A stretch of 64,000 bases of DNA. Origin: Actinomycetota bacterium (lineage in GTDB: Bacteria; Actinomycetota; Coriobacteriia; Anaerosomatales; Anaerosomataceae). Position numbers and translations under genes: made by a program. The stretch's first letter is position 1. Each line of letters begins with the position of its first letter. Location: contig WSXY01000002.1 of the NCBI GenBank assembly GCA_009773565.1, forward strand, positions 381,805-445,804, given 5' to 3'. The notes beneath the pieces are model-generated. The model saw nothing but the letters and a program-made list of their open reading frames with translations, did not search any database and was not told the DNA's origin. This document shows, one piece after another, positions 1-64,000 of the stretch.

Positions 1-80
1 TCGAGAATCATCTGCCGCTTAGGGTTCGCAAGCGTCTTACACAACTCCGAGTGAAGGCAGTAGAAACTGTCGTCATCCAC
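1..80 (-). CDS. ArsR-family regulator, N-terminal fragment
   Basis: The reverse strand opens at a GTG (78-80) placed 5 nt after AGAAGGAG and reads without a stop to the window edge, about 26 codons. The visible peptide contains LHSELCKTLANPKRQMIL, the start of the ArsR/SmtB winged-helix fold (helix 'aLadptRlrIL'). Members are dimeric repressors that sense metals or redox state. The sensing residues lie outside the window. It is divergent from the chemosensory operon, and an AT-rich palindrome sits directly upstream. Only the N-terminus is visible, so the ligand cannot be inferred. Confidence 0.6.
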   Translation of the reverse strand, partial: MDDDSFYCLHSELCKTLANPKRQMIL

Positions 81-100
81 GGGGTCTCCTTCTCTACAAG

Positions 101-120
101 ATATGCGAATATTCGAATAC
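101..120 (-). promoter_or_regulatory. Probable operator/promoter of the ArsR-like gene
   Basis: A perfect 10-bp palindrome CGAATATTCG (106-115) lies in an AT-rich patch 26 nt upstream of the GTG start. ArsR repressors typically bind such AT-rich inverted repeats at their own promoters, so autoregulation is inferred. The rest of 116-254 shows no gene. Confidence 0.4.
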
Positions 121-254
121 TATGAAGCAAACAATAAGCCTACTTAACAATCAAAGCAAGGGCTTCACGAGCGATTCTTGTCAGACAGGCACAAAACCGT
201 GTCCTATGAGCGTCTTCGTAGTCGGGAATGGCGTGATCGCGACCACGTTCGGCT

Positions 255-282
255 TTGAGCACCCCCTGGTGCGTGCTACGAT
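255..282 (+). promoter_or_regulatory. Candidate promoter of the chemosensory operon
   Basis: TTGAGC (255-260), a 16-bp spacer and TACGAT (277-282) preceded by TGC form a plausible extended -10 promoter about 95 nt upstream of the first gene. No other promoter of this quality was noticed between here and cheB. Confidence 0.4.
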
Positions 283-377
283 TGAACCCGCATGAACGCG
301 TCGGCGGACACTGCGATTCGACTATCCTGCCGCCGGTGCATCCTTACGCGCCGATCGATCTGAACGGGGAGTGACTC

Positions 378-1124
378 GTGGCCCTCGAGGGAAACCTCAA
401 GGACTTCTCGATTGCGGACATGTTCCGCCTGCTGGCGTCGGGTCGAAAGACCGGCACGCTGTATCTCGAGCGTCCCGATGCCCAGGGCAAGGTCTGCTTC
501 AAGAAGGGCCGTGTGTTCTTCGCATCCAGCAACTGGCATCGCGAATCGCTCGGCCGCCGCATCGTGAAGGTCGGGGTCATCTCCGAGAAGCAACTCAGGC
601 AGGCACTCGGGCTCCAGAAGATCCAGAAGAAGGAGAAGGCCGACCGGCGTCTCGGGCAGATTCTTGTCGATGAGGGCTATCTCGACGCCAAGGTGCTTGA
701 GAACTTCATCCAGGAGCAGATCAACGACACGCTCTTCGACCTCTTCCGCTGGGAGGACGGCCAGCTTCGATTCGAGCCGGATGAAGCATGCGAGGACGAG
801 GACATCGGTATCTCCGTCTCGGTCGAGAACATCATCATGGAATCATCTCGCCGCCTTGAGCTCTGGAGCCGGATCAAGCAGAAGATACCGTCGCTTGAGA
901 GCGAGTTCATCATGGCGTCGTCTCCGGGCGACAAGTCTATGGAGATCCATCTCAAGCCGAAGGAGTGGATGCTTCTGTGCTACCTGCACGGAGGTCGCTC
1001 CGTCGCCGAGCTTGTTTCGCTGACCGGTTACAACGATTTTGAGACCGCGAGAATCCTCTACGGTATGTACTCTGCCGGGCTCATCGAGAAGCTTGAGGAT
1101 GGCGCCGAAGGCGCTGTCGAGTGA
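378..1124 (+). CDS. DUF4388 (PATAN-type) domain protein
   Basis: Protein of 248 aa starting at GTG 378 after GGGGAG. The N-terminal 60 residues (LEGNLKDFSIADMFRLLASG, then a short beta-rich stretch) match the DUF4388/PATAN module found with response regulators and gliding or pilus signalling. Residues about 70-115 contain RRLGQILVDEGYLDAKVL...EQ, the helical repeat also seen at the N-terminus of GspE/PilB-type proteins. There is no transmembrane segment. It is the first gene of the chemosensory operon; cheR follows after 16 nt. DUF4388 proteins are thought to be adaptors or output modules, but no biochemical role can be read from the sequence. Confidence 0.75.
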   Translation: MALEGNLKDFSIADMFRLLASGRKTGTLYLERPDAQGKVCFKKGRVFFASSNWHRESLGRRIVKVGVISEKQLRQALGLQKIQKKEKADRRLGQILVDEGYLDAKVLENFIQEQINDTLFDLFRWEDGQLRFEPDEACEDEDIGISVSVENIIMESSRRLELWSRIKQKIPSLESEFIMASSPGDKSMEIHLKPKEWMLLCYLHGGRSVAELVSLTGYNDFETARILYGMYSAGLIEKLEDGAEGAVE

Positions 1125-1140
1125 GCATGGAATCCACGCC

Positions 1141-2643
1141 GTGAACGAAGAAGGTCTTGCCAAGGATCTGACGCTCGAAGAGTTCGCCAGCTTCCGCGAC
1201 TTCATTCACAAGGCGTCCGGCATCTATCTCGAAGAAGGCAAGCTCGATTCGCTCCGTATCTCGCTCGTCACGCGCGCAACCCGGCTGGGCTTCCCTTCGT
1301 TCGATGACTACTACCGCTCGCTCTCCGGAGACGAACGAGAGTTCAACGAGCTCATGAACCTCGTGACGATCAACGAGACAAGCTTCTTCCGCTTCCCGCA
1401 GCAGTTCGAGGCCTTCAAGACCCGTGTGCTCCCCGAGATCATGGCGGGTAAGCCGCAGTCCAACAAGACGATTCGCGTGTGGTCCGCCGGATGCTCAACA
1501 GGCGAGGAGCCCTATTCGCTCGGCATGGCGCTTCTGGATGCCGGGATTCAGGGTCTCGGATGGACGCCGCAGGTTCTCGGTACCGATGTCTCGACTCGCG
1601 CGCTTGCGCTCGCCCAGAAGGGCGTGTACGGCCGCCGCGCGATGCTCAATGTTGAGAAGGAAGTCATTGCCCGTCACTTTGAGCCGGCGGACGAGTCCTA
1701 TCGGGTGACACCCCAGGTGCGGAGTCTCGTTGATTTCGGCTATCACAACCTGATCAAGGAGCCGTACCCGTTGTCCCTCATGGGTAACTGGGACGTTATC
1801 TTCTGCCGTAACGTCACGATCTACTTCCGGCTGGAGTCGACTCGTCGAGTCGTATCGAACTTCTTCAACAGCCTTAACCCGGGCGGCTACCTCTTCATCG
1901 GCCATTCCGAGACGCTCTCTTCGATCTCGGACGATTTCGAGCCGGTCGAAATAGGGGGCGTCTTCCTGTATCGCAAGCCCAAGACGAAGCAGCTTGTCGC
2001 CGTGCGAGCTTCGCGTGCGCCCGTTGTTGCCGACCGTCTCTCGCAGGCGTCCCAGGCTAATGCCGAGACCGTCAAGTCGCCTCGTAAGCACGAGAGCCCC
2101 GCAGTTATGTCTGCGGCGGTGCCACCGACGGACGAGCTCATCATTGATGCGAGGCGCAGCCTAAGCAACGGGCACCCCGAACGAGTTCTTGAGACCGTCG
2201 CTCGGATTCTCGAGACTGATCCCGGAAATGCCGAGGCGCATCTCCTCTCGGCATACGTGCACGCCGACTCGGGCGACTACGTCAGGGCGCTCGAAGCATG
2301 TCATCGCGCTCTGTCTATCAACCCGCTCTTGCCGGTTGCGCGCTACATCCTCGGCATCATCTATCAGCGCCAGGGGGATCCGGTTCGTGCGGTGAGCGAG
2401 CTCAAGAAGACGATCTACATCGATGCTGAGTTCGCGCTCGCGCATCTGAACCTTGCGAATATCTACAAGTCGCAGCGCAAGTGGGAAGATGCGGCGCGCG
2501 AATACGAGAACGCGCTCCGGGCGCTTTACAAGAGCCCTGAAGGGGCGTGGACCGAGTTCCTCGGCGGGTTCAAGGCCGATCTACTCGCCAAGACGTGCGA
2601 GCGGAGTCTGCTAGAGTGTCGGAAGGCGATGGGCGCGGCGTGA
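1141..2643 (+). CDS. cheR: CheR chemoreceptor methyltransferase with C-terminal TPRs
   Basis: S-adenosylmethionine-dependent methylation of glutamates on MCPs. The N-terminal CheR helical domain (LTLEEFASFRDFIHKASG) is followed by the methyltransferase core with the SAM loop WSAGCSTGEEPYS and FCRNVTIYF. After a linker at about residues 290-340, the C-terminal third (LLSAYVHADSGDYVRALEA, ALAHLNLANIYKSQRKWEDA) consists of TPR repeats, as in CheR proteins of alternative or pilus-type systems. GTG 1141 is chosen because it is in frame, lies just after the previous stop and directly precedes the conserved domain; the frame is open upstream but overlaps the previous gene. About 500 aa. Confidence 0.9.
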   Translation: MNEEGLAKDLTLEEFASFRDFIHKASGIYLEEGKLDSLRISLVTRATRLGFPSFDDYYRSLSGDEREFNELMNLVTINETSFFRFPQQFEAFKTRVLPEIMAGKPQSNKTIRVWSAGCSTGEEPYSLGMALLDAGIQGLGWTPQVLGTDVSTRALALAQKGVYGRRAMLNVEKEVIARHFEPADESYRVTPQVRSLVDFGYHNLIKEPYPLSLMGNWDVIFCRNVTIYFRLESTRRVVSNFFNSLNPGGYLFIGHSETLSSISDDFEPVEIGGVFLYRKPKTKQLVAVRASRAPVVADRLSQASQANAETVKSPRKHESPAVMSAAVPPTDELIIDARRSLSNGHPERVLETVARILETDPGNAEAHLLSAYVHADSGDYVRALEACHRALSINPLLPVARYILGIIYQRQGDPVRAVSELKKTIYIDAEFALAHLNLANIYKSQRKWEDAAREYENALRALYKSPEGAWTEFLGGFKADLLAKTCERSLLECRKAMGAA

Positions 2644-2715
2644 GAATGCCGCTTGGACCCCGCTTTCTGTGGGGCCATATCGGACGTTGTGGGCGTGTTG
2701 AGGAGGGAGCAGGGC

Positions 2716-3093
2716 ATGGCTGCACGTATACTCGCGGTCGATGACAGCCCGACGATTCTCGAGATGATCAAGGCGATTCTCGAGGTTGGCGGATACGACG
2801 TCATCACGGCCGTGGATGGCGCGGAAGCACTGGAGACCGCGCGGGCCGAGAAGCCCGATCTCATACTGCTCGATGTCATGCTGCCGAAGCTGGACGGCTA
2901 TCGCGTCTGCCGGTTGCTCAAGTTCGACCAGAATTACAAGAGCATCCCGATCATCATGCTGACCGCAAAGACCGAGGAGCAGGCAATGGCGACGGGCATC
3001 CGCACCGGCGCAAACCAGTACCTTACGAAGCCGGTCGAGCCCGATACGCTGCTCGCTGCCGTAGCCGAAGAACTTGCCAAGGTTCAGGGTTAG
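2716..3093 (+). CDS. CheY/PilG-like single-domain response regulator
   Basis: Stand-alone receiver of 125 aa. ATG 2716 follows AGGAGGGAGCAGGG. Visible receiver residues are the acidic pair in ILAVDDS, the phospho-acceptor Asp in LILLDVMLPKLDG, Thr in MLTAKT and Lys in YLTKPVE, so it should be phosphorylatable, presumably by the CheA of this operon. There is no output domain. Its position next to a PilB-like gene, rather than flagellar genes, favours a role like PilG/PilH in pilus or surface motility; that is inference from context. Confidence 0.88.
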   Translation: MAARILAVDDSPTILEMIKAILEVGGYDVITAVDGAEALETARAEKPDLILLDVMLPKLDGYRVCRLLKFDQNYKSIPIIMLTAKTEEQAMATGIRTGANQYLTKPVEPDTLLAAVAEELAKVQG

Positions 3094-3098
3094 GCGTC

Positions 3099-4982
3099 GT
3101 GATGATCGACCCGAATGGTATTTCGAGCCGCGTTCTCGACAGTCTTGTGAACGCCGGACTGCTGACCATGGAGCAGCTGGCGAGCATCGACGAGCAAGCC
3201 GGCGCGCGTCACGTGACGTCGGGCGCGATCCTGATGGAGCGCGGTCTTGTCTCGGTTTCTGATGTGGCTTCCGTGCTTGAGCACGAGATGGGAGTCCCGC
3301 GGGTCGATCTCTCGAGTTATGCGCCCGAGGACGCGGCACTCGCGCTCGTTCCGGCCGAGCTCGCGCGTGCACACAACCTGCTGCCGCTCTTCGACATCGA
3401 GGGCATGCTCACGGTGGCGATCGGCGATGCGATGGATGTCTTCGCGCTCGACGCCGTGGCTGTCCACATCGGTCTCGAACTTGAGCCCGTGCTGGCCGAC
3501 GCCGCGTCCGTTACCGCGGCGATCGATCAATACTATGGCGCGTCCGCTCTTGAGCCGGCACCACCAGTCGCACAGGATGACTTCCCCCCGCCTCCGCCTG
3601 TCGCTGAAGCAGAGGGAATTCGCGATACGGAACCTGGTGAGCCCGTATTCGCGACCTCGGACTTCTTCGAGGCGAGCGACGCGGTGGCGACGCTTGGGGT
3701 TCCGGTCGCCCCGGTTGCCGAGTTTGATGCTCCCGCGGCCGTTTCCGCCGTTGAGACGATCGAGCAGATTGCCGTGGCGGTCGCGCCCGGTGGCCGCGAG
3801 TCGATAGACCTCGACGTTCTCGCAGTCGCGGATAGCCGCAAGACCGCTGTGCTGGTGGCCGATATTCTCGAAAGCGCGGTGGCAAAAGGGGCCAGCATGA
3901 TTCACCTGCTGCCCTACAAAGACGACTTCTTCCTCGTCTTCAGGGTCAAAGGCGGGCTCGAGAAGATCGGAAGTGCACCGCTCTCAATGCAGGGTGCTCT
4001 TGTCGACGCATTCAAGAGCTTCGCCAAGATGTCCGGCGTTCAGGCGTCTCGCCCTGCGCTCGCGCGGGTGCGGGCGCATATCGGCGACAAGGACCTGGTC
4101 GTGACCGTCTCAGCCGTTCCGACCATCGCCGGTCAGCGACTGGTGGTCTCGCTCGCTCCGCACAAGCCGGAGCCCCGGGGCCTCGGTGAGCTTGGCATGT
4201 CTGACACCGAGACGCGCGCGCTCCACGCGATGGTCGAGCGCGGCAGGGGCCTTCTGCTGGTGTGCGCTCCCGTGGGCGCCGGTGCGAGCACCACGTACTA
4301 CGCGCTTCTCGCGCATGCAGCGGCCGTGGGCAAGACCGTCTACTCCGTCGAACGTTCGGTTGAGTACGAGATTCCCGCTGTGGCCCAGGTCATGGTCAAT
4401 ACGGCCTCTCCTGTTCCCACCGCAAACTACATTGCTGCGGGCTTACGGCAGGACACCGATGTCATCGCGCTCGACGGTATCCGGACTGTGGAGGATGCGC
4501 ATCTCGCGGTCGAAGCCGCGGGTCTCGGCAAGTTGGTCATCGCCACGTATCCCGCCGCCGACATCTCGACCGGCGTGCGCAGGTTGCTTGACCTCGGCGT
4601 CGAGCCGCACGGGCTTGCCGCGGCTCTTACACTCGGGGTCGGACAGCGACTCGTAAGGCTGAACTGCGCCAACTGCACGGTTGAGCAGCCGGGCACGGTG
4701 CTTGACCGGATCCCGGGTGCGACGACGGGTATCGTGAACAAGGTCGGCACAGGCTGTCCCAACTGCGGGAAGACCGGCTTCCGCGGTACGGTCGGCATCT
4801 TCGAAGTGCTTCCGTTCACCGAGTCGGTCAGAGGCGCTGTGGCCAACGGGGGCACGGCGCTGCAGGTCGCAGCTGCGGCTGGCGCAGCGGGCATGAGGCC
4901 ACTCAGTACGTCGGGGCTCTCTCGTGTGGTATCCGGTCAGGTCAGCGCCGAGGAGCTCGATCGCGTCCTGAGGTTCTCTTGA
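3099..4982 (+). CDS. PilB/GspE-like protein with degraded ATPase motifs
   Basis: A 627-aa protein with type II/IV secretion ATPase architecture: an N-terminal GspEII/MshEN-like domain (about 10-150), an acidic, proline-rich linker (about 155-245) and a C-terminal ATPase-like domain. All catalytic motifs are altered. The Walker A lysine is Ala396 (APVGAGAST), the Walker B region reads ALDGIRT with Gly460 for the glutamate, the Asp box is VERSVEY, and the His box is IATYPAAD. The zinc tetracysteine of PilB is kept (C523, C526, C553, C556). It starts 5 nt after the response regulator gene and is followed by cheW. It cannot be a conventional pilus-extension motor; a scaffold or sensor role is inferred. 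MshEN domains can bind c-di-GMP, but the motif here is too weak to claim that. Confidence 0.82.
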   Translation: MMIDPNGISSRVLDSLVNAGLLTMEQLASIDEQAGARHVTSGAILMERGLVSVSDVASVLEHEMGVPRVDLSSYAPEDAALALVPAELARAHNLLPLFDIEGMLTVAIGDAMDVFALDAVAVHIGLELEPVLADAASVTAAIDQYYGASALEPAPPVAQDDFPPPPPVAEAEGIRDTEPGEPVFATSDFFEASDAVATLGVPVAPVAEFDAPAAVSAVETIEQIAVAVAPGGRESIDLDVLAVADSRKTAVLVADILESAVAKGASMIHLLPYKDDFFLVFRVKGGLEKIGSAPLSMQGALVDAFKSFAKMSGVQASRPALARVRAHIGDKDLVVTVSAVPTIAGQRLVVSLAPHKPEPRGLGELGMSDTETRALHAMVERGRGLLLVCAPVGAGASTTYYALLAHAAAVGKTVYSVERSVEYEIPAVAQVMVNTASPVPTANYIAAGLRQDTDVIALDGIRTVEDAHLAVEAAGLGKLVIATYPAADISTGVRRLLDLGVEPHGLAAALTLGVGQRLVRLNCANCTVEQPGTVLDRIPGATTGIVNKVGTGCPNCGKTGFRGTVGIFEVLPFTESVRGAVANGGTALQVAAAAGAAGMRPLSTSGLSRVVSGQVSAEELDRVLRFS

Positions 4983-4998
4983 GTCACGGGGAGTGATC

Positions 4999-5565
4999 GT
5001 GCCTCGCAAGAAGCAGACAGAACATGAAGCGCCTCCGTCGCCTGAGCGTGTGGCGGTCGGGGACGAGCCGACCTCACAGGCTGAGGAAGTAGTTCGCGTC
5101 ACCCTTCCGGAAGGGCGTGTGGTGGTCTTCCGCCTGGGCGATCAGAGCTATGCGCTCCCGATCGACGTCGTTCAGGAGATTCAGCAGATCGTTGAGTTCA
5201 CGCCTGTTCCTGACTCGGCGCCAGCGCTTGTCGGCATGATCGATGTCCGTGGTCGCATCGTTCCGGCGATCGATGTGCGCGTGCTCGTCGGTCTCGACTC
5301 CCGGCAGTACACGCTCGACACGCCCATGATCCTTTGTCACGCGCACGGTCGTCTCGTGGCGCTTGTGGTCGATGAGGTTGACGATGTCATCACGCTTCCC
5401 GACGGGTCCATTCAGGCTCCGTCGAAGCTGTACGCACTCGCGGATCGCATGATCGGCATCTGCGTGCTCGAGAGCGGGCTTGTCATCATTCTTGATCCCG
5501 AGAGGCTCATTCCGGACACATCGCTTGCGGCAACCGACAACGACGGAGGGGGCCTGGATCTATGA
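4999..5565 (+). CDS. cheW: CheW-like coupling protein 1
   Basis: CheW/SH3-type adaptor linking MCP to CheA. The core (VVFRLGDQSYALPIDVVQEI, LVGMIDVRGRIVPAIDV, LVVDEVDDVI) covers residues about 40-175, after a polar N-terminal extension of about 35 residues. GTG 4999 is preferred because GGGGAG lies at good spacing; an in-frame GTG at 4993 is the alternative. The stop overlaps the next start (ATGA, 5562), implying translational coupling with the second cheW. Confidence 0.85.
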   Translation: MPRKKQTEHEAPPSPERVAVGDEPTSQAEEVVRVTLPEGRVVVFRLGDQSYALPIDVVQEIQQIVEFTPVPDSAPALVGMIDVRGRIVPAIDVRVLVGLDSRQYTLDTPMILCHAHGRLVALVVDEVDDVITLPDGSIQAPSKLYALADRMIGICVLESGLVIILDPERLIPDTSLAATDNDGGGLDL

Positions 5566-6116
5566 CGGACATCGACCCGCTCATTCGTCAGTCGGTAGCG
5601 TCCCAATCGCTCGATATTCTGCGCAAACGCGCTGAATCTCTCGCACAGGTCGAAGAGATCGAAGCAACCGCGGAGATGTTCGCGCTGTTGTGCTTCCGGC
5701 TGGGTTCAGAGTGGTATGCCGTGCGCATCGCCGACGTGCGCGAGATTCACAATGACTTTGTCGTTGCGTCCATACCGCGTGTCCCGTCCTTCATTTTGGG
5801 TGTGATCAACGTTCGGGGTGAGATCATCTCTGTGACCGATACTGCTGCGCTTATCGGAATCGCATCGGATGGCGTACACGGCGGACAGGAGATGTCATCT
5901 GCCATAATCGTGCATTCCGAGCTCTGCGTGAGTGCGCTTGTGGTGGATGAGATCGGCGATATCATCGAGATACGCAAGGATGCCGTGGAGCCTCCCTTGT
6001 CGACATACGATCGAAGCCAGGTGGAGTTCGTCAGCGGTTCTGTCTACGTTGACGGCAGACTCATCGGACTCGTGAATCTCGAGAAAGTGCTCGAACCAAT
6101 CGGCGAGAAAGCTTAG
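5562..6116 (+). CDS. cheW: CheW-like coupling protein 2
   Basis: Second CheW paralogue, 184 aa, beginning at the ATGA overlap with the first. The N-terminal 35 residues look helical, then the CheW fold appears ([48 protein letters not shown]). The two copies are clearly diverged from each other, so they may couple different partners, for example MCP-CheA and the PilB-like protein. Two CheW-type adaptors (PilI and ChpC) are also found in the pilus-type Chp system. Confidence 0.82.
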
Positions 6117-6133
6117 GGCGCGAGAGAGGTCGA

Positions 6134-7363
6134 ATGATGGCTAAGAGATTCATCAAAATGATCAGGGGCAGTTTCTTGCTCAAGTACTCGCTCGTGAACC
6201 TGGGTCTCATCATCCTTGTGAATACGATTCAGCTGGCGGTCGCGTGGTTGATGTTCGGCGACGAACTCAAGCAGTCACCGAACCTCTACACGGACCTCAT
6301 CATCGTTGTCGGTGCGTTCCTCATCACCGGCGTTGTCTTCATCTACATCTACGCGCAGGTCGGTAAGCGCTTCACTGCGCCGCTCGGCTGGGTGGTGGCC
6401 AGCGTCAAATCGGCATGCGAGGGCGAGATCGGCCATAAGGTCGACGTGAAGTCCGAGGACGAGTTCGGCGTGCTGGCGCGTTCTTATAATCAGATGCTCG
6501 ACCTCATCGTGTACCTGATCACGCAGACACAGGAGTCCTCAAACCGGCTTTCCGGGGCCTCCTCGGAGATTCTTTCGGCGACCGAGCAGCAGGCATCCGG
6601 ATCCGCCGAGCAGGCGGCCTCGATCAGCCAGACGACTGCCACGATGGAGGAACTTGCGTCGACGTACCGTCAGATCGCCGAGAACGCCAACCAGGTCGTG
6701 CATATGGCCGAGGCATCGCTCGGGAACGCCGAGTCAGGCCAGCAGGCCGTCGCGAACACGCTTGACGCCATGGAGCAGATCAAGGTACGCGCCCAGTCGT
6801 CGGCAAACAAGATCCTTCAGCTTGGCGAGCGCAGCCAGCAGATCGCCCAGGTACTTGCGATCATCAACAACATCGCCGATCAGACCAAGATCCTCGCGCT
6901 TAACGCTGCTATCGAAGCCGCGCGCGCCGGCGATGCCGGGAAAGGTTTCTCGGTCGTCGCGGTTGAGATACGCAAACTGGCCGAATCGGTCGTCGATTCA
7001 ACCGGCGAGATCGAGACGATCATGACTGAGATCCAGACGGCCGCGAACGACCTCGTCATATCGACCGAGCAGGAGCTGAAGGAAGTCGGCAACGGGGTGC
7101 AGCTTGCGCACGTTACCGGCGACAGCTTCGAGCAGATCCTCGACACGATCGAGCAGACCACCGTGGCCGCCAAGGAGATCTCGGCGGCGACCCAGCAGCA
7201 GAAGAGCGCAACGGACCAGGTCGTGAAGGCCATGCGAGAAGTCGCCTCGGTCGCGCAGCAGACTGCCGCAGGCAGCAAGCAAGTCGCCGCAGCGGCCGAG
7301 CAGCTCGCCGCTATCGCGCGCGAGTCGAGCCATGTGGGCGCCGCATTCAGGATCGTCAACTGA
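6134..7363 (+). CDS. Methyl-accepting chemotaxis protein with minimal external domain
   Basis: 409 aa. Two membrane segments (about 16-37 and 50-73) enclose only about a dozen external residues; a HAMP domain (about 75-125) follows, then a methyl-accepting coiled coil with the conserved hairpin tip ([27 protein letters not shown]). No periplasmic ligand domain exists, so the signal is probably internal, membrane-borne or delivered by another protein. It would cap the CheA-CheW array encoded around it. ATG 6134 follows GAGAGAGG; ATG 6137 is possible. Confidence 0.9.
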
Positions 7364-7396
7364 CGGATCGCCGGGTATCGCGAAGGGACTGCACGC

Positions 7397-9664
7397 ATGG
7401 TCGAGTTCGACCGGTCGGCGTTCATCAAGAAGTTTCAGGAAGAGGCGACGGAGTATCTCCAGCGCCTGAATGAAGGCGTCATCACCCTGGAAGGCGATCC
7501 GGAGAACCGGGCGCTTATCGACCAGATGCTCCGTGACGCACATACGCTCAAGGGTTCGGCCCGCATGGTCGGTCTCATCGAGATATCGGATGTCGCACAC
7601 CGTCTCGAAGACATCATGGTCAAGGTTCGTGAGGGTGAGTTGCGCTACGAGCCAAAGATGTCGGACAGCTTCTTCGAGGCGCTCGACATGATCGTGTTCC
7701 TTTCGGAGAACGCCGGCAAAGACGTGAGCGGAGAGGTCGATATCCCCGCGCTGCTCGGGCGTCTCGGCACCGTAGCCGGCGCGGAAGCGGAGCCTGCGCC
7801 CGTCGCGACGGCGTCGCCCGAGGAGGAGCTCCAGGCCGACACAGAGACCCACGAATCGGCACCAGCGTCGGTTCAGAAGCCGTCGAAGAAGGCGGTCCAT
7901 GATGAGGAGAAGCTCCAGGCACGCGTACAGAACACCATTCGTGTCCGCACGGAACAAGTGGATAAGCTCCTCAACCTCGTGAGCGAGGTTGTCATCTCGC
8001 AGATCAAAGACGAGCAGCGCGTTCGCGACCTGAGGTCGCTTCAGGCGCTCTCGAATGAGACGCAGCAGATGTGGGTTCGTGTTCGATCGCTTGCGGCGAT
8101 AGCGCAGGCGGGCCCGCGTGAGTCGCTCGATGAGGACATCGAGGCGCTCGATCAGCTTCTGTCGGACCAGCGCAGACAGCTCGGTGTTATCGCGAAAGAG
8201 TATGCAGACGATACGTCGCGCTCCGCATCCGTCGTGGCCGACCTCCAGGAGCGGGGCATGAGTCTCCGCATGTTGCCGGTGTCGACGGTCTTCAGTACCT
8301 TCCCGCGGGCGGTTCGTGATCTTGCGAAGCAGTTCAACAAGGATGTTGAACTTGAGATCGAAGGCGGGGACACCGAGCTCGACAAGAAGGTCCTTGAAGA
8401 GATCAACGATCCGCTCATCCATATCATGCGCAACGCGGTCGATCACGGCATCGAATCTGTGGCGGATCGCGTTGCAGCCGGTAAGCCCGCGAAGGGTACG
8501 ATTCGCCTGGCCGCCCGTCAGGAAGGCGATCATATCGTCATCGAGGTCACTGACGACGGTGCTGGTATCGACCCGGACAAGGTGCGCGCTGCAGCCGTCC
8601 GCAAGGGGCACATCTCGCAGGCAGAGGCCGCTTCGATGTCGGATCGCGAGGCCCGCTACCTGATCTTCGACGCCGGCTTTTCGACAAGTGCGATCATCAC
8701 CGAGATCTCCGGTCGCGGCGTGGGAATGGATGTCGTTCGTGAGTTCGTTGTGGTCAAACTCAAGGGATCGCTCGACGTAGAGTCGGTGCCCGGCAAAGGG
8801 ACAACCCTCAAGCTGACGATTCCTCTCACTCTGGCGATCATCCGGGCTCTGCTGGTACGCGTGAGCGGCCAGTTGTTCGCCCTGCCGACCTCTTCGGTCG
8901 AGGAAACACTCAGGGTGGAGCCCTCAGAGGTCATCAGGGTCGAGGGCCGTGAGGTCATTCGCAGGCAACGACGAACGATTCCGCTCGTCCGCCTACGCGA
9001 TGTTCTCGGACTGGAGTCCATCCCGGTCGAAGGTAAGAAGCTCCCCATGGTGACGGTCGGTTTCTCCGGGCACCGGATGGGCTTCCTGGTGGACGCCTTC
9101 GCCGGCGAGCAGCAGATCGTCATCAAGACCCTCGGGTCTCATCTGGCGCATGTCGATAATGTCGCCGGGGTCACGATTCTCGGCGCGGGGGAGATCGTTC
9201 CCATCCTCAACGTGCCCGACCTCATGCACCATGCCCGGCAGCTCACGGGAATGAGGGTTCGTCACGAGCCAGTGGTACGTACGTCTGAGGTCGGGTCAAA
9301 GCGCATTCTCATCTGCGAGGATTCATTCACGACCCGTGAACTTGAGCGTTCGATCTTCGAGGCTGCGGGCTATGAAGTCGAAACGGCCATCGACGGGGCC
9401 CTCGGCCTCGCCAAGCTCCGTGAGGGGCTCAAGGTCAATGCGGTCGTGACGGACGTGCAGATGCCGAACATGACCGGCTTCGAGTTGACCAGGGCGATCA
9501 AGGGCGACGAGTTGCTTGCGCATATCCCGGTCATCATCGTGACCTCACTCGAGCGCGAAGAAGAGAAGGCAGAGGGTATCAACGCTGGTGCCGATGCCTA
9601 CATCACCAAGTCAGTCTTCAATCAAGACACGCTCATCGATACAGTTGAGCGCCTTATCAGATAG
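7397..9664 (+). CDS. cheA: CheA histidine kinase fused to a receiver domain
   Basis: 755 aa. Domains in order: Hpt with phosphorylatable His49 (AHTLKGSARMVG), a linker, a P3 dimerisation helix pair (about 190-290), a HATPase (IMRNAVDHGIE, DDGAGIDPDKV, SGRGVGMDVV), a CheW-like P5 domain (about 480-610) and a C-terminal receiver (about 635-755, with VVTDVQMPNM and YITKS). The receiver fusion is typical of non-flagellar (Frz/Chp-like) systems, where it acts as a phosphate sink or second output. No separate P2 domain is obvious. It is the central kinase of the operon. Confidence 0.92.
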   Translation: MVEFDRSAFIKKFQEEATEYLQRLNEGVITLEGDPENRALIDQMLRDAHTLKGSARMVGLIEISDVAHRLEDIMVKVREGELRYEPKMSDSFFEALDMIVFLSENAGKDVSGEVDIPALLGRLGTVAGAEAEPAPVATASPEEELQADTETHESAPASVQKPSKKAVHDEEKLQARVQNTIRVRTEQVDKLLNLVSEVVISQIKDEQRVRDLRSLQALSNETQQMWVRVRSLAAIAQAGPRESLDEDIEALDQLLSDQRRQLGVIAKEYADDTSRSASVVADLQERGMSLRMLPVSTVFSTFPRAVRDLAKQFNKDVELEIEGGDTELDKKVLEEINDPLIHIMRNAVDHGIESVADRVAAGKPAKGTIRLAARQEGDHIVIEVTDDGAGIDPDKVRAAAVRKGHISQAEAASMSDREARYLIFDAGFSTSAIITEISGRGVGMDVVREFVVVKLKGSLDVESVPGKGTTLKLTIPLTLAIIRALLVRVSGQLFALPTSSVEETLRVEPSEVIRVEGREVIRRQRRTIPLVRLRDVLGLESIPVEGKKLPMVTVGFSGHRMGFLVDAFAGEQQIVIKTLGSHLAHVDNVAGVTILGAGEIVPILNVPDLMHHARQLTGMRVRHEPVVRTSEVGSKRILICEDSFTTRELERSIFEAAGYEVETAIDGALGLAKLREGLKVNAVVTDVQMPNMTGFELTRAIKGDELLAHIPVIIVTSLEREEEKAEGINAGADAYITKSVFNQDTLIDTVERLIR

Positions 9665-9694
9665 CGGGCAGTGTGGGTGCCTGAAGAGGGAGCG

Positions 9695-10753
9695 GTGCGT
9701 CACGTGACGGCTGGAAAACCGATAGAAGTCGTCATCATCGACGATTCGCTCGTTGCGAGAGAGATGCTCGCTCAGATCCTCAGTACCGATCCGGCTATCC
9801 AGATCGTCGGCATGGCCGTCGACGGTCAAGATGGCGTGGATATGGTCGCACGGCTCAAGCCGGACCTTGTCACCATGGATATCCATATGCCGAGGATGGA
9901 CGGGATCGAGGCCACCGAGCAGATCATGGCCTTCACGCCGACGCCGATCCTCGTCGTATCGTCCTCGGTCCACGGCGAGGGAATGGGCGCGGCGTTCGAC
10001 GCGCTGGCAGCCGGGGCGCTCGAGGTGATCAAGAAGCCGGAGCCGCGCGACTGGGCGGATCTGGAGCGGATCGGCCGCGAGGTCATCCGTAAGGTGAAGA
10101 TCCTCTCGAAAGTGCGGGTCATCACGCACATCCGCGGGCGACGCGGCATGTTGGACCGTGCGGTACTCCGCGTTCCGCCCAGAGTCACCGGTGGCCGTTC
10201 GATCGTGGCTATCGGTTCGTCGACAGGGGGGCCATCTGCGCTGCTGACCGTTCTGTGCCCGCTACCTGCCGAGTTCCCGCTACCGATCGTTATCGCACAG
10301 CACATCGCCGAGGGATTCATACCCGGGCTTGTCGGGTGGCTGAACGGCGCCTGCAGCGTCTCGGTCAAAGCGGCTGAAGATGGTCAGGAACTTGAGCCCG
10401 GTGTGGCGTATTTCGCTCCGACAGGGCGCAATCTGAAGATTTCCGGTGGTGCGATGCATTTTGCCGCACCCGAGAAGGGTCAGCTCTACATCCCGTCGGC
10501 CGACACCCTGCTCGCATCCGTTGCGGAATCGCACGGTACGCACGGTATCGGCGTGCTCCTGACAGGTATGGGAGCTGACGGTGCCCGCGGACTCAAGGCG
10601 ATGCGCGATGCCGGGGCCGCTACGATCGCGCAGGATGAGGCGACGTCGACGGTGTTCGGCATGCCGAAGTCTGCGATCGAGCTCGGTGCCGCCGATAAGG
10701 TGCTCGCCGTACAGGACGTAGCGGGAGAGATACTGCGGCTCGCAGGGCTCTAG
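9695..10753 (+). CDS. cheB: CheB protein-glutamate methylesterase
   Basis: Removes methyl groups added by CheR, giving adaptation. An N-terminal receiver (VVIIDDSLVARE, phospho-Asp in VTMDIHMPRMDG) is joined to the C-terminal methylesterase with the catalytic Ser loop IGSSTGGPSAL, the His of AQHIAEGF and the Asp of LTGMGADGARG. GTG 9695 follows AGAGGGAGC closely; in-frame GTGs at 9671 and 9704 are alternatives. It is the last gene of the chemosensory operon. No cheC, cheD or cheX was found. Confidence 0.9.
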   Translation: MRHVTAGKPIEVVIIDDSLVAREMLAQILSTDPAIQIVGMAVDGQDGVDMVARLKPDLVTMDIHMPRMDGIEATEQIMAFTPTPILVVSSSVHGEGMGAAFDALAAGALEVIKKPEPRDWADLERIGREVIRKVKILSKVRVITHIRGRRGMLDRAVLRVPPRVTGGRSIVAIGSSTGGPSALLTVLCPLPAEFPLPIVIAQHIAEGFIPGLVGWLNGACSVSVKAAEDGQELEPGVAYFAPTGRNLKISGGAMHFAAPEKGQLYIPSADTLLASVAESHGTHGIGVLLTGMGADGARGLKAMRDAGAATIAQDEATSTVFGMPKSAIELGAADKVLAVQDVAGEILRLAGL

Positions 10754-10765
10754 TCCGCGAACCGC

Positions 10766-10771
10766 TATAAT
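10766..10771 (+). promoter_or_regulatory. Consensus -10 element placed for a leaderless murI transcript
   Basis: A perfect TATAAT ends 6 nt before the murI ATG (10778), so initiation 7 nt after the box would begin at or next to the start codon. There is no Shine-Dalgarno sequence in front of this ATG. No good -35 is visible. Leaderless mRNAs are common in actinobacteria. Confidence 0.55.
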
Positions 10772-10777
10772 CGTCGC

Positions 10778-11728
10778 ATGCCAGATATGCGCTCTCTCCC
10801 AATCGGTGTGTTCGACTCCGGGCTTGGCGGCCTTACCGTCGTGCGCGAGTTCGTGCGCGCGCTTCCGGGCGAATCGATCGTCTATCTCGGTGACACGGCG
10901 CGTTGTCCCTACGGGCCACGCGCGCGTTCGGAGGTTCGCGAATTCGTGCTGCAGATCGGCGCGTGGCTCTCTGCGCGGCCGGTCAAACTCATCGTTGTCG
11001 CGTGCAACACCGCCACGGCGGCCGGGCTTGCACTTGCGCAGCAGGCGTTCGATGTACCCGTCATCGGCGTCGTCGAGCCGGGTGCGCGCGCCGCGGTGAT
11101 GGCGACCGTGAACCGTCGGGTGGGCGTTATCGGCACCGTCGGGACGGTCGACTCCGGCGCGTATAGCCGGGCCGTGCGTGCGCTCGATGCGGGTGTGACG
11201 GTCTTCTCTGCAGCAGCGCCGCGTTTCGTGGACTTCGTCGAGGCCGGGCTGCGCATGGACGAGAGTCCACTTGAGGATTGGATCTCGCAGACGGCCGACG
11301 TCTTCATCCGCCCCTCGTTCTACGAGATGGCGCGCGACTATCTCGATCCGCTCAAGCGCGCCGGCATCGACACGCTCGTCCTCGGATGCACGCACTTTCC
11401 GCTTCTTTCTGCTGCGATACAGCAGGTTGTCGGGCCGAACGTCCGCCTCATCTCCTCAGCCGAGGAGACGGCCCGCGAGGTCGTCGAAGCGCTCACCGCT
11501 CGTGGCCATCTGGCTGCAGGCGGGTCGCCGGACCGACGCTTCTTCACAACTGGCGATGCGATCGAATTCGAGCGGCTTGGCAGTCGCGTGCTCGGCTTCG
11601 AGACGGGACGCGTGGAGGAGGTCGTGCTCGACGACCTGACCGCGCTGCTCGACAACGCGCTACGCGACCAACTCACCCGATTCGAGGGCGAAGAACTGAG
11701 CGAGACCAACCCTTCCAAGGAGGACTGA
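10778..11728 (+). CDS. murI: Glutamate racemase
   Basis: Interconverts L- and D-glutamate for peptidoglycan. The 316-aa protein shows the family signatures IGVFDSGLGGLTV, both catalytic cysteines (VVACNTAT and LGCTHFPLL) and VYLGDTARCPYG. The C-terminus has a polar extension of about 40 residues beyond the usual length. ATG 10778 fits a leaderless start; ATG 10787 is a second option. It is followed immediately by rph, the usual actinobacterial order. Confidence 0.93.
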   Translation: MPDMRSLPIGVFDSGLGGLTVVREFVRALPGESIVYLGDTARCPYGPRARSEVREFVLQIGAWLSARPVKLIVVACNTATAAGLALAQQAFDVPVIGVVEPGARAAVMATVNRRVGVIGTVGTVDSGAYSRAVRALDAGVTVFSAAAPRFVDFVEAGLRMDESPLEDWISQTADVFIRPSFYEMARDYLDPLKRAGIDTLVLGCTHFPLLSAAIQQVVGPNVRLISSAEETAREVVEALTARGHLAAGGSPDRRFFTTGDAIEFERLGSRVLGFETGRVEEVVLDDLTALLDNALRDQLTRFEGEELSETNPSKED

Positions 11729-12478
11729 ATGCAGCGTAATGACGGTCGTTCACCAGGGGACCTGCGCCCCGTACGCATGACGCGCCGGTACCTGAAGCAC
11801 GCGCATGGCTCGTGCCTCATCGAGCTCGGCGACACGAAGGTGCTCTGCGCCGCGATGATGAGCGACAGCGTAGCCGGGTGGCGTCGCGGGTCGGGTCACG
11901 GCTGGATCACGGCCGAGTATTCGCTCCTGCCGGCGTCGACGAACACGCGCACCCGTCGCGAGGTCAGCCTTGGAGCCCCTGGCGGCCGCACGCACGAGAT
12001 CCAGCGCCTCATCGGACGCTCCCTGCGTACCATCGTCGACATGGGAGCCATGGGCGGCGAGTACACCCTCAACGTCGACTGCGACGTCATCCAGGCCGAT
12101 GGCGGCACCAGAACCGCCGCCATCACCGGTGCGTTCATAGCGGTTCACGACGCGTTTTCCACCTGGCGCGATGCTGGCAAGATCAAGGAGCTGCCGCTGC
12201 TCGATTTCGTTGCGGCCACGTCGGTCGGCATGGTCGACGGCGTTGAACTGCTCGACCTGGATTATTCCGAGGACAGCACTGCCGAGATCGACATGAACGT
12301 CGTCGTTGACGGCAAAGGGCGCTTCATCGAGGTGCAGGGCACCGGCGAACGCACGCCGTTCGACCGCGCGCGTCTCGACGGTATGCTTGACCTCGCGGTC
12401 ACGGGTACCGGGCGCTTGATCGAGCTTCAGCGCCGTGTCCTCGCCGAGGACATCGAGGTCGTCGATGAGCGCTGGTGA
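11729..12478 (+). CDS. rph: Ribonuclease PH
   Basis: Phosphorolytic 3'-5' exoribonuclease that trims tRNA 3' ends. The 249-aa protein has the full-length RNase PH fold: NDGRSPGDLRPV at the N-terminus, RTIVDMGAMGGEYTLNVDCDV and the phosphate-binding region GTGERTPFDRARLD. ATG 11729 abuts the murI stop and is preceded by AAGGAGG inside murI. The end overlaps rdgB by 14 bp. Confidence 0.95.
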   Translation: MQRNDGRSPGDLRPVRMTRRYLKHAHGSCLIELGDTKVLCAAMMSDSVAGWRRGSGHGWITAEYSLLPASTNTRTRREVSLGAPGGRTHEIQRLIGRSLRTIVDMGAMGGEYTLNVDCDVIQADGGTRTAAITGAFIAVHDAFSTWRDAGKIKELPLLDFVAATSVGMVDGVELLDLDYSEDSTAEIDMNVVVDGKGRFIEVQGTGERTPFDRARLDGMLDLAVTGTGRLIELQRRVLAEDIEVVDERW

Positions 12479-13085
12479 GTCGCGCCGCGTCATCGTCGCG
12501 TCCACCAACCACGGCAAGCTGGCTGAGATCCGCTCGGCGCTCGACTTCGACGGTTGGGAGTTCGTCACCGCGGTCGACCTCGGGCTCGACTCGCTCGATG
12601 TCGAGGAGACCGGCGACACGTTTCTCGACAACGCGCTTCTGAAGGCCCTGGCATACAGTGAGGCCTTCGGGTTGCCGGCGCTTGCCGACGACAGCGGTCT
12701 GGAAGTCGACGCACTGGATGGCGCTCCGGGTGTCCGTTCGTCGCGCTACTCGGGCGAGACCGCGACCGATGCCGAGAACAACGCGAAGCTTCTCGAGGAG
12801 CTCGCTGCGGTCGCCCATGACGCTCGCACCGCACGGTTTCGCTCGGTCATCGTTCTCGTCGAGCCGGACGGCACCGTCACGAGCGCATCGGGTCACTGCG
12901 AGGGTCGTATCGGCAACGAGCGGCGTGGCGAGGGCGGCTTCGGCTACGACCCGCTGTTCTTGCCCGCGGCGACGCCCGGCCGGACGATGGCCGAGCTCGC
13001 GCTTACCGAGAAGAACGCGATCAGCCACCGCGGCGCGGCGCTGCGCCGGTTGCGAAAGGCGCTAGAACTCCCCGACTGCGGGTAG
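12465..13085 (+). CDS. rdgB: RdgB/HAM1 non-canonical purine NTP pyrophosphatase
   Basis: Hydrolyses dITP, ITP and XTP to keep them out of nucleic acids. Signature segments are VIVASTNHGKLAEI, ALADDSGLEVDAL, GVRSSRYSG and the C-terminal ALTEKNAISHRGAAL. ATG 12465 gives the usual length (206 aa) and overlaps the end of rph, so translation is probably coupled. Confidence 0.94.
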   Translation: MSAGESRRVIVASTNHGKLAEIRSALDFDGWEFVTAVDLGLDSLDVEETGDTFLDNALLKALAYSEAFGLPALADDSGLEVDALDGAPGVRSSRYSGETATDAENNAKLLEELAAVAHDARTARFRSVIVLVEPDGTVTSASGHCEGRIGNERRGEGGFGYDPLFLPAATPGRTMAELALTEKNAISHRGAALRRLRKALELPDCG

Positions 13086-13113
13086 CGCTTCGGCGGTCGC
13101 GCGAATATACTGT

Positions 13114-13134
13114 GACTCGCCCTCGGGGCGGGTC
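13114..13134 (+). terminator. GC hairpin after rdgB
   Basis: A 9-bp stem (13114-13122 with 13126-13134, TCG loop) follows rdgB by about 30 nt but has no T-run. It is either the end of the murI-rph-rdgB operon or part of the leader of the tRNA cluster. A TATACT at 13106-13111 lacks a convincing -35. Confidence 0.4.
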
Positions 13135-13166
13135 GTCCGACGAGGCCTGTCCTTCGGGCTCAGAGT

Positions 13167-13243
13167 CGGGCTGTAGCGCAGCTTGGTAGCGCATCTGCTT
13201 TGGGAGCAGAGGGTCGCAGGTTCAAATCCTGTCAGCCCGACCA
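13167..13243 (+). tRNA. tRNA-Pro (anticodon TGG)
   Basis: 77 nt with acceptor CGGGCTG/CAGCCCG, D-loop AGC...GGTAGCGC, anticodon loop TTTGGGA, TpsiC arm GCAGGTTCAAATCCTGT and encoded CCA. First of a five-tRNA cluster. Confidence 0.95.
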
Positions 13244-13248
13244 GTTTT

Positions 13249-13324
13249 GCGGCCGTAGTTCAATTGGTAGAGCATCAGCCTTCCAAGCTGACTGTTGCGG
13301 GTTCGAGTCCCGTCGGCCGCTCCA
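13249..13324 (+). tRNA. tRNA-Gly (anticodon TCC)
   Basis: 76 nt, acceptor GCGGCCG/CGGCCGC, anticodon stem TCAGC/GCTGA around CTTCCAA, T-arm GCGGGTTCGAGTCCCGT, encoded CCA. It begins 6 nt after tRNA-Pro. Confidence 0.95.
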
Positions 13325-13388
13325 TTGACAACCCGTTGACCTCGAGGGTACTGTTCTCACTCGGTACCCTGGTGGTCGTCTCCTATAC

Positions 13389-13465
13389 GCGCCCGTAGCT
13401 CAGCTGGATAGAGCGGGAGACTTCTAATCTCTAGGTCGGGGGTTCGAATCCCTCCGGGCGTGCCA
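13389..13465 (+). tRNA. tRNA-Arg (anticodon TCT)
   Basis: 77 nt, acceptor GCGCCCG/CGGGCGT (last pair G-T), anticodon loop CTTCTAA, T-arm GGGGGTTCGAATCCCTC, encoded CCA. Confidence 0.95.
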
Positions 13466-13476
13466 TTGCTTTACAC

Positions 13477-13554
13477 GGTGGGTGTAGCTCAGTTGGTTAG
13501 AGCGTCGGACTGTGGCTCCGAAGGTCGCGGGTTCGAGCCCCGTCACCCACCCCA
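13477..13554 (+). tRNA. tRNA-His (anticodon GTG)
   Basis: Acceptor GTGGGTG/CACCCAC, anticodon stem TCGGA/TCCGA around CTGTGGC, encoded CCA. G at 13477 faces C73 and can be the G-1 identity base of tRNA-His. Confidence 0.95.
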
Positions 13555-13607
13555 GATAGCATTCGAGGTCCCCGTTCACCGGGAGCTTCGTGCGTCAGGC
13601 ACCGTGT

Positions 13608-13635
13608 TTGCGTTTTATAGGGCAGGCGTTAGAAT
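13608..13635 (+). promoter_or_regulatory. Candidate promoter of tRNA-Lys
   Basis: TTGCGT (13608-13613), a 16-bp spacer and TAGAAT (13630-13635) sit about 16 nt before the tRNA, suggesting that tRNA-Lys is transcribed separately from the four upstream tRNAs. Confidence 0.5.
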
Positions 13636-13650
13636 GTCCTAGCGTTCGAT

Positions 13651-13726
13651 GGGCCGTTAGCTCAGCTGGTAGAGCAGGGGACTCTTAATCCCAAGGTCAT
13701 AGGTTCGATCCCTATACGGCCCACCA
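13651..13726 (+). tRNA. tRNA-Lys (anticodon CTT), integration target of the island
   Basis: 76 nt with acceptor GGGCCGT/ACGGCCC, anticodon loop CTCTTAA and encoded CCA. The segment from 13679 to 3 nt past the CCA recurs exactly at 34685-34735. The 5' half is therefore native and the 3' half was supplied by the inserted element, which restored a functional gene. Confidence 0.96.
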
Positions 13727-13729
13727 TCG
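13679..13729 (+). repeat. attL of the genomic island (51-bp direct repeat)
   Basis: Identical over 51 bp to 34685-34735 and covering the anticodon loop, T-arm, acceptor 3' strand, CCA and 3 further bases of tRNA-Lys. Sequences on both sides of the two copies differ. Tyrosine recombinases of phages and integrative elements typically use this part of tRNA genes as attB. Confidence 0.92.
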
Positions 13730-13736
13730 AAACTAC

Positions 13737-13770
13737 GAAGAGTCGGTTTCCGAGAGGGGGCCGGCTTTTC
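13737..13770 (+). terminator. Terminator after tRNA-Lys, on the island side
   Basis: A 10-bp stem (13737-13746 with 13761-13770, two G-T pairs) ends in CTTTTC. Since it lies beyond attL it belongs to the island; the host's own tRNA-Lys terminator is the hairpin at 34743-34773. Confidence 0.6.
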
Positions 13771-13789
13771 TGCATCTAGCTGCGGAAAT

Positions 13790-13872
13790 GAGTCCCCTGC
13801 TCGCCTTCGGCTGCGCTTCGCAACCGCGAAAGCGCCGGTTGCTGGGGGCTCCACCAGCTGAGCTAACGGCCC
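13790..13872 (-). repeat. Inverted, interrupted copy of the tRNA-Lys 5' half
   Basis: On the reverse strand 13872-13848 matches tRNA-Lys bases 1-25 with one difference, and 13802-13790 (GAGCAGGGGACTC) matches bases 22-34. Between them is a 45-nt GC-rich insert with overlapping self-complementary stems; GAGC occurs on both sides of it. There is no 3' tRNA half, so it cannot be a working tRNA. It may be a relic of an older integration or a structural part of the recombination region. Confidence 0.7.
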
Positions 13873-14386
13873 ATCAAACGCCCATTTACGGGAGACATAC
13901 GTGACAACGGGAGACTGAGGCGACCGTAGCCTGCCAAAAGGATGGCTTGGGCACCCGATGCCCCAAGTGAGCCGTGTTCGTCGTTCTCTGGCCACCTGGT
14001 GCGCCAGGGCGACCATTGTCAGTGGGTTGGGATATCATGGAACACGCTGCTGGGGAGGCTTGCAGCGGACTTCAATCTCCCGGAGGCTTTCTTTGTTCGA
14101 ACAGGTGTCAGATATCTGAAGAAGTTTGACCATTCATCGGTAGAGTGATATTTTCAATTTCTGCTAGGTTTGCCTAGCACTTGAGGGCACAGGATTCCCT
14201 GCGCAGCTGACCTCGTCGACTGGTGTTCGCAACGCTGAGAACACAGCTCACGGCGAGGTTTTCTTGTTTCCGGAAACAACCAAGTCCTGCTGTGAGCACC
14301 CAAGGCCGCCCAATAATTGGTGCGGGCCCAGGGAGGTTCTGGCGGTCGATCTCCCGCTACGGGTCGCCAAGCAGGAAGGGGACAAA
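13873..14386. other. Non-coding left end of the island with inverted repeats
   Basis: No convincing gene. It holds three structured sites: TGCTAGG-TTTG-CCTAGCA (14162-14179), an 18-nt perfect hairpin or operator; a two-level stem (outer ACCTCG/CGAGGT, inner GTGTTC/GAACAC, 14210-14259) ending in TTTTCTT, terminator-like; and the perfect 12-bp palindrome GTTTCCGGAAAC (14266-14277). They may be regulatory or recombinase-accessory sites near attL. Confidence 0.45.
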
Positions 14387-15274
14387 ATGTCTCCAGTAAG
14401 TGATATGGGTGGACGCGAGATCCGCCTCGAGTCAATCGAGCGCAGGTCACTCGTCAACCGCAGCAGGGTTGAGTATGGGACGTGGGGTATCAACCACGTC
14501 CAGGGGTGTTCGCACGGATGCCTGTACTGCTATGCGTGCAGCGAGGCCAAGGCTCACGGGCGTGTTCGGAACTATCAGGAGTGGTGCGTGCCCAAGGTCG
14601 TCGGCAACGCGGTCGAGCAGATCCAGCGCGAGCTGGCTCGCAAGAGGACACCGATAGATCGGGTTCATCTGTGCTTCGCGACGGATCCGTTCATGTGGGA
14701 TTCGGCTACCGGCTCGGCCCATCCTGAGATTGCTGGCATGACTCTCGAAGTCATGAAGAGTCTCAACGATCAGGGTATCCCGGTCACCGTACTCACCAAA
14801 GGCATCTATCCGGAACTGGACTTGAGCGGGTTGCACCCGGACAACCAGTACGGAATCACGGCGGTATCACTGGGTGAGGAGTTCCACGCAGCCTGGGAAA
14901 CCAACACGCCGTCGGTGTTCGATCGGATTGAGGCACTGCGGGTACTTGCGGAAGCCGGCGCTCGCACGTGGGTGAGTGTCGAGCCCTACCCCACGCCCAA
15001 CATCGATCCGACAGCGTCTGATGTGGACGCCCTGCTCAACGAGCTTGAATTCGTCGACAAGTTCATCTTCGGTCGGCTGAACTACACGTTGGCGGTCACT
15101 CAGTACCTGAAGAACGTCGATGCTTCGTTCTATGCGCGGATCGCTGCTGACGTGAAGGCGTGGTGTGTTATGCGGGACAAGCCGCTACACATCAAGCATC
15201 GCACGCCGCTTTATAATCCTGCGACGAAGACGATCCTCGCGGTCGACTTCGACTATTGGAATGCGGTGGGCTAG
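14387..15274 (+). CDS. Radical SAM protein, SPL/COG1533-like
   Basis: 295-aa cytosolic protein with the radical SAM 4Fe-4S motif CSHGCLYC (CxxxCxxC) near residue 45, followed by a TIM-barrel-like region (HLCFATDPFMWD, VTVLTKGIYPELD, TWVSVEPYPTPN). The layout resembles spore-photoproduct-lyase-related radical SAM proteins often found in phages and islands; the substrate is unknown. ATG 14387 follows GGAAGGGGAC and excludes an unconserved upstream extension. It precedes the type III restriction-modification genes in the same direction by about 150 nt, so a nucleic-acid modification role is possible but inferred. Confidence 0.75.
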   Translation: MSPVSDMGGREIRLESIERRSLVNRSRVEYGTWGINHVQGCSHGCLYCYACSEAKAHGRVRNYQEWCVPKVVGNAVEQIQRELARKRTPIDRVHLCFATDPFMWDSATGSAHPEIAGMTLEVMKSLNDQGIPVTVLTKGIYPELDLSGLHPDNQYGITAVSLGEEFHAAWETNTPSVFDRIEALRVLAEAGARTWVSVEPYPTPNIDPTASDVDALLNELEFVDKFIFGRLNYTLAVTQYLKNVDASFYARIAADVKAWCVMRDKPLHIKHRTPLYNPATKTILAVDFDYWNAVG

Positions 15275-15422
15275 AGCCGGCGCGTCCGAGTTTCGCATCC
15301 TATGGGGTGGCTCTCTCCGAGTGTGGGGAGGGCCACCCTGCCTACGGGAAGCGGCCACATTGGCTATCATGGTCAGAGTCGCAGTTGGGGAGCTGCATCC
15401 TACTTCTGACCTCGGAGGATCC

Positions 15423-17543
15423 ATGGCCCGATTGACTGACCAAGAGCAGCAAGACGTCATTCGCTTCCTCGAGGCCGGCAAGCCGCTGCCGGACAAGTAC
15501 CGGTTCCTGCTATTCGACGAGAAGCGTGAAGTTGAGCTCGTGTGGAATGGGAAGACGGGCGACGTCACGAACGTCGTACTGCCTTTCCAGACGATTGAGC
15601 AAGTCGACGAGCCGAGAGCAGAGAAGACTGAAGACTCCGCACTTCAATTGGACTTCTTCTCGTTGGACGATCGTGGTCGTCAACTCAAAGGCTGGACGAA
15701 CAAGCTGATTTGGGGCGACAACAAGCTCATCTTGTCCTCGCTGAAGAATGGCCCCCTGCGGGAGGAAATCGAGGCTCATGGTGGGCTCAAGCTAATCTAC
15801 ATTGATCCGCCATTCGACGTGGGTGCCGACTTCTCCATGGAAGTGAAGGTGGGGGGAGACAGCCTCACGAAGCGCCCCGGTATTCTTGAGGAAATCGCCT
15901 ATCGTGATACGTGGGGCAAGGGCGCGGATTCGTTCATCTGCATGATTCACGAGCGACTCGTGCTAATGCGGGATCTCCTGGCGGACGATGGGACAATATA
16001 TGTTCACTGTGACTGGCGAGTGAACTCCTATATGACCCTGGTGCTCGACGAAGTATTCGGGCGGGCGAACCAACTCAATCAAGTGCAGTGGCATTTCAAG
16101 AGGTGGCCGACGCCAGCCAGAGAGTGGCAGAAGATGCACAACACCATCTTCGTGTACACGAAGGCGAAGGGTCGACACACCTTCAACACCATGTATGGAG
16201 AGCGGAGCGAGGAGACTCAGAGGAGGTGGGGCAATAGTCGGATCGTCGCGGCGCACGATGAGGGAGGCAACCGGGTTCCCTCGGATTATGACACTCGAGA
16301 GTCGGAGGGTGCGCCATTGGACGATGTGTGGGACATCTCGATCATTGCTCCGGTCGCCCATGAACGTGTCGACTACCCGACGCAGAAGCCAGAGGCTCTG
16401 ATTGAACGCATAGTCCGAGCATCTTCGAACGAGGGGGATCTGGTCGCTGACTTCTTCTGTGGTTCCGGTACTCTGCCTGCCGTCGCGGAGAGGCTTGGCA
16501 GGAAGTGGATCGCGAGCGATCTGGGCAAATTCGCAATCCACACATCACGCAAGCGAATGATAGACGTACAGCGCCGAATGAAGTCCGACGGACGGGACTT
16601 TCGTGCCTTTGAGATTCTGAACTTGGGCCGATACGAGCGGCAGCACTACGTTGGCGTTAATCCCAACCTGCGTGAGGAACAGCAGCGCCTTCAGCTTGAG
16701 GCTCGTGAGCAGGAGTTCACGGATCTCATCCTGCGTGCGTACAGGGCGGAGCCAACGACCGGGTCAAGCGCGTTCCACGGCAAGAAGGCTGGCAGGATGG
16801 TGGCCGTTGGGCCGATCAACATGCCAGTGACCCGTCTGTTTGTCGAGGAGATCATCCTCGAGTGTCGCAAGCAGCACATCACCAAGGCCGACATTCTCGG
16901 TTTCGAGTTCGAGATGGGGCTGTTCCCGAATCTGCTGGATGACGCACGGGCCAAGGGTATCGACCTGTCTCCGAAATACATCCCGACAGAGGTTTTCGAC
17001 AAGCGAGCCATTGAGAAGAATCAGGTCGTGTTTCACGACGTCGCATATATCGAGGTCAAGCCGTACGTCGTCGGCAACACGGTGGCCGTCGAGCTGACCG
17101 ATTTCTCGGTGTTCTACTCGCAGGACTCAGTGGCGAACGCTGAGGAGACCGTGAAGAACAAGGGCAGCAGAGTGGTCGTCGAGCGAGGTCAGATTATCAA
17201 AGTGAGCAAGGACAAGGACGGCATCGTCACCCGGGAAGTGCTCACCAAGGAGTGGACGGACTGGATTGACTACTGGGCCGTGGACTTCGACTTCGAGAAC
17301 AAGTCGGAGATCATCCGAGTCCAGGATCCGGACACTGCTGAGTGGGAAGAGAAGTGGACTGGCGACTACGTCTTCGAGAACGAGTGGCAGAGCTTCCGGA
17401 CTAAGAGGGATAGGTCACTCGAGCTCAAGAGCGTATTCCATGAGTGCGTGCCCGGCAGGAGAAAGATCGCTGTCAAGGTCGTCGATATCTTCGGCAACGA
17501 CACGATGGCCATCGTCGAGGTCAGCGTGGGAGGCGGCAAGTAA
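15423..17543 (+). CDS. mod: Type III restriction-modification methyltransferase (Mod)
   Basis: 706-aa beta-class adenine-N6 methyltransferase. Motif IV is DPPF at 128-131 and comes before the SAM motif DFFCGSGTLPA at about 343-353, the order expected for beta-class Mod proteins. The C-terminal half is unlike Res and should include target recognition and Res contacts. ATG 15423 follows GGAGG; open frame continues upstream but without similarity. The stop overlaps the Res start (TAATG), as usual for a Mod-Res pair. It would protect the cell by methylating one strand of an asymmetric site. Confidence 0.9.
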   Translation: MARLTDQEQQDVIRFLEAGKPLPDKYRFLLFDEKREVELVWNGKTGDVTNVVLPFQTIEQVDEPRAEKTEDSALQLDFFSLDDRGRQLKGWTNKLIWGDNKLILSSLKNGPLREEIEAHGGLKLIYIDPPFDVGADFSMEVKVGGDSLTKRPGILEEIAYRDTWGKGADSFICMIHERLVLMRDLLADDGTIYVHCDWRVNSYMTLVLDEVFGRANQLNQVQWHFKRWPTPAREWQKMHNTIFVYTKAKGRHTFNTMYGERSEETQRRWGNSRIVAAHDEGGNRVPSDYDTRESEGAPLDDVWDISIIAPVAHERVDYPTQKPEALIERIVRASSNEGDLVADFFCGSGTLPAVAERLGRKWIASDLGKFAIHTSRKRMIDVQRRMKSDGRDFRAFEILNLGRYERQHYVGVNPNLREEQQRLQLEAREQEFTDLILRAYRAEPTTGSSAFHGKKAGRMVAVGPINMPVTRLFVEEIILECRKQHITKADILGFEFEMGLFPNLLDDARAKGIDLSPKYIPTEVFDKRAIEKNQVVFHDVAYIEVKPYVVGNTVAVELTDFSVFYSQDSVANAEETVKNKGSRVVVERGQIIKVSKDKDGIVTREVLTKEWTDWIDYWAVDFDFENKSEIIRVQDPDTAEWEEKWTGDYVFENEWQSFRTKRDRSLELKSVFHECVPGRRKIAVKVVDIFGNDTMAIVEVSVGGGK

Positions 17544-20365
17544 TGGGACTGCACCCCGAATTCCCAGAATCACCACATGCCATCTTGAATCCGGACGTCC
17601 GGTGGTTTCCGGCGGACGAGGCGATGCGTGACGAAAGCGCTCACAAACTCATGCCGCCATTGGTTCCTCAGCTTCGCCGAAAGGCAAAAGAGTTCCGGGA
17701 CGGCGGATACGTGGGCGCAACCGAAACGAGTCGGAGTCTGCTCAGATGGTGGTTCGGGGCTCCGCACTTGCTGCCTCAGCCTGACGGCACGATGGGTGAG
17801 TTTCAGTACTTCTTCGCTCAGCGTGAAGCGCTGGAGACGATCGTGTACCTCTACGACGTCGTCGGGGTGAAGGACAAGTACGACTTGATGCGCTTCGACA
17901 GCACGGGCTTTGTCTCGGCAAGCATGTTCGACGAGGACTGGCGCCGCTTCGTAATCAAGATGGCGACAGGCAGCGGTAAGACGAAGGTTCTCGCCCTCAC
18001 TCTCGCGTGGAGCTTCTTCCACAAGCTGTACGAGGAGGACTCTGGTCTATCGAGGAACTTCCTCATAATCACACCGAACATCATCGTCCTCGACAGGGTG
18101 TATCGCGACTTTCAAGGTCTCAGGATATTCCACGAGGATCCGATCATCCCGGACAACGGGCATGACGGTCGCGACTGGCGCAGCGACTTCCAGCTCACGC
18201 TCCACTTGCAGGACGAAGTGCAGCTAACTCGGCCCACAGGCAATATCTTTCTCACGAACATCCATAGGGTGTACACGGGCGAGGACATTCCAGCGTCGCC
18301 TGACGATGTGAACTCGATGGACTACTTTCTGGGCAAGCGGCCATCTGGGGCGACTACCGACTCGAAGGTAGATCTCGGGATGATCGTGCGTGACGTCGAG
18401 GAACTCATGGTTCTCAACGACGAGGCGCACCATATCCACGATTCTCGGCTGGCCTGGTTCAAGTCCATTCAGGACATCCACAATCGGTTGCTCCAGAAGG
18501 GCAGCGAGCTATCGCTTCAGATCGATGTCACGGCGACGCCAAAGCACACCAACGGCGGCATCTTTGTGCAGACGGTCGTGGACTATCCGCTCGTGGAGGC
18601 CATCTCTCAGAACGTGGTCAAGCATCCGGTTCTGCCAGATGCGCCGAGCCGCGCCAAGCTCGTGGAGCGACAGTCGGCCAAGTTTACTGAGAAGTACACG
18701 GACTACCTCGATCTCGGCGTGATCGAATGGCGCAAGGCATCTGACGAGCACGAGAAGATGGGCAAGAAGGCCATCCTGTTCGTGATGACGGACGACACCC
18801 GCAACTGCGATGAGGTCGCTGACTACTTGCGGGGACACTATGCGGACTTCCAGGACGAGGGCTCGGTTCTTGTCATCCACACCAAGAACAACGGTGAGAT
18901 TTCCGAGGCGGCTAGCGGTAAGGCCAAGGACGAGCTGGAGCTGCTTCGCAAGCAGGCCAACGAAATCGACAGCACGGACTCTCCTGCAAAGGTCATCGTC
19001 TCAGTCCTGATGCTCAAAGAGGGCTGGGATGTCCGCAACGTGACGACGATTGTCGGACTCCGGGCGTATTCGGCGCAGAGCAACATCCTGCCAGAGCAGA
19101 CACTGGGCCGGGGACTTCGGAAGATGTACGTCGGGAACAGCGTCGAGGAGTACGTGAGCGTTGTCGGAACAGACGCGTTCATGGACTTCGTAGAGCAGAT
19201 TCAAGCTGAAGGCGTTGTACTCGAGCGCAAGCCGATGGGCGAGGGCACGAGTGCCAAGGCGCCGCTCGTCATCGAGGTCGACCACGAGGATCCCAAGAAG
19301 GATCTCGAAGCGTTAGATATCGAAGTGCCGGTTCTCACTCCTCGGGTCTACAGGGAGTACAAGAACCTCGCTGGCCTGAACGTCGAGCTGCCGGCGAGCC
19401 GCAGGATCGCGTATCGAGAATTCACTGACGAGGAGAAGCGCGAAATCGTCTTCAAGGACATCACCACGGGCGAGGTGACCCACACGACCATTCTCGACAC
19501 CGTCGGAATCATCGACTATCGAAGCGCCGTCGGGTATTTCGCGCAGACCATCATGCGAGATCTTCGTCTCGTGAGCGGCTACGACGTGCTTTTCGGCAAG
19601 GTGAAGGAGTTCATACGATATCGGCTCTTCGACCATGAAGTTGATCTTGAGGATGCCAACACGCTGAGGAACATGTCAGAAGTCGCGGCGACCAAGACCC
19701 TCGTCGAGTCATTCAAGGTCGCCATCAACGACCTCACCGTGCTCGACAAGGGCGATGCCGAGATTCGTGACACCATCAAGCTCCGAAACACGAGACCGTT
19801 TGTGGCCAAGGAGCAGGGCTACGTGGTTCCGACGAAGAGCGTGTTCAATCGCATCATCGGCGACAGCCATCTGGAGCTTGTGTTCGCCGCGTTTCTCGAG
19901 AAGTCGACCGACGTTGTCTCGTACGCCAAGAACTACTTCGCCGTGCACTTCAAGCTCGACTATGTGAAAGCTGACGGCGATATCTCGAACTACTACCCGG
20001 ACTTCATCGTCCGGATGTCCGATGGACGAGTTGTGATTGTCGAGACCAAGGGGCTCGAGGATCTCGATGTGCCGCTGAAGATGGAGCGTCTGCGTATTTG
20101 GTGCGAGGACGTCAATCGCGTCCAGAGCGATACGGTCTTCGACTTCGTCTTCGTGGATCAACAGAGTTTCGAGCGATACCAGCCGTCTAGCTTTGGTCAG
20201 CTTATGGACGCGTTCCTGCAATACAAGGATTCGGGCGCGGGTCAGGACTCGAGTGGGGAAGGCGGCGTTGAGTACAGGGCGAAGGCTCGTCTGTTTAAGG
20301 TGGGGCCTCTGACGGACGGTGTGCTCTTCGTCGACGGCGAGAATGAAGTTGCCGCAGAGGACTAG
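17543..20365 (+). CDS. res: Type III restriction enzyme subunit (Res), DEAH helicase-nuclease
   Basis: 940 aa. Superfamily 2 helicase with Walker A ATGSGKT (141-147), DEAH at 293-296, motif V LKEGWDVRNV and motif VI QTLGRGLRK. The C-terminal PD-(D/E)xK nuclease is visible as PDFIV (D820) and VETKG (E834, K836). All motifs are intact, so the system is predicted active: ATP-dependent translocation and cleavage of unmethylated DNA with the Mod protein. The start overlaps the mod stop by one base. Confidence 0.92.
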   Translation: MGLHPEFPESPHAILNPDVRWFPADEAMRDESAHKLMPPLVPQLRRKAKEFRDGGYVGATETSRSLLRWWFGAPHLLPQPDGTMGEFQYFFAQREALETIVYLYDVVGVKDKYDLMRFDSTGFVSASMFDEDWRRFVIKMATGSGKTKVLALTLAWSFFHKLYEEDSGLSRNFLIITPNIIVLDRVYRDFQGLRIFHEDPIIPDNGHDGRDWRSDFQLTLHLQDEVQLTRPTGNIFLTNIHRVYTGEDIPASPDDVNSMDYFLGKRPSGATTDSKVDLGMIVRDVEELMVLNDEAHHIHDSRLAWFKSIQDIHNRLLQKGSELSLQIDVTATPKHTNGGIFVQTVVDYPLVEAISQNVVKHPVLPDAPSRAKLVERQSAKFTEKYTDYLDLGVIEWRKASDEHEKMGKKAILFVMTDDTRNCDEVADYLRGHYADFQDEGSVLVIHTKNNGEISEAASGKAKDELELLRKQANEIDSTDSPAKVIVSVLMLKEGWDVRNVTTIVGLRAYSAQSNILPEQTLGRGLRKMYVGNSVEEYVSVVGTDAFMDFVEQIQAEGVVLERKPMGEGTSAKAPLVIEVDHEDPKKDLEALDIEVPVLTPRVYREYKNLAGLNVELPASRRIAYREFTDEEKREIVFKDITTGEVTHTTILDTVGIIDYRSAVGYFAQTIMRDLRLVSGYDVLFGKVKEFIRYRLFDHEVDLEDANTLRNMSEVAATKTLVESFKVAINDLTVLDKGDAEIRDTIKLRNTRPFVAKEQGYVVPTKSVFNRIIGDSHLELVFAAFLEKSTDVVSYAKNYFAVHFKLDYVKADGDISNYYPDFIVRMSDGRVVIVETKGLEDLDVPLKMERLRIWCEDVNRVQSDTVFDFVFVDQQSFERYQPSSFGQLMDAFLQYKDSGAGQDSSGEGGVEYRAKARLFKVGPLTDGVLFVDGENEVAAED

Positions 20366-20788
20366 AACGTGAGCCATTCAACTGAGATGCCCGGAGCGTA
20401 GCGACGGGCTATGCAAAACTGGATTTGGGATTCAGAAATCGGTTGTCGAGTGTGAGCGGGTAATAGGATTGAGGTAATCCGGATTCTTCAGATAATCGCC
20501 CCGTGCCCCTCTGGGGTCATGGAGTTCATGGAGCTCGTTCTCGATCTTGAGGACGAGCTTCTTTGGTTCTAGGGCTTGCCTGTCAGGAAGGTAAGCCAGG
20601 GTTGCCGCGATTGTCCGTCATGTTATCCGGAAAGGAGGTGTTGCTCGTCGCTTGTGACAACTGAATAGCACGTCGAGCAGGGGTCTCAGAAGCCGTGTAG
20701 TCGCGCCTGAGACACGCTCTACCCCAAGTGGTCGTCAGCTAAGGCTGGCGGCCCTTTTCTGCGTTCAGAGGAAGGAGTTGGAAGAGCA
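20366..20788. other. Structured non-coding leader upstream of the HTH gene
   Basis: No convincing gene in 423 bp. Three successive stems lead into the next gene: TGCTCG/CGAGCA (20642-20679), GTCTCAG/CTGAGAC (20683-20713) and the terminator at 20731-20760. A 14-codon frame (20620-20664) overlaps GGAAAGGAGG but is not well supported. The arrangement resembles an attenuator leader, without a recognised class. Confidence 0.35.
20731..20760 (+). terminator. Intrinsic terminator just before the HTH gene
   Basis: A fully paired 9-bp stem (20731-20739 with 20744-20752, TAAG loop, three G-T pairs) is followed by CCTTTTCT. It ends 29 nt before the next ATG, so it either closes the res transcript or attenuates the HTH gene. 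Confidence 0.6.
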
Positions 20789-21217
20789 ATGTCACCATCA
20801 GAATTGAAGCGTTTGAGCGACGAGGCGATCGTCGAGATGATCGTGTCGATGCCGATCGGGCATCAGCCCGGCGCACTTGCAAGTGACGACGTGTTCTCCG
20901 CTGTCTGCGAGCTTCGCAGGCGCTACTCGGCATGTGCCGATCTTCCCAAGACACCGACAGGTCGTTTTCGGTCAGCGAATGCTGTCGAGATTGATGCCGA
21001 CAGGTGGCGCTCTGCATGGTACCGAAGGAGGCTGACGCTGGTGGCTGTGTCAGAGCTCGCTGGCAAGTGTCGTGTCTGGGCGAACGCCGTCATCAAGCGA
21101 GGCACAGTGTCCTACTGGGTCGTTGACCAGCTTGCTGCCGAACTCGGCGAAACGACTGAGGTGCTCCTTTGGGAGGTCGCCTCGGATCGCGAGCGACTGC
21201 GTGTCGCGCTTCGATGA
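20789..21217 (+). CDS. Small HTH protein, XRE-like
   Basis: 142 aa starting at ATG 20789 after AAGGAGTTGGAAGAG. The segment from about residue 78 (LTLVAVSELAGKCRVWANAV, then KRGTVSYWVVDQLAAELG) has the spacing of a Cro/XRE-type helix-turn-helix. The N-terminal half is unrecognised. It lies between the restriction system and the cassette array and may regulate island genes, but no operator is identified. Confidence 0.5.
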   Translation: MSPSELKRLSDEAIVEMIVSMPIGHQPGALASDDVFSAVCELRRRYSACADLPKTPTGRFRSANAVEIDADRWRSAWYRRRLTLVAVSELAGKCRVWANAVIKRGTVSYWVVDQLAAELGETTEVLLWEVASDRERLRVALR

Positions 21218-21545
21218 AGAGTGCTCTTGTCCCGTGTTCTTCGTGTGGCCCTTGTGTCCGTCAAGTTGACGGCCCGGGGATGCGTCCTTTGTGAGATCAG
21301 CTCTGCATGCATTCAAATATTGAGCTGGTCGTATCGAGCATTCCCGTGGCCGTCACGGCTGCCGATGTATCAAGCTTGGTTCGTGTTCTACTCGCGAGCC
21401 AGGCGTCTTCATCGGCTGGAAGGGCAAACAGTGGTCACAACGGCTTGGCGCGGACAGGCAAGACAGTCGGCGCGATGAGGGGGATCTTGCCAACTCCGCT
21501 GCTAGCATTGGTCATGTCGGAGTTATGCTATCTGCATATTCTGTG
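21218..21545. other. Gap before the cassette array, possible attI region
   Basis: No supported gene. The stretch directly before the first core site holds AACTCCG/CGGAGTT (arms 21491-21497 and 21517-21523) and ends at GTTAGGC (21546). A 12-mer ATGAGGGGGATC (21475-21486) also occurs at 22424-22435 in the leader of cassette 2. No RYYYAAC partner with attC spacing was found, so this could be an attI-like site or a decayed attC. Confidence 0.35.
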
Positions 21546-21572
21546 GTTAGGCAGAACTCAGAGGAGCCACGC

Positions 21573-22304
21573 TTGTCTGCATTCGAGGAGTTTGAGACGG
21601 CTCTTGGTCGCGCCGGTGCCGCCGCCATGTCGACCTGGACAGAAGACGACCAGGATCGCCTGGCCAGACGGATTAAGGAAGTTCTACTTGGTGACGCTGT
21701 CGATGTACCTGGTACCGCACAACGCAGTTCGCAGAAGGAGTTCATGCCAGCGCTGATCGTAGGTTTTGGGGAAATTCAGGAGTCCGCAACATGCCTGCGC
21801 AATGTCGCCGTCTATGTCCGGCGGTTTCCCTATGCAAATGCGGGGATCGAGAAGGGTGCATACCTGCGATACCACGTCGAGAACTACCTGAACGAACTCT
21901 ACATTCTCGAGAAACGCCTTGAGGCATATATCAAGGTCGTGTCACGACTCGTTTCGGATGAGCGCGGAGCAGAATTGGCCAAGCTGTCCAAGAGCGTCAG
22001 GCGAGTGTTCAAAGAGTCCCTGTCGGGCGCTGATGTCGCACGCGGTGTGCACGTACACCAACGCAGGTACACCGACATCCACCTCGAGCGCCTGAAGGTG
22101 CTCGAACTCGTGAAGACTTCAGATTCGAGGCTAGAGTACCTCTACGAGCTAGCGTACAAGGAGACACGTACGACCAAGCGTGTTTGGATCGAACGCACCA
22201 ACACGGTTGTCGAGGGCCTGCTTGACCAGTACTTCGAGCAACTGCTCCCGCTCCTGTTCGATGTGGGTGGTCAATTGATACCTCCGGCATCGTCGCCACG
22301 CTGA
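21573..22304 (+). CDS. Cassette 1 protein, unknown function
   Basis: 243 aa if started at TTG 21573, which follows GAGGAG and lies 21 nt inside the cassette boundary GTTAGGC (21546-21552); an upstream ATG at 21525 would fall outside the cassette. The protein is charged and mostly helical by composition, without signal peptide or membrane segment (for example LERLKVLELVKTSDSRLEYL). No domain is recognised. The gene ends 29 nt before attC 22334-22419. Confidence 0.7.
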   Translation: MSAFEEFETALGRAGAAAMSTWTEDDQDRLARRIKEVLLGDAVDVPGTAQRSSQKEFMPALIVGFGEIQESATCLRNVAVYVRRFPYANAGIEKGAYLRYHVENYLNELYILEKRLEAYIKVVSRLVSDERGAELAKLSKSVRRVFKESLSGADVARGVHVHQRRYTDIHLERLKVLELVKTSDSRLEYLYELAYKETRTTKRVWIERTNTVVEGLLDQYFEQLLPLLFDVGGQLIPPASSPR

Positions 22305-22333
22305 GGGCTCCTTGCTCTACCGGCGAGGCGTCT

Positions 22334-22419
22334 GCCTAACAAGCGCATCTAGCAGATGCGGCAAGCGCTAGACTGATTGGAAGGCATCGGCGCACAGCTG
22401 ACGCGCAAATGCGTTGGGT
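22334..22419 (+). repeat. attC site A (cassette 1/2 junction)
   Basis: 86 bp from GCCTAAC to GTTGGGT. The inner arms GCGCATCTAGC and GCTGACGCGC pair with one unpaired base and one mismatch, as in attC hairpins. The left box is the exact complement of the GTTAGGC that opens cassette 1. Confidence 0.85.
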
Positions 22420-22437
22420 GTACATGAGGGGGATCGA

Positions 22438-23259
22438 ATGGAGCTCACTGCGCAGCAGTATCTCAGTAAGGGATCCTCTTCTCCGTATGTTGCGCGGACG
22501 ATGATACAGACGGGCGAGCTGCTTGCACCCTTCGGACTCGAAGACCCAATGCGAGACGCCGTGATGCAGGTCTCGCACGACTTGATGATTAGACTGGTCG
22601 CATGCCAGAACCGGGCGGAGCACGTGACTACCGGGGTCGACGACGGCAAGCGTCAACTCCTAGAACACGGCGTCGATATCCAGGGTAACGGCTTGATTGT
22701 GACCCTACCGTGCGTCTTGGATCTTCAAGCGAATGTTGAGGACTTTCTGCATTCAGCCAAACAGGCGCTGCGCGAAACTGGCAGGCTCTTTGAGCCCTTC
22801 TATGACAAGAGGTTCGACCACAGATTCCAGAGGATCAGGTCTTGGGCGAAGCGGCAATTCGGCCCGGATGACCAGCTCGTGGTGCTGCTCGAGGACGATG
22901 CCAAGTGGATTGAGAGAGTCATCTCCCTCAGGAATGCAGTTGAGCATCCGGGCAGCGGTGACGGGACGTTGATCATCAAGGACTTTCGTCTTGGGTCAGC
23001 AGGCTCGCCTCCTGTGGTCATCGAGCCAACCTGGAACAAGGAGGGGGAGATCCCCGTGCCGATTGCAGCTGACATGATTGCCATCATGGACAACATCCTG
23101 ACGCTCTTCGAGGATTTGCTTTGTGACTGCCTCTTGAGGTTGCCATCGCCCTTGCCGCTCGTTCGATATGAGATTCCCGAAGATCAACGCAATCCCAGCG
23201 CCCCAATGAGGCTGCGGATTCTTCCCCGTGACCCGGTATTCCCACAGCATGACGCCTAA
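22438..23259 (+). CDS. Cassette 2 protein with HEPN-type RNxxxH motif
   Basis: 273 aa, ATG 22438 after GAGGGGGATC. A largely helical soluble protein. R165-H170 (RNAVEH) in the context ISLRNAVEHPG matches the catalytic RxxxxH signature of HEPN RNases and is flanked by helical segments as in that fold. This suggests a nucleic-acid-linked toxin or defence role, but no antitoxin partner is adjacent and overall HEPN membership is not proven. The stop codon TAA is part of the attC box GCCTAAC. Confidence 0.65.
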   Translation: MELTAQQYLSKGSSSPYVARTMIQTGELLAPFGLEDPMRDAVMQVSHDLMIRLVACQNRAEHVTTGVDDGKRQLLEHGVDIQGNGLIVTLPCVLDLQANVEDFLHSAKQALRETGRLFEPFYDKRFDHRFQRIRSWAKRQFGPDDQLVVLLEDDAKWIERVISLRNAVEHPGSGDGTLIIKDFRLGSAGSPPVVIEPTWNKEGEIPVPIAADMIAIMDNILTLFEDLLCDCLLRLPSPLPLVRYEIPEDQRNPSAPMRLRILPRDPVFPQHDA

Positions 23260-23340
23260 CCAGCGCGTCCAGCAGACGGCCAGGAGCGCTAGACTGAAGA
23301 CAGGCGCGAAAGTCGTAGCTGATGCGCAAATAGGTTAGGC
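23254..23340 (+). repeat. attC site B (cassette 2/3 junction)
   Basis: 87 bp from GCCTAAC to GTTAGGC, outer boxes perfectly complementary. Inner arms GCGCGTCCAGC and GCTGATGCGC pair with one unpaired C and one G-T. The middle contains GCGCTAGACTGA, shared with site A. Confidence 0.88.
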
Positions 23341-23358
23341 GCAGTACAGGGGGGCAGG

Positions 23359-24108
23359 GTGGCCAGACAGTCGGATCAAGATCTGCGTGCCCATCTGCGC
23401 TCTGAAGTCACTGCGCTTCTCTATGCAAGCAGGGGGTTTGATGAAGGTCAGCTAGACCCCGACGCCGGGGCCAAGCTCATAGGCCCCAGGCTCCGGAATC
23501 TCCTGCATGACACCATGGAGAGCACCTCACTTCTTCAGCACCTGGGACTCAAGGACACGATGCGGTTCTTTGATTCAAGCTGCCCCAGGCTTGGATCGGG
23601 TGACGTCAAGATGGCGCACATGGCGTTAGCGGGTCGAACCGGATCCGGGAGGTTCCTGCCGCACTTGGATTCACAATGCGAGAGCGCTGAGTTGAGGCGA
23701 CTGTTGGACTTCGCCGCATGGTGGGAGCAGCCGGTGATCCTCGATCAATCTGGTTTCGAGTTCAGTCGCAGACAACTCGTACTCGAGACCAACAACAAGG
23801 ACGGATGTTCGCACATCGACAGAAGGTTGCAGCTTACGGACGAGTACGCTGGCCTGACTCGCGAGAACTCGCTCGGGATGTTCCACGGAGATGGGGAGCA
23901 CTGGTTCGGATACGGCTCGCCGGTGCCTGCAAGTCTGCGGCAAATCGCACATGAGGTTCTCGTCTCAGTTGCCCTGTTCGCTCCGTGGGCGTTCAAGTCC
24001 AAGCACCAAGTGGCGAGGCACCGTGGCATTCAGCAGCCTGCGACCCACCCCTCGGATGGTATCGTCATCTCGGCAATGGGCGTACATGTTGAGCCTTCCA
24101 GCGAATGA
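23359..24108 (+). CDS. Cassette 3 protein, unknown function
   Basis: 249 aa from GTG 23359, behind a GGGGGG tract. Residues about 35-72 (AKLIGPRLRNLLHDTMESTS, then LLQHLGLKD) resemble a conserved hypothetical family with an HDT..S.SLL core that I recall from many bacteria; no activity is known to me. No membrane segment. It opens cassette 3, but no complete attC follows. Confidence 0.65.
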   Translation: MARQSDQDLRAHLRSEVTALLYASRGFDEGQLDPDAGAKLIGPRLRNLLHDTMESTSLLQHLGLKDTMRFFDSSCPRLGSGDVKMAHMALAGRTGSGRFLPHLDSQCESAELRRLLDFAAWWEQPVILDQSGFEFSRRQLVLETNNKDGCSHIDRRLQLTDEYAGLTRENSLGMFHGDGEHWFGYGSPVPASLRQIAHEVLVSVALFAPWAFKSKHQVARHRGIQQPATHPSDGIVISAMGVHVEPSSE

Positions 24109-24113
24109 TGCGA

Positions 24114-24120
24114 CGCGCTA
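24114..24120 (+). repeat. Possible remnant of the attC left box after cassette 3
   Basis: CGCTAAC lies 6 nt after the cassette 3 stop where GCCTAAC would be expected. The sequence after it (CCGGGTGTTC) has no attC character, so the site is decayed or was split by the following segment. Confidence 0.3.
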
Positions 24121-24225
24121 ACCCGGGTGTTCTTAGTGTCACTCCGTCCCTGTGGGCTGCCTGACGCGTGTCGGGTAGTCTCGGATTCGGCGACGTAATT
24201 CGGACACAAGCTCTAGTGTTGTATG

Positions 24226-24253
24226 AGCCTCTCGGCCTTCTGGTCGGGGGGCT
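24226..24253 (+). terminator. Hairpin directly upstream of recombinase gene 1
   Basis: A 12-bp stem (24226-24237 with 24242-24253, three G-T pairs, TTCT loop) followed by TCTTCT, ending 24 nt before the ATG. It could block read-through into the recombinase. No -10 box is evident between it and the gene. Confidence 0.5.
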
Positions 24254-24276
24254 TCTTCTATCTTGAGGAGGAATAC

Positions 24277-25188
24277 ATGCCATCAGAAAGTGAGTCGGTC
24301 ACGTTCGCAGAATTCTCCCGTTCATGGCTATCTACCTGGGCGATCGTTCGGCTCAAGGCTTCCGGGTACCGGGAGTACGAGTCGATCGTGCGCTTGCATT
24401 TGATCCCGCACTTCGGTGAGCTCACGCTTGATGAGGTCACGGTGTACAGGATCCAGGTCTACATCGCCGACAAGATTGCGTTGGGGTTGGCTCCCCGGTC
24501 GGTCAAGAATCACGTGATCGTCTTGAAGCGCATCTTGGGCACTGCCGTCGATTACGGGTTACTTCGCGAGAACCCGGTCGACAAGGTCGCTTCTCCTCGG
24601 ATCGAACGCTCTGAGATGTCGTTTCTGACGCCGGAGCAGATCCGTCAGCTCATCGAGGCGACACCAGCGTCATGGAGGTTGCTTATCGCTTTGCCGGCGC
24701 TCTGTGGTCTTCGCAAAGGCGAGATTCTGGCTCTCGAGTTCGATGACATCGATACCGAGGCCAAGACCATCAGCATCACCAAGTCGATGCGCGGCGGGAT
24801 CGTGTCCACACCCAAGACCTCGAGCTCAGTTGCGACGCTTTCTCTGCCGGAGTCTTTGCTCCCGTTGATTGAGCACAGGCGGAGGCAGGCAGGCGGCCAC
24901 AAGCTCGTCTTCTGCAAGAGCGATGGGTCGCCGTTATCAGATGCCACGCCGAACAGAATCCTTGCTCGGGCACTTATTAAGGCAGGGTTGCCGACGATTC
25001 GGTTCCACGACCTCAGGCACTCGTGGGCTGTAGCTCATCTTCGTACCGGCACCGACATCAAAACACTCGCCTACCTTGGTCGTTGGTCTTCCACGGCCAC
25101 GCTTCTCGAGACGTACGCGCATGTACTACCTGCGATTGGAGGTGATGCTGTGGATCGATTGGATCGAATGATTTCCCGGCAAGAGTAA
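24277..25188 (+). CDS. Phage-type tyrosine recombinase 1
   Basis: 303 aa, ATG 24277 after GAGGAGGAATAC. The N-terminal SAM-like core-binding domain (FAEFSRSWLSTWAIV) is followed by the catalytic domain with Arg in CGLRKGEI, HxxR in FHDLRHSW and the nucleophile Tyr in LLETYAH. The second His position reads LGRW, where most relatives have LGH. It lacks the insertion and sequence of IntI, so it is not expected to recombine attC sites as IntI does. It lies inside the cassette array and heads a three-gene segment with radC-like and J-like genes. Confidence 0.85.
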   Translation: MPSESESVTFAEFSRSWLSTWAIVRLKASGYREYESIVRLHLIPHFGELTLDEVTVYRIQVYIADKIALGLAPRSVKNHVIVLKRILGTAVDYGLLRENPVDKVASPRIERSEMSFLTPEQIRQLIEATPASWRLLIALPALCGLRKGEILALEFDDIDTEAKTISITKSMRGGIVSTPKTSSSVATLSLPESLLPLIEHRRRQAGGHKLVFCKSDGSPLSDATPNRILARALIKAGLPTIRFHDLRHSWAVAHLRTGTDIKTLAYLGRWSSTATLLETYAHVLPAIGGDAVDRLDRMISRQE

Positions 25189-25227
25189 GGAGCCGGGCGC
25201 CACAACCGCGTAGCACTATCCACATGA

Positions 25228-25255
25228 AGCCTCGATCGGGAAACCGGTCGGGGCT
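25228..25255 (+). terminator. Hairpin directly upstream of the radC-like gene
   Basis: A 12-bp stem (25228-25239 with 25244-25255, GAAA loop) followed by TCTTCC, ending 22 nt before the ATG. The 3' arm and tail closely resemble those of the hairpin at 24226-24253. Confidence 0.5.
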
Positions 25256-25277
25256 TCTTCCATTTCAGGAGGGATTC

Positions 25278-25901
25278 ATGAAGTACGCGACTGTCGATCG
25301 CCAATCGGACGTGGAGCTCGTCGCCACGATCCTTGGCAAGAAGACGAACGATGAAGCTTGTACGCGGTTTGCCACGGTGCTCGCTACCGATGGATGGATG
25401 TCGGGTTCACCGCTATCGGAGGTCGCACGTGAGTACGGTAGTGTCGGCCCGCGCAGCCTGGCCAAGATTGAAGCTGCGGTCGAGTTGGGCCGCAGAACTC
25501 TTGCTGCTCGTGCTGCTCGCAAGACCGAGACGATCTCTACCCCGGAGGATGTGGCTGCTGTCGTGAGGCCACTGCTCGTTGGGCAGGATCGCGAGCATTT
25601 CATGGCATTGGCCCTCGACACGAAGAACCACCTCAAGAAGGTGATCGAGGTCAGCATTGGCTCCACCTCGGCGAGCATCGTTCATCCGGTTCCGCTCTTC
25701 AAGGAACTGGTGGCTGTGGCTGCATCCTCGTTCGTTGTGGTGCACAACCATCCGAGTGGTGACCCTACCCCGAGTGGGGCCGATATTCAGCTCTGTCGCC
25801 GCATCGTCAAGTGCGCTGACGTGATGGGATGTGAGCTCCTAGATTTCTGCGTGATTGGAGGTGATTCCCACGCGAGCTTGAGAGAACTCGGTCTCATGTG
25901 A
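25278..25901 (+). CDS. RadC-like JAB1/MPN-domain protein
   Basis: 207 aa from ATG 25278 after CAGGAGGG. The N-terminal half has a helical region of HhH-like character (SLAKIEAAVELGRRTL). The C-terminal MPN domain carries the metal motif HNHPSGDPTPSGAD and the upstream Glu in KKVIEVSIGS, so metal binding is intact. RadC-like proteins are frequent on mobile elements and their biochemical role is unsettled. It follows the recombinase and is co-directional with the J-like gene. Confidence 0.85.
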   Translation: MKYATVDRQSDVELVATILGKKTNDEACTRFATVLATDGWMSGSPLSEVAREYGSVGPRSLAKIEAAVELGRRTLAARAARKTETISTPEDVAAVVRPLLVGQDREHFMALALDTKNHLKKVIEVSIGSTSASIVHPVPLFKELVAVAASSFVVVHNHPSGDPTPSGADIQLCRRIVKCADVMGCELLDFCVIGGDSHASLRELGLM

Positions 25902-25924
25902 TTCAGATCGTTCATGTGTCCGTG

Positions 25925-25949
25925 GGCGAGATCCATACCGGGTCTCGCC
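25925..25949 (+). terminator. Hairpin upstream of the J-like gene
   Basis: Stem GGCGAGA/TCTCGCC extended by three inner pairs, then TTTGTCGTCTT, ending 28 nt before the ATG. Same arrangement as in front of the two preceding genes. Confidence 0.5.
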
Positions 25950-25977
25950 TTTGTCGTCTTCTAGGGAGTATTCAACG

Positions 25978-26385
25978 ATGACTAATCATTTTGCTGTACT
26001 GGGGCTAGCGCCCGGAGCCAAGCAGGAAGAGGTTGCCGCCGCGTTCGAGAAGTTGCTCGCTGATCGTCGGGGCCGGAAGACCGGAGATCTGCATGCAGCA
26101 CTGGCGGTTCTCAGTGATTCGACGCTTCGTCGTGCGCATGAGATTGCGCTCTTCGGTGAGTCTGCTGGTGACAAGCTGTCTAAGACGAGGGATGTGGCAA
26201 TTGACTTCGCCAAGGATGCTATTCCTGACATCGACGTCCGGGAGGTTCTCGCTCAGATGCGAGAGGTTGGCCTGAAGATGACCGTCATTGGGAGCGGTGC
26301 TGTTGCGAAGGCGGCTGATCTGACGAGCACCGTGTCACGAGCTATTCAGGTCGCTGCGAGCAAGAGGCTACGCAAGGAGTCGTAG
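25978..26385 (+). CDS. Small protein with N-terminal J-like domain lacking HPD
   Basis: 135 aa, ATG 25978 after AGGGAG. The start FAVLGLAPGAKQEEVAAAFE and RRAHEIALFG follow the J-domain pattern (yxvLGv...s.eeikkAfr), but the HPD tripeptide needed to stimulate DnaK is replaced (RRGRKTG). The C-terminal half is helical and lacks Cys. It may be a J-like fold used for protein contacts. It ends the three-gene segment inside the cassette array; GTGGGCGG/CCGTCCAC (26404-26437) may be its terminator. Confidence 0.5.
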   Translation: MTNHFAVLGLAPGAKQEEVAAAFEKLLADRRGRKTGDLHAALAVLSDSTLRRAHEIALFGESAGDKLSKTRDVAIDFAKDAIPDIDVREVLAQMREVGLKMTVIGSGAVAKAADLTSTVSRAIQVAASKRLRKES

Positions 26386-26523
26386 CAGTCTGGCTGGACT
26401 CGGGTGGGCGGGGCTGAGGTTGAGTGGCTCCGTCCACCTGCACACGGTAGACATGGTGTCAGCACGATGTGCCATGATGCTGGAGGAGGCTGTGTATGCT
26501 CATACGGAGTCTGCACAACGGTA

Positions 26524-26530
26524 GTTAGCC
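26524..26530 (+). repeat. Core site opening cassette 4 (rest of attC missing)
   Basis: GTTAGCC is the exact complement of the GGCTAAC left box of the attC behind the same cassette (26985-26991), which marks it as a true cassette boundary although it departs from GTTRRRY at one base. No paired left half lies upstream. Confidence 0.6.
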
Positions 26531-26549
26531 ACACTTGATGGGGGGACGG

Positions 26550-26990
26550 GTGGAGGTCGGTAGGCTCGTCGAAAGCGACCTGGAAGCGGTCGCCCGGCTC
26601 TATGAGCAGTTCTGGGGCGAGCCCTCATCGGTGGAGCGCATGCGGGAAGCGTTCCGGCGGCTTGAATCCAATCCGGACTATGTCTTCCTCGCAGCCAAGA
26701 ACGGTGGCGAGCTCCTCGGCACTGCAACCGGGATCCTCTGCAGCGACCTCTACGGGGAATGCAGGCCGTTCATGGTCGTTGAGAACTTCGTCGTCGACGC
26801 GGGCCGGCAGCGCACGGGCGTTGGATCAGCTCTTATGCGCGAGCTTGAAGCCGCGGCACTTGAACGCGACTGCACACAGACCATTCTCGTTACGGAGTCC
26901 GACCGTGTCGATGCTGTCAGCTTCTACGAGTCGCTTGGCTACGAGAGCAGACCGTATCGTGGCTTCAAGAAGCGGCTGCCAGGCGGCTAA
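26550..26990 (+). CDS. Cassette 4: GNAT-family N-acetyltransferase
   Basis: 146 aa. GTG 26550 follows GGGGGGACG at the spacing used by the other cassettes; TTG 26535 and ATG 26538 are in frame. The GNAT fold is clear: LVESDLEAVARLYEQF, beta strands, the acetyl-CoA loop GRQRTGVGSALM and VSFYESLGYES. The substrate is unknown; GNATs are frequent cassette cargo. The TAA stop is provided by the attC box GGCTAAC. Confidence 0.88.
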   Translation: MEVGRLVESDLEAVARLYEQFWGEPSSVERMREAFRRLESNPDYVFLAAKNGGELLGTATGILCSDLYGECRPFMVVENFVVDAGRQRTGVGSALMRELEAAALERDCTQTILVTESDRVDAVSFYESLGYESRPYRGFKKRLPGG

Positions 26991-27071
26991 CCAGCGCATC
27001 AAGCTGACGCGCACGATTCAGAATCAACCTGAGAGCGCACGGCGCGCAGCTTATGCGCCACAACGTTAGGA
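26985..27071 (+). repeat. attC site D (cassette 4/5 junction)
   Basis: 87 bp from GGCTAAC to GTTAGGA. Inner arms GCGCATCAAGCTG and CAGCTTATGCGC pair completely except one extrahelical C, the hallmark of attC folding. The outer boxes complement those of their own cassettes rather than each other. Confidence 0.88.
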
Positions 27072-27077
27072 GTACAC

Positions 27078-27410
27078 GTGCGGTGGGAGATTTTGGTGTA
27101 TACCTTCGGGAGCATCGCAGCCCTCTCACTGCTGGTGTGGTTCGGCGTACACCAGGCGACGCGCGTGCGGCGGATGATCGCGCTTTGGGCGCAGGCCAAC
27201 AACTACGAGATAGTCAACCTTTACGCTCCGATGGATGACGACTCGCCCGACTTCCCGTTCACCTGGGGCTACACGCGGCTGAGCGTGGTGTGTTCCGTGA
27301 GTCTAAGGGGTCCGGATGGCGTCGAGCGCCTTGCATGGTTGGATTGCGGGGGAGCGCTCAATTCCGGACTGCTCTGGGACAGAATCAGCGTTCACTGGCG
27401 TGACTCCTAA
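27078..27410 (+). CDS. Cassette 5: small membrane-anchored protein
   Basis: 110 aa from GTG 27078. One N-terminal membrane segment (ILVYTFGSIAALSLLVWFGV) precedes a soluble domain of about 80 residues containing an acidic stretch and two cysteines. No family recognised. The Shine-Dalgarno AGGAG (27068-27072) overlaps the core site GTTAGGA, and the TAA stop lies in the next box TCCTAAC, so both ends of the reading unit are built into recombination sites. Confidence 0.7.
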   Translation: MRWEILVYTFGSIAALSLLVWFGVHQATRVRRMIALWAQANNYEIVNLYAPMDDDSPDFPFTWGYTRLSVVCSVSLRGPDGVERLAWLDCGGALNSGLLWDRISVHWRDS

Positions 27411-27490
27411 CAAGCGCATCCAGCTGACGCGCACGAGGTAGACTGACCAGGACGGCATCGGCGCGCAGCTGATGCGCAAATGCGTTAGGC
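27405..27490 (+). repeat. attC site E (cassette 5/6 junction)
   Basis: 86 bp from TCCTAAC to GTTAGGC. Inner arms GCGCATCCAGCTG and CAGCTGATGCGC pair fully with one unpaired C. TCCTAAC is the exact complement of GTTAGGA, which opens cassette 5. Confidence 0.9.
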
Positions 27491-27520
27491 GGAGTCACGA
27501 GCGCGACCGGGGGGCTTCGG

Positions 27521-28306
27521 TTGCTCGAGGAACGCATACTCACCATCTACACTGACGGCTCGTGCTACAACTCACCGCGCGTCGGCGGAGTGGGCATCAG
27601 GTTCATCGAGATTGACTCCGCGGGCGCTGAGCAGGTGACTGACGTCTCATTGCCCGGTTACGAGGGCGCCACCAACAACATGATGGAACTCCAAGCACCA
27701 ATCCTCGCCCTCCGTGAGGCGAAGCGCCTCGGTCTCTCAACTGGCAAGGACAAGGTAGTGATCCGCACGGACTCACAATATGTCGCTGACAACTACAAGA
27801 GGGCGATGTTCGAGTGGCAAGGCAATCGTTGGCATTCTCGCAGTGGTCGGCCTGTCGAGAACGCGGATCTTTGGAAGAACCTCATCCGCGAGATGAAGTC
27901 GTACAGTCCATGCCGCGTCGAATTCCAGTGGGTGAAGGGCCACGCAAGAGACCCGCACAACAAAGCAGTTGATAAGCAGGCGAAGGCATCGGCGAGACGA
28001 CCGCTGGGCCAGCCACTCAAGCAAGTCAGCGTGAGGCGAAAGCGGACTACAAAGTCGGTGTGCATCGGTGGTGTCCAGATGGAGGGACAGACCATGTGCA
28101 TTCGTGGGATCACCTGCGAGCGCCTTCCCCAGAAGGTGTGGAAGCTCAAGTATGAGGTCATCTCGGAAGACAGTCCGTACTTCGGCGACGTTGACATCAT
28201 CTTCTCGGACGACTTCATGGCAGACGGCCACTGCTACGAGGTGACGGTCAACGACGACACACGCAACCCTCGCGTTGTCGAGCTGCACCGCGAGCTACCC
28301 GCCTAA
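27521..28306 (+). CDS. Cassette 6: RNase HI-like protein with extra C-terminal domain
   Basis: 261 aa from TTG 27521 behind GGGGGG. Residues 5-155 form an RNase H domain with the acidic set D11 (YTDGSC), E55 (NNMMEL), D83 (RTDSQY) and D150 (NKAVDK), plus H140 (KGHARD), so RNA-DNA hybrid cleavage is plausible. About 100 further residues (C-terminal, with SVCIGGVQMEGQTM) have no recognised relation. The TAA stop is in the attC box GCCTAAC. An RNase H as cassette cargo could process replication or reverse-transcription intermediates, but there is no reverse transcriptase nearby. Confidence 0.82.
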   Translation: MLEERILTIYTDGSCYNSPRVGGVGIRFIEIDSAGAEQVTDVSLPGYEGATNNMMELQAPILALREAKRLGLSTGKDKVVIRTDSQYVADNYKRAMFEWQGNRWHSRSGRPVENADLWKNLIREMKSYSPCRVEFQWVKGHARDPHNKAVDKQAKASARRPLGQPLKQVSVRRKRTTKSVCIGGVQMEGQTMCIRGITCERLPQKVWKLKYEVISEDSPYFGDVDIIFSDDFMADGHCYEVTVNDDTRNPRVVELHRELPA

Positions 28307-28340
28307 CAAGCGCATCCAGCTGACGCCTGATGCGTTGAGG
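28301..28340 (+). repeat. Truncated attC site F at the array end
   Basis: Starts like site E (GCCTAAC then AAGCGCATCCAGCTGACGC) but jumps straight to CTGATGCGTTGAGG, giving 40 bp instead of 86. The loop and one inner arm are deleted and the core reads GTTGAGG. The left box complements the GTTAGGC that opens cassette 6. Confidence 0.75.
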
Positions 28341-28354
28341 GAAATGGGCGCGAC

Positions 28355-28960
28355 TCATTCGGATTCAGGTTCGCCTGGGTCGTCTACGAACTCGTCGTAG
28401 ATCGACTCGTGTGGCTGCCTAGCTTCTTCGGCTGCGTTCTTCCGGCCCACGGTGAACATCTCGATCATTTGCATATGAGGTCGTAGGCGGTCTGCTCTCT
28501 CACGCATGATGTCGAGACCGGCTTCGATCTTCGCGTTGAGACGGTCTTGCCGGCCTTGGAGTCGATCTAGGTATATGTTCGCGAGGTCGAACTCCTTCTG
28601 CGAGTCCTTGTTCCGGGTGCCATCGTCGTTGCGCATCAGCCAGGAGCGGTTCATCCGAGTCATTGCTCTTCCGCGTTGAAGGTGGATGTTCACGTGTTCA
28701 GTGACGAGGTCTTCGAAGTCGTCGATGTCCGGGGTGATTGTGAGTAGGTCGTATCTTTCGCGGAACTCTTCCTCAAGACGTTCGGCTAGGAGGAGTTCAT
28801 AGGGACAGAGATCCCCGGCAGAAGACGATAGGTAGCCTCCTTCGCAGTAACGGTAGAGGCATTTGCTGCTGCCTGGGCAGCGGAGCGGCCCGTCCTGATG
28901 GGTGCCGAATTTGAGCGCATTCCAGCGTGAACCCGCGTATGAGTCAGCCTTCTTCGTCAC
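28355..28960 (-). CDS. Unknown protein, small-terminase-like N-terminus
   Basis: 201 aa on the reverse strand from GTG 28960. It begins MTKKADSYAGSRWNALKFG; an 'NALKxG' start is common in phage-associated DUF and small terminase proteins. Four clustered cysteines (CPGSSKC, YRYC, LCP) could hold a metal, and the remainder is charged and helical, ending in an acidic tail. No clear Shine-Dalgarno. It lies just past the cassette array in opposite orientation. Function unknown. Confidence 0.55.
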   Translation of the reverse strand: MTKKADSYAGSRWNALKFGTHQDGPLRCPGSSKCLYRYCEGGYLSSSAGDLCPYELLLAERLEEEFRERYDLLTITPDIDDFEDLVTEHVNIHLQRGRAMTRMNRSWLMRNDDGTRNKDSQKEFDLANIYLDRLQGRQDRLNAKIEAGLDIMRERADRLRPHMQMIEMFTVGRKNAAEEARQPHESIYDEFVDDPGEPESE

Positions 28961-29138
28961 GGCGTATCCGTTCTTACAAACTGCCCCAAGGTGCCTTCAC
29001 GGCGCCGGGGAGTAGTTCCTACGAGGGTGAATGGCGGAATGGGCACGTCGCGGCGCCGACGTATCGGGTGTCTTCCACGGCGTCATCATCTGCCGTCTTA
29101 ATGTATCCACACGCAATGGCTCTCCAGTGTTTCGTGGA

Positions 29139-29294
29139 CTACTTGAGTGCGATGGCCAGTGACGTGATGAAGATCATGCCGAGCAAAGCGATGTTGACCA
29201 GCCCCGCGAGTTGGATGTCGCGGTACGCGTTGTGTGCCAGGCGCTCGAATTCCGCATGACATTCTTCAAGGGTGCGTTCGTGCTGCTCAAGCAT
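29139..29294 (-). CDS. Small single-pass membrane protein
   Basis: 51 aa from ATG 29294, preceded by GGAG at good spacing. A charged N-terminal half (EQHERTLEECHAEFERLAHN) leads to a C-terminal hydrophobic segment (LAGLVNIALLGMIFITSLAI) ending in LK. The frame is open further upstream but overlaps the divergent gene at 29422. Small tail-anchored proteins of this type occur in phages and islands. No function assigned. Confidence 0.4.
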   Translation of the reverse strand: MLEQHERTLEECHAEFERLAHNAYRDIQLAGLVNIALLGMIFITSLAIALK

Positions 29295-29421
29295 GGATCT
29301 CCATCCGTTGTGATCGTCTACTAATACAGTACCGGGAGGCACGTCCTTTACGGCGTTCTCCTCAGCTGCGATTTCATCGGTAGAATGGAGTCCCGCCCCC
29401 GCACAATGGAGGGAACCGCTC

Positions 29422-30372
29422 GTGCTCGAGTACACGCTAGACATCAGCGGTCGGTCGTTCCTCCGGCAACTCGATGGCTTACTCCTGGGCAGTGTCACTG
29501 GCAAGCGTCACGAGGTAAGCCGTCGCTGCGATCAGTTCGCGATGATCGAGCAGTCAATAGTCAACGGACTGCTTCCTGACCCGGGATCTCGAGCATCGGC
29601 TGAGAAGGGCTGGCTCGACACCCGGCACTGGGATTTCTTGATCGGTCTGCACTCGACGTCGACCCCGGGGTATCCGAGCCTTACGTATGCGTCTTACAGG
29701 ATGGCAATCAAGAAATGCGGTCTGTATCAGGGCCTCGTTCGGGGGACGCCTAAGATCAACGAGCTGAAGAAAGCTCGTCGTGACAGCCTGTTCCCGAGGC
29801 TTGTGGAGTGCGGCTTCCTCGAGCTGGAGGATGACCCACCGTACCGGGAGGAGCTCACCTGGTATCGGAAGTGTCTGGCGCCCATGTGGCCAGCGGACAG
29901 TGAGAGACCTGTGGTGTCTCACGTTGCGAAGACCCGAGCGAGTCTAGAGAGCTACCATCGTTCGTTCTTCATGATGCCTGAGGCGATCATCAATGATGGA
30001 ACCTGGCTGAAGGCGCAGAATCATACGTACCGGCGCGTCATCACGGCGCTCTATCTGTTCTTCGATGACGCGACCTACGCTTCCGTCAATCCGAACCATC
30101 TGCGGGTGAGTGACGGACACATTCTCGAGGCGAGTGCATCGTTCATGCGAGCATGTGGTGAGACTGCAACCCTGAAGGATGTAGCAGGGGTGCTGTCCTG
30201 GTTGTGGAACGAACGACGTCTCTTCGGAATGGACTGTGAGCTTGAGCCCGGTGAGCCCTTCCCAGCGGGTCGAGAGTACGTCACCTGGTCACGACCTGTG
30301 GCACGCAACATACCGTCGGGGACTATTGTCTTCGTCCCGTACTACGTCCCAGCGACCGGTGGTATCACATGA
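29422..30372 (+). CDS. Unknown island protein
   Basis: 316 aa from GTG 29422 after ATGGAGGGAACC. Soluble by composition. Residues about 85-140 contain a basic helical stretch (RMAIKKCGLYQGLVRGTPKI) that could bind nucleic acid; the C-terminus has GTIVFVPYYVPATGG. No family recognised. The stop overlaps the next start (ATGA at 30369), so the two proteins are probably made together. Confidence 0.55.
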   Translation: MLEYTLDISGRSFLRQLDGLLLGSVTGKRHEVSRRCDQFAMIEQSIVNGLLPDPGSRASAEKGWLDTRHWDFLIGLHSTSTPGYPSLTYASYRMAIKKCGLYQGLVRGTPKINELKKARRDSLFPRLVECGFLELEDDPPYREELTWYRKCLAPMWPADSERPVVSHVAKTRASLESYHRSFFMMPEAIINDGTWLKAQNHTYRRVITALYLFFDDATYASVNPNHLRVSDGHILEASASFMRACGETATLKDVAGVLSWLWNERRLFGMDCELEPGEPFPAGREYVTWSRPVARNIPSGTIVFVPYYVPATGGIT

Positions 30373-31277
30373 TCTCGTTCGGCCAAAAGGCGATACTCCG
30401 AATCGACGCACCGTGGATGAGTCCGACTCCGAGGCCACGTCTCGAAGGCGATGATGCGCGTCGACCCGATCCGGATGCTGCGGGCTATCTCTCCGCAGTG
30501 ATCAACAGCTTCGATGTCGTTCTCGATGAGCCGTATAGACACGCTGCAATCAGTATGGCGATTCCGGCAACAGGCAATCCGTATACGGTCGCATCAATGA
30601 AGCTACTCACGGACGCGGTCGTTCGTGCAGGATTCATACGTGACGATCGCAACGACGTCGTGGCAATGAGGCTTCTCCGCTACACGCCCGACCAGGGTTC
30701 ACGACCAACGGTCAACGTGGCAGTTCTGGAGTCCGAGGACATTCAGTGTCCATTCGTAAGGCAGATTGCACCCAACGGCCAGAAGGAGCCGAGGTCACCT
30801 GTCGTTGGGTCAGCAGTAGCATATGCCTATACCACGGGTGTGCCCGGTGAGCCTGTCTTCAAGCACTCTGATGTGCGTACTCCTGCTGACTACGTTCGGG
30901 AGCTGCGATCCCAGTGGAGCGAACTGTTGGAGACAGGTTCCCTTCAGGTGGACGACAACTGGAATGTCCTCCTTTCTGCCGGGCAATCACTTGAAGTACG
31001 AATGCCATCGACCGGCAACTTTGACCCAGACAACGTAGTACTACGGTTGCTCGATCTCCTAGAGGTCGCACGTAGGGATGCCGATCCGTCGGATGCCAAC
31101 CCGCTGACCATCGATCAGATGCTCAATGAAGTCTCCGTGCTACGAGGTGACGAACCAGGCATCCACCTGTCGCTACATCCGTGCACCCCGTTCGACCAGG
31201 TTGCCGCTCTGGCGTACTTCCGCAAGACGGCTGAGGACATAGAACCCAAGTGGCCCATCTCGAACGTGGACACCTAG
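30369..31277 (+). CDS. Unknown protein, possibly RusA-like
   Basis: 302 aa, translationally coupled to the preceding gene. The stretch SMKLLTDAVVRAGFIRDDRN followed by DVVAMRLLRY resembles the conserved part of RusA-type Holliday junction resolvases ('D...lDal...gvi.DD..v..l...k'). A second segment FDPDNVVLRLLDLL looks like the other RusA Asp motif but is placed later than usual. If correct this would be a recombination nuclease; the match is weak and the length is about twice that of RusA. Confidence 0.4.
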   Translation: MISFGQKAILRIDAPWMSPTPRPRLEGDDARRPDPDAAGYLSAVINSFDVVLDEPYRHAAISMAIPATGNPYTVASMKLLTDAVVRAGFIRDDRNDVVAMRLLRYTPDQGSRPTVNVAVLESEDIQCPFVRQIAPNGQKEPRSPVVGSAVAYAYTTGVPGEPVFKHSDVRTPADYVRELRSQWSELLETGSLQVDDNWNVLLSAGQSLEVRMPSTGNFDPDNVVLRLLDLLEVARRDADPSDANPLTIDQMLNEVSVLRGDEPGIHLSLHPCTPFDQVAALAYFRKTAEDIEPKWPISNVDT

Positions 31278-31339
31278 TATCTGATTGCCGTCCACGAGGG
31301 CTCTCTCGAAAAAGTAGAGGAAATAGAATCTGCCCCTGG

Positions 31340-31359
31340 CGCTCACCATCCGGTGGGCG
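31340..31359 (+). terminator. Hairpin upstream of recombinase gene 2
   Basis: An 8-bp stem (31340-31347 with 31352-31359, ATCC loop) followed by TCTTCTTCG, ending 28 nt before the GTG. Same layout and tail as the hairpins before the genes at 24277 and 25278. Confidence 0.45.
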
Positions 31360-31387
31360 TCTTCTTCGTTGTGAAAGGAGTCCAACC

Positions 31388-32554
31388 GTGTCTATCAAGA
31401 AGCGGATTGACCAGAAGGGTCGTGAAAGGTTCCAGGTCTATGTGTGGGACTCGGTCGCCAAGAGGAGTCTGTATATCAACACGTTCGACCGGCTGCAAGA
31501 TGCCGAAGAGGCGGAGTTCGATGCCAAGAAGCGCCTGAGGGCGGGAGAGACAGCACGACCAAAGCCGGCGCGGGAGCAGGTCAGTTTCGACGTGTTGTCA
31601 CAACGCTGGATCAAGGGTCTGTCTTCAGTGAGGCCGTCCACTCGCGAGGACTACCGGAAGGCGATTCGACGCTTGAAGCCGTACATCGGCAAGGAGTTCG
31701 TCGCGGACGTCACCCGCAAGGACATCGACAAGGCCATCTCCGGACTGTCGCTCTCGTATTCCGCGAGCACCGTTCGCAAGACGATCACGATTGCCAAGAT
31801 GGTGTTCAGGGTCGCAATCGACTGGGACATGATCGACCGGCTGCCTACCGGTGGAACCAGGCTGGCTCTCCCAAAGGTGCGCAAGCGGATCTTCAGACCC
31901 CTGACTCGCGAAGAGGTTGCGAACCTGATTGCGTCGGCCCCAGCGGAATGGCGAGTCTTCTACCTGCTGCTGGTAACAACAGGTTTGAGAAGAGCGGAAG
32001 GGTGGGGCCTCGTCGTATCCGATTTGGATCTTGATGCCGGGTTCGTCCATGTTCGCCGACAGCTCGTGAAAGGGCGACTTGAGGATTTGAAGACAGACAA
32101 TGCTCAAAGGAAGATTCCGATTCCAGCGCCGACGATCAAGGCTCTGAGAGAGCATCTTGCTCACAGGGTCGAGAATCCACTCGACCTAGTATTCGCGACT
32201 CCCGAGGGGAAGCCGATTGATGCGAGCAACTTCTACTCGAGGATCCATCAGCCAACAAGGGTGAAGGCCGGCCTTCCGACTCTCAGGCTGCACGATCTTC
32301 GACATCAATTCTGTTCGCAGATGCTCGCTAGCGGCAGGAGTGTGAAGTACGTCCAAACGGTGGCTGGACATGCCGATGCTTCCACGACTTTGAATATCTA
32401 CGGCTGGTTGCTCCCAGGCGAAGAAGAGGCTGCGGTAGCAGATCTCGAGAAGTGGCTCGGCATGGAGAATCGTGCCGTCTATGGTCGACAGGAGCGGGTG
32501 CCATGGGTGCCCAACAGGAGAAGGGCGCGACGATGTCAGACCTTAGCTGCATAA
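31388..32554 (+). CDS. Phage-type tyrosine recombinase 2, probable island integrase
   Basis: 388 aa from GTG 31388 after GAAAGGAG. An N-terminal arm-binding-like region (YVWDSVAKRSLYINTF), a core-binding domain (about 55-160) and the catalytic domain with Arg in TTGLRRAEG, HDLRHQF, AGHADASTT and Tyr in LNIYGW. All catalytic residues are present. It lies 2.1 kb from attR, closer to an island end than recombinase 1, and is the better candidate for tRNA-Lys integration. The C-terminal tail after about 360 is basic. Confidence 0.88.
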   Translation: MSIKKRIDQKGRERFQVYVWDSVAKRSLYINTFDRLQDAEEAEFDAKKRLRAGETARPKPAREQVSFDVLSQRWIKGLSSVRPSTREDYRKAIRRLKPYIGKEFVADVTRKDIDKAISGLSLSYSASTVRKTITIAKMVFRVAIDWDMIDRLPTGGTRLALPKVRKRIFRPLTREEVANLIASAPAEWRVFYLLLVTTGLRRAEGWGLVVSDLDLDAGFVHVRRQLVKGRLEDLKTDNAQRKIPIPAPTIKALREHLAHRVENPLDLVFATPEGKPIDASNFYSRIHQPTRVKAGLPTLRLHDLRHQFCSQMLASGRSVKYVQTVAGHADASTTLNIYGWLLPGEEEAAVADLEKWLGMENRAVYGRQERVPWVPNRRRARRCQTLAA

Positions 32555-32701
32555 TCATCGGGATAATGAATCCCGTGGTCAGCACGGTCGAGTATGCTGA
32601 GTCTGGGGTTCGTTGCTCCCGCATCGTTGTTTCGGGGATACGACGCTGGACTAAGCACTGTGTTGGCAGCGGAGGGTTTGTCCGAATGGGGGATCTCGCG
32701 C

Positions 32702-33535
32702 ATGCAATCGTTTTGGGAAGAGCACAAAGGGCTCATCATCGGGCTGATGATCGCGGCGACCGTTGTCTCCATGTTCATTCCTGTGAGACTAGGAACTGGT
32801 CACCTTCTTGAACATTACGAAGAGGGCAAGAACGAGATTGCGAACGTTACGCTCGTGGAGAAGACCAAAGACTCGGCGATATTTGAAGTTCTAGCAACTC
32901 CCCAGAACTATTACGTTGCTGTGTCAATCTCATTGGACGACGTGGAAATCGGTTCACGCGGGTGTGTAGCCAAGACCGGGGGGCTCAAGCTTGATGGCAG
33001 CTATGAGCATGATCATGACTTCCTATTTGCCAGGAGAGGTAGTCTCTTTCAGGCGCTAATCGGGTACTACTATCCCCCCTATCACGGTCATGTCGAAGGG
33101 AGAGTTGACCCTGCGGATACAGCTTCCTCGGTGCCGGGGCCCGCAGACGAGTCGTCCGGCGCGGGTGAGTACCACAGCCAAGTCGATCCGATTATGACTG
33201 CTGCGAAGGTCTCTATCAGTACCATCGATGAGAGCATCGCCAAGCGCACGAATGGCGACACCCCAAGCACGACGGAGCTGCATCGGGCCGGCGAGCAGCT
33301 GAGAGCGGCAGCGGACGCCCTATCCCGGCTTTCGCCCTCTGCTGAAGACGCGGAACTCCACGCTGAGTTGATTGCCATGTATCACGCCTACGGAAGCGGT
33401 GCCTTGGAAATGGAAGCGGCACTCAAGAACCAGTCTGCCCAGGCGTGGGAGCGTGTGAACGATTTGATGGCTGAGGGCAACCGCCACTCAGCGGCTATCG
33501 AGAAGATCGCCAAGGCTAGAGGCCTGGTGCCCTAG
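32702..33535 (+). CDS. Membrane-anchored protein of unknown function
   Basis: 277 aa from ATG 32702, preceded by GGGGGATC; the frame is open to 32594 but without a better start. One membrane segment near the N-terminus (LIIGLMIAATVVSMFIPV) is followed by a domain with beta-strand character (FEVLATPQNYYVAVSISLDD) and a helical C-terminal part rich in Ala and Glu. No family recognised. Confidence 0.55.
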   Translation: MQSFWEEHKGLIIGLMIAATVVSMFIPVRLGTGHLLEHYEEGKNEIANVTLVEKTKDSAIFEVLATPQNYYVAVSISLDDVEIGSRGCVAKTGGLKLDGSYEHDHDFLFARRGSLFQALIGYYYPPYHGHVEGRVDPADTASSVPGPADESSGAGEYHSQVDPIMTAAKVSISTIDESIAKRTNGDTPSTTELHRAGEQLRAAADALSRLSPSAEDAELHAELIAMYHAYGSGALEMEAALKNQSAQAWERVNDLMAEGNRHSAAIEKIAKARGLVP

Positions 33536-33590
33536 TCAAGGCATCGAGCAGAACGCCACACGGTAGACCGTCGGCATAGGGGGATGGCAC

Positions 33591-34604
33591 ATGCTCCGTT
33601 CGCATATTGTTCGAATCCGAGTGGTGCTCTGCGTGCTTCTTGCTGCGTCCGTGCTGATGACAGGATGTCAGCAGGGGGAATCGATGCGGTCGGGGGAGAG
33701 CAACGCCGCCGAAGCAGACGCTCCCACTGAGCTCATTGTCTATACAAATGATGAATTCGGGTTTGCCGCACAGTTCCCAGCCAAGCCGGGGGAGGACACG
33801 AGCTCTTGGGGAGGAGTCGACGGCTCATCATTCCACCTGGACAGTTTCAATCCACCGCCGGGCTACGATCCCACTGTGGAAGGCATAGCGGTGCCGAGGA
33901 CTGTACTCCGCGTCTACCGACCAGACTCTTGGCCAAGGAAGATCGACCTTGAGGAAGTGTACGAAGAGTGGCAGCTCAAAGAGGTGATGACTTCCGACGT
34001 GGAGATGGAGCTGCCTCCCCTTCTGATGCAAAGCACGAGGGACATACATCCACCCATCGAGTTTGCCACTAGGAACGGCCACCCATCGGCAACGACAATC
34101 TTCCCCCTAACGGATTCCGAGCGCACCATATGGTGCTATGTAACCGTCGTGTATCGAGATGACGGTGACAAATTCTCGCTTGCCGGAATACGGGAGACGA
34201 AAGAAGAGGCCATTGTCGCAGAGGCCTCCTTCAGACTACTAGATGAGCCAGGGGCATCAAAGGCCTCGGAGTCCAGCAATGCCCAGATTCCTGACGGCGC
34301 AATCAATTGGACTGAAGCTGGGAAGCATATCGGCGAAACAGTCACCGTCTACGGCCCGGTGAAGGGGTCGAATTACGCCAGCGACAGCAGCGGTCAGCCT
34401 ACCTACATCAACATAGGGGCTGAGTATCCCGACGCCAGCAGAGTCAGCATTGTGGTCTGGGGAGAAGATCGCCATAACTTCTCGGGTTCTCCGGAAGAGA
34501 TGTATCTCGGGAAGACCATCAGTGTAACGGGCGAGGTCTACATCTACAGAGAAGCCTGCAACATCAAGGTACAGTCCCCCTCGCAAGTGCGAATAATCGA
34601 GTGA
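33591..34604 (+). CDS. Lipoprotein with C-terminal OB-fold-like domain
   Basis: 337 aa from ATG 33591. The signal peptide ends in the lipobox VLMTGC, so Cys26 should be lipidated. Residues about 45-215 form an unrecognised domain. Residues about 235-337 (AGKHIGETVTVYGPVKGSNY, LGKTISVTGEVYIYREACNI, SPSQVRIIE) match an OB-fold-like domain found in exported proteins, where 'GK.v.v.G.v..y.g...i....p.qI' is typical. It is the last island gene before attR. GGTAGACCG and GGGGG upstream (33562-33583) resemble cassette leaders. Confidence 0.7.
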   Translation: MLRSHIVRIRVVLCVLLAASVLMTGCQQGESMRSGESNAAEADAPTELIVYTNDEFGFAAQFPAKPGEDTSSWGGVDGSSFHLDSFNPPPGYDPTVEGIAVPRTVLRVYRPDSWPRKIDLEEVYEEWQLKEVMTSDVEMELPPLLMQSTRDIHPPIEFATRNGHPSATTIFPLTDSERTIWCYVTVVYRDDGDKFSLAGIRETKEEAIVAEASFRLLDEPGASKASESSNAQIPDGAINWTEAGKHIGETVTVYGPVKGSNYASDSSGQPTYINIGAEYPDASRVSIVVWGEDRHNFSGSPEEMYLGKTISVTGEVYIYREACNIKVQSPSQVRIIE

Positions 34605-34684
34605 CTGTGGATCGCGCTCGAGGCTGTCGTGACACATAGGTGACAACGAACTCCCTCTTGCCTGGCTGACCTGCTGACCTCCCC

Positions 34685-34735
34685 GGACTCTTAATCCCAA
34701 GGTCATAGGTTCGATCCCTATACGGCCCACCATCG
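34685..34735 (+). repeat. attR of the genomic island (displaced tRNA-Lys 3' half)
   Basis: Exact 51-bp copy of 13679-13729 with no tRNA 5' half in front. It is followed by the hairpin that would have been the native tRNA-Lys terminator. Confidence 0.92.
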
Positions 34736-34742
34736 TCTCTTC

Positions 34743-34773
34743 AAAGGTCGACGCCTCGTGCGGCGGCCTTTTT
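34743..34773 (+). terminator. Native tRNA-Lys terminator, now beyond attR
   Basis: Stem AAAGGTCG/CGGCCTTT (34743-34750 with 34764-34771) leading into TTTTT, directly after attR. Confidence 0.65.
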
Positions 34774-34806
34774 GCTATCATAGGTGCTTGGCCTTGTTTG
34801 GCCGAT

Positions 34807-34891
34807 GCGGGCGTGGCGGAATTGGCAGACGCGCCGGGTTTAGGTCCCGGTGAGGCGACTCATGGAGGTTCGAGTCCTCTCGCCCGCACCA
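34807..34891 (+). tRNA. tRNA-Leu (anticodon TAG)
   Basis: 85-nt class II tRNA: acceptor GCGGGCG/CGCCCGC, anticodon stem CCGGG/CCCGG around TTTAGGT, long variable arm TGAGGCGACTCATG, T-arm and encoded CCA. TATCAT at 34775-34780 may be its -10. Confidence 0.95.
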
Positions 34892-34947
34892 TACACGTAA
34901 ATGTGACGCCAGAGAGCGTCCGATCACCAGTCATCTCAGGAGGACCG

Positions 34948-36327
34948 TTGGAAACCACCGTGGAGCGTTTGGAAGGCAATCTCGTTCGTCTCAGCGTGAC
35001 CGTTCCTGCGTCGGACGTTGACGCCGCCATCGAGAAGGCGTACCGGGACGTCTCGAGCAAGCTTCGCATCCCGGGTTTCCGCGCGGGCAAGGCGCCGCGT
35101 CCCATCATCGACTCGCATGTCGGCCCCGAGGCCGTTCTCGCAGAGGCGCAGGAAGACCTCGTGCAGTTCGCGTACACGGTGGCGATCGACGCCGAGGGCG
35201 TGCGCCCCATCGAGTCCCCGGATATGGGCGAGCTCGACTCGCTCGTCGCCGGCGAGCCGTTCACGTTCGTAGCCGAGATCAGCGTCCGGCCCGAGTTTCC
35301 GCTCAGTTCGCTTGATGACCTCGTGGTCTACGCAGGCCCCAGTAAGACCTCGGATGCCGAGATCGACGCGCAGATCAACCACACCCGCGAGCGTTTCGCG
35401 ACGATCGAGACGGCCAACCGCCCCGTACAGGCCGATGACTTCGTGCTCCTGTCCTTCGTCGGCACGGTCGATGGCGAGACGTACGAGGGCAACACCGTCG
35501 ACAAGTACCTCTACGAGATGAATCACGGACTCATGCCCGAGGAGTTCGACGCCACGCTCATCGGTACGTCGGCTGGCGAGGAAGTCGTGTCCGAGTTCGC
35601 GATTCCCGAGACCTCCTCCAATTCCGACTTCGTCGGCAAGCAGGCCCGCTTCGAGATCACCGTCCATGAGGTCAAGGCGAAGATCATGCCTCCTCTCGAC
35701 GATGCGCTGGCCGCAAGCGTCGGCGGTTTCGACACCCTTGAGGAGATGCGGGCCGACATCCGCAAGAACCTTGACGAGAGCAAAGCGGCAGGCCACGCGC
35801 GCCGTGTCGAGGTTCTCGCCGGGGAGCTTCTCGCCAGCCGACTTGATGGCGAGATTCCCGAGGTCATGATCAAGAGCCGCGTCTCGACGATGACACGCGA
35901 CTTCTTCGAGAGCCTGAAAGAGCGCGGCATCTCCCTGCCAGACTACGTCTCGGCTACCGGGATTCAGGTCGAGCAGATCCAGGCCGACATCGCCATGCAG
36001 GCGGGCGCCCGGGTCAAGGAGGAGCTTGCGCTTGAGTCGCTCTTCCGCGCCAAGGGACTGCAGGTCACCGATGAGGACTTCAACATCGCGCTCCTCGAGC
36101 TTGCCGGTGGCGATGAGGACGGCATCGAGACTATGCGTGCAAGCCTGATCGAGTCGGGCGTCACGCCCATCGTGAAGGAGAGCATCGTCCACCAGAAGGC
36201 GCTTGAGTGGCTTCGAGCGAATGTTGAGGTTCGCGAAGAGGAGGCCGCAGCGCCTGAGGACAAGAAGGCCAAGAAGGCTGCCCCGAAGCGCAAGAGCGCC
36301 AAGGCTGCAACGGCCGAAGAGGAGTAA
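34948..36327 (+). CDS. tig: Trigger factor
   Basis: Ribosome-associated chaperone and peptidyl-prolyl isomerase. 459 aa. The N-terminal ribosome-binding domain shows the [13 protein letters not shown] signature, then an FKBP-like domain (about 155-240, [19 protein letters not shown]) and the helical C-terminal chaperone arms, with a Lys/Ala-rich tail ([16 protein letters not shown]). TTG 34948 follows AGGAGG at ideal distance; GTG 34960 is possible. It is followed by clpP after 2 nt. Confidence 0.93.
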
Positions 36328-36329
36328 TC

Positions 36330-36941
36330 ATGATCCACGAAGCCAAGGGTCTCGTACCGATCGTTGTCGAGCAGACCTCGCGCGGTGAGCGCTCGTTCGA
36401 CATCTTCTCCAGACTGCTCAACGAGCGCGTGGTGTTCCTCGGTCATGAGATCGATGACGTCATCGCGAACCTCGTGATCGCCCAGCTCCTTCACCTCGAG
36501 AGCGAGGATCCCGAGAAGGACATCAACCTGTACATCAACTCGCCGGGTGGTTCGGTCACCTCCGGCATGGCGATCTACGACACGATGCAGTACATCCGCT
36601 GCGATGTGAGCACCATCTGCATCGGCCAGTGTGCCTCGATGGCGGCTGTTCTTCTCGCCGCTGGCGCGCCTGAGAAGCGTTTTGCGCTCCCGAACAGCCG
36701 CGTGCTGATCCATCAGCCGTGGGGCGGTACGCAGGGCCAGGTGACCGACATCGAGATCCAGGCCAAGGAGATGTTGCGCATGCGCGCGACCCTCGATGAG
36801 ATCCTGGCGAAGCATACCGGCCAGACCGTCGAGAAGATCCATCTCGATACCGAGCGGGACAACATCATGACCGGCGAGGAAGCCAAGGCGTACGGTATGG
36901 TCGACGCCGTCATGGTGCAGCGCCCGAAGACCGAAAGCTAG
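36330..36941 (+). CDS. clpP: ATP-dependent Clp protease proteolytic subunit
   Basis: 203-aa serine peptidase forming the barrel that works with ClpX. Catalytic Ser103 ([11 protein letters not shown]) and His128 ([12 protein letters not shown]) are visible, as is the N-terminal [15 protein letters not shown] strand. It sits between tig and clpX, the standard order. Confidence 0.96.
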
Positions 36942-36949
36942 GGAACCCC

Positions 36950-38212
<1,263 letters not shown>

Positions 38213-38232
38213 TCTGGTTGCTCCTCCAAATG

Positions 38233-38257
38233 AAAAGGGCCCCGAGGGGCCCTTTTT
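38233..38257. terminator. Bidirectional intrinsic terminator
   Basis: AAAAGGGCCCC-GA-GGGGCCCTTTTT lies between convergent clpX and the small gene on the reverse strand and has a T-run in both directions. Confidence 0.9.
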
Positions 38258-38278
38258 GATGCCTACTCAGTGACGCTC

Positions 38279-38500
38279 CTATTCAGCCTTCGAAACGATC
38301 TCAGTGGCACGCTCGGTCTGGCTCGGGAAGAGGTCAACGGGAACCGCGGGTCTACCGAGCGTGCGAAAGACGATGTGTCGGGCGCAGTTCTGGTTGCTTC
38401 CGTGGCAGTATCGCTGTTTGACGATGTTCGACATCGATGGCATCTCAGCCATCTTGTCGTTGAAGAACAGGCAGGTATCGGAGAGTTCGCAAATGGCCAC
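38279..38500 (-). CDS. Small four-cysteine protein (CELxxTCxFFND family)
   Basis: 73 aa on the reverse strand from GTG 38500, preceded by GGAAGGAG. Sequence features are CELSDTCLFFNDKMAEMPSM, KQRYCHGSNQNCARH and a C-terminal LGRPAVPVDLFPSQTERA. I recall similar short proteins in delta-proteobacteria and other anaerobes; the four spaced cysteines (4, 10, 32, 39) suggest metal or Fe-S binding, unproven. It is convergent with clpX and divergent from valS. Confidence 0.75.
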   Translation of the reverse strand: MAICELSDTCLFFNDKMAEMPSMSNIVKQRYCHGSNQNCARHIVFRTLGRPAVPVDLFPSQTERATEIVSKAE

Positions 38501-38686
38501 AGGTCATGCTCCTTCCTGCGAATCGTATCTTTGACCATTCTGCGACAACTGCGGCGCGATGCACATACCCCGCAGGTCGGGGTCGGCCTACGTGTCACCA
38601 GGAGTCAGTGGCCGCCTATTCGCGGCACGTCGAGCTTTCCCCTAGAATCATCTCCTATCCGGAACCAGGAAAGGGAAGCGGCCTCA

Positions 38687-41362
38687 ATGAGTGAGATGCC
38701 CAAGGCGTACGACCCAGATGCTGTCGAAACCTCAATCTTCGCCTCGTGGACCGAGGCGGGGTACTTCGGCCACTCTGTCGAGCCAGGCATGGATCCGTTC
38801 ACCATTGTCATCCCGCCTCCTAACGTTACCGGATCGCTCCACATGGGCCACGCGCTCAACAACACCATCCAGGATGTCGTCATCCGTCGTTCGAGGATGA
38901 CAGGACGGCCGACGCGCTGGGTCGTGGGTACCGATCACGCCGGAATCGCGACGCAGAACAAAGTCGAACAGAAACTTGCCGCCGAGGGGCTCTCCCGCTA
39001 CGACGTGGGCCGCGAGCGTTTCATCGAGCTGTGTTGGGAATGGCGTGCCGAGCACGGCTCGACGATCATCAGTCAGCTCAAGGCGATGGGCTGCTCGTGC
39101 GACTATTCCGACGAGCACTTCACGATGGATGAACCGTATCAGCGTGCCGTGAAGCGCGTGTTCGTCGAGCTCTTCAACGAGGGCCTTATCTACCGCGGCA
39201 AGCGCATCATCAACTGGTGCCCGCGATGCGCCACGGCGCTCTCCGACATCGAGGTGGAGCACGAGGAGCTCGACAGCCACCTCTGGCACTTCCGCTACCC
39301 GCTCAAGTCGCCGGTTGCAGGCTGCGATTCCGTCGTCGTAGCGACCACGCGTCCCGAGACGATGCTCGGCGACTCATGCGTCGCCGTGCATCCCGACGAC
39401 AAGCGCTACCGCGACCTCGTCGGCGCGACGGTCGTGCTGCCGCTTCTCGGCCGAGAGATTCCGATCGTCGCTGACGACTACGTCGATCCGGCGTTCGGCA
39501 CCGGCGCGGTCAAGGTCACGCCCGCGCACGACCCGAACGACTTCGAGATCGGTGAGCGACACGGCTGCGAGAAGATCAACGTGCTGGCGGCGGACGCGAC
39601 CATCACCGCCGAGGGTGGCCCGTACGAGGGTCTCGACCGCTTCGAGGCCCGCGCGCGCGTGGTAGCCGATATGGACGCCGCCGGTCTGCTCGTGACGGTC
39701 GAGGATCACGTCCACTCCGTCGGCCACTGCTACCGGTGCCGCACGGTTGTGGAGCCCTGGCTTTCCGACCAGTGGTTCGTGGACATGAAGCCCATCGCCG
39801 CTCCCGCCATCGAGTGCGTGCGCGACGGTCGAGTTCGATTCCACCCCGAGCGCTGGAGCGGCGTCTACTTCCACTGGATGGAGAACATCCGCGACTGGTG
39901 CGTCTCACGCCAGCTGTGGTGGGGCCACCAGATTCCGGTCTTCTACTGCGACACCTGCGGCGAGATGACCGCGAGCGAGATCGACATCACCGCGTGCCCC
40001 AAGTGCGGCGGCGCCGTGCGTCAGGACGAGGACGTTCTCGACACGTGGTTCTCCTCGGCGCTCTGGCCGTTTGCCACGCTCGGATGGCCGGAGGAGAACC
40101 CCGACCTCGACTTCTTCTACCCGACGACGGTGCTCTCGACCGCACGCGACATCTTGTTCCTCTGGGTGGCGCGCATGATCATGCAGGGCCTCAAATTCGC
40201 CGGCGACATCCCGTTCTCCGAGGTCATCATCCACCCCACGGTCTTCAACGCCGAGGGCAAGCGTATGAGCAAGTCGCTCGGCACGGGCGTCGACCCGCTC
40301 GACCTCATGGAGCATTACGGCGCCGACGGAATGCGCTTTGGCCTCATGCTGCAGACGACCGGCAGCCAGGACATCAAGTTCGCCGAGGAGAAGCTCGCGT
40401 CCAGCCGCAACTTCGCGAACAAGATCTGGAACGCCAGTCGCTTCGTGTTGATGAACATCGACGACGACTATGTCCCCGGGCCGCCGAAGGCCGAGACGGT
40501 TGCCGATCGCTGGATACTCTCGAGGCTGGCATCGCTCTCTGAGTCGGTCGACCTCGGACTCGACGTCGATGCCGCTCGTGCGGCCGGGGCCGACGCATTC
40601 CAGTTCGGCGAAGTCGCCCGCGCACTCTACGACTTCTTCTGGAACGAGTTCTGCGACTGGTACATCGAGCTTGCCAAAGGCCGTCTCGCCGCGGGCGGGG
40701 AGGTCGCGCTCCATGCCAGGCGCAACCTTGTGTTCGTGCTCGATCGCGCATTGCGCCTTCTCCACCCGATGATGCCGTTCATCACCGAGGAGATCTGGCG
40801 TCGTCTGCCGCTCGCGGATGATGACCGGGCGGCGTCGCTCATGATCGCAGCCTGGCCCACGGGTCTCTCGGGTTATCGCGATGAGGATGCCGAGGCATCG
40901 ATGCGCGTGCTCCAGGAGCTCGTCACCGAGGTGAGGGCAGTGCGTGCTCGCTACGCCGTAGCGCCGAAGACGCAGGTCTCCGTCATCGTAAAGGCCATGG
41001 GTGCCGATGCCCTGCTGTTCGAGTCTCAGCGTCACTACCTCCATGAGCTTGCCGGTGTCGAGAATCTCGTCATCGATGCCGCGGCGAGCAAGCCGCCGCA
41101 TGCCGCGGTCGCCGTCGCCGGGGGCGCGGAGATCTTCGTTCCGCTCGAGGGTCTTGTCGATGTCGGAGCTGAGCGCGAGCGGGCCGGACGTGATCTCGAT
41201 CGGGCGCAGACCGACCTGGACCGCCTCACCAAGAAGCTCGGGAACGAGGGTTTCCTCGCAAAGGCGGCACCCGAAGTCATCGAGAAGGACCGCGCTAAGG
41301 CTGTCGAGCTGGCTGCACAGGTCGCAAAGCTCACCGAGCAGATCGCCGATCTGGCGGACTAG
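38687..41362 (+). CDS. valS: Valyl-tRNA synthetase
   Basis: Charges tRNA-Val. 891 aa class Ia enzyme: HIGH-type motif PPPNVTGSLHMGHA, editing domain, KMSKS-type motif KRMSKSLGTG, anticodon-binding region and C-terminal coiled coil (GRDLDRAQTDLDRLTKKLG). ATG 38687 follows AGGAAAGGGAAG; upstream open frame lacks similarity. No T-box motif is visible in the 186-nt leader. folC follows after 2 nt. Confidence 0.95.
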   Translation: MSEMPKAYDPDAVETSIFASWTEAGYFGHSVEPGMDPFTIVIPPPNVTGSLHMGHALNNTIQDVVIRRSRMTGRPTRWVVGTDHAGIATQNKVEQKLAAEGLSRYDVGRERFIELCWEWRAEHGSTIISQLKAMGCSCDYSDEHFTMDEPYQRAVKRVFVELFNEGLIYRGKRIINWCPRCATALSDIEVEHEELDSHLWHFRYPLKSPVAGCDSVVVATTRPETMLGDSCVAVHPDDKRYRDLVGATVVLPLLGREIPIVADDYVDPAFGTGAVKVTPAHDPNDFEIGERHGCEKINVLAADATITAEGGPYEGLDRFEARARVVADMDAAGLLVTVEDHVHSVGHCYRCRTVVEPWLSDQWFVDMKPIAAPAIECVRDGRVRFHPERWSGVYFHWMENIRDWCVSRQLWWGHQIPVFYCDTCGEMTASEIDITACPKCGGAVRQDEDVLDTWFSSALWPFATLGWPEENPDLDFFYPTTVLSTARDILFLWVARMIMQGLKFAGDIPFSEVIIHPTVFNAEGKRMSKSLGTGVDPLDLMEHYGADGMRFGLMLQTTGSQDIKFAEEKLASSRNFANKIWNASRFVLMNIDDDYVPGPPKAETVADRWILSRLASLSESVDLGLDVDAARAAGADAFQFGEVARALYDFFWNEFCDWYIELAKGRLAAGGEVALHARRNLVFVLDRALRLLHPMMPFITEEIWRRLPLADDDRAASLMIAAWPTGLSGYRDEDAEASMRVLQELVTEVRAVRARYAVAPKTQVSVIVKAMGADALLFESQRHYLHELAGVENLVIDAAASKPPHAAVAVAGGAEIFVPLEGLVDVGAERERAGRDLDRAQTDLDRLTKKLGNEGFLAKAAPEVIEKDRAKAVELAAQVAKLTEQIADLAD

Positions 41363-41364
41363 GG

Positions 41365-42672
41365 ATGACTCCCGCGGAGCTTACCTACACGCGTGCTATT
41401 CAGGAACTCGAAGGTGCGCTCCGCTTTGGCATCAACCCGTCGCTCGATGGTATTCGCACGCTGACTGCCCGTCTCGCTGAGCCGCAGGATGCATACCGAT
41501 GCGTGCAGGTCACCGGCACGAACGGCAAGACTTCGGTCACGCGGCTCCTCTCGGCCATCTTGCACGCACACGGCCTGCGAGTCGGTACGTACACAAGTCC
41601 GCACCTCGTGAGCTACACCGAGCGTGTTGAGATCGACGGCGTCCCGATTACCGAGGAGTGCTTCGCCCGGTCCGTGAGCGCGGCGCTCGAGGCGAGCGGT
41701 GACATGCGCGATTCTGCAGTCACAGAGTTCGAACTCCTCACCGCAGCCGCCCTCGATGCGTTTCGACATCACCAGGTTACGTGGGCATGTCTCGAGGTCG
41801 GCATGGGTGGTCGGTGGGACGCCACGAGTGTCGTTGTCCCGCGGGTGTCGGTCGTTACCGGCGTGGCCCTCGACCATACCGACCGTCTTGGCATGACACG
41901 TGAGGAGATCGCCGGGGACAAGGCATACATCATCAAACCGGGCGCTGTCGCTGTCATCGGGCCCGGTTGTACGGGCGTTGAGAGCATACTGCGGGATCGC
42001 GCACGTGCGGTGGGTGCGCCTATGGTACGCGTCGGGCCCATAAACGGCGATGTCACCTGGCGGGTTCTGAGTGTTCCGTGCGCGCCGGGAGGAATGACCC
42101 ATCTCGTCGTAGATGGTGCGTTCACCGTCTACGACGACCTTGAGGTGCGCGCTCCCTCGTACCAGGCTCCAAACGTGGCGGTCGCGATTGCAGCTGCGGA
42201 GGCGGCACTCGGTCAGCCGCTCGACTCAGACGCCCTCAGGGAGACGCTAGCGACGATGGTCTTCCCTGGCCGGTTCGAGCTTCTCGGAGAAGCGCCATCG
42301 CTCCTCATCGACGGGGCCCATAACCCCGAGGCAGCGACGGTCCTCGCGGGTGCCGTGCGCGAGGCCTTCGGCGGCAAGAAGCCGATCATCGTGCTCGGCG
42401 TTATGGCCGACAAGGACGCAGAAGGCATTGTGCGGGCTCTTGCGCCTGTTGCTGGCGGGTTTGTGTGTACGCAGAGCCACTCGCCCAGAGCGCTCGATGC
42501 TGAGGCCCTCGCTGACATCGTCCGGTCGTGTGGGGCAGTTGTTCTCGGCACGGAGCGCAGCGTCGAAAGCGCCGTCGCTCACGCCCGCCTCATGCTCGCG
42601 CCGGGTGTGGTGTGCGCCGGCAGTATTTACGTTGCCGGCGAGGTACGCGCCCTGTTCAACCCGGTTCCTTAA
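41365..42672 (+). CDS. folC: Folylpolyglutamate/dihydrofolate synthase
   Basis: 435 aa. Adds glutamate to (dihydro)folate using ATP. Signatures: VTGTNGKTSVTRLLSAIL (P-loop), YTSPHLVSYTERV, LEVGMGGRWDATS, and the C-terminal Mur-ligase-like domain with LIDGAHNPEA. It is downstream of valS, an order common in Gram-positives; the ribosome-binding site lies within the end of valS. Confidence 0.94.
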   Translation: MTPAELTYTRAIQELEGALRFGINPSLDGIRTLTARLAEPQDAYRCVQVTGTNGKTSVTRLLSAILHAHGLRVGTYTSPHLVSYTERVEIDGVPITEECFARSVSAALEASGDMRDSAVTEFELLTAAALDAFRHHQVTWACLEVGMGGRWDATSVVVPRVSVVTGVALDHTDRLGMTREEIAGDKAYIIKPGAVAVIGPGCTGVESILRDRARAVGAPMVRVGPINGDVTWRVLSVPCAPGGMTHLVVDGAFTVYDDLEVRAPSYQAPNVAVAIAAAEAALGQPLDSDALRETLATMVFPGRFELLGEAPSLLIDGAHNPEAATVLAGAVREAFGGKKPIIVLGVMADKDAEGIVRALAPVAGGFVCTQSHSPRALDAEALADIVRSCGAVVLGTERSVESAVAHARLMLAPGVVCAGSIYVAGEVRALFNPVP

Positions 42673-42785
42673 TCGTCGTTGGGCCGTTGCGTGCCGCAAT
42701 CGTCCGGATACGTTAGAATCCCGTTAGTCATGTACCGGACGTCATGTTCGTCCGTTATCAGCCCGTTTGGGCGAGAGGGGACTGT

Positions 42786-43226
42786 ATGAACCAGGTCTTC
42801 GGTGAGCTGCTCAAGCCGTACGCTGCGGCAATCCAGCTCACGCAGCGGCTGTGCGTGCTGTTCTTCATCGTCTTCACTATCGCGCTCGTCTTCTGGACGT
42901 GGCGTGATGCGCAGCGCAGGGGAGCTATGCCATGGTTCTGGGCACTCGTGGTCCTTATCTTCAACGTGCCCGGCTGGGTCATCTACATGGTCGTTCGTCC
43001 GCCGGAGTCCCGGGACGACGCCCGTGAGCGCGATCTCGAGATTCGCTCACGCGAGGTAGAGCTCGCACAGAACAACCCTGTCTGCCCCGCATGTTTCAAG
43101 CCGGTCGACAAGGAGTTCCTCATCTGTCCTTCGTGCATGAAGAAGCTCAAGAAGGAGTGCACGAACTGCAACAAGCCGCTTCGACTCGACTGGGCAGTAT
43201 GCCCGTACTGCAAGACGAAACAGTAG
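42786..43226 (+). CDS. Membrane protein with cytosolic double zinc ribbon
   Basis: 146 aa from ATG 42786 after GAGAGGGGAC. Two membrane segments (about 18-38 and 48-68), then a charged linker (RDDARERDLEIRSREVELAQ) and four CxxC pairs (CPACF, CPSC, CTNC, CPYC) forming two zinc ribbons. Proteins of this layout are widespread in actinobacteria and of unknown function. Monocistronic, between folC and thrS. Confidence 0.75.
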   Translation: MNQVFGELLKPYAAAIQLTQRLCVLFFIVFTIALVFWTWRDAQRRGAMPWFWALVVLIFNVPGWVIYMVVRPPESRDDARERDLEIRSREVELAQNNPVCPACFKPVDKEFLICPSCMKKLKKECTNCNKPLRLDWAVCPYCKTKQ

Positions 43227-43277
43227 TATCTCCCGTCTGTATTGCCACGACGGGTAAACTGAACAGACAAGGCCGGT

Positions 43278-43299
43278 CCGCCCCGCCCTCGCGGGGCGG
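43278..43299 (+). promoter_or_regulatory. GC-rich hairpin in the thrS leader
   Basis: A perfect 9-bp stem (43278-43286 with 43291-43299, CCTC loop) ends 10 nt before the thrS Shine-Dalgarno GGAGGT. No T-run follows, so it is either the terminator of the previous gene or a translational control element. Confidence 0.4.
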
Positions 43300-43319
43300 C
43301 CCCATATCGGAGGTAGATG

Positions 43320-45236
43320 ATGGTCGAGATATCGGTGAAGCTTCCTGACGGCAACATGCTCAAGGTGCCGGAAGGCGCGACGGTCGTCGATGTCGCCGCG
43401 ACCATCGGTCCCCGTCTTGCTCAGGCCGCGCTCGCCGGCGCGCTGAACGGCGTGCTTGTCGATCTGGATCGCGTTGTCGCGGACGGCGACGAGATCGCGA
43501 TCATCACCGCCAAGAGTCCCGAAGCGCTTTCCATCGTCCGCCACTCCGCCGCGCACATCATGGCTGAGGCCGTGAAGGAGCTGTTCCCGACGGCGAAGTT
43601 CGGCATCGGGCCGTCGATCGAAGATGGCTTCTACTACGACTTCGAGGTTGAGCGCTCGTTCTCGCCCGATGACATCGTGGCGATCGAGGAGCGCATGCAC
43701 CAGATCGTCGCCGAGGAGAAGTCCTTCGACCGCGGCGTGCTCGACAAGCTCGAGGCGTGGGACGCCTTTGACGGCCAGCCCTACAAGCGCGAGCTTATCG
43801 AGGACCTGCCCGAGGGCGAGATCATCTCGGTGTACACGCAAGGCGCGTTCACTGACCTCTGCCGCGGCCCGCATCTCCCCACCACAGGAGGGCTCAAGGC
43901 GTTCAAGCTCATGAAGGTCGCCGGTGCGTACTGGCGCGGGGACAGCACCCGCCCGATGCTCCAGCGGATCTACGGGACCGCCTGGCTCACGCAGAAGGAC
44001 CTCGACGAGTACCTCACCCGTCTCGAGGAGGCCGAGAAGCGCGATCACCGCAAGCTCGGCAAGGAGCTCGACCTGTTCTCCTTCCACGAGGAGGCCGGCG
44101 CCGGACTGCCCATCTATCACCCCAAGGGCGCGCGTACGCTTCGGCTCCTTCAGGAGTGGCTGCGAGCCGAGCTCTACCGCCGTGACTACGTTGAGGCCAT
44201 CACGCCGCACATCTACAAGGCTGACGTGTGGAAGATCTCCGGTCACTACGAGAACTACCGTGACAACATGTACTTCTTCCAGATCGATGAGGGTGACGGG
44301 AAGGTCAACGAGTACGGCATCAAGCCGATGAACTGCCCCGGTCACCTCATGATCTTCGGCAACGATCTCCGGAGCTACCGCGATCTCCCTATGCGGATCT
44401 TCGAGTTCGGCACCGTCTACCGGCACGAGATGTCCGGCGTGGTCCACGGGCTCATGCGCGCGCGCGGGTTCACGCAGGATGACGCCCACATCTTCTGCAC
44501 CGCCGAGCAGGTTCACGACGAGGTCGTGCTCATGCTGGAGCTTGTCGAGTTCGTCATGCATGACGTCTTTGGCTTTGAATACTCCGCGGAGATATCCACG
44601 CGTCCCGAGCACTCGATCGGAGACCAGGAGTTCTGGGACGTGGCGACCAAGTCGCTCATGGGTGCGTGCGAGGCGCGAGGGCTCGCATACGAGATCAACG
44701 AAGGTGACGGCGCATTCTACGGGCCGAAGATCGACATCAAGCTCCGTGACGCGATCGGTCGCACGTGGCAGTGTTCAACGATCCAGGTCGACTACAACCT
44801 TCCACAGCGCTTCGGCCTCACGTACCGCACCGCCGACAACTCGGAGGCGCAGCCGTACATGCTGCACCGCACGATTCTCGGCAGCATGGAGCGCTTCTTC
44901 GGCATTCTCATTGAGCACTACGCGGGCGCGCTTCCCACATGGCTCGCACCCGTGCAGGCTGTCCTTATCCCAATTTCCGATCGACATCTCGAGTACGCTG
45001 ACGAGACGTGTCGCGCCCTGAAGGCCGCCGGTGTCCGCGCGGAGGTGTACGCTGACAACGAGCCGATGCGCGTGAAGATTGCGAAGGCGCAGCAGCAGAA
45101 ATCCCCCTATATGCTCATCGTCGGCGACAAAGAGGTCGAATCCGGTGAGGTAGGGGTGCGCGAGCGCACAGCTGGCGACATTGGCGCGATGACGGTTGAC
45201 GTGTTCGCGAAGCGGGTGCTCTCGGAGCGACCGTGA
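43320..45236 (+). CDS. thrS: Threonyl-tRNA synthetase
   Basis: 638 aa class II enzyme. N-terminal TGS domain (SVKLPDGNMLKVPEGATVVD), editing domain with HSAAHIMAEAV, and catalytic core with KPMNCPGHLMIF, FRxE-type MRIFEFGTVYRHE and LHRTILGSMERF; C-terminal anticodon-binding domain (VLIPISDRHLEYAD). ATG 43320 has better spacing to GGAGGT than ATG 43317. Confidence 0.95.
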   Translation: MVEISVKLPDGNMLKVPEGATVVDVAATIGPRLAQAALAGALNGVLVDLDRVVADGDEIAIITAKSPEALSIVRHSAAHIMAEAVKELFPTAKFGIGPSIEDGFYYDFEVERSFSPDDIVAIEERMHQIVAEEKSFDRGVLDKLEAWDAFDGQPYKRELIEDLPEGEIISVYTQGAFTDLCRGPHLPTTGGLKAFKLMKVAGAYWRGDSTRPMLQRIYGTAWLTQKDLDEYLTRLEEAEKRDHRKLGKELDLFSFHEEAGAGLPIYHPKGARTLRLLQEWLRAELYRRDYVEAITPHIYKADVWKISGHYENYRDNMYFFQIDEGDGKVNEYGIKPMNCPGHLMIFGNDLRSYRDLPMRIFEFGTVYRHEMSGVVHGLMRARGFTQDDAHIFCTAEQVHDEVVLMLELVEFVMHDVFGFEYSAEISTRPEHSIGDQEFWDVATKSLMGACEARGLAYEINEGDGAFYGPKIDIKLRDAIGRTWQCSTIQVDYNLPQRFGLTYRTADNSEAQPYMLHRTILGSMERFFGILIEHYAGALPTWLAPVQAVLIPISDRHLEYADETCRALKAAGVRAEVYADNEPMRVKIAKAQQQKSPYMLIVGDKEVESGEVGVRERTAGDIGAMTVDVFAKRVLSERP

Positions 45237-45261
45237 GCATGACGCGATGTGGAGGTAGTCG

Positions 45262-47760
45262 GTGAGCTGGCTTGCGCCGGGAATCGTAGCGATTCTTAGC
45301 GGCAGTGTGATTCTGTCGGCGGTATTCCTCTACCTCTACGCTATCGAGCGTGAACGGTGGATGGGAATCTGGGGCGTCGCCTGGCTTGCCTACACCGTTC
45401 GTTTTGCGGTCGAACTCACCCAGGAGGTCACTGGCTCCCATGCGGTCGGGCTATCGATCGCGAACAGCCTCCTGGTCCTACTGACGGGAATCCTCCTCCT
45501 CGAGGGTTCGTACGTACTTGCCGGTAAGGCGATTCCGCTCTGGCATCGCTACGTTGGCGGTGTGGTTGCGGTAGGGACCATCGTGAGCGCCGTTCTCGGT
45601 CTTCCGGCAATCTATGCGCTCTCTGCTGTTTGGATCTTTCGCGGAGTCGCGAACATTGCCGCAGGTGCAGTGTGGTATCGCTACATTCAAGATGCTGGCC
45701 CCTGGAGCAAGATCACAGCGGTGACCTTCATCATCTGGGGGATCCATAACTTCGACTACCCCATCCTCAGAGGTGCGGCCTGGTTCGCGGCATTTGGCTT
45801 CATGCTTGGCGCGTTCCTGGAGTTCATCATTGCGTTCGGCGCGCTCATCGCACACTTCGAGCAAACGCGTCACCGGCTTGAGCGTAGCGAGATCAGCTTC
45901 AGGCTGTTCGCCGAGAACGCTCGCGATCTGATCTTCAGGACGCGAATCAAGCCCAGATTCACTATCGAGTACATCAGCCCTTCCATTGAGACGCTGATCG
46001 GCTATCCGCCAGCTCACTTCCTGGACAACCCCGAGTCGATGATCGACCTCGTGCATCCCGATGACCGTTCGATCGTTGCCGCTGGCATGGGTGGCGAGAT
46101 CATTGAAGGCCCCTGGTTGTGCAGGTGGATTCATCGCGACGGACATGTCGTCTGGACCGAGCAGCAATTGATGGCGCTGAGAGATGAGAGCGGCTCGGTC
46201 AACCGGATCGACGGAATCGCTCGAGACGTCACTGATCGGGTGCTTGCGGAGCAGGCCGCCCGGCAAAGCGACAGCCGTTATCGGACGCTCTTCGAGCGAA
46301 GCGCTTCGATCATGCTGCTGATCGATCCGGACGATGGGGCGATTGCCGACGCGAACGATGCCGCCGCCAGGTACTACGGTTGGTCCCGGCAGCAGCTGCT
46401 TGGAATGCGGATCAGCGACATCAATACCCTCTCGGAAGATGAGGTTGCCGTCGAGATGACCGCTGCTCGCACCCAGCGCCGGAGCCATTTCATATTCCGG
46501 CACCGCAGGGCTGATGGCGATATCCGCGATGTAGAGGTCTACTCGGGTCCGGTTCCGTTCGAGGGTCGCGACTACCTCCACACGATCGTGCACGACATCA
46601 GCGATCGACGTGAGATGCTGCGCAGCCTTGCGGAAAGCGAGGAGCGCTATGCTGCGCTCTTCAGAGACAGTCTTTCCCCGATGTTGATCGTCGATCCGAC
46701 TGACGCACACATCGTCGATGCGAATGAGGCCGCCGCAGCCCTCTACGGTTGGACGGCGCGAGAACTCACGGCTTTGACGATTGGCGACCTGAGCGTCGAT
46801 TCTTATGAGACGGTCGTTCAGGAGATCGACTCGACGCTTGTGGCCGGTGGCCAACTCGCTGTCTACCACCACCGAAGCGCCGACGGGCGCATTCACGATG
46901 TCGAGGTCTACGCGACGCCCATCATCTCGGCAGGGAGGACGTTCCTCTACACCATCGTCCACGACATCACACAACGCTCACACGCGGAGCGTGAACTCGC
47001 GGTGTATCAACAGCATCTTGAGGATGTCGTCGCAGAACGTACCGAGGAATTGACGAGGGCGAACGCGGCCCTCGAACGGGCGTCCCAGGCGAAGGATGAG
47101 TATCTGGCCAACATGAGTCACGAGTTGCGCACGCCGCTCAATTCGGTGATCGGCTTCTCGTCGCTTCTCGCGCGTGGTCTGGCGGGTGACCTCAATGATG
47201 AGCAATCGAGGCAGGTTACGATGATTAACACCGCCGGCCAGCACCTGCTTGGAGTCGTTGACGGTATCCTCGACCTCGCCCGTATCGAGGCGGGCCGCAT
47301 TGAGACCGAGTTGGAGCATACCGATATCTCGAATCTGTGCGCGAAGGTCGTTAAGGGCGCTGAGCCGCTTGCTGCAGAGCGTGGAATCGGCCTCAAGGTC
47401 GAGATTCCCGCTGGCATAACCGCCGTTACCGATCCGACGTTGCTCGAGCAGATCGTGTGGAATCTTGTGGGCAACGGAATCAAGTTCACCGATGACGGCG
47501 AGGTTCGACTCGTTCTGTCTGCATCGGACGAATCGCTCACCATCACCGTCTCGGATACCGGACGCGGGCTCCGCAATGAGGACAAGGAACGGGTCTTTGA
47601 GACGTTCGTTCGACTCGAGGGTGCCGACGGGATGAGAACTGAGGGCTCAGGGCTTGGTTTGCCCATCACCAAGCGGCTGGTGCACGTCCTCGGCGGAACG
47701 ATCGAGCTCGAAAGCGAGTTCGGGCACGGATCATCTTTCAGCGTGACGATTCCGCGATAG
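45262..47760 (+). CDS. Orphan membrane PAS sensor histidine kinase
   Basis: 832 aa from GTG 45262 after TGGAGG. About seven N-terminal membrane segments (to about 205) precede three PAS domains; the second and third are near repeats of each other (NDAAARYYGWSRQQL and NEAAAALYGWTARELTAL). Then a coiled coil, HisKA with His620 (MSHELRTPLNSVIGFSSLL) and a HATPase with N-box NLVGNGIKF, DTGRGL and GSGLGL. All kinase motifs are intact. No response regulator gene is adjacent, so its partner lies elsewhere. The infC promoter overlaps its stop codon. Confidence 0.9.
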   Translation: MSWLAPGIVAILSGSVILSAVFLYLYAIERERWMGIWGVAWLAYTVRFAVELTQEVTGSHAVGLSIANSLLVLLTGILLLEGSYVLAGKAIPLWHRYVGGVVAVGTIVSAVLGLPAIYALSAVWIFRGVANIAAGAVWYRYIQDAGPWSKITAVTFIIWGIHNFDYPILRGAAWFAAFGFMLGAFLEFIIAFGALIAHFEQTRHRLERSEISFRLFAENARDLIFRTRIKPRFTIEYISPSIETLIGYPPAHFLDNPESMIDLVHPDDRSIVAAGMGGEIIEGPWLCRWIHRDGHVVWTEQQLMALRDESGSVNRIDGIARDVTDRVLAEQAARQSDSRYRTLFERSASIMLLIDPDDGAIADANDAAARYYGWSRQQLLGMRISDINTLSEDEVAVEMTAARTQRRSHFIFRHRRADGDIRDVEVYSGPVPFEGRDYLHTIVHDISDRREMLRSLAESEERYAALFRDSLSPMLIVDPTDAHIVDANEAAAALYGWTARELTALTIGDLSVDSYETVVQEIDSTLVAGGQLAVYHHRSADGRIHDVEVYATPIISAGRTFLYTIVHDITQRSHAERELAVYQQHLEDVVAERTEELTRANAALERASQAKDEYLANMSHELRTPLNSVIGFSSLLARGLAGDLNDEQSRQVTMINTAGQHLLGVVDGILDLARIEAGRIETELEHTDISNLCAKVVKGAEPLAAERGIGLKVEIPAGITAVTDPTLLEQIVWNLVGNGIKFTDDGEVRLVLSASDESLTITVSDTGRGLRNEDKERVFETFVRLEGADGMRTEGSGLGLPITKRLVHVLGGTIELESEFGHGSSFSVTIPR

Positions 47761-47786
47761 ACAGACCGAAGCCCCGTCGCTATACT
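47758..47786 (+). promoter_or_regulatory. Promoter of infC-rpmI-rplT
   Basis: TAGACA (47758-47763), a 17-bp spacer and TATACT (47781-47786), each one base from consensus. The -35 begins with the stop codon of the kinase gene. Initiation near 47793 gives a leader of about 220 nt before infC. Confidence 0.75.
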
Positions 47787-47792
47787 GACACG

Positions 47793-48012
47793 GCTACACG
47801 AACAGCATAGTGAGAAGTGGGACCCCGACCCTCGGGGTGCGTGCGGTCCCCACCTTACGGCGCAGGAACGAAGCAGCCGTCTGGTCGAAAAGCAGGAGCG
47901 GCAGCCAACGGCGTCGCGCCGAGCATTTTGTCCCGACGGCATACGCCGCCGGGATTCTTGTTTTGTGTGACGATGCGACCACGTGGTCGCGGACAGCGGA
48001 GGTGGAACGCCT
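47793..48012 (+). ncRNA. Long structured infC leader with terminator, probable autoregulation
   Basis: About 220 nt between promoter and start. It contains GGGACCCCGACCCTCGGGGTGC (47819-47840), the hairpin CGGCG-TCG-CGCCG (47909-47921) and a terminator (47931-47964): TCCCGACGGC pairs with GCCGCCGGGA with one mismatch, then TTCTTGTTTT. In Bacillus and E. coli the infC-rpmI-rplT operons are controlled by L20 or IF3 through such leaders; which ligand acts here is not deducible. Confidence 0.6.
47931..47964 (+). terminator. Attenuator-type terminator in the infC leader
   Basis: 10-bp stem with one A-C mismatch (47931-47940 with 47945-47954, ATAC loop) followed by TTCTTGTTTT, located 48 nt before the infC start. 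Confidence 0.7.
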
Positions 48013-48654
48013 ATCAGCACGACCGAGCCGAGGATCAACGAGCGCATTCGCGCGGCGCGGTGCCGTCTCATCGGCGCCGAAGGCGAGCAGCTCGGGATCT
48101 TCAACATGCCCGATGCAATGCGCGTCGCTGACGATCTGGCGCTTGACCTTGTGGAGATAGCGCCCACGGCCGACCCGCCCGTCTGCCGGATTATGGACTA
48201 CAGCAAGTTCAAGTACGAGCAGGCCATGAAGGCGAAGAAGGCGCGGAAGCACCAGACGACGGTGCAGATCAAAGAGATCAAGTTCCGCCCCAAGATCGAC
48301 AAGCATGACTACGAAACGAAGAAGCGCCACGTTATTCGCTTCCTCGAGAGTGGTGCCAAGGTCAAGGTGACGATCATGTTCCGCGGACGCGAGATGGTTC
48401 ACGCAGAACGCGGGCTCGCAATCCTGGAGCGCCTGGCCGAAGACGTCAAAGATATGTGCATCGTTGAGAGTCAGCCAAAGCTTGAAGGACGCAACATGCT
48501 TATGCTGCTTGCGCCTGTGAAGAAGGAGCCCGTCAAGGGCGAGAAGCATGCGGGCGACGAGAAGCCGGCCGCCGAGACGGTTGAGATCGAGGCGGAAGAG
48601 GCGACTGTCGCCGAGGCCGTGACCGATGAAGTCGAGACCACGGACGCCGAGTAA
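48013..48654 (+). CDS. infC: Translation initiation factor IF-3, probable ATC start
   Basis: 213 aa. Homology begins exactly at codon ATC 48013 ([14 protein letters not shown]), placed 10 nt after GGAGG (47998-48002). IF-3 genes characteristically use AUU or AUC starts because IF-3 rejects them, giving autoregulation. GTG 47983 is in frame but adds ten residues without Shine-Dalgarno. IF-3N, linker and IF-3C ([30 protein letters not shown]) are complete, with an acidic Ala/Glu C-terminal tail of about 40 residues. Confidence 0.92.
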
Positions 48655-48687
48655 AGACGTCCGGAGCACATGAAGGAGTCGTGAGCG

Positions 48688-48885
48688 ATGCCAAAGATGC
48701 GGACACACAAGGGGACGGCCAAGCGGTTCCGTCTCACGGGGACCGGCAAGATCAAGCGCGCCAACGCGTTTAAGAGCCATATCCTCGAGAAGAAGAGCCC
48801 GAAGCGTAAGCGTGCTTTCAAGGCCGCCTCGCTCGTGCATGCGTCGGATGTAAAGACCATCAAGAAGAATCTGGGCATCGGTTAG
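48688..48885 (+). CDS. rpmI: Ribosomal protein bL35
   Basis: 65-aa basic protein, PKMRTHKGTAKRFRLTGTGK start and KKNLGIG end typical of bL35. Second gene of the infC operon, start preceded by AAGGAG. Confidence 0.97.
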   Translation: MPKMRTHKGTAKRFRLTGTGKIKRANAFKSHILEKKSPKRKRAFKAASLVHASDVKTIKKNLGIG

Positions 48886-48918
48886 TCCGACGCCGTTTGA
48901 CGTGAGGAGAGATTCACC

Positions 48919-49278
48919 ATGCCTAGAGTGAAGCGTGCTGTAAACGCGAAGAAGAAGCGCAATACGATACTTACCGCAGCGAAGGGTTACTACGGCGCAA
49001 AGAGCCGCAGCTACCGTGCCGCTAAAGAGCAGGTTCAGCACTCGCTGCAGTATGTCTACCGGGACCGCCGCAACAAGAAGCGTGAGATCCGTCGCCTCTG
49101 GATCGCCCGCATCAATGCAGCCGCACGCCTGAACGGGCTGTCGTACTCGGTGTTCATGAACGGTCTCAAGAAGGCCGAGATCGCGCTCGATCGCAAGGTT
49201 CTGTCTGATATGGCGATCAGCGATCCCGCCGCGTTCGCGAAGCTTGCCGAGGTCGCGAAGGCCAAGCAGAGCGCGTAG
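48919..49278 (+). CDS. rplT: Ribosomal protein bL20
   Basis: 119 aa, [18 protein letters not shown] and the basic helix [19 protein letters not shown] typical of bL20, which binds 23S rRNA and in several bacteria represses this operon. Preceded by GAGGAGAG. Confidence 0.97.
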
Positions 49279-49302
49279 AGACTGACGCATAAGCTGCATC
49301 CA

Positions 49303-49329
49303 ACGGGTCCCGCAGTGTGCGGGGCCCGT
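49303..49329 (+). terminator. Terminator of the infC operon
   Basis: Perfect 12-bp stem ACGGGTCCCGCA/TGCGGGGCCCGT (one G-T) with GTG loop, no strong T-run, 24 nt after rplT. Confidence 0.7.
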
Positions 49330-49477
49330 CATGCGTTCCTTCAGGTTCGGATTCTGTTTGGATGTCGGATAGGTCCCGGATAGGAACGTCTGTAAGGATA
49401 GGTTCCGCCGCTCGCACACGCGGGCGGGCAATCGTTTGCCGCTCTCCCCTCGGTGGCACATCTGAGAGGAGAGCACC

Positions 49478-49960
49478 ATGAAACGACTGGTACTGCTGCT
49501 GGTAGGAGTTGCGCTCGTGGCCTGCATCGGATCTGCGGGTGCGTACTTCACCGGGCAGGCGGAAGTTCCGGACAACATCGTTAGGGCCGGTGCGGTTGCG
49601 GTGTCGTGCGAGCCGACGTCTGCGGCAATCACCATTGACACGATTGCGCCGGGCCTGGTCAGCGAGCGGTCGATGACCGTCGTGAACTCCGGCTCGCTAC
49701 CGGCGAGCCTCGTTGTGACCGGCGTCAAGAAGGCGGGCATCACGGACTTCTACAATGCCTTGACCTGCCAGGTCGCGGCGGACGGCGCCGTGGTCTACAA
49801 CGGCCCGATGAGCACCCTACTCACCGCTCCGTTCGAGTTAGCCCCGGGCGCACGTGCCAAGTTGACGTTCGGCATCGGGCTACCAGCTGCCGCCGGAAAC
49901 GATCTGTCGGGGGACTACGTCAAGATGTCGTTCGTCATCGATGCGGAACAGGTGCACTGA
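49478..49960 (+). CDS. TasA/camelysin-like exported protein
   Basis: 160 aa from ATG 49478 after GAGAGGAGAG. A signal peptide (RLVLLLVGVALVACIGSAGA) is followed by YFTGQAEVPDNIVRAGAVAV, the SipW-type start of TasA/CalY proteins ('FtD.a.v..N.i.aG'). The remainder is a beta-sandwich-like domain with two cysteines (CEPTS, LTCQV). TasA relatives form surface fibres or act as exported proteases; which applies is unknown. The next gene encodes the matching signal peptidase, overlapping by one base. Confidence 0.75.
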   Translation: MKRLVLLLVGVALVACIGSAGAYFTGQAEVPDNIVRAGAVAVSCEPTSAAITIDTIAPGLVSERSMTVVNSGSLPASLVVTGVKKAGITDFYNALTCQVAADGAVVYNGPMSTLLTAPFELAPGARAKLTFGIGLPAAAGNDLSGDYVKMSFVIDAEQVH

Positions 49961-50364
49961 TGGCAGAGGGGGCCTCAGCGCCTGACCGTTTTCGCGGGGT
50001 CCGACGGTTCTCAGGCATCGTTGCCCTCGTAATCTGGGGAATCGTCATGCTCTTCTTTGGCGCGACGATCATTCGCGGTGGATCTATGGAGCCTTCCATC
50101 GCTCCCGGCGACATCGTTGTCTACAAGAGGTCGGTGACGGTCCTCGAAGCGGGCGACATCGTGTTGTTCGAGCATCCCGAGTGGCCGCACGGCGTCGTTC
50201 ACCGCGTCAGGGAGGTGCTGCCGGACGGCAGGCTTGTGACGCGCGGCGATGCGAATCCGGTTGCGGATCGTGAGCCTGTCGATCGCAGGCAGGTTCGTGG
50301 TGTTGCGGCGTTCGTTTTACCCTCCGGTAAAGCGGCCCGAGCGGTCGCGGAGGCGGTACAGTGA
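49960..50364 (+). CDS. sipW: SipW-type signal peptidase I
   Basis: 134 aa, starting at the overlap TGATG. One membrane segment (ALVIWGIVMLFFGATII) precedes the catalytic Ser42 in RGGSMEPSIAPG. The general base position is His81 in GVVHRV, not Lys, which is the ER-type dyad of SipW. A second membrane segment is absent; the C-terminus is a short Ala-rich helix. It presumably cleaves the preceding TasA-like protein, as SipW does for TasA. Confidence 0.85.
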   Translation: MAEGASAPDRFRGVRRFSGIVALVIWGIVMLFFGATIIRGGSMEPSIAPGDIVVYKRSVTVLEAGDIVLFEHPEWPHGVVHRVREVLPDGRLVTRGDANPVADREPVDRRQVRGVAAFVLPSGKAARAVAEAVQ

Positions 50365-50366
50365 TG

Positions 50367-50375
50367 TGCTATACT
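50367..50375 (+). promoter_or_regulatory. Extended -10 promoter of the pheST T-box transcript
   Basis: TGC directly followed by TATACT (50370-50375), just after the sipW stop (50364); no -35 is obvious. Initiation near 50382 fits the 5' end of the T-box leader. Confidence 0.55.
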
Positions 50376-50381
50376 CAGCCA

Positions 50382-50692
50382 CCAATTGCACACGTTATGG
50401 CTATGACGGAGATGCGTTCGGCACAAGGGCTACCCGCCAGGGAGGGACTCCAGAGACTGGAAGAGTCCCGGGAAGCACGCAGAACGGTTCACTCTAGCAG
50501 CCGCAACCTGAACAGGCAGATGCCCGAGTAGGGGAGCCGGAGCCCACCGATACCGGGCAGTCGGATCAAACCGGCGGTAGGCCGAGCACAGGGTCTGCGA
50601 CGAGCGGGCGCGCACCACGCGCCAACCAGGGTGGTACCGCGGGAGCCGCTCCCGTCCTTGGATCAAACCAAGGCGAGAACGGCTCCCTTTTT
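50382..50692 (+). ncRNA. T-box riboswitch of pheS-pheT
   Basis: About 310 nt ending in the 14-nt T-box AGGGTGGTACCGCG (50628-50641). The terminator GGGAGCCG (50641-50648)/CGGCTCCC (50680-50687) with TTTTT overlaps the T-box arm, giving the expected choice between antiterminator and terminator. A TTC at 50489-50491 (CGGTTCAC) in the upstream stem is the likely Phe specifier. Uncharged tRNA-Phe should stabilise the antiterminator and switch on pheST. Confidence 0.93.
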
Positions 50693-50721
50693 CGTTCTCT
50701 GAGACCGTGAGGAGAGCATGT

Positions 50722-51783
50722 ATGGGTATCGTCGATGAGTTGCAGGCGCTTCAGTCAGAAGCGCTCAACGCTGTTGGCGCAGCGAACGACCTTGAGGCGC
50801 TTGAGGCCGTCCGAATCGAGTATCTCGGTAAGAAGGGTTCTCTAACGAGAGTTCTTCGTGGGTTGGGTTCGCTCTCCGCCGAGGAACGCCCTGCGGTCGG
50901 CAAGGTCTCGAACGAGGTGCGCGGGGCGCTTGAGGCTGGTCTTGAGGCACGCCGTGTCATGCTCGCGGATGCAGCACTCGCATCGCGACTGGTTGCCGAG
51001 GAGATCGACGTCACGCTCCCCGGAGTGCATCGCTATCCCGGAAAGCGGCATGTCATCAATCAGGTCGTCGACGAGATCGTCCAGGTCTTCCTGGGACTCG
51101 GCTATGAGATCGCAGAAGGGCCCGAGGTCGAACTCGACTACTACAACTTCACGGCACTCAACCATCCGCCCGAGCATCCCGCGCGAGCAGCAACAGATAC
51201 CTTCTACGTGCGCGATCTTTCGGGCGAAAGCGCGGCCGTCGAGGGCGAGTCGGATGTTCTGCTGCGGACGCACACGAGTCCGGTGCAAGTGCACGTCATG
51301 GAGCGCGAGCAGCCGCCCATCTACGTTCTCGCGCCGGGCAAGGTCTACCGCCGTGACGTCGCCGACCCCAGTCACCTTCCACAGTTCACCCAGATAGAGG
51401 GTCTTGTCGTCGACGAGGGAATCACCTTCGGCGATCTTAAGGGCACGCTCGAGCACTTCGTTCGTGAGCTCTTCGGCCCGGATCGCCGGGTGCGCCTTCG
51501 TCCGCACTTCTTCCCGTTCACGGAGCCTTCGGCCGAGGTCGATATCTCGTGCGGCATGTGCGACGGCAAAGGCTGCCGTTCGTGTGGCGGAGAGGGTTGG
51601 CTCGAGGTTCTCGGTAGCGGCATGGTCGACCCGAACGTCTTCGGCTATGTCGGTATCGATCCTGAGCGTTACTCCGGCTTCGCATTCGGCATGGGCGCCG
51701 AGCGGATCGCCGCGCTCAAGTACGGTGTTCCCGATCTTCGCCTGTTCGTCGATGGTGATATGAGGTTCCTCCGCCAGTTCTAG
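50722..51783 (+). CDS. pheS: Phenylalanyl-tRNA synthetase alpha subunit
   Basis: 353 aa from ATG 50722 after GAGGAGAG. N-terminal coiled coil, then class II catalytic core: DTFYVRD, HTSPVQVHVME, GKVYRRDVADPSHLPQFTQI and FAFGMGAERIAALKYGVPDL. Two CxxC pairs (CGMC, CRSC) between motifs 2 and 3 may bind zinc. Transcribed behind the T-box, with pheT 63 nt downstream. Confidence 0.95.
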   Translation: MGIVDELQALQSEALNAVGAANDLEALEAVRIEYLGKKGSLTRVLRGLGSLSAEERPAVGKVSNEVRGALEAGLEARRVMLADAALASRLVAEEIDVTLPGVHRYPGKRHVINQVVDEIVQVFLGLGYEIAEGPEVELDYYNFTALNHPPEHPARAATDTFYVRDLSGESAAVEGESDVLLRTHTSPVQVHVMEREQPPIYVLAPGKVYRRDVADPSHLPQFTQIEGLVVDEGITFGDLKGTLEHFVRELFGPDRRVRLRPHFFPFTEPSAEVDISCGMCDGKGCRSCGGEGWLEVLGSGMVDPNVFGYVGIDPERYSGFAFGMGAERIAALKYGVPDLRLFVDGDMRFLRQF

Positions 51784-51846
51784 CGGAGACGCGGAAGAGA
51801 CGATGATGCGCCGCCGCGGCGGCGACTACGGAAGGACATAGACGCG

Positions 51847-54282
51847 ATGCGTGTCTCGCTGAAGTGGCTCAAGGAGCTCGTTGACATCGACCTGAGCGTG
51901 GAAGCGCTCTGTGACCGACTCGACATGACGGGAACGAAGGTCGAGGCGGTGCGGGTTCTCGGGGAGGCGTTCGAGGGTGTGGTCGTCGGCCAGGTTCTCA
52001 CGCGTGAGCAGCATCCGGATGCTGACAAGCTGTCGTACTGCTCCGTCGATGTCGGTGACGGTACGCCTCGTAAGATCGTATGCGGCGCGAGCAACTTCGC
52101 AGCAGGTGACAAGGTGCCGGTGGCGCTTGTGGGGGCGACGCTCCCGAACGGCATGACGATCAAGCGGGCCAAACTGCGCGGCCTCGAGTCCGAGGGGATG
52201 CTCTGCTCAGCAACCGAGCTGGGGGTTGGCAGCGATGCGTCGGGATTGCTGATACTTCCCGTCGATGCGCCTGTGGGTATGCCGTATGCGCAATATGCGG
52301 GCGTCGGCGACACGGTCATCCAGTTGGAGGTCACCCCGAATCGTCCGGACTGTCTTTCGATGACCGGCGTGGCGAGAGAAGTCGGCGCGGTGACGGGCAA
52401 GCAGGCTCGTGAGCCACGGTTCACCGTTTCGGAGGCGGGTGGATCTCGCGCCGACGAGCTCGTCTCGATAACTATCGAGGATGCTGCAATGTGTCCCCGC
52501 TATACCGCGCGCGTCATTCGCAACGTGAAGATCGGCCCATCACCGGACTGGCTTGCCGAGCGCGTGACCGCTGCGGGAGCCCGGCCGATCAACAATGTGG
52601 TCGACATCACCAACTATGTGATGTTCGAACTCGGTCAACCGCTTCATGCATTCGACCTCAGTACGATCGCCGTACAAGACGGTCGCGCGGCGATCATCGT
52701 TCGTCCGGCGCGTCCGGGCGAGCGCCTTCAGACGCTTGACGGTCAGGATCGCGTGCTGACCGAGGACACGCTCGTGATTGCCGATCCATCCGGCCCGGTC
52801 GCGCTTGCGGGCGTGATGGGCGGCGCTGCCACCGAGGTGGCGGACGGAACCACAGACATCCTGCTGGAGGCCGCAGTATTCGACCGTGCGTCGGTCAGCA
52901 AGACGAGTCGTCGCCTCGGACTCATCTCGGAAGCGTCATTGCGTTTCGAGCGCGGCGTCGACCCCGAGCTTGCCGCTCGCGCATCGGATCGTGCGGCAGC
53001 GCTCCTCGCCGAGTTCGCTGGCGGAGAAGTCGCCGCCGGAATCGTCGATGAGCGGCCCGAGAAGGCGCGCGCCATGCGGCTGACACTCCGGGTCGAGACT
53101 ATGAACGCGTTTCTCGGCATAGCCCTGAAGCCGCAAGAAGTGATGGATATCCTCGGCGCGCTCGGTCTCTTCGCCGAGCCTGCTGAGGGCGGGCTGATCG
53201 TCACCGTGCCGACGTTTCGGCCAGATCTTGTGCGCGAAGTTGACCTCTACGAGGAGGTCGTGCGTGTTTGGGGGATGGAGAGGGTTCCTTCGACGCTGCC
53301 CGGTGGCCGCGAGCGTGTGGGCACGCTTACGCCGTTTCAGAAGCATCGCGACCGAATCGGCGCTGCACTTCGTTGTGCGGGTCTGAACGAGCACATCGGC
53401 CTTCAGTTCGCGGATCCCACGGATATGGTGCGCCTTGGTTGGTCGCTCGGTCCGGATGAAGTACCCGTCGACCTGCTCAATCCGATGTCCGAAGAGCAGG
53501 CGCAAATGCGGTGGACGCTGACCGCCGGGCTGTTGCGGACCGTGTCATACAACCAGCGCCGCGGCGTTGCTGACGTGCATCTCTACGAGCTCGGCAACGT
53601 CTTCTGGACCTCGCCGGGTCGAAAGCTTCCCAAGGAGCGCATGACGGTAGCCGGGGTGCTCGCCGGCGCATGGGACAAAGCCGCCTGGAACGTCGCCGCA
53701 TCTCATCTCGGCTTCTTCGATGGCAAAGGAGTCATCGAGACGCTCATGGAGGAGATCGACGTCAGCCGCTGGAAGGTTCGTGCGGCAGAGCACCCGTGGT
53801 TGCAGCCGGGCAGAAGCGCCGACGTCATCGTCGCGGGAGACGTCGTCGGCTGGATCGGGGAGATCGCACCTGCGACGCTCGACGCGTACGAAGTGACGGG
53901 TCCGGTCACCATGTTCGAACTCAATGTGAAGATGCTGTCGAAGGCGATTGCCACGAAGATCCGCTACCAGGACCTGCCGCGATACCCTGCCGCAACGCTC
54001 GACATCGCCCTCATCGTTGATGCATCCGTCACCGAGGAACGCGTGCGCGAAGCGATCACCAAGGCGGGCGGGACGCTTCTCGAGTCGGTCCGACTGTTCG
54101 ATGTCTACCAAGACTCAGCAGGCGCGGCAGAAAGGCGGCTTCCTTCAGGCAAGAAGAGCCTGGCGTTCTCGCTGACGTATCGTGCAGCGGACAGAACGCT
54201 CACTGATGAAGAGGTCAAACCAGTTCATGAGCGGCTTGTTCGAAAGGTATGCACAGCCGTCGATGCATCGATGCGTTCTTAA
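51847..54282 (+). CDS. pheT: Phenylalanyl-tRNA synthetase beta subunit
   Basis: 811 aa, full length. EMAP/tRNA-binding-like domain (about 40-150, VVVGQVLTREQHPDADKLSY), B3/B4 editing region with EVTPNRPDCLSM, B5 domain, the inactive class II core and the C-terminal ferredoxin-fold anticodon-binding domain (YPAATLDIALIVDASVTEE). Forms the (alpha-beta)2 enzyme with PheS. Confidence 0.95.
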   Translation: MRVSLKWLKELVDIDLSVEALCDRLDMTGTKVEAVRVLGEAFEGVVVGQVLTREQHPDADKLSYCSVDVGDGTPRKIVCGASNFAAGDKVPVALVGATLPNGMTIKRAKLRGLESEGMLCSATELGVGSDASGLLILPVDAPVGMPYAQYAGVGDTVIQLEVTPNRPDCLSMTGVAREVGAVTGKQAREPRFTVSEAGGSRADELVSITIEDAAMCPRYTARVIRNVKIGPSPDWLAERVTAAGARPINNVVDITNYVMFELGQPLHAFDLSTIAVQDGRAAIIVRPARPGERLQTLDGQDRVLTEDTLVIADPSGPVALAGVMGGAATEVADGTTDILLEAAVFDRASVSKTSRRLGLISEASLRFERGVDPELAARASDRAAALLAEFAGGEVAAGIVDERPEKARAMRLTLRVETMNAFLGIALKPQEVMDILGALGLFAEPAEGGLIVTVPTFRPDLVREVDLYEEVVRVWGMERVPSTLPGGRERVGTLTPFQKHRDRIGAALRCAGLNEHIGLQFADPTDMVRLGWSLGPDEVPVDLLNPMSEEQAQMRWTLTAGLLRTVSYNQRRGVADVHLYELGNVFWTSPGRKLPKERMTVAGVLAGAWDKAAWNVAASHLGFFDGKGVIETLMEEIDVSRWKVRAAEHPWLQPGRSADVIVAGDVVGWIGEIAPATLDAYEVTGPVTMFELNVKMLSKAIATKIRYQDLPRYPAATLDIALIVDASVTEERVREAITKAGGTLLESVRLFDVYQDSAGAAERRLPSGKKSLAFSLTYRAADRTLTDEEVKPVHERLVRKVCTAVDASMRS

Positions 54283-54350
54283 CCATAATCGTGCATGCAT
54301 GCGGCCGCAAGTTTCCACAATTGTGGATTCTCACGGTTGAGACTTGCAGT

Positions 54351-54394
54351 AAATTTGCATAAGTGTTGACCAGTATGCGCATTTATCCTATAAT
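54351..54394 (+). promoter_or_regulatory. Arginine operon promoter with possible ARG boxes
   Basis: TTGACC (54366-54371), a 17-bp spacer and a perfect TATAAT (54389-54394). TTTGCATAAG just upstream and TATGCGCA in the spacer form an imperfect inverted repeat overlapping the -35, and TTGCAGTAAA lies directly before it. Actinobacterial ARG boxes are built of TTGCATA-type half sites, and argR lies in the operon, so repression by ArgR-arginine is likely. Confidence 0.7.
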
Positions 54395-54428
54395 CGTGCG
54401 ACAGCCAGACATCGAACGGGAGCGTCCT

Positions 54429-55466
54429 GTGCCGAACGTCGCCATTGTAGGAGCTGCCGGATACGCAGGCGTCGAACTGACGCGGCTTGTTCTCGGCCAC
54501 CCAACCCTTGAGCTTACGGTCGTTACCTCCGCTCAGGATGCAGGCAAGCGCGTCTCCGACCTCTATCCCGCCCTCGCCGGCTGTGAGCTGACCTACACGA
54601 CGCCCGATGTTGGGGCGATCGTTGGCGCCGCGGAGATTGCATTTCTCGCTGTGCCGCATACTGCTGCGATGGCCATCGCGCCCGCTCTCCTGGACGCGGG
54701 GCTCACGGTTATCGACGCATCTGCCGACTTCCGCCTTCGGGACGCCGAGCTCTATGCGGCGTGGTACGGCGTGCAGCATAGCGCAGCGGGTCTTATCGAT
54801 GATGCTGTGTACGGACTGCCCGAGCTGTGGCGCTCGCACCTACAGGGCGCACGTCTCGTCGCGTGTCCCGGGTGCTATCCGACGGCAACGCTCCTGGCTG
54901 CGGCTCCTGCCGTGGAGGCCGGGATTGTGACTTCGGATCGAGTTATCGTTGATGCGAAGTCGGGCGTTTCGGGCGCCGGCCGATCGGTGAGCGCCGGTAC
55001 CCACTTCGTCGCGGTCAATGAGTCCGTGACGGCCTACAAGGTCGCTGCTCACCGCCATACACCCGAGATCGCGCAGGGCCTGAGCATCCTCGGTCTCGCA
55101 CATCCGCGTGTCACGTTTGCTCCGCACCTCGTTCCCATGACGCGAGGACTCCTCTCCACCGTCTATCTCGAGGTACAAGCGGGAACAGACAGCACGGAGG
55201 TCCTCGCTCTCTACCGCGCACGCTATGCTGGTGAGCCGTTTGTGACGGTTCATGATCTCGGGCGGATGCCGTCGACTGCCGAAGTGCGGGGCAGCAACCG
55301 GGCGCACATCGGGCTGGTTGTCGATGAGGCCGCAGGGACGCTGGTGGTGACGTGTGCGATCGACAATCTCGTGAAGGGCACGTCAGGGCAGGCGCTCCAA
55401 TGTGCGAACATCGTGCTTGGACTTGCGGAGACCTCGGGTCTCATGACGCCGGCACCGATACTGTGA
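54429..55466 (+). CDS. argC: N-acetyl-gamma-glutamyl-phosphate reductase
   Basis: 345 aa from GTG 54429 after GGGAG, directly before NVAIVGAAGYAGVEL, the NADP-binding loop. Catalytic Cys in ACPGCYPT; GLPELWR and the C-terminal H-rich part AYKVAAHRHTPEI fit the family. Third step of arginine synthesis. First gene of the arg operon. Confidence 0.94.
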   Translation: MPNVAIVGAAGYAGVELTRLVLGHPTLELTVVTSAQDAGKRVSDLYPALAGCELTYTTPDVGAIVGAAEIAFLAVPHTAAMAIAPALLDAGLTVIDASADFRLRDAELYAAWYGVQHSAAGLIDDAVYGLPELWRSHLQGARLVACPGCYPTATLLAAAPAVEAGIVTSDRVIVDAKSGVSGAGRSVSAGTHFVAVNESVTAYKVAAHRHTPEIAQGLSILGLAHPRVTFAPHLVPMTRGLLSTVYLEVQAGTDSTEVLALYRARYAGEPFVTVHDLGRMPSTAEVRGSNRAHIGLVVDEAAGTLVVTCAIDNLVKGTSGQALQCANIVLGLAETSGLMTPAPIL

Positions 55467-55479
55467 GGTGGAAGCGCGC

Positions 55480-56697
55480 ATGAGCGAGAACCTCTACGCA
55501 TACGCGGACGGCGGTGTGACTGCCCCCGCTGGTTTCATGGCAGCGGGAGTGAGTGCAGGCATCAAGAAGTCCGGTCGTAGAGACGTCGCACTCATCGTAT
55601 CCGGGGACGCCTGCGCGTCTGCGGCCGTGTTCACCATGAGCAGCATGGCCGCTCCGCCGGTCGTCGTCTCCCGCGAGCACATCTCAGACGGGCGCCTCAG
55701 GGCGATCGTAGTGAACGCGGGGAATGCGAACGCCTGCACTGGCGAGCGCGGTATGGCCGACGCGCGGGCGATGGCTGTGGCGACCGCCGGGCTCATAGGG
55801 TGCGAAGCGACTGACGTGCTCGTAGCCTCAACGGGTGTCATCGGCGTACCAATGCCGATGTCCCTTGTCCTCGCAGGTATCGAGAAGGCGGCGGGCGAGC
55901 TCGACTATCTCGCGGGAGAAGACGCCGCTGAGGCGATCATGACGACCGACACGTTCATGAAGACGACCGGTGCGGCGCTCGAGATCGACGGCGTGAAGTA
56001 CACGGTGGGTGGGATGGCCAAAGGCAGCGGCATGATCCAGCCGAACATGGCGACGATGCTCGCCTTCATAACGACAGACGCGCCGCTCTCAAGCGCTGCG
56101 TGCGATGCCGCGCTCCGCACTGCGGTCGCTCGGACGTTCAACCGCATCACGGTCGACTCGGATACCTCCACCAACGACATGTGCACGCTCATGGCGAGCG
56201 GCGTAGCGGGGGGCGAACTCATCGAGGCCGGTGACGCCCGTTACGCGCCTGTAGCCGCCGCAATCGAGCATGTCTGTGGCGAACTTGCGCGGATGGTAGT
56301 GCGTGACGGCGAAGGCGCTACGAAGCTCATCACGGTCACTGTCACGGGCGCTACAAGCGAGCCGGACGCCGAGGCCGCCGCGTTCGCAATCGCAAACTCA
56401 CCACTCGTGAAGACCGCGATCTTCGGTGCGGACGCGAACTGGGGCCGTGTCGCCATGGCGATCGGCAAGTCATCTGCGACTGTTGATCCGGCGCGCGTTC
56501 GCATCCACTTCGCCGGCATCCTGACGTGTGATGGTGGCACTGCTGTTCCCTTCAGCGAGGAGGCGGCTGCGGTAGCGCTTGCCGCCGATAATGTCGAGAT
56601 CGCGGTCGACCTCGGTCTCGGCGACGGCGAGGCGACCGTGTGGACCTGTGACCTGTCGTACGAGTACGTGAAGATCAACGGGGAGTATCGCTCATGA
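55480..56697 (+). CDS. argJ: Bifunctional ornithine acetyltransferase / N-acetylglutamate synthase
   Basis: 405 aa from ATG 55480, preceded by GAGGTGGAAG. The autocleavage site is QPNMATMLAF, where the new N-terminal Thr is the nucleophile; KGSGMI, SDTSTNDMC and the C-terminal ANWGRVAMAIGKS are typical. Recycles the acetyl group from acetylornithine to glutamate, so a separate argA is not required. The stop overlaps argB (ATGA). Confidence 0.95.
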   Translation: MSENLYAYADGGVTAPAGFMAAGVSAGIKKSGRRDVALIVSGDACASAAVFTMSSMAAPPVVVSREHISDGRLRAIVVNAGNANACTGERGMADARAMAVATAGLIGCEATDVLVASTGVIGVPMPMSLVLAGIEKAAGELDYLAGEDAAEAIMTTDTFMKTTGAALEIDGVKYTVGGMAKGSGMIQPNMATMLAFITTDAPLSSAACDAALRTAVARTFNRITVDSDTSTNDMCTLMASGVAGGELIEAGDARYAPVAAAIEHVCGELARMVVRDGEGATKLITVTVTGATSEPDAEAAAFAIANSPLVKTAIFGADANWGRVAMAIGKSSATVDPARVRIHFAGILTCDGGTAVPFSEEAAAVALAADNVEIAVDLGLGDGEATVWTCDLSYEYVKINGEYRS

Positions 56698-57623
56698 GAA
56701 GTTCGACGCTGCACGCGCTGCTCGCCAAAGCCACCACGCTTACCGAAGCACTCCCGTGGATCAAGCGGACCTGGGGGCGCGTTGTCGTCATCAAGTACGG
56801 CGGCTCGGCTATGACGGATCCCGCGCTCCGCGCGAGCGTCGCCGAGGACATCGTGCTCATGAAGCTCGTGGGCGTGAATCCGGTCGTCGTGCACGGTGGC
56901 GGTCCCGATATCACGAAGTATATGGAGCGGCTCGGCATGCCGATCGAGTTCTGGCAGGGTCTGCGGGTGACCGATGATGCGGCCATGGAAGTCGTGAAGA
57001 TGGTCCTCGTCGGCAAGAACAACAAAGAGCTCGTCTCCGAGATCAACACGCACGGGCGCCTCGCAGTCGGCCTCGCAGGTGACGACGCGAATCTCATTCG
57101 CGCGAAGCAGCTCGATCCACGTCTCGGCAGAGTCGGCGAGGTCACCGGCATCGATACGACGGTCGTGGTGAACCTGATCGAGGACGGCTTCATCCCCGTC
57201 ATTGCCTCCGTTGGCTCGGGTATCGACGGCGGGTCGTACAACATCAACGCCGACCTCGTTGCGGGCGAGCTCGCGCTTGCTCTGAACGCCGAGAAGGTCA
57301 TCTTCCTCACGGATGTCGACGGCCTCTATGCCGATTTCGAGGACAAGGACTCACTCATCAGCGCACTCTCGCTCGAGGCTGCGGAAGCGATGATCGCGAA
57401 CGACCAGCTCGCAAGCGGCATGATCCCGAAGGTCAGCGCCTGCACTCGTGCGCTCAGGGGCGGTGTTGAGCGTGCTCATATTCTGAACGGGGTTATCGCC
57501 CACTCGCTCCTTCTTGAGGTGTTCACGGATGCGGGAGTCGGGACGATGATCACGCATGAGGGCAGCCTCGGCCTCGCGGACGACGCGACGTACGTCGCCT
57601 ACGAGGGCGAGGTGACGCTCTAG
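56694..57623 (+). CDS. argB: N-acetylglutamate kinase
   Basis: 309 aa. Amino-acid kinase fold: VVIKYGGSAMTD (phosphate loop), PVVVHGGGPDITKYM, NINADLVAGELALALNAEKV and FLTDVDGLY. An N-terminal helix of about 20 residues before the core is the type seen in arginine-inhibited hexameric enzymes. ATGA overlap with argJ. Confidence 0.95.
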   Translation: MRSSTLHALLAKATTLTEALPWIKRTWGRVVVIKYGGSAMTDPALRASVAEDIVLMKLVGVNPVVVHGGGPDITKYMERLGMPIEFWQGLRVTDDAAMEVVKMVLVGKNNKELVSEINTHGRLAVGLAGDDANLIRAKQLDPRLGRVGEVTGIDTTVVVNLIEDGFIPVIASVGSGIDGGSYNINADLVAGELALALNAEKVIFLTDVDGLYADFEDKDSLISALSLEAAEAMIANDQLASGMIPKVSACTRALRGGVERAHILNGVIAHSLLLEVFTDAGVGTMITHEGSLGLADDATYVAYEGEVTL

Positions 57624-58826
57624 ATGGGGGAGACCTTCGCGCGGACCACAGCTCTCGACGCCGCATTCCACATGCACACGTACGCTCGCAAACCCGTGAT
57701 GTTCGTGCGGGGGAGCGGAATGCGCCTCTACGATGACGATGGTCGCGAGTACCTCGATTTCACAAGTGGCATCGGCGTTGTGAACCTCGGCCACGCGCAC
57801 CCTGCTGTGGCCGCAGCCGTGTCGGCTCAGATGGAGCGCCTCGTACATGTGAGCAACCTGTTCTACGTCGAGCACCGCGACGAGCTTGCCGAGCGGCTGG
57901 TCGGGCTCTTCGGCGGCGACGCGCGGGTCTTCTTCTCGAACTCCGGCGCCGAGGCAAACGAAGGCGCGATCAAGCTCGCACGCCGGTGGGGCAAGGCCCG
58001 CCATGGCGAGACCTGCACCAAAATCGTCACCGCCGAGCGGTCGTTTCACGGCCGCACGCTCGCGACGCTCGCCGCGACCGGTCAGCCAAGCAAGCAGGAG
58101 GCGTTCGAGCCGCTCCCGGCGGGCTTCGTGCATGTCCCGCTGAACGACCTCGCCGCGCTCGCCGAAGCGCTGACCGACGATGTGTGCGCCGTGCTGCTCG
58201 AGCCCATCCAGGGCGAGGGAGGCGTCTTCCCGTGCACCCATGAGTACCTGACCGGCGCACGGCGCCTGTGCGATGAGCGCGGCATACTGCTCATGTTCGA
58301 TGAGGTACAGACGGGCTTCTTCCGTACGGGGGCGGCGTTTGCGTGGCAGGGTTACGGCGTTCGTCCCGACGTGATGACGCTCGCGAAGGGTATGGCGAAC
58401 GGCATGCCCATCGGGGCTGTCCTCGCTCAGTGCGACGTCGCAGACGCATTCCAGCCGGGCGATCATGGCTCGACGTTCGGCGGCGGGCCGGTCGTGTGCG
58501 CGGCAGCCCTGGCGACGATCGATGCGCTTGAAGAGGGTCGTCTCGGCGAGAATGCCGGGCGCGTCGGTGCGTACCTTCGCGAGGGCCTCGAGGGCCTTGC
58601 CGCTGCAACCGGAGCTATCACCGAGGTGCGTGGTTGCGGGCTGATGGTCGGCATCACCCTTAATCGTCCGGTTGCCGTGGCGGCCGCGGCCTCTGCACTT
58701 GAGAGCGGAGTCGTTATGCTCAGCGTTGGCGACTCGATTCTTCGTTTCCTGCCTCCGCTTGTATGCAGCACCGCGGAAGTTGATACACTCCTAGGCATAC
58801 TATCCGCAGCGATTGGGGATTCCTGA
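57624..58826 (+). CDS. argD: Acetylornithine aminotransferase
   Basis: 400-aa class III PLP aminotransferase: DFTSGIGVVNLGHAHPAV, NSGAEANEGAIKLAR, LLMFDEVQTGFFRTG and the PLP Lys in TLAKGMANG. Starts immediately after the argB stop and its TGA overlaps the argF ATG. Confidence 0.95.
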   Translation: MGETFARTTALDAAFHMHTYARKPVMFVRGSGMRLYDDDGREYLDFTSGIGVVNLGHAHPAVAAAVSAQMERLVHVSNLFYVEHRDELAERLVGLFGGDARVFFSNSGAEANEGAIKLARRWGKARHGETCTKIVTAERSFHGRTLATLAATGQPSKQEAFEPLPAGFVHVPLNDLAALAEALTDDVCAVLLEPIQGEGGVFPCTHEYLTGARRLCDERGILLMFDEVQTGFFRTGAAFAWQGYGVRPDVMTLAKGMANGMPIGAVLAQCDVADAFQPGDHGSTFGGGPVVCAAALATIDALEEGRLGENAGRVGAYLREGLEGLAAATGAITEVRGCGLMVGITLNRPVAVAAAASALESGVVMLSVGDSILRFLPPLVCSTAEVDTLLGILSAAIGDS

Positions 58827-59758
58827 TGCAGAACCTGCAAGGTCGCGATTTGCTCACTCTCGGTGAACTCACCCCCGGGGAACTCAAGGACGTACTCGAC
58901 CGCGCTGTCGCCCAGAAGCAGGCGCGTAAGATGTCGCAGAAGCCCCCCGTACAGTCCGGCAAAGCTGCAGCACTTATCTTCATGAAGCCGTCGCTGCGCA
59001 CTCGCGTGTCATTCGAGATCGCGTGCGTCGATCTCGGAATGCATCCGGTCGTTCTTGGGCCGAACGACGCCTTCTCGCGCGAAGAGACCGTTCACGACAC
59101 GATCAAGGTGCTGGAGCGCTATGTGGATGTCATCGTGCTCCGCACGTTCGCGCAATCGCACGTTGAGGAAGTAGCGCTGCACGCGTCTGTCCCCGTGGTC
59201 AACGCTCTGACCGATGACTACCACCCGTGTCAGGTGCTTGCCGACTTGCTCACGATTCGTGAGCACAAGGGCGACCCGGCCGGCCTCACGATGACGTACA
59301 TCGGCGACGGCAACAACATGGCGAACACGTATCTCATCGGCGGGGCGCTCTCAGGCATGAACGTCACGATCGCCACCCCGGCCGGCTTCGAGACGCGCCC
59401 GGAGATCGTCACCTATGCAAAGGAACTCGCGGCTCACTACGGAACCGGAGCGAAGCTGGAAGTCACAACGGACCATCGCGCGGCAGTCGCCGGCGCGGAT
59501 ATCGTCGTGACCGACACCTGGGCGTCGATGGGCCAGGAAGCCGAGCATGCCGCGCGCGTGGCGGCATTCGCGGGGTATTCGGTGGATGCTGCGCTCATGG
59601 CGCTTGCGGATCCCGCGGCAATCTTCATGCACTGCCTTCCCGCTCACCGCGGCGAGGAAGTCACGAACGAGGTTATCGATTCGGCACAGTCAGTTGTTTT
59701 TGATGAGGCCGAGAACCGGCTGCACGCGCAGCGGGCATGGCTCTCGCTCGTTCTCTAA
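58826..59758 (+). CDS. argF: Ornithine carbamoyltransferase
   Basis: 310 aa. Carbamoyl-phosphate motif FMKPSLRTRVSFE (SxRT), DYHPCQVLADLLT, and the ornithine motif HCLPAHRGEEV. Makes citrulline. The carbamoyl-phosphate synthase genes are not in this window. Confidence 0.95.
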   Translation: MQNLQGRDLLTLGELTPGELKDVLDRAVAQKQARKMSQKPPVQSGKAAALIFMKPSLRTRVSFEIACVDLGMHPVVLGPNDAFSREETVHDTIKVLERYVDVIVLRTFAQSHVEEVALHASVPVVNALTDDYHPCQVLADLLTIREHKGDPAGLTMTYIGDGNNMANTYLIGGALSGMNVTIATPAGFETRPEIVTYAKELAAHYGTGAKLEVTTDHRAAVAGADIVVTDTWASMGQEAEHAARVAAFAGYSVDAALMALADPAAIFMHCLPAHRGEEVTNEVIDSAQSVVFDEAENRLHAQRAWLSLVL

Positions 59759-59789
59759 GACCTGTCCATCGAGTGGCTGGAAGACAACT

Positions 59790-60221
59790 ATGAGGAAGCG
59801 ACGCGAACGACAGGATGCGATCCGAAAGATCGTCCGGCGAGAGCGGGTGCGCACACAGCGCGACCTGGTCGACCGCCTCAAACAGCATGGCTTTGATTGC
59901 ACGCAGGCCACGGTCTCGCGTGACATCGCCGACATGGGTCTCCGGAAGCTGTCCGAGGGCGTGTACGTGCTTGCAGAGGACCTACATCTGCAACGTATGA
60001 TCTCCGAGCTCGTCACGAGCGTCGTGCGCGCGAACAATCTCGTGCTCGTGAAGTGCAGCACCGGGGCTGGTGCCGGAGTCGGCGCCGCGCTCGACGGTGC
60101 GGAACTCGACGAAGTCCTCGGCTCGATCGCCGGTGACGACACCATCCTCATCATCTGCAGGACCGACCCCGACGCGGAGTCTGTCCTCGAGAGCATCAAC
60201 AAGTTCCGCGGTCGCGACTGA
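59790..60221 (+). CDS. argR: Arginine repressor
   Basis: 143 aa from ATG 59790. N-terminal winged helix (QDAIRKIVRRERVRTQRDLV, TQATVSRDIADMGLRKL) and C-terminal arginine-binding hexamerisation domain (STGAGAGVGAALDG, GDDTILIICR). Embedded in the operon it should control, between argF and argG, so its level follows the arginine genes. Confidence 0.95.
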   Translation: MRKRRERQDAIRKIVRRERVRTQRDLVDRLKQHGFDCTQATVSRDIADMGLRKLSEGVYVLAEDLHLQRMISELVTSVVRANNLVLVKCSTGAGAGVGAALDGAELDEVLGSIAGDDTILIICRTDPDAESVLESINKFRGRD

Positions 60222-60248
60222 CCGCGTCCCGAGCAGAGAGGCGTACCT

Positions 60249-61475
60249 GTGGCCAGAGAGAAAGTCGTACTCGCATACTCCGGCGGTCTGGACACGTCCG
60301 TCGCCATCCGGTGGCTGATGGACGAGAAGAACGTCGACGTCATCGCCCTCGCGGTCGATGTCGGCCAGGAACGTCAGGACCTTGAGGTCGTCCGCCAGAA
60401 GGCACTTACCATCGGCGCGGTCGAGTCGATCGTCGAGGACGTTCGCGAGGAGTACGTCGAGGAGTTCATCGCCAAAGCGCTCAAGACGAATGCGCTCTAC
60501 GAGAACAAGTACCCGCTCGTGAGTGCGATGTCCCGCCCCATCATCGTCAAGCACCTTGTGGAAGCCGCGCACAAGCATCAGGCGCGCTATATCGCGCACG
60601 GCTGCACCGGTAAGGGTAACGACCAGGTGCGCTTCGAGGTCGGTATCGCCGCACTCGATCCCGATCTTGAAGTGCTCGCCCCCGTTCGCGAATGGGACCT
60701 GAAGACGCGCGAGCAGGAGATGGACTACGCCACCGAGCGCGGTATCCCGGTCCCGACGACGAAGAAGAGCCCGTACTCGATCGACGACAACCTCTGGGGC
60801 CGGGCCATTGAGTGCGGCATCCTTGAAGACCCGTGGGTCGAGCCGCCAGCGGACATCTATACGCTCACGGCGGATTCCGGCGTGAACCACTGCGATGAGC
60901 CTGAGTATGCCGAGATCAGCTTCGAGCAAGGCCTACCCACGGCCCTCAATGGTCAAGCCATGAGCTTCCACGAGGTCATCAACGAGATGAACGCGCTTGC
61001 AGGCAAGCACGGCTTTGGGCGCATCGATATGATCGAGAACCGCCTCATCGGCGTGAAATCGCGTGAGATCTACGAGGTGCCGGGTGCGCTCACCCTTATC
61101 ACCGCACATAAGGCGCTCGAGGACCTCTGCCTGGAGCGCGACCTCCTCCACTACAAGCTGCACGTCGAGCAGAAGTGGTCGGAGCTCGTCTACAACGGCA
61201 TGTGGTTCTCGCCGCTCAAAGAGGCTCTCGACGGCTTTATCGAGACGACCCAGCAACTCGTGACCGGCGATGTGCGCTTGCGCTTCTTCAAGGGCTCGTG
61301 CGTGACGGTCGGTCGTCGTTCGCCGTACTCGCTGTATGACTACAACCTTGCCACGTATGACGAGGCTGACAGCTTCGATCACAAGGCCGCAAAGGGCTTC
61401 ATCGATCTCCACGGTCTACCCACGAAGGTCTGGGCACGCCAGCGCCGCAAGGTCGGCAAAGAGGGCGAGGTCTAG
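60249..61475 (+). CDS. argG: Argininosuccinate synthase
   Basis: 408 aa from GTG 60249 after GAGAGG. ATP pyrophosphatase loop VLAYSGGLDTSVAI, HGCTGKGNDQVRFE and SPYSIDDNLWGRAIECG are visible. Joins citrulline and aspartate. Followed after 3 nt by a small membrane protein gene. Confidence 0.96.
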   Translation: MAREKVVLAYSGGLDTSVAIRWLMDEKNVDVIALAVDVGQERQDLEVVRQKALTIGAVESIVEDVREEYVEEFIAKALKTNALYENKYPLVSAMSRPIIVKHLVEAAHKHQARYIAHGCTGKGNDQVRFEVGIAALDPDLEVLAPVREWDLKTREQEMDYATERGIPVPTTKKSPYSIDDNLWGRAIECGILEDPWVEPPADIYTLTADSGVNHCDEPEYAEISFEQGLPTALNGQAMSFHEVINEMNALAGKHGFGRIDMIENRLIGVKSREIYEVPGALTLITAHKALEDLCLERDLLHYKLHVEQKWSELVYNGMWFSPLKEALDGFIETTQQLVTGDVRLRFFKGSCVTVGRRSPYSLYDYNLATYDEADSFDHKAAKGFIDLHGLPTKVWARQRRKVGKEGEV

Positions 61476-61478
61476 GCA

Positions 61479-61682
61479 ATGGCAGTCTTCGGTCTCCCCG
61501 GTGGTGCCGAGTGGTTACTTATCGCAGGAGCTGTTGTGCTCCTGTTCGTTCCCGGCATGCTCGCTTTCTGGTTCGGCTACCTGACGGGCAAGAACGCCGG
61601 CACGTGCCAGGCGACCGAGCAGGGTGCCGGCGTGCAACCGGTCGAGGCACCCGATCCCTCACAGGAGGACGCGGATGTCTGA
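61479..61682 (+). CDS. Small membrane protein between argG and argH
   Basis: 67 aa from ATG 61479. One hydrophobic segment (WLLIAGAVVLLFVPGMLAFW) with GKNAG and then a polar, acidic tail. The start GLPGGAEWLLIAGAVVLLF recalls TatA, but the amphipathic helix of TatA is missing. The end overlaps argH by 8 nt and covers its Shine-Dalgarno, so it is translated with the arg genes. Function unknown. Confidence 0.65.
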   Translation: MAVFGLPGGAEWLLIAGAVVLLFVPGMLAFWFGYLTGKNAGTCQATEQGAGVQPVEAPDPSQEDADV

Positions 61683-63138
61683 CGCAAAGACCCCCTGGGG
61701 CGGTCGTTTCACCGGTACGCCGGGCGAGTTCCAGCAGCGTTTCGGGGCGTCGCTCGGTGTAGACGCGCGCCTGTACGCCGAGGACATAGCCGGCTCCATC
61801 GCCCATGCGCGCATGCTCGCCGCCCGCAGCATCATCTCGACCGATGATGCGGTAGCGATCGAAGGCGGCCTTCTCGGCATACTCCGAGACATCGAGGCGG
61901 GCACTTTCGCTTTCGATCTTGCCGACGAGGACATCCACATGGCGGTCGAAGGTGAGCTTACACGCCGCATCGGGGAGCCCGGTAAGCGGCTCCACACCGG
62001 GCGGTCGCGCAACGACCAGGTTGCCACTGATACGAGGCTGCACGCGAAGCGTGAGGCGCTGCGACTCTTCGGCGCGAACGCCGCAGTGCGCGCCACGATC
62101 CATCGTTTGGCCGAGGACAACATTGAAGTCATCGTGCCGGGCTATACACACCTCCAGAAGGCCCAGCCGGTACTGCTCAGCCATCATCTGCTCGCGTACT
62201 CCTGGATGCTTGCTCGCGACGCGAAGCGCCTGCGCAACGCGTACAAGGAAGCCGATGCACTGCCGCTCGGCAGTGCCGCGCTCGCGGGCACCACATTCGA
62301 TATCGATCGGGGTATGGTCGCTCACGAACTTGGCTTCTCATCGGTCATCGAGAACTCGCTCGATGCGGTTTCGGACCGGGACTTCCTCGTCGACCTGACC
62401 TATGCATGCACCCTCGGCATGGTGCACCTGTCGCGGTTGGCCGAAGAGCTTATCTTGTGGTCGACCGAGGAGTTCGGCTTCATCACCCTCGATGACGCGT
62501 GGTCGACCGGATCAAGCATCATGCCGCAGAAGAAGAACCCCGATTTTGCCGAGCTTGTGCGAGGCAAGACCGGACGCGTCGTCGGTGACCTGACCGCGCT
62601 GCTTGTGACACTCAAGGGTCTCCCTCTCGCGTACAACAAAGACATGCAGGAGGATAAGGAGCCGGCGTTCGATGCTATCGATACGTACGCGGACTCACTG
62701 CGTGCTGTTGAGGGGATGCTTGCGACGTTGCGCGTCAATGCGGAGCGGATGGCCGAGGGAGCACGCGGTGGCTTCATGGCCGCGACCGATCTGGCCGACT
62801 ACCTTGCAGCGCATGGTGTACCGTTTCGCGAGGCGCATGAGATCGTCGGTAAGCTCGTTCTTTCATGCGAGCGTGAAGGCCGCGTCCTTCAGGACTTCAC
62901 GCACGCCGAGCTGCAGGCCGCGTCACCGGTCTTCGGCGACGACGCATTGGCGACGGTCGCCATCGATGCCGTTGTTGCGCGTCGCACGAGCGAGGGCGGG
63001 ACGGCCCCGGGGCGCGTACGTGAGCAGCTGGCGCTTGCGACCGCCGCACTGGCCCGCGATGAGCGTTGGCTCGCGGAGCGTACAGGGAGTAGCGCCGTGC
63101 GACGCGGGGGCCGTCGCGAAGGTGAGGTCTTAAGGTAG
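61675..63138 (+). CDS. argH: Argininosuccinate lyase
   Basis: 487 aa from ATG 61675 after CAGGAGGA. Fumarase superfamily signature GSSIMPQKKNPD, RLHTGRSRNDQVATD and the C-terminal domain are present. Releases arginine and fumarate; last gene of the operon. A basic C-terminal tail (RRGGRREGEVLR) extends past the core. Confidence 0.95.
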   Translation: MSDAKTPWGGRFTGTPGEFQQRFGASLGVDARLYAEDIAGSIAHARMLAARSIISTDDAVAIEGGLLGILRDIEAGTFAFDLADEDIHMAVEGELTRRIGEPGKRLHTGRSRNDQVATDTRLHAKREALRLFGANAAVRATIHRLAEDNIEVIVPGYTHLQKAQPVLLSHHLLAYSWMLARDAKRLRNAYKEADALPLGSAALAGTTFDIDRGMVAHELGFSSVIENSLDAVSDRDFLVDLTYACTLGMVHLSRLAEELILWSTEEFGFITLDDAWSTGSSIMPQKKNPDFAELVRGKTGRVVGDLTALLVTLKGLPLAYNKDMQEDKEPAFDAIDTYADSLRAVEGMLATLRVNAERMAEGARGGFMAATDLADYLAAHGVPFREAHEIVGKLVLSCEREGRVLQDFTHAELQAASPVFGDDALATVAIDAVVARRTSEGGTAPGRVREQLALATAALARDERWLAERTGSSAVRRGGRREGEVLR

Positions 63139-63193
63139 AACCACACCGCAACCGCGGGGGGCGGCCGGGTGGTCTTGATGGAAGGGTGAGTCA

Positions 63194-64000
63194 ATGAAAC
63201 TTGGAGATATCTATCGGACTGCGGTTGCGAAGGGCGTGCGCGAAGACGTTCGAAGCGATGCAGAGATACAGCATATGTTGGCTGAGGCCAAGCATACGTA
63301 CGAGAAGCTTGATGCTGAGGAGCAGCCGTACTTCGACAAAGAGCGCCTGACGAATCCGTACTCGGATACGCGGATCTGCCTTGGCGACCCCGACCTTGAG
63401 GTGCGGGGACTCATCACCGGTATCGACATGGAGGTCGGGGAGGTCTTGCTCGCCGATCGCCTGCGTGAGAAAGGCGCACCGATCGACCTCATCCTGGCGC
63501 ATCATCCCGAGGGTCCGGGCTATGCAAACCTCCACGAGGTCATGTACATGCAGGCCGACCTTTGGGCCGCTCAGGGCGTCGGAATCGCCGCGGCTGATGC
63601 GCTCATAGCGCCTCGTGCCGAGGAGATACGGCGCCACATCATGCCGGTGAACCACTACCGCGCCATCGACGCCGCCCGCGAGTTGGGATTCGCTTCGATG
63701 TCGTGTCACACGCCGGCCGACAACAGCGTGAACGCCTTCGTGCTACGTCACCTCGAATCTGAGGCGCCGCGAACTCTCGACGATCTCGTCAAGTCGCTAC
63801 GCCATATTCCCGAGTATGCCGATGGCGCCCGGAAGGGCTATGGTCCGATTATCGTGCAGGGCTCAGGTAGTGGCCGGTGCGGGAGGATCGTCTTGGATAT
63901 GACTGGCGGAACCGAGGGGCCAAAGGAGGCACTCGACCGTCTTTCGGCTGCAGGAGTCGGCACGCTCGTCGGCATGCATTACTCGGAGGAGCACCGGAAG
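63194..64000 (+). CDS. NIF3-like protein, 3' end outside the window
   Basis: 269 codons from ATG 63194 to the window edge without a stop. LILAHHPEGPGYANLHEV and VGIAAADALIAPRA, FASMSCHTPADNSVNAF and LVGMHYSEEHRK resemble the NIF3/DUF34 metal-binding family, whose His residues bind two metals. There is an unusual N-terminal extension of about 60 residues before the first beta strand. Family members are often called GTP cyclohydrolase-like, but the true activity is unknown. It lies 55 nt past argH. Confidence 0.65.
   Translation, partial: MKLGDIYRTAVAKGVREDVRSDAEIQHMLAEAKHTYEKLDAEEQPYFDKERLTNPYSDTRICLGDPDLEVRGLITGIDMEVGEVLLADRLREKGAPIDLILAHHPEGPGYANLHEVMYMQADLWAAQGVGIAAADALIAPRAEEIRRHIMPVNHYRAIDAARELGFASMSCHTPADNSVNAFVLRHLESEAPRTLDDLVKSLRHIPEYADGARKGYGPIIVQGSGSGRCGRIVLDMTGGTEGPKEALDRLSAAGVGTLVGMHYSEEHRK

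Follow-up and report, generated by a model that had tools for sequence, protein, structure and literature searches.

The window, i.e., the whole stretch of 64,000 nucleotides analyzed here, begins with a chemosensory operon whose genes were assigned by Pfam searches as follows:

378..1124, + strand: DUF4388 (PATAN-type) protein, the first gene of the operon (PF14332, E 2.4e-33; syntenic)
1120..2643, + strand: CheR methyltransferase with TPRs (syntenic; start uncertain, the mechanical ORF begins at 1039)
2653..3093, + strand: stand-alone receiver (phosphorylation residues D30/D31/D74/T104/K126 kept in the alignment)
3099..4982, + strand: PilB-type pseudo-ATPase (T2SSE and MshEN; 43 distinct orthologues)
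4993..5565, + strand: CheW 1
5562..6116, + strand: CheW 2
6134..7363, + strand: MCP with a HAMP domain
7397..9664, + strand: CheA-receiver hybrid kinase (Hpt His and N/G boxes kept)
9671..10753, + strand: CheB methylesterase

The Pfam matches confirm the position between a receiver and a cheW gene that the initial annotation had given for the pseudo-ATPase gene, which is separated from these neighbors by gaps of only 5 and 10 bases, respectively. From reading the translations, we take the two genes following cheB to be murI and then rph. DUF4388 is the PATAN domain. The phosphorylation residues of the receiver are kept in all 39 aligned sequences. With identities of 79–95%, the receiver shows much higher conservation than the neighboring pseudo-ATPase, and its stretch VCRLLKFDxxYKxIP is nearly invariant and also present in the corresponding receivers of three genomes of another class (G461, G471 and G527, see below).

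The open reading frame of the pseudo-ATPase gene is intact, starting with GTG at 3099 or ATG at 3102 and ending at 4982 (627 or 626 amino acids). The family alignment makes ATG 3102 the more likely start, while all residue numbers given here follow the GTG start. The product matches the T2SSE profile PF00437 with 203 bits (E 6.6e-60, residues 249–622) and carries an N-terminal MshEN domain (PF05157, E 4.8e-16). Its AlphaFold2 model has a mean pLDDT of 82; the T2SSE part resembles the known PilB/PilF structures 5tsh and 5oiu (Z 32; rmsd 3.0 over 381 residues with 5oiu_C), and the MshEN domain resembles that of MshE (5htl, Z 12.8). Profile and predicted fold together place the protein in the PilB/GspE (T2SSE) superfamily. 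In searches against NCBIfam, it stayed well under all motor cut-offs, scoring 285 bits against the PilB equivalog TIGR02538 with its curated cut-off of 676. It shares with the members of TIGR02538 the domain order MshEN-N2D-CTD, the zinc cysteines and the predicted fold, but differs from them by lacking the catalytic motifs and the c-di-GMP motif and by being encoded in a che operon. The following features were located within the gene:

3129..3287, + strand: former c-di-GMP double motif of MshEN, residues 11–63 (from the family alignment; motif according to PMC5013675)
3546..3749, + strand: disordered, variable Pro/Ala-rich linker, residues 150–217 (pLDDT < 50; mean column entropy 2.16 bits)
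3903..3953, + strand: N2D strand FLVFR in place of RVRYR, which in active PilB carries two of three conserved Arg (Phe278 and Val280 invariant)
4266..4301, + strand: dead Walker A, APVGAGASTTYY, with Ala396 for Lys (R, A, S or G at position 396 in 43/43)
4341..4373, + strand: altered Asp box YSVERSVEYEI (Asp419 lost in 43/43, Glu418 kept)
4455..4487, + strand: dead Walker B TDVIALDGIRT with Gly460 for Glu (Glu lost in 43/43, Asp459 invariant)
4533..4565, + strand: lost His box LVIATYPAADI (His485 absent in 43/43)
4665..4766, + strand: zinc subdomain with Cys523/526/553/556 (kept in 43/43)

These residue counts refer to 43 distinct full-length orthologues from the whole order (Anaerosomatales-type Coriobacteriia), which are 53–97% identical to each other. 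Lys396, Asp419, Glu460, Asp463, His485, Arg278 and Arg280 are lost in every one of them, whereas Arg282 of the N2D strand is always retained. The initial annotation had correctly read the exchanges of the Walker A Lys to Ala396 and of the Walker B Glu to Gly460, the changed Asp and His boxes (ERSVEY for EDPVEY and TYPAAD for TLHTND), and the retention of a PilB-type fold, an N-terminal domain and the zinc cysteines; the two exchanged arginines and the altered c-di-GMP motif are additional losses. Its statement that every nucleotide-handling motif is lost applies to the main catalytic residues but is slightly too strong, because every family member retains Ser397 (Ser or Thr), Glu418 and the new Asp459, as well as Gly395. 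Because of Ser397, Glu418 and Asp459, weak binding of a nucleotide or another ligand is conceivable. Position 396 varies freely among R, A, S and G, while other replacement residues have become fixed (Phe278, Val280, Leu271, Asp459 and Tyr400), and many of the family-specific invariant residues map to the N2D strand that formerly carried the arginines. In the segments of the former ATP site, the column entropy averages 0.56 bits versus 0.91 bits for the remaining T2SSE region, a modest signal as random blocks were equally conserved in 3.5% of the draws (P = 0.035). Being more conserved than the rest of the domain, the site looks re-used rather than drifting.

The MshEN domain was compared with the known c-di-GMP motif, which consists of RLGxx...LxxxLxxQ twice with Arg, Gly and Gln contacts (PMC5013675). 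Most contacts of MshE are substituted in the pseudo-ATPase (in MshE numbering, Gly11 by Leu, Gln32 by Ala, Arg38 by Ser, Thr or His, and Gln61 by Glu), and none of these four positions is kept in any of the 43 orthologues. Judged from these exchanges, c-di-GMP binding is unlikely, and control of the protein by c-di-GMP was ruled out as an explanation.

Relatives with more than 50% identity were found in 37 of 41 sampled genomes, including the source genome, in a search reaching close relatives only. The dN/dS ratios of pairs more than 80% identical range from 0.05 to 0.24. In all 36 coriobacterial loci, the gene order PATAN-CheR-receiver-pseudo-ATPase-CheW-CheW-MCP-CheA-CheB is preserved as far as the contigs extend; the expectation of the initial annotation that orthologues in che operons of related genomes share the motif losses was thus borne out, with complete synteny. 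Among 69 genomes of the order, 56 contain both the operon CheA (E ≤ 1e-90) and the pseudo-ATPase (E ≤ 1e-72), two only the pseudo-ATPase, none only CheA and 11 neither, counts which are not independent because five of the last 11 belong to one genus. The two genomes with the pseudo-ATPase only are G020, which is 70% complete, and G026, where the operon lies on a 4.7-kb contig; G034, counted among the 11, does have part of the operon, situated on a broken contig. Two genomes without the operon, G035 and G038, have kept ordinary PilBs. Sequencing error or chance was ruled out by the agreement of 43 distinct sequences. In a low-coverage MAG, the orthologue is split by a frameshift (L072:6001-7832), which is probably an assembly error; a relative (L073) is intact. 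Another protein found by the scan (L074, bacterium ADurb.Bin157) was set aside as an ordinary PilB with intact motifs. In this order of anaerobic soil and subsurface bacteria, a PilB copy that appears dead from its sequence is built into a che cluster and kept under strong selection.

When 396 genomes of the phylum were scanned, two distant relatives emerged, G471 and G527, both from one other class. As far as they were read, their operons follow the same gene order, with a small-GTPase-like protein added after the PATAN gene. In their PilB-like proteins, the Walker A Lys (P-loop) and the Walker B Glu are present, but the Asp and His boxes are gone, as are the N2D arginines. In a third genome of the same class, G461, the genes for CheB, CheR and a receiver precede that of a PilB in which all motifs are intact. 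In a maximum-likelihood tree, this PilB adjoins the other che-linked proteins with 99/97 support, and its placement holds without the long intermediates (100/98) and without the pseudo-ATPases (98/94). A long-branch artefact was ruled out by leaving out each long group in turn, whereupon both still joined the G461 PilB; only the placement of G471 relative to G527 has weak support (90/54). The simplest history drawn from these three genomes outside the order would be that an active PilB was captured by a che operon and lost its hydrolysis and ring-coupling residues, followed by the P-loop. The added small-GTPase-like proteins of G471 and G527, encoded between PATAN and CheR (L094:4303-4815, + strand, and L095:7483-8013, - strand), are possibly pseudo-GTPases, as they have damaged P-loops (GPFDAGRI and GPGKTEKT) and no Pfam match; a paralogue in the pilus locus of the source genome (L096:10637-11161) is intact.

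The source genome (2.27 Mb, 98% complete) contains a type IV pilus locus (L096) with two intact PilBs, PilT and PilC, so that a real pilus motor is indeed encoded elsewhere, as the initial annotation had presumed. No flagellin (PF00669) was found by Pfam in this 98% complete genome, while the positive controls were detected. CheA, CheW, MCP, CheR, CheB and a receiver in one operon, together with a pilus locus in the genome, are the combination defining a Tfp chemosensory system, and from the missing flagellin and the type IV pilus locus we infer that the operon controls pili. Just upstream of pilB-pilT-pilC on contig C12 lies a gene for a DUF4388 protein 56% identical to that of the operon, adjoining an intact Ras-like GTPase gene (L096:8637-11161, + strand). 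The same contig encodes two fusions of a receiver with a PilB-like protein (L099:2558-5083, - strand, 841 aa, and 13630-16341, + strand, 903 aa). The 903-aa fusion has all ATPase motifs, and the 841-aa fusion may be partly degenerate, with the P-loop and the Walker B Glu kept and ESPIEF and TITASN replacing the Asp and His boxes. Furthermore, a second che cluster (CheA, CheB, receiver, CheW, MCP and CheR) is present on contig C13 of this flagellin-free genome (L097:10257-18999, - strand), accompanied by a PilT-like gene at 6644-7747 of the same locus.

At the level of sequence, these comparisons establish the family-wide loss of catalytic residues, fixation in the operon, purifying selection, a predicted PilB fold and nested intermediates. 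On this basis, we give an even chance to the interpretation that the protein is a pseudo-ATPase derived from the PilB extension motor, fixed in the che operon and acting as a nucleotide-free, PilB-shaped adaptor to the pilus machine. An active PilB would have been captured by the operon and disabled stepwise, and the phosphorylated neighboring receiver and/or the PATAN protein of the operon would bind the resulting adaptor, which would stay permanently nucleotide-free and use its PilB surfaces to link the chemosensory output to the PilC platform or to a real PilB encoded elsewhere. ATP hydrolysis by the pseudo-ATPase is not expected, and the contacts to the receiver or PATAN protein on one side and to the pilus machine on the other are presumed. 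The signal may run from the che system to the pilus, or the state of the pilus may be reported to the che system, as for the Myxococcus PilB acting upstream of Dif. The two receiver-PilB-like fusions of the source genome count in favor of an adaptor. The initial annotation is supported overall in its reading, with the scaffold role that it proposed being the presumptive part.

Several known systems offer precedents. In Myxococcus xanthus, a PilB with its Walker A Lys exchanged to Ala does not hydrolyze ATP but still signals upstream of Dif, and apo PilB has been proposed as the signaling form (PMC5544727). A nucleotide-free or Lys-to-Ala PilB thus signals to a chemosensory system in that species, although there it is a working motor with a second role, while the protein studied here appears to be a dead, dedicated paralogue encoded within a che operon. 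A further precedent is the binding of PilB1 by PATAN-receiver proteins in Synechocystis (PMC9090330; PMC7690835). The likeness to these PATAN-CheY proteins (PixE and relatives) is that a Che-type output meets PilB via PATAN and that the operon described here starts with a DUF4388 gene; in contrast, the PilB partner appears catalytically dead here, and PATAN and receiver, fused in Synechocystis, are encoded by separate genes, which counts against the adaptor. The Pil-Chp system of Pseudomonas aeruginosa is comparable in its CheA, CheW, MCP, CheR, CheB and stand-alone receiver and in serving a bacterium with type IV pili; to our knowledge, its operon contains no PilB-type protein. Extra modulators of pilus extension are also known from Acinetobacter baylyi, with a PilB paralogue (TfpB) and a PilB inhibitor (CpiA) (PMC8213720), but TfpB is an active motor and CpiA has no homology to PilB. 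Our literature search of open-access papers found no described case of a pseudo-ATPase of the PilB family.

Other explanations were weighed against the adaptor. The protein might be a brake, either as a decoy docked on the PilC platform or as a dead subunit in PilB hexamers, which the che system would release or recruit to reduce extension. The entire T2SSE shape preserved in the predicted model would suit this role, a subunit in which the ATP site and the N2D arginines are both gone would disable any mixed ring that it joined, and dedicated PilB inhibitors such as CpiA do exist (PMC8213720). However, an identity of about 30% to the genome's own PilBs makes mixed rings doubtful, and the numerous family-specific invariant residues on the former arginine-bearing N2D strand also speak against a brake, which we regard as rather unlikely. 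We assign a low probability to a ligand-gated che switch, whose remodelled pocket would bind a metabolite or a nucleotide, either ATP that is left unhydrolyzed or a different one. Its appeal comes from the retained Ser397, Gly395, Glu418 and new Asp459, from pocket segments ranking among the most conserved, and from the apparent intermediates with P-loop and Walker B Glu; yet any of four residues (R, A, S, G) can replace the Walker A Lys, a freedom unexpected under selection for phosphate binding, and the Lys-to-Ala exchange in PilB strongly lowers the affinity for ATP (PMC5544727).

Independently of pili, the gene might have been retained merely because it supports operon structure or translational coupling, or because its product is a structural component of the receptor array. 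The short distances to its neighbors would agree with this, as would its occurrence, which follows that of the che operon and not that of pili. A conserved PilB fold is unnecessary for coupling, though, and in a genome devoid of flagellin, pili are the only known motility-type output; we regard this explanation as very improbable. Decay into a pseudogene, finally, has a negligible chance. It would account for the lost motifs, and relatives with intact Walker motifs, which the initial annotation would have taken as a sign of decay, do exist, but only as distant ones in another class. The tree and the dN/dS values show an ancient change of function that has become fixed instead of decay, and the full length of all 43 orthologues, the low dN/dS, the fixed gene order and the order-wide conservation refute it for the family.

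Somewhat more tentatively than the adaptor role as such, we propose that a dedicated chemosensory part evolved stepwise, from capture of an active enzyme via a form that had lost its hydrolysis and ring-coupling residues but still had the P-loop to a fully inactive one, and would now be the physical link between the phosphorylated receiver and the pilus motor. The route from receiver to pilus motor is an open question: according to a 2024 review, neither PilG nor PilH has been reported to interact with PilB, and the route from PilG to PilB is unknown (PMC11656802). A dead PilB encoded beside a receiver is a testable candidate for such a link. Cultured members of the order, described as non-motile yet piliated (PMC9686372), could allow its study, and because of their reported lack of motility, the system may act on the number of pili or on attachment instead of on movement. 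The apparent series from active via half-dead to dead proteins shows how a motor could turn into a signaling part, and a link evolved in this stepwise manner would, if true, represent a novel type of chemosensory output device.
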